NCBI GenBank assembly: GCA_016872875.1
Contig: VGYW01000462.1
Span: 1-6,309 of the forward strand
Reading direction: 5' to 3'
From: Planctomycetota bacterium
GTDB lineage: Bacteria; Planctomycetota; PUPC01; DSUN01
Length of the DNA stretch: 6,309 nucleotides
Shown here one piece after another: positions 1 through 6,309 of this stretch. Position 1 is the stretch's first letter; each line of letters starts with the position of its first letter. A program made the translations under genes and the position numbers. Under the pieces are notes generated by a model. That model was not told where the DNA came from, did no database searches, and saw only the letters and a list, made by a program, of their open reading frames with translations.

Positions 1-1070
1 AGGCCGCTCAGCTCGACCCGCTGCTCGAGCGTGCCGGCCCAGGCGGAGGCCAGCTCCTTGATCCGCGCGGCCTTGGGGTCGATCTGGCGGAAGAGGTCGG
101 GCTTGGCCGCGCGCTCGTCGGGCGTGGCGAACTCGCTGTGGCCGCAATAGTCGGCCCACAGGCGCTTGCCGGTCATCTTGTCGAAGCAGATCACGAACGA
201 CGGGTCGGCGTTGACGACCAGGCGGTCGCCGATGACGAGGGGCTGGGCGCAACTGAATCGCGGGGCGTTGGGCAGGCTCGCCTCCCAGAGGATGCCCTGC
301 GACTCGGCCTGCTCCTCCGGGGAGCGCCCCCAGAGGACGACCTGGAAGAAGCCTGAGTTCTGCGGCAGGTTATACATGTCAGCCCAGTTGTCGGCCCGCT
401 GGCTGGTGAAGACCTTCACGAGCAGGCTGTTCCAGCCCTTCTGGAGGTCTACTTCCTTGTCGGCGAACCGCAGCTCCTTCTCGTCGGTCTGGTGGACCGG
501 CTGGCCGTTGAGCCAGAAGCGGCAGGTCGGTCCCATCAGGCGCATCATCAGCCGCCCGCCCTCGTGCGAGTGCAGGTAGGCGTGCGCGTAGAAGACCTTG
601 GCCGCCATATCCGGGTAGTGGGGTTTGAGGTTGAGGAGCGACCCCGTGGATGCGACCCTCTTCCACTCGGCGCCGCCGGCCTTCTCCCCTGCATCCGGCC
701 GCAGCCCCGCCTCGCCAGGGACGGATTCCTTGGCGAGCAGCTCGGCGGTCTCCGCCTTCGGGTCGTAGGGGAAGGGGCCGAGGACGAGCCACTCGGGGAT
801 GTTCCCGAGGGCGGCCGGGCTGGACCCCGGACGCGCGCCAGCCGGCCCCGGCCCGAGCGAAGTCGAGGGCTTGGCCGCCTGGGTGGTCAGCCCCTTGAGG
901 GTCGCCGAGATGCGGCCCCACTTCACCGGCGGGTCGGCGTTCGGGAACAGCCCCGTTCCGTCGCCCCGCCAGCCCCACGAGGCCGGCACCTGGCCCGCGG
1001 CCGCCGCACCGGTAAAGAGGGCGACGCACCCGAGCGCCACGACGACGCCGCGCGTGACGGATGAGTTCAT
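1..1070 (-). CDS. Secreted PQQ-like beta-propeller protein with N-terminal jelly-roll-like domain (partial, C-terminus beyond the left edge)
   Basis: The minus-strand frame is open from an ATG at 1070 to base 1, giving 356 complete codons with no stop, so the gene continues outside the window. Residues 1-26 form a signal peptide ending in an alanine run. Residues 33-51 carry G-W-R-G-D-G-T-G followed by N-A-D-P-P-V-K-W, shared with the upstream neighbour. Residues 92-250 resemble the beta-sandwich domains that begin W-L-V-L-G-P-F and contain F-W-L-N-G and K-G-W-N-S-L-L-V-K, probably ligand-binding. From 258 a first PQQ-like blade appears (I-L-W-E-A-S-L, then C-F-D-K-M-T-G-K-R-L-W). The start overlaps the upstream stop as ATGA, with a GGGGA ribosome site at 1077-1081, six bases away, so the two are translationally coupled. 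Residues about 61-90 are a Pro/Gly/Ser/Ala-rich linker containing a dispersed-repeat-like palindrome. No CXXCH haem motif or vicinal Cys pair is visible, so an enzyme role is unsupported. Confidence 0.88.
   Translation of the reverse strand, partial: MNSSVTRGVVVALGCVALFTGAAAAGQVPASWGWRGDGTGLFPNADPPVKWGRISATLKGLTTQAAKPSTSLGPGPAGARPGSSPAALGNIPEWLVLGPFPYDPKAETAELLAKESVPGEAGLRPDAGEKAGGAEWKRVASTGSLLNLKPHYPDMAAKVFYAHAYLHSHEGGRLMMRLMGPTCRFWLNGQPVHQTDEKELRFADKEVDLQKGWNSLLVKVFTSQRADNWADMYNLPQNSGFFQVVLWGRSPEEQAESQGILWEASLPNAPRFSCAQPLVIGDRLVVNADPSFVICFDKMTGKRLWADYCGHSEFATPDERAAKPDLFRQIDPKAARIKELASAWAGTLEQRVELSG
851..870. repeat. Dispersed palindrome-like repeat inside the coding sequence
   Basis: The 20 bases GCCCGAGCGAAGTCGAGGGC form an imperfect inverted repeat (GCCC/GGGC arms). 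From memory they match a repeat common in GC-rich environmental bacterial genomes, CCTGAGCGAAGTCGAAGG. Relative to that form, the differing outer pair changes T-A to C-G, so pairing is kept. It lies in frame within a Pro/Gly/Ser/Ala-rich linker (residues about 67-74) of the left-edge beta-propeller gene. Only one copy is seen in this window, so repetitiveness cannot be shown here. Confidence 0.45.
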
Positions 1071-2308
1071 TGGGCTTCCCCTTTGGCTATGCAGTAGAGC
1101 TTGCGGCCACTGCGAAGGAACATGGACTTCCCGGCGAAGGTCGGCGTGCTGCCCGTGCCCGAGCCGAGGCGGTTCCGGCCGACCTGCTTGAACGTCCTGC
1201 CGGGCTGGAGGACAAGCGTGTCCCCGCGGTCGTTGCCCACGAAGAGCAGGCCGCCGGCCAGGCACAGGCTTGAAAGGACCATTGCGTTGCCCCCGCCGCC
1301 GCCCCCCTCTTCGGCCGGCGGGATCGGCAGCGGATGCTCCAGCACTATCTCCCCCGTGCGGGCGTCGAGCACATAGTACGTCGCTCCGTCCGCCACGGTA
1401 TGAACCAGCCCCTCGTGAGCGACCGGCGAGGCATAGAAGTGGCCATCCGGGGCCTGCGACCACGCCTGCCTGGGCTGAAACGGCTCCGCCTTCTCGAGCA
1501 GCTCGGCCGCCTTGGCCACGGAATCCATGAAGAATGCCGTCTTCCCCAGCACGACCGGGCTGGCATAGTTGAGGCCCCCGAGGCCGCGCGCGAGGAGCTT
1601 CCCATCCTCGACCCGGACGACACACCCGCCGGGTGTGATCGCCACGTCCTGGCCGCCCAGGCGCTCCACGAGCGGCGTCCCGTGGCCCTCCACGGCCTCC
1701 GTGACTTTCCACAGCACCTCGCCCGCCTTCGCGCTGAGCGCGGTGAGGCATCCCATGTGAACCAGCAGCCTCTCCCCCGCCAGGACCGGGGAGGCGCTGC
1801 GGCCGTCCTTGCTCAGGGGCCGGATGCCAAACGCCTTCACCCACGCGCGCCGGCCCTCGAAGTCGTAGCAGGCCACCAGGCTGCTGGCGAACTCGACGTA
1901 GACGTGCGTCCCATCGGTGGCGGGCGTGGGGGCCGCATTGCCGCTCCCGAACTTCCCCTCGACCACGTCCTTGGCGGCCTCAGCAGGGATCTGCCCAGCC
2001 CCGTGCCCGCGCCGCCACAGCTCCTTCCCGCTCGCCGCGTCCACGCAGACCAGGACGTCCGGCTCGACGCTGACGAAGACTCTGTCGCCGCTCACAACGG
2101 GCGAGGAGAAACCATCCCCCACGTCGGCGGCCCAGCGCACGTTCTGCTTGTCGCTCCAGACTATGGGCGGCTGGGCGTTCCGATAGACTCCGGAGCCATC
2201 GCCGCGCCAGCCCGATACAACGGGCTCCGCGGCTCCGCAGGCTCTTCCCAGAAGGACCCCGAGGGCTAGGCCCAGGTCCCATGCGAGCGACTGCGTCCGC
2301 AGCACCAT
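1067..2308 (-). CDS. Secreted PQQ-like beta-propeller repeat protein
   Basis: This 413-residue protein opens with an N-terminal export signal (hydrophobic residues about 9-25, likely cut near A-C-G-A-A). A G-W-R-G-D-G-S-G motif with N-A-Q-P-P-I-V-W follows at 33-51. After that come repeated blades with the PQQ-like pattern: S-S-P-V-V-S-G-D-R-V-F-V then D-A-A-S-G-K-E-L-W (68-98), T-P-A-T-D-G-T-H-V-Y-V (128-138), A-S-P-V-L-A-G-E-R-L (172-181), Y-A-S-P-V-V-L-G (248-255), Y-A-S-P-V then D-A-R-T-G-E-I (292-321), and a last blade at 380-408. A run of six glycines (335-340) sits between blades. Quinone dehydrogenases of this fold are much longer and usually have a vicinal Cys pair, absent here. A binding or scaffold role like BamB-type propellers is more likely, but no substrate can be named. 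GAGGA lies only two bases before the ATG; GTG at codon 2 is a possible alternative start. It is first gene of the minus-strand unit. Confidence 0.92.
   Translation of the reverse strand: MVLRTQSLAWDLGLALGVLLGRACGAAEPVVSGWRGDGSGVYRNAQPPIVWSDKQNVRWAADVGDGFSSPVVSGDRVFVSVEPDVLVCVDAASGKELWRRGHGAGQIPAEAAKDVVEGKFGSGNAAPTPATDGTHVYVEFASSLVACYDFEGRRAWVKAFGIRPLSKDGRSASPVLAGERLLVHMGCLTALSAKAGEVLWKVTEAVEGHGTPLVERLGGQDVAITPGGCVVRVEDGKLLARGLGGLNYASPVVLGKTAFFMDSVAKAAELLEKAEPFQPRQAWSQAPDGHFYASPVAHEGLVHTVADGATYYVLDARTGEIVLEHPLPIPPAEEGGGGGGNAMVLSSLCLAGGLLFVGNDRGDTLVLQPGRTFKQVGRNRLGSGTGSTPTFAGKSMFLRSGRKLYCIAKGEAQ
1290..1306. repeat. C-rich low-complexity tract encoding polyglycine
   Basis: A plus-strand run of C and GCC units encodes six consecutive glycines in the 413-residue propeller on the minus strand. 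It falls in a predicted loop between blades. The run of six C is a plausible slippage or sequencing-error site, but the frame is intact across it. Confidence 0.6.
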
Positions 2309-2349
2309 CTTCCTCTGCTTGCAGCCACTTGGGTCGGTCGAATGGCGCG

Positions 2350-2379
2350 ATCATACGCCTCTGCCGGCAGGGGCGTCAA
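2350..2379 (-). promoter_or_regulatory. Sigma-70-type promoter of the minus-strand propeller operon
   Basis: On the minus strand TTGACG (2379-2374) and TATGAT (2355-2350) are separated by 18 bases; each matches the consensus hexamer at five of six positions. Transcription would start near 2343, leaving a leader of about 35 bases before the ATG at 2308. In such GC-rich DNA two good hexamers at proper spacing and position are unlikely by chance, but the site is predicted only. Confidence 0.6.
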
Positions 2380-2409
2380 GCCGCGGTTCAATGGCGGAGC
2401 CCGCAGGTG

Positions 2410-2434
2410 GGCATGCCCGGGATGCTTGCATGCC
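2410..2434. promoter_or_regulatory. Candidate operator: inverted repeat GGCATGC-N11-GCATGCC
   Basis: Seven-base arms at 2410-2416 and 2428-2434 are exact reverse complements separated by 11 bases. Because GCATGC is itself palindromic, the arms also read as direct repeats with centres 17 bp apart. The left arm lies within a perfect 10-bp palindrome, GGGCATGCCC (2409-2418). The right arm overlaps the putative -35 box of the plus-strand promoter, and the site sits between the two divergent promoters, a natural place for a regulator to bind. No regulator gene is in the window. Confidence 0.3.
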
Positions 2435-2814
2435 ACGGGCGGGCGCGTACAATCGTCGTCGGCGAGTTGAGGAAGGACTGGTTCGACGGCGACCCCGAAG
2501 GCGGCCTCAACCTCTACCTACGCTGGGAGACTAGCGACCTTGTGGATGAGCCTGGCCGCTGGGAAGTGACCGCCTTCCTGACCGGTGGGCAGGGAGGGGC
2601 GCCCAAGGAGGAGTGCATGGTGGACCTCACCCCGCGTCGCTGCCAGAAGTTCAAGGCGGCCCCCGGCGGCCAGTTCCGGTGGACTAACACCTCGCTCGCT
2701 GACGGCAAGGTTGTCCAGTCCGGTTCCGCCACGTCCGACAAGTGGGGCATGGTCACACTGGACAAGCTCACCGTGACCAAGGGCAAGAACCGCGTGAGCA
2801 TCCAGAAGCCATAG
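2413..2814 (+). CDS. Conserved-looking hypothetical protein, possible 5'-truncated remnant
   Basis: I do not recognise a named family. The frame stays open back to 2281, but that would overlap the divergent gene's start. GC-rich third positions, a sign of real coding here, begin only near 2452. Possible starts are ATG 2413 (used here), ATG 2422 and TTG 2467 (115 residues). The convincing part begins R-K-D-W-F-D-G-D-P-E-G-G-L-N and continues through W-E-T-S-D-L-V-D-E-P-G-R-W-E-V-T. A C-terminal stretch follows with V-D-L-T-P-R-R-C-Q-K-F, F-R-W-T-N-T-S-L, W-G-M-V-T-L and V-T-K-G-K-N-R, which looks like an all-beta domain. Unlike every neighbour whose N-terminus is in the window it has no signal peptide, and it reads like the tail domain of a longer secreted protein that lost its front. 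It lies 11 bases before the kelch gene and probably shares its transcript. A genuine small cytoplasmic protein remains possible. Confidence 0.6.
   Translation: MPGMLACHGRARTIVVGELRKDWFDGDPEGGLNLYLRWETSDLVDEPGRWEVTAFLTGGQGGAPKEECMVDLTPRRCQKFKAAPGGQFRWTNTSLADGKVVQSGSATSDKWGMVTLDKLTVTKGKNRVSIQKP
2426..2453 (+). promoter_or_regulatory. Possible promoter of the plus-strand operon
   Basis: TTGCAT (2426-2431) and TACAAT (2448-2453) are spaced by 16 bases. The -10 matches at five of six positions; the -35 matches only in its first three. Transcription would start near 2460. If used, it excludes ATG starts at 2413 or 2422 for the first gene and leaves TTG at 2467, with a leader of only about seven bases. 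The promoter therefore conflicts with the simplest ATG start, and one of the two calls is wrong. Confidence 0.35.
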
Positions 2815-2818
2815 GGAG
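2813..2818 (+). promoter_or_regulatory. Ribosome binding site of the kelch-like gene
   Basis: AGGGAG begins in the stop codon of the preceding gene and is seven bases before ATG 2826. It fixes that ATG as the start rather than the upstream in-frame ATG at 2742, which would overlap the preceding gene and bury the signal peptide. Confidence 0.75.
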
Positions 2819-2825
2819 ACCTGAC

Positions 2826-4148
2826 ATGGAGCGGAGAGTGTTGACCCTGTCGCTTCTGGCGGGAGCTGCGATGGCGGCCGGGTCGGCCCCGGCCGCCGGC
2901 CAACCGGCCCCCGAGCGCAAGGGAGTGCTCGCGGGCCTGCCGAGTCCGCCAGGCCCGACCATCGGGAAGATCAAGGCGCTCGGCGACAACGAGTGGCTGA
3001 ACCTCGGCCCGCCCGCGCCCGACCCCAAATGGGGGAAGGCCCGGGGCCGCTCCTGGAGCGCCAAGATGCCCTACGCCGGCGACCTGGGCGGCGCCTTCCT
3101 CAACGGCCAGGGCGTCCACGGCTACATCAAGCCTGACGGCTACTTCATGGACGACATCTGGTTCTACGACCTCAACGGCCATCGCTGGATCTGCCTCTAC
3201 CCGGGAACAGACACCCGGAGCTTCGTGGAGAACATCAAGAAGGGCGAGCTGAAGGTCAACGACGACGGCCAGTTGGTGGACAAGGAGGGCCAGCCGGTGC
3301 CCTTCTCGGCCATCGCCGGGCACAGCTATCAAGCCCACACGTATGACCCCGACCTCCGCAAGTACGTCTTCGCCGGCGGTGGGGGCGGCATCGGCAACGA
3401 GCAGCACGTCAGAGACCAGGAGTGGTGCAAGAAAGGCCGGGAGCTGCTCGCCCAGCAGGGCAAGGCCGACAAGGTGGCCGGCGCACCCTACTACTTCAAC
3501 ACCGTCACGGGCAACTTCGAGCGCCCCCCGCTCGGGGCCGGCTTCGGCGGAGTCCTCTTCTACCTGCCGGGCAAGAAGGCCCTCTGGGCCTACGCCGGGG
3601 GTGGGGTGACGCTGCTCGCCGACCCGGCCACCCACAAGCGCGCCGACGCCGGCGCCAAGGGGCCCACCCCGCAGGGCATTGATTTCGGGGCCTGCTACGA
3701 CCCCAAGCGCGACCGCATCTGCGTGGGCGGAGGCTCATACCGCGGGCCCTACGGCAAGGACGAGGGCTTCGTCTACATCTACGACCCCAAGACCAATGCC
3801 TGGTCCAACCCGCCGAACAAGGAGCACGCCATGCGCTGGCCCGGAGCCAACTACTGCTGCGTCCACTACGACGCGGCGGCTGATCGGGTGCTCTGCCTGT
3901 TCGGCTGGTGCATGGACCCCAAGAACCGGGGCATCTCCGCCTACGACCCGGAGGCCGGCGCCTGGGACGCCCCGCTGCCGATCCCCGCCGAAGTGGTCTC
4001 CCACTGCGTGCACGGCTTCTACTCCCCGGAGGTCAACGCCCACTTCATCTACACCGCCGGCGACAGCGACGACCGCGGCACGATGTGGGTCTATCGCTAC
4101 AAGCGCGGGACGCTTCCTGGGAGCGCGAAGGAGGAGAGCAGGCGATGA
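2826..4148 (+). CDS. Secreted kelch-like (galactose-oxidase-type) beta-propeller protein
   Basis: The protein has 440 residues. Residues 1-25 are a signal peptide (M-E-R-R, a hydrophobic core, then A-P-A-A-G). Kelch-like blades follow, each pairing a Y-D-P-type strand with glycine turns and an aromatic strand: W-F-Y-D-L-N-G-H-R-W (112-121), Y-D-P-D-L-R-K-Y-V-F-A-G-G-G-G-G (173-188), Y-F-N-T-V-T-G-N-F (223-231), L-W-A-Y-A-G-G-G (253-260), Y-D-P-K-R-D-R-I-C-V-G-G-G (291-303) with Y-I-Y-D-P-K-T-N-A-W (317-326), Y-D-A-A-A-D-R-V-L-C-L-F-G (348-360) with A-Y-D-P-E-A-G-A-W (372-380), and a last blade at 399-426. A charged segment (about 133-160) and a lysine-rich helix-like segment (192-218) interrupt the pattern. 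No catalytic radical site can be assigned, so a binding role is more likely than an oxidase. Its stop overlaps the next start as ATGA, suggesting matched production of the two proteins. Confidence 0.88.
   Translation: MERRVLTLSLLAGAAMAAGSAPAAGQPAPERKGVLAGLPSPPGPTIGKIKALGDNEWLNLGPPAPDPKWGKARGRSWSAKMPYAGDLGGAFLNGQGVHGYIKPDGYFMDDIWFYDLNGHRWICLYPGTDTRSFVENIKKGELKVNDDGQLVDKEGQPVPFSAIAGHSYQAHTYDPDLRKYVFAGGGGGIGNEQHVRDQEWCKKGRELLAQQGKADKVAGAPYYFNTVTGNFERPPLGAGFGGVLFYLPGKKALWAYAGGGVTLLADPATHKRADAGAKGPTPQGIDFGACYDPKRDRICVGGGSYRGPYGKDEGFVYIYDPKTNAWSNPPNKEHAMRWPGANYCCVHYDAAADRVLCLFGWCMDPKNRGISAYDPEAGAWDAPLPIPAEVVSHCVHGFYSPEVNAHFIYTAGDSDDRGTMWVYRYKRGTLPGSAKEESRR
4129..4134 (+). promoter_or_regulatory. 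Ribosome binding site of the TPR-FMN_bind gene
   Basis: AGGAGG, a near-perfect Shine-Dalgarno sequence, lies inside the end of the kelch-like gene, ten bases before ATG 4145. It supports that start, which yields an intact signal peptide, over the in-frame upstream start at 3908. Confidence 0.75.
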
Positions 4149-5107
4149 CGAATCCACGTGCTGGGCTGCCGCGACGGCTCCTGCTGCTCGCGGTCCTCGT
4201 CGCCGCAGGACGCCCGCTCAACGGAGGCGAGGCACAGAGGCCATCATTGAAGGAGGCGCTCGCCCAACTCAGGGACCCGCCGCCGTGGCTCGAGTCGGTC
4301 TCCGTTGACTTCGACACCTCGAAGCCCTGGAACAAGGCGTGGGACCGCATCGAGCAATTGCTCTTCACGGCCGACCCCGCCGACCGCAGGAAGGCCGTCA
4401 AGCTGGCCTATGTCTACCAGAAGGAAGGAAAGGCCAGGGACGGGCTCCCCGCCGCGACCTACTTCCTGGCAGGCGAGTACGCCTGGGCGCTGGTGGAACT
4501 CCAGAAGCTGGCGAAGAAGGACAGCGGCGCCTGGTCCAGGAGCGCCTCGTGCTACCGGCACTTCGGCGAGCACCGCAAGGCGCTCGATGCCCTCGCGGAA
4601 GCGCTGAAGTCCCTGCCCGACCCGCCCTGGGCCTCCTTCGCGGAAGCGGGCATTCTGGCCGCTAGAGGCGACATCTGCGCCGAGTTGGGCGACGCCGCTA
4701 AGGCGAGGGAATCCTATCAGCGGGCCATCCAGCGCTACGAGGGGAGCAAGCTCCCCAACGATTCCCAACTCCTCATCCGGCGAAACGTCGAGCGGGTGGA
4801 GGCCCGCCTGGAGCTCCTCGAACGCTCCGCGCTCAAGTCAGCCCGGCTCAAGGACGGCACCTGCACGGGCACGGCGTTCGGCTATTCGGACAACATCCTC
4901 GCCCGGGTCACCATCGAGCGAGGCAGGATTGCGGACATTCAGCTTGAGCACAAGGAGCGGGCCGACCTCGGGGCAAGGAGGATACTGCCCGAACGGATCA
5001 TCGCCAAACAGGGCCTGGAGGTGGACGGTGTGACCGGCGCCACCGTCACCTCCCAGGCCATCGAGACGGCGGTCTTCCGGGCGCTCAGGAGAGCCGCCGG
5101 CATGTGA
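4145..5107 (+). CDS. Secreted TPR-repeat protein with C-terminal FMN_bind domain, predicted covalent flavoprotein
   Basis: The protein has 320 residues. The N-terminus shows L-P-R-R followed by a leucine-rich core and a likely cleavage after G-G-E-A (about residue 30), so it is exported. Residues about 63-225 are helical with TPR-like hairpins: A-V-K-L-A-Y-V-Y-Q-K-E-G, A-S-C-Y-R-H-F-G-E-H-R-K-A-L-D-A-L-A-E-A-L, and G-D-I-C-A-E-L-G-D-A-A-K-A-R-E-S-Y-Q-R-A-I. Residues 236-316 match FMN_bind (Pfam PF04205). They open with K-D-G-T-C-T-G-T-A-F-G-Y, continue with V-T-I-E-R-G-R-I-A-D-I, and end at D294-G-V-T-G-A-T300-V-T-S followed by the usual A-I-x-x-A-V-x-x-A-L helix. D-x-x-[S/T]-G-A-T is the ApbE acceptor motif seen in NqrC and RnfG, where FMN is joined to the final threonine, here T300. 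A role as an extracytosolic electron carrier is inference; no transmembrane anchor beyond the signal is seen. The neighbouring kelch protein is the natural candidate partner. Confidence 0.93.
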   Translation: MTNPRAGLPRRLLLLAVLVAAGRPLNGGEAQRPSLKEALAQLRDPPPWLESVSVDFDTSKPWNKAWDRIEQLLFTADPADRRKAVKLAYVYQKEGKARDGLPAATYFLAGEYAWALVELQKLAKKDSGAWSRSASCYRHFGEHRKALDALAEALKSLPDPPWASFAEAGILAARGDICAELGDAAKARESYQRAIQRYEGSKLPNDSQLLIRRNVERVEARLELLERSALKSARLKDGTCTGTAFGYSDNILARVTIERGRIADIQLEHKERADLGARRILPERIIAKQGLEVDGVTGATVTSQAIETAVFRALRRAAGM

Positions 5108-5307
5108 GCGGACCAAGGGCGAAGGACGACGCTGGGCTGGCTTATCGTTATATGACACTGCTATGTGCTGATTTGGCAACGCTTTACAACGACGCCATGG
5201 AGAACTGCGTAGGATGCACCAGGACGCGACCGGAGAGCACCCTTAGACCAATACCACCTTCAGGCCCCGGGGGGAGGGAGCAGTTCGACGTAAGCGTAGT
5301 ATAGAAT

Positions 5308-5349
5308 GGCGCTTGCGGCGATCGGCCCGGAAACCCGAACGCTCGCGCC
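5308..5349. terminator. Imperfect GC hairpin, possible bidirectional transcription end
   Basis: GGCGC (5308-5312) pairs with GCGCC (5345-5349), GCG (5315-5317) with CGC (5340-5342), and TCGG (5322-5325) with CCGA (5335-5338), leaving internal mismatches. It lies between two convergent genes where transcription must stop. No T-run follows on either strand, so it is not a classical intrinsic terminator. Confidence 0.22.
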
Positions 5350-5355
5350 GGAGGC

Positions 5356-5372
5356 CCCAAATCGCGTTTGGG
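5356..5372. terminator. Short perfect hairpin near the end of the PKD-domain gene
   Basis: CCCAAA (5356-5361) and TTTGGG (5367-5372) form a perfect six-pair stem around a five-base loop, TCGCG. For minus-strand transcription it lies about 45 bases past the stop codon at 5417. A T-run is lacking on both strands, so a terminator function is uncertain. Confidence 0.25.
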
Positions 5373-5416
5373 TGAGTCGCCCTTTCCAGACAAATCTGAC
5401 CGTGACACTTCAACCC

Positions 5417-6309
5417 TCAGGGGGTGACAGTGACCTTCACGGAGGCCATGCGTTCAAGGATGCTGTCTGCGGCACGGAGTGTGACGGTGTATCGCCCCGG
5501 CCGGGCGTAGGTGTGGGTGACGGCCGGGCCGTAGGTGATCTCCGTGTCGTCGCCGAAGTCCCAGGCTGCTTGAGGGCGCTCGGGGCCGTCGGGGTCCGAG
5601 ACCGTGCCCTTGAGGGTGAGCGCCCGACCCGCCCTGGCGGTGATCTGGGCCGGCCCCTCGATGGTCGCCACGGGGGGCTGGTTGGCTCTGACCGGCTCGG
5701 TCTTGAGGCAGTTCAGCGCCGTCAGGCTGTCCAGCGGCACGGCCCGCGGATTCTCCGACTTGTGGATGAGGATCATCATGCTGTCGCCCCGCAGGCTCCA
5801 GGGGTCCGCCGGGTCGTGCGCCCGGAGGTTCACGCCGCGGGCCGCTGTGCCGTTGAGGGGGAGCTTGCCTGTCTCGACCCGGCAGACGAAGCGCTTCGTC
5901 TCGCCCGGCTGGAAGACGGGGGTCTCAAGCCCGAGTTCAGCCTCCCCGGCATCCACTGCGCCGTTCGCATTGGCGTCGAGGTAGATGCCCCGGCCATCCC
6001 AGGCTGGGACCTTGGCGAAGGCTGCGAAACGCGAAACCCAGTAGGAGCAGGGCTTGGTGCAGGTGTGTGTGACCTGGAAGGGCACTTCCACGGAGGACTG
6101 GTTAGGGGGAATGGCGAGACGGGCTACCTTGCGAGCAGGGTTGTAGCGGACATCCACGCCCGGCTCCTCCCGCCAGACGCGGAGCTGGTCAATCCCGAAT
6201 CGGGGGGCGGCGTACGAGTTGGCCGTCGCGCCCCAGCCCCGTTCCACCACCGTGTACCAGCGGCTCAGGGTGTCGAAGTACCGGGCGTCCGTGTCCTGGA
6301 GCGGCTCAT
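5417..6309 (-). CDS. Exported-type protein with EF-hand-like calcium loop and C-terminal PKD domain (partial, N-terminus beyond the right edge)
   Basis: The minus-strand frame is open from the right edge to TGA at 5417-5419, giving the last 296 residues. The GTG at 6250 lies inside a continuing frame (preceded by F-D-T-L-S-R-W-Y-T) with no ribosome site, so it is not taken as the start. Numbering from the edge, residues about 40-190 form an unrecognised beta-rich region with a C-T-K-P-C pair (83, 87). That region contains D111-A-N-A-N-G-A-V-D-A-G-E122, which fits a 12-residue EF-hand or dockerin-type calcium loop at positions 1, 3, 5, 6, 8, 9 and 12. Only one such loop is seen, whereas dockerins have two. 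Residues 211-296 are a PKD domain: P-P-V-A-T-I-E-G, D-P-D-G, W-D-F-G-D-D, and T-H-T-Y-A-R-P-G-R-Y-T-V-T-L. PKD domains are extracellular binding or spacer modules often ending secreted hydrolases. The catalytic or main part lies outside the window, so the function is unknown. Confidence 0.88.
   Translation of the reverse strand, partial: EPLQDTDARYFDTLSRWYTVVERGWGATANSYAAPRFGIDQLRVWREEPGVDVRYNPARKVARLAIPPNQSSVEVPFQVTHTCTKPCSYWVSRFAAFAKVPAWDGRGIYLDANANGAVDAGEAELGLETPVFQPGETKRFVCRVETGKLPLNGTAARGVNLRAHDPADPWSLRGDSMMILIHKSENPRAVPLDSLTALNCLKTEPVRANQPPVATIEGPAQITARAGRALTLKGTVSDPDGPERPQAAWDFGDDTEITYGPAVTHTYARPGRYTVTLRAADSILERMASVKVTVTP

What the first reader, a model, noticed from the sequence alone, without database searches (positions are those of the whole stretch)
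4145..5107. Exported TPR plus FMN_bind fusion with an intact covalent-flavinylation motif
Residues 294-300 read D-G-V-T-G-A-T, matching the D-x-x-[S/T]-G-A-T motif that ApbE uses to attach FMN through phosphoester linkage to threonine in NqrC, RnfG and related proteins. Here the domain is fused to a TPR array behind a signal peptide, not to a membrane complex subunit. That suggests a soluble or envelope-associated flavoprotein recruited by protein contacts. Its coupling to a kelch propeller is, to my knowledge, not a described system.
Basis: partly seen in the sequence, partly recalled or inferred. Interest (0 to 1): 0.7.

Follow-up and report, generated by a model that had tools for sequence, protein, structure and literature searches.

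The report
TPR-tethered flavin electron carrier protein
This is an exported bacterial protein that probably carries a covalently attached flavin and passes electrons outside the cell membrane; relatives in other genomes often sit next to a membrane electron-transfer partner, whereas its neighbour here, a kelch protein, looks like a local arrangement.

Summary
The ORF at 4145-5107 encodes 320 residues: signal-peptide-like start, TPR solenoid, C-terminal FMN_bind domain (Pfam E 3.8e-11) with D294-G-V-T-G-A-T300. T300 is kept in 45 of 45 aligned rows that reach the site, the window's included. The domain matches CbFMN4 domain 1, whose threonine carries FMN.

The interpretation shifts. In 24 of 31 full-length copies counted in other genomes, the next gene downstream is a membrane iron-sulfur protein that looks like NapH (quinol dehydrogenase) fused to NapG. 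So it is most likely a detached FMN subunit of the 'NapH-like' flavinylated systems of Meheust et al. 2021, with a TPR domain that I saw in no paper searched. ApbE is in 27 of 28 of those genomes, but also in 122 of 149 Planctomycetota drawn at large: permissive, not telling.

The kelch link is real here (ATGA overlap) but absent from the 29 family loci searched; the window's own branch has no other intact context to check. The window's genome is not held, so its apbE and NapHG are untested. New variant of a known kind.

The parts
4145..5107 (+). CDS of the TPR + FMN_bind protein (320 aa)
   Evidence: AlphaFold2 model mean pLDDT 90.5
4145..4228 (+). probable signal peptide, residues 1-28 (cleavage site guessed by eye)
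   Evidence: hydrophobic stretch from residue 12; low-confidence N-terminus in the model
4328..4837 (+). alpha-helical TPR solenoid, residues 62-231
   Evidence: Pfam TPR models; helices in the model; Foldseek TPR matches
4856..5095 (+). FMN_bind domain, residues 238-317 (three strands, two helices)
   Evidence: PF04205 E 3.8e-11 at 246-314; 8p2b_A TMt 0.80, rmsd 2.1
5024..5044 (+). flavinylation motif D294-G-V-T-G-A-T300; T300 is the predicted FMN acceptor
   Evidence: aligned with the SGAT of 8p2b
2823..4148 (+). kelch-propeller protein, exported-looking by eye, same operon
   Evidence: Kelch_1 21.8 bits against 20.1; model pLDDT 90.8; kelch-propeller matches
4145..4148 (+). ATGA overlap: start codon of the TPR-FMN gene and stop codon of the kelch gene
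   Evidence: sequence read
2416..2814 (+). small ORF upstream of kelch, possibly the first gene of the operon (start uncertain)
   Evidence: no Pfam match at E 1

Best explanation
The protein is an exported electron carrier. A signal peptide takes it across the cytoplasmic membrane, an ApbE flavin transferase attaches FMN through a phosphoester to T300, and the TPR solenoid docks it to protein partners. In the family at large the electron donor is most likely a membrane NapH-NapG fusion that oxidises quinol and passes electrons through its iron-sulfur clusters to the FMN; the flavoprotein then delivers them to exported acceptors that are not identified. In the window's lineage the gene is not beside that partner and is co-translated with a kelch protein, which may be a docking partner or simply a neighbour. 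Shown: domains, motif, conservation, neighbour genes and ApbE in relatives. Inferred: flavinylation, quinol as donor, direction of flow, TPR docking, and presence of apbE and NapHG in the window's own genome.
For: FMN_bind and TPR profiles. T300 kept in 45 of 45 A1 rows that reach the site, D294 in 44 of 45, the window's row included (P0043 stops short; P0047, a short FMN_bind hit, was left out of A1). In 29 ORFs read from genome loci the acceptor T is kept in 29 and the full D..[ST]GAT in 24. The best solved relative by sequence is 8p2b (E 1.3e-9, GAT on GAT), flavinylated on Thr67 (PMC10339131 passages). NapHG directly downstream on the same strand in 24 of 31 full-length copies, 23 of 28 genomes, with a 4-base overlap of the called ORFs in 7 of the 24 (L003, L004, L005, L006, L102, L104, L111). 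The two halves match NapH and NapG models in 3 of 3 proteins scanned, below the curated cut-offs; [ST]RR plus a hydrophobic stretch lies between them in 12 of 12. Of the 5 genomes whose copy has no adjacent NapHG, 4 have one elsewhere, G1158's being weak. ApbE in 27 of 28 genomes, beside the cluster in G006, G011, G182 and G1106.
Against: No NapHG lies in the window; a convergent PKD gene begins 310 bases downstream. Of the 33 close-branch rows only the window has a readable intact context; the G006 relative of that branch is damaged, and the next copy there carries an in-frame TAG in its signal-peptide region. The window's genome is not held. ApbE is nearly as common at large: 122 of 149 phylum genomes against 27 of 28 (p 0.038). 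NapHG-like proteins are far commoner than TPR-FMN (2874 hits against 47) and their base rate per genome was not measured, so 'NapHG elsewhere' is weak. Five of 29 genome ORFs depart from the motif. No acceptor was identified.
Confidence: 0.58

Rival explanations
1. Kelch and TPR-FMN form a dedicated two-protein redox system of this lineage: the kelch propeller is substrate or target recognition, the FMN the redox centre.
For: ATGA overlap implies co-translation here. In one draw of 392 Planctomycetota genomes, 3 of 5 with TPR-FMN also have the kelch family against 11 of 387 without (p 3.5e-4). The window's own branch could not be checked.
Against: No kelch match in 29 family loci. 0 of 25 kelch places, in 14 genomes, has the TPR-FMN or NapHG gene in the fetched flanks, but only 5 of the 25 are in genomes with a TPR-FMN gene. 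In the 3 shared genomes the genes lie on different contigs or far apart. The model matches ordinary kelch propellers; no oxidase is named among the 50 rows shown. Co-occurrence may reflect shared ancestry, and only 4 or 5 candidates per genome were scored.
Confidence: 0.17
2. The window's protein is an orphan flavoprotein paralogue served by another donor (another NapH-like, PepSY or DsbD-type protein), independent of NapHG.
For: The close branch is separate (98/90); six other copies have no adjacent NapHG downstream (L010, L014, L018, L106, L107, L108).
Against: Four of those five genomes encode a NapHG elsewhere; L107 has one about 2 kb upstream on the same strand.
Confidence: 0.18
3. The FMN_bind domain is a vestige or binds FMN only loosely; the protein works as a TPR scaffold without redox chemistry.
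For: I know of no experiment on it; motif departures in 5 of 29 genome ORFs.
Against: D294, G298, A299 and T300 unvaried in 33 of 33 close rows; ordered domain in the model; ApbE in 27 of 28 genomes of relatives, though it is common at large.
Confidence: 0.06

Closest known systems
NapH-like flavinylated electron-transfer systems (Meheust et al. 2021, PMC8238504; outline with abstract and sections 8 and 9 read)
   Same: A membrane NapH-like iron-sulfur protein with a separate FMN-binding-domain gene (539 of their 2465 clusters) in flavinylation gene clusters.
   Different: The FMN domain is fused to a TPR solenoid and the NapH-like protein to a NapG-like ferredoxin. A word search of the main text found no 'TPR', 'tetratricopeptide', 'kelch' or 'planctomycet'. 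In the window the NapH gene is not adjacent.
CbFMN4 / SaFMN3 multi-flavinylated proteins (PMC10339131, passages seen; 8p2b, 8p2a)
   Same: Same single FMN-domain fold and motif; CbFMN4-D1 carries FMN on Thr67.
   Different: They are strings of FMN domains; here one FMN domain follows a TPR solenoid.
RnfG / NqrC subunits
   Same: FMN_bind domain with a D..[ST]GAT-type motif; weak RnfG match (E 2.8e-4).
   Different: RnfG score 21 against a cut-off of 102; no Rnf/Nqr genes among the window's ORFs scanned.
Planctomycetota kelch-propeller family
   Same: The neighbour at 2823-4148 is a typical member (266 hits, 120 listed).
   Different: The 25 relatives located in genomes are not linked to TPR-FMN genes.

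Membership tests
FMN_bind (PF04205) | Profile score above the curated cut-off | tested here: met
   43.9 bits against 22
FMN_bind (PF04205) | D..[ST]GAT acceptor motif, conserved | tested here: met
   Residues 294-300; T300 45 of 45 rows, D294 44 of 45
FMN_bind (PF04205) | FMN-domain fold | tested here: met
   8p2b_A TMt 0.80, rmsd 2.1 A, 35% identity; model pLDDT 90.5
FMN_bind (PF04205) | Covalent FMN on the threonine | not testable with these tools
   needs mass spectrometry
NapH-like flavinylated system | NapH-like membrane iron-sulfur protein encoded nearby (family level) | tested here: met
   24 of 31 full-length copies; NapH and NapG models matched below curated cut-offs in 3 of 3 scanned
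NapH-like flavinylated system | NapH-like gene near the window's own copy | tested here: not met
   none in 6309 bases; genome not held
NapH-like flavinylated system | ApbE in the genome | tested here: inconclusive
   27 of 28 genomes of relatives against 122 of 149 at large; window's own genome not held
RnfG/NqrC | Score above the family cut-off | tested here: not met
   rnfG 21 against 102 bits
TPR proteins | TPR profiles above cut-off and helical solenoid | tested here: met
   TPR_2 33.2 against 27, TPR_1 28.8 against 27.8; helices 62-231
   no kelch match in 29 family loci
   no other intact close-branch context was reached

The most novel reading that the evidence does not exclude
PVC-superphylum bacteria have a modular envelope redox system in which a fused NapH-NapG quinol dehydrogenase hands electrons to TPR-docked, FMN-tethered carriers that stand in for the cytochromes NapC/NapB. 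Duplicated carriers (as in G006, G182 and G506) have been released to new exported partners, a kelch propeller in the window's lineage.
Probability: 0.28. Interest if true: 0.62.

Novelty: new variant of a known kind. Interest (0 to 1): 0.42.

Why it matters
It gives an uncharacterised exported flavoprotein family a testable place: a quinol-to-periplasm branch that uses flavin on a protein-docking scaffold where cytochromes might be expected. It also shows that the unit to study first is TPR-FMN plus NapH-NapG, and not the kelch pair.

Tried and rejected
Kelch as a conserved partner: tested through kelch places in 392 genomes, their flanks and the family loci; no linkage. A comparison of contig lengths between the protein lists showed no shared length, but it fails its own control: the window's truly linked pair has different listed lengths (10985 for P0001, 3313 for P0048), and only 120 of 266 kelch hits were shown. 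I give it no weight.

The same comparison for NapHG gave one shared length (5271; P0041 and P0182) with 120 of 2874 hits listed; it says nothing about the close branch.

Kelch as a redox enzyme: structure predicted and compared; ordinary kelch propellers rank first among the 50 rows shown.

ApbE as support: the phylum base rate, obtained last, is 122 of 149; against 27 of 28 the difference is p 0.038. I had counted ApbE as stronger evidence before this.

Search for a genome of the window's close branch, E <= 1e-30: phylum 5 of 392, class of G008 7 of 397, class of G156 1 of 9, class of G005 2 of 198, order of G006 5 of 245, family of G006 2 of 14 (query P0023); no full-length match to the window's protein above 46% identity. 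The draws overlap, and in the four larger ones only 5 to 11 candidates per genome were scored. Viral contigs: none.

Gene order as one event: the tree needs 6 changes of the NapHG label, and 103 of 500 shuffles were as low; no claim about a single gain or loss.

Recurring acceptor: 9 flanking proteins scanned and some. Gfo/Idh/MocA oxidoreductases occur at L010 and L106, and relatives of the L010 one by clustering at L006, L007 and L008; such proteins are, as I recall, abundant in these phyla, and I did not test this. L110 has a COX4/cytochrome c gene shortly upstream. Not pursued.

Rows dropped: of the 80 loci I counted 16 as full-length relatives; the other 64 matched mainly the FMN_bind end in that table and most were not examined (L070 and L024 were looked at and dropped).

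Odds changed on checking: best explanation 0.62 to 0.58 and novel case 0.30 to 0.28 (ApbE base rate; stop in the second G006 copy), kelch rival 0.15 to 0.17 and orphan rival 0.17 to 0.18.

Full report
What is there. The ORF at 4145-5107 (+) encodes 320 residues. Pfam finds FMN_bind at residues 246-314 (E 3.8e-11, 43.9 bits against 22) and TPR repeats before it (TPR_2 E 4e-8). Shuffling the protein gives such a motif in 16 of 20,000 trials. The AlphaFold2 model (mean pLDDT 90.5, pTM 0.83) has helices from 35 to 231, then three strands (238-268) and two helices (277-288, 300-317), T300 beginning the last. The N-terminal 24 residues are almost all below pLDDT 50, as a cleaved signal peptide would be; the most hydrophobic stretch begins at residue 12.

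Is the motif functional? Of 46 rows in A1, 45 reach the site (P0043 does not); T300 is kept in 45 and D294 in 44, the window's row included. Among 29 ORFs from genome loci the acceptor T is kept in 29 and the full D..[ST]GAT in 24; the departures are N for D in L003, TAAT in L011 and one L109 copy, SSAT in the other L109 copy, and VGAT in L112 (three later loci, L115, L118 and L119, were not read for this). The best solved relative of the FMN part is CbFMN4 domain 1, 8p2b (profile E 1.3e-9, GAT aligned on GAT; Foldseek TMt 0.80, rmsd 2.1 A). Passages of its paper say that both crystallised domains were fully flavinylated, with FMN on Thr67 of CbFMN4-D1 (PMC10339131).

Relatives and their neighbours. 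The protein search gave 46 homologues besides the window's, 45 of them at E 4e-54 or better and one short FMN_bind protein at 6e-12; only the 7999 candidates sharing most words were scored. From the genome scans I counted 31 full-length copies in 28 genomes outside the window: Planctomycetota, Verrucomicrobiota, Kiritimatiellota and Sumerlaeota among those with names. In 24 of 31 copies, and in 23 of 28 genomes, the next gene downstream on the same strand is one conserved protein (529-613 residues as called in 12 sequences), with at most 232 bases between the aligned ends and a 4-base overlap of the called ORFs in 7. One more copy (the first of L110) lies in the same cluster with the second copy between. 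The copies without it are L010, L014, L018, L106, L107 and L108; L107 has one about 2 kb upstream on the same strand. Of the five genomes concerned, four encode it elsewhere: G010, G156, G596 and, more weakly (292 bits), G1158; not G1159. Its base rate at large was not measured.

What the partner is. In 3 of 3 proteins scanned the N-terminal half matches NapH models and the C-terminal half MauM/NapG models (L005: TIGR02163 E 4.8e-23, TIGR00397 E 5.5e-22), all below the curated cut-offs. Four C-x2-C-x2-C-x3-C motifs and 30-33 cysteines occur in each of 12 aligned sequences, and [ST]RR followed by a hydrophobic stretch joins the halves in 12 of 12. I read it as a NapH quinol dehydrogenase fused to a Tat-type NapG ferredoxin, an inference from profiles and motif.

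ApbE. PF02424 is found in 11 of 12 genomes (not G012) and 16 of 16, so 27 of 28. The base rate in a draw of the phylum is 122 of 149, so the excess is slight (p 0.038; the 28 genomes are from several phyla). Seven of 14 named control genomes also have it. It adjoins the cluster in G006, G011 and G182 and in G1106 (coordinates), which ties it to the system better than presence does. In G182 the order is ApbE, TPR-FMN, NapHG, second TPR-FMN, second NapHG.

The window's own branch. In the tree the window lies in a branch of 33 rows (98/90) apart from the branch holding most NapHG-linked copies; a third, distant branch has four NapHG-linked rows of six (several long branches are flagged). No genome with an intact member of the 33-row branch was reached. 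The one foothold is G006 (Verrucomicrobia): a damaged copy, 83% identical to P0023 over residues 163-323, lies directly upstream of a second TPR-FMN copy and NapHG. That second copy has an in-frame TAG in its signal-peptide region, its open frame starting after it. So this branch can lie beside NapHG; whether it usually does is open.

The kelch neighbour. It is real, and the ATGA overlap makes co-translation likely here. No kelch match lies in the 29 family loci, 2.5 to 20.9 kb long. Of 25 kelch places in 14 genomes, none has the TPR-FMN or NapHG gene within the fetched flanks of about 1.5 kb or less, and five larger regions agree; but only 5 of the 25 are in genomes that hold a TPR-FMN gene. 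At genome level 3 of 5 TPR-FMN genomes also hold the kelch family against 11 of 387 others (p 3.5e-4), on different contigs or far apart; shared ancestry may explain it. The kelch model (pLDDT 90.8) matches ordinary kelch propellers.

Mechanism. Established knowledge: ApbE attaches FMN to the threonine of this motif, and NapH/NapG carry quinol electrons towards the periplasm. Meheust et al. [quoted passage not shown] The TPR-FMN protein fits as that separate subunit, with TPR repeats for docking. Donor, direction and acceptor are inferred for this family.

Literature. Searches of the open PMC library for flavinylation, ApbE, FMN-binding domain, TPR, tetratricopeptide, planctomycet, kelch and NapGH showed no title or abstract start on a TPR + FMN_bind protein among the papers listed: 20 of 44, 0 of 0, 12 of 40, 15 of 97, 10 of 90, 8 of 36. 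Word searches of two main texts found neither TPR nor tetratricopeptide, kelch or planctomycet (PMC8238504; PMC11334425). Subscription journals, preprints and supplements were not searched.

Verdict. A sound observation of a conserved, probably flavinylated carrier. A new variant of a known kind.

Noticed in passing
window 1067-2308 (-) and about 108-1000 (-): A PQQ_2/BamB-like propeller protein (E 1.1e-20), and beside it a second ORF with a weak match to it (34% over 67 residues), divergent from the kelch operon.
   Followed up: partly
window 5417-6307 (-): C-terminal part of a PKD-domain protein (PKD_4 E 3.6e-15) converging on the TPR-FMN gene.
   Followed up: no
window 2416-2814 (+): Small ORF ending 8 bases before the kelch start, no Pfam match; possibly the first gene of the operon.
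   Followed up: no
P0077 and P0163: Kelch relatives of 694 and 678 aa that carry sigma-70 factor domains: a sigma factor fused to this kelch family, or an assembly or gene-call artefact.
   Followed up: no
L109 (G182): Duplicated unit: ApbE, TPR-FMN, NapHG, second TPR-FMN, second NapHG on one strand; both TPR-FMN copies depart from TGAT (TAAT, SSAT) while keeping the threonine.
   Followed up: partly
L006 9370-10882: Damaged, N-terminally incomplete TPR-FMN copy of the window's branch next to a second copy with an in-frame TAG in its signal-peptide region.
   Followed up: partly
L110 6518-7378 (G506): COX4/cytochrome c gene shortly upstream of a tandem TPR-FMN pair.
   Followed up: no
L146 856-1287 (G156): A 71% identical C-terminal kelch piece with no match to the N-terminal part on the same contig.
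   Followed up: no
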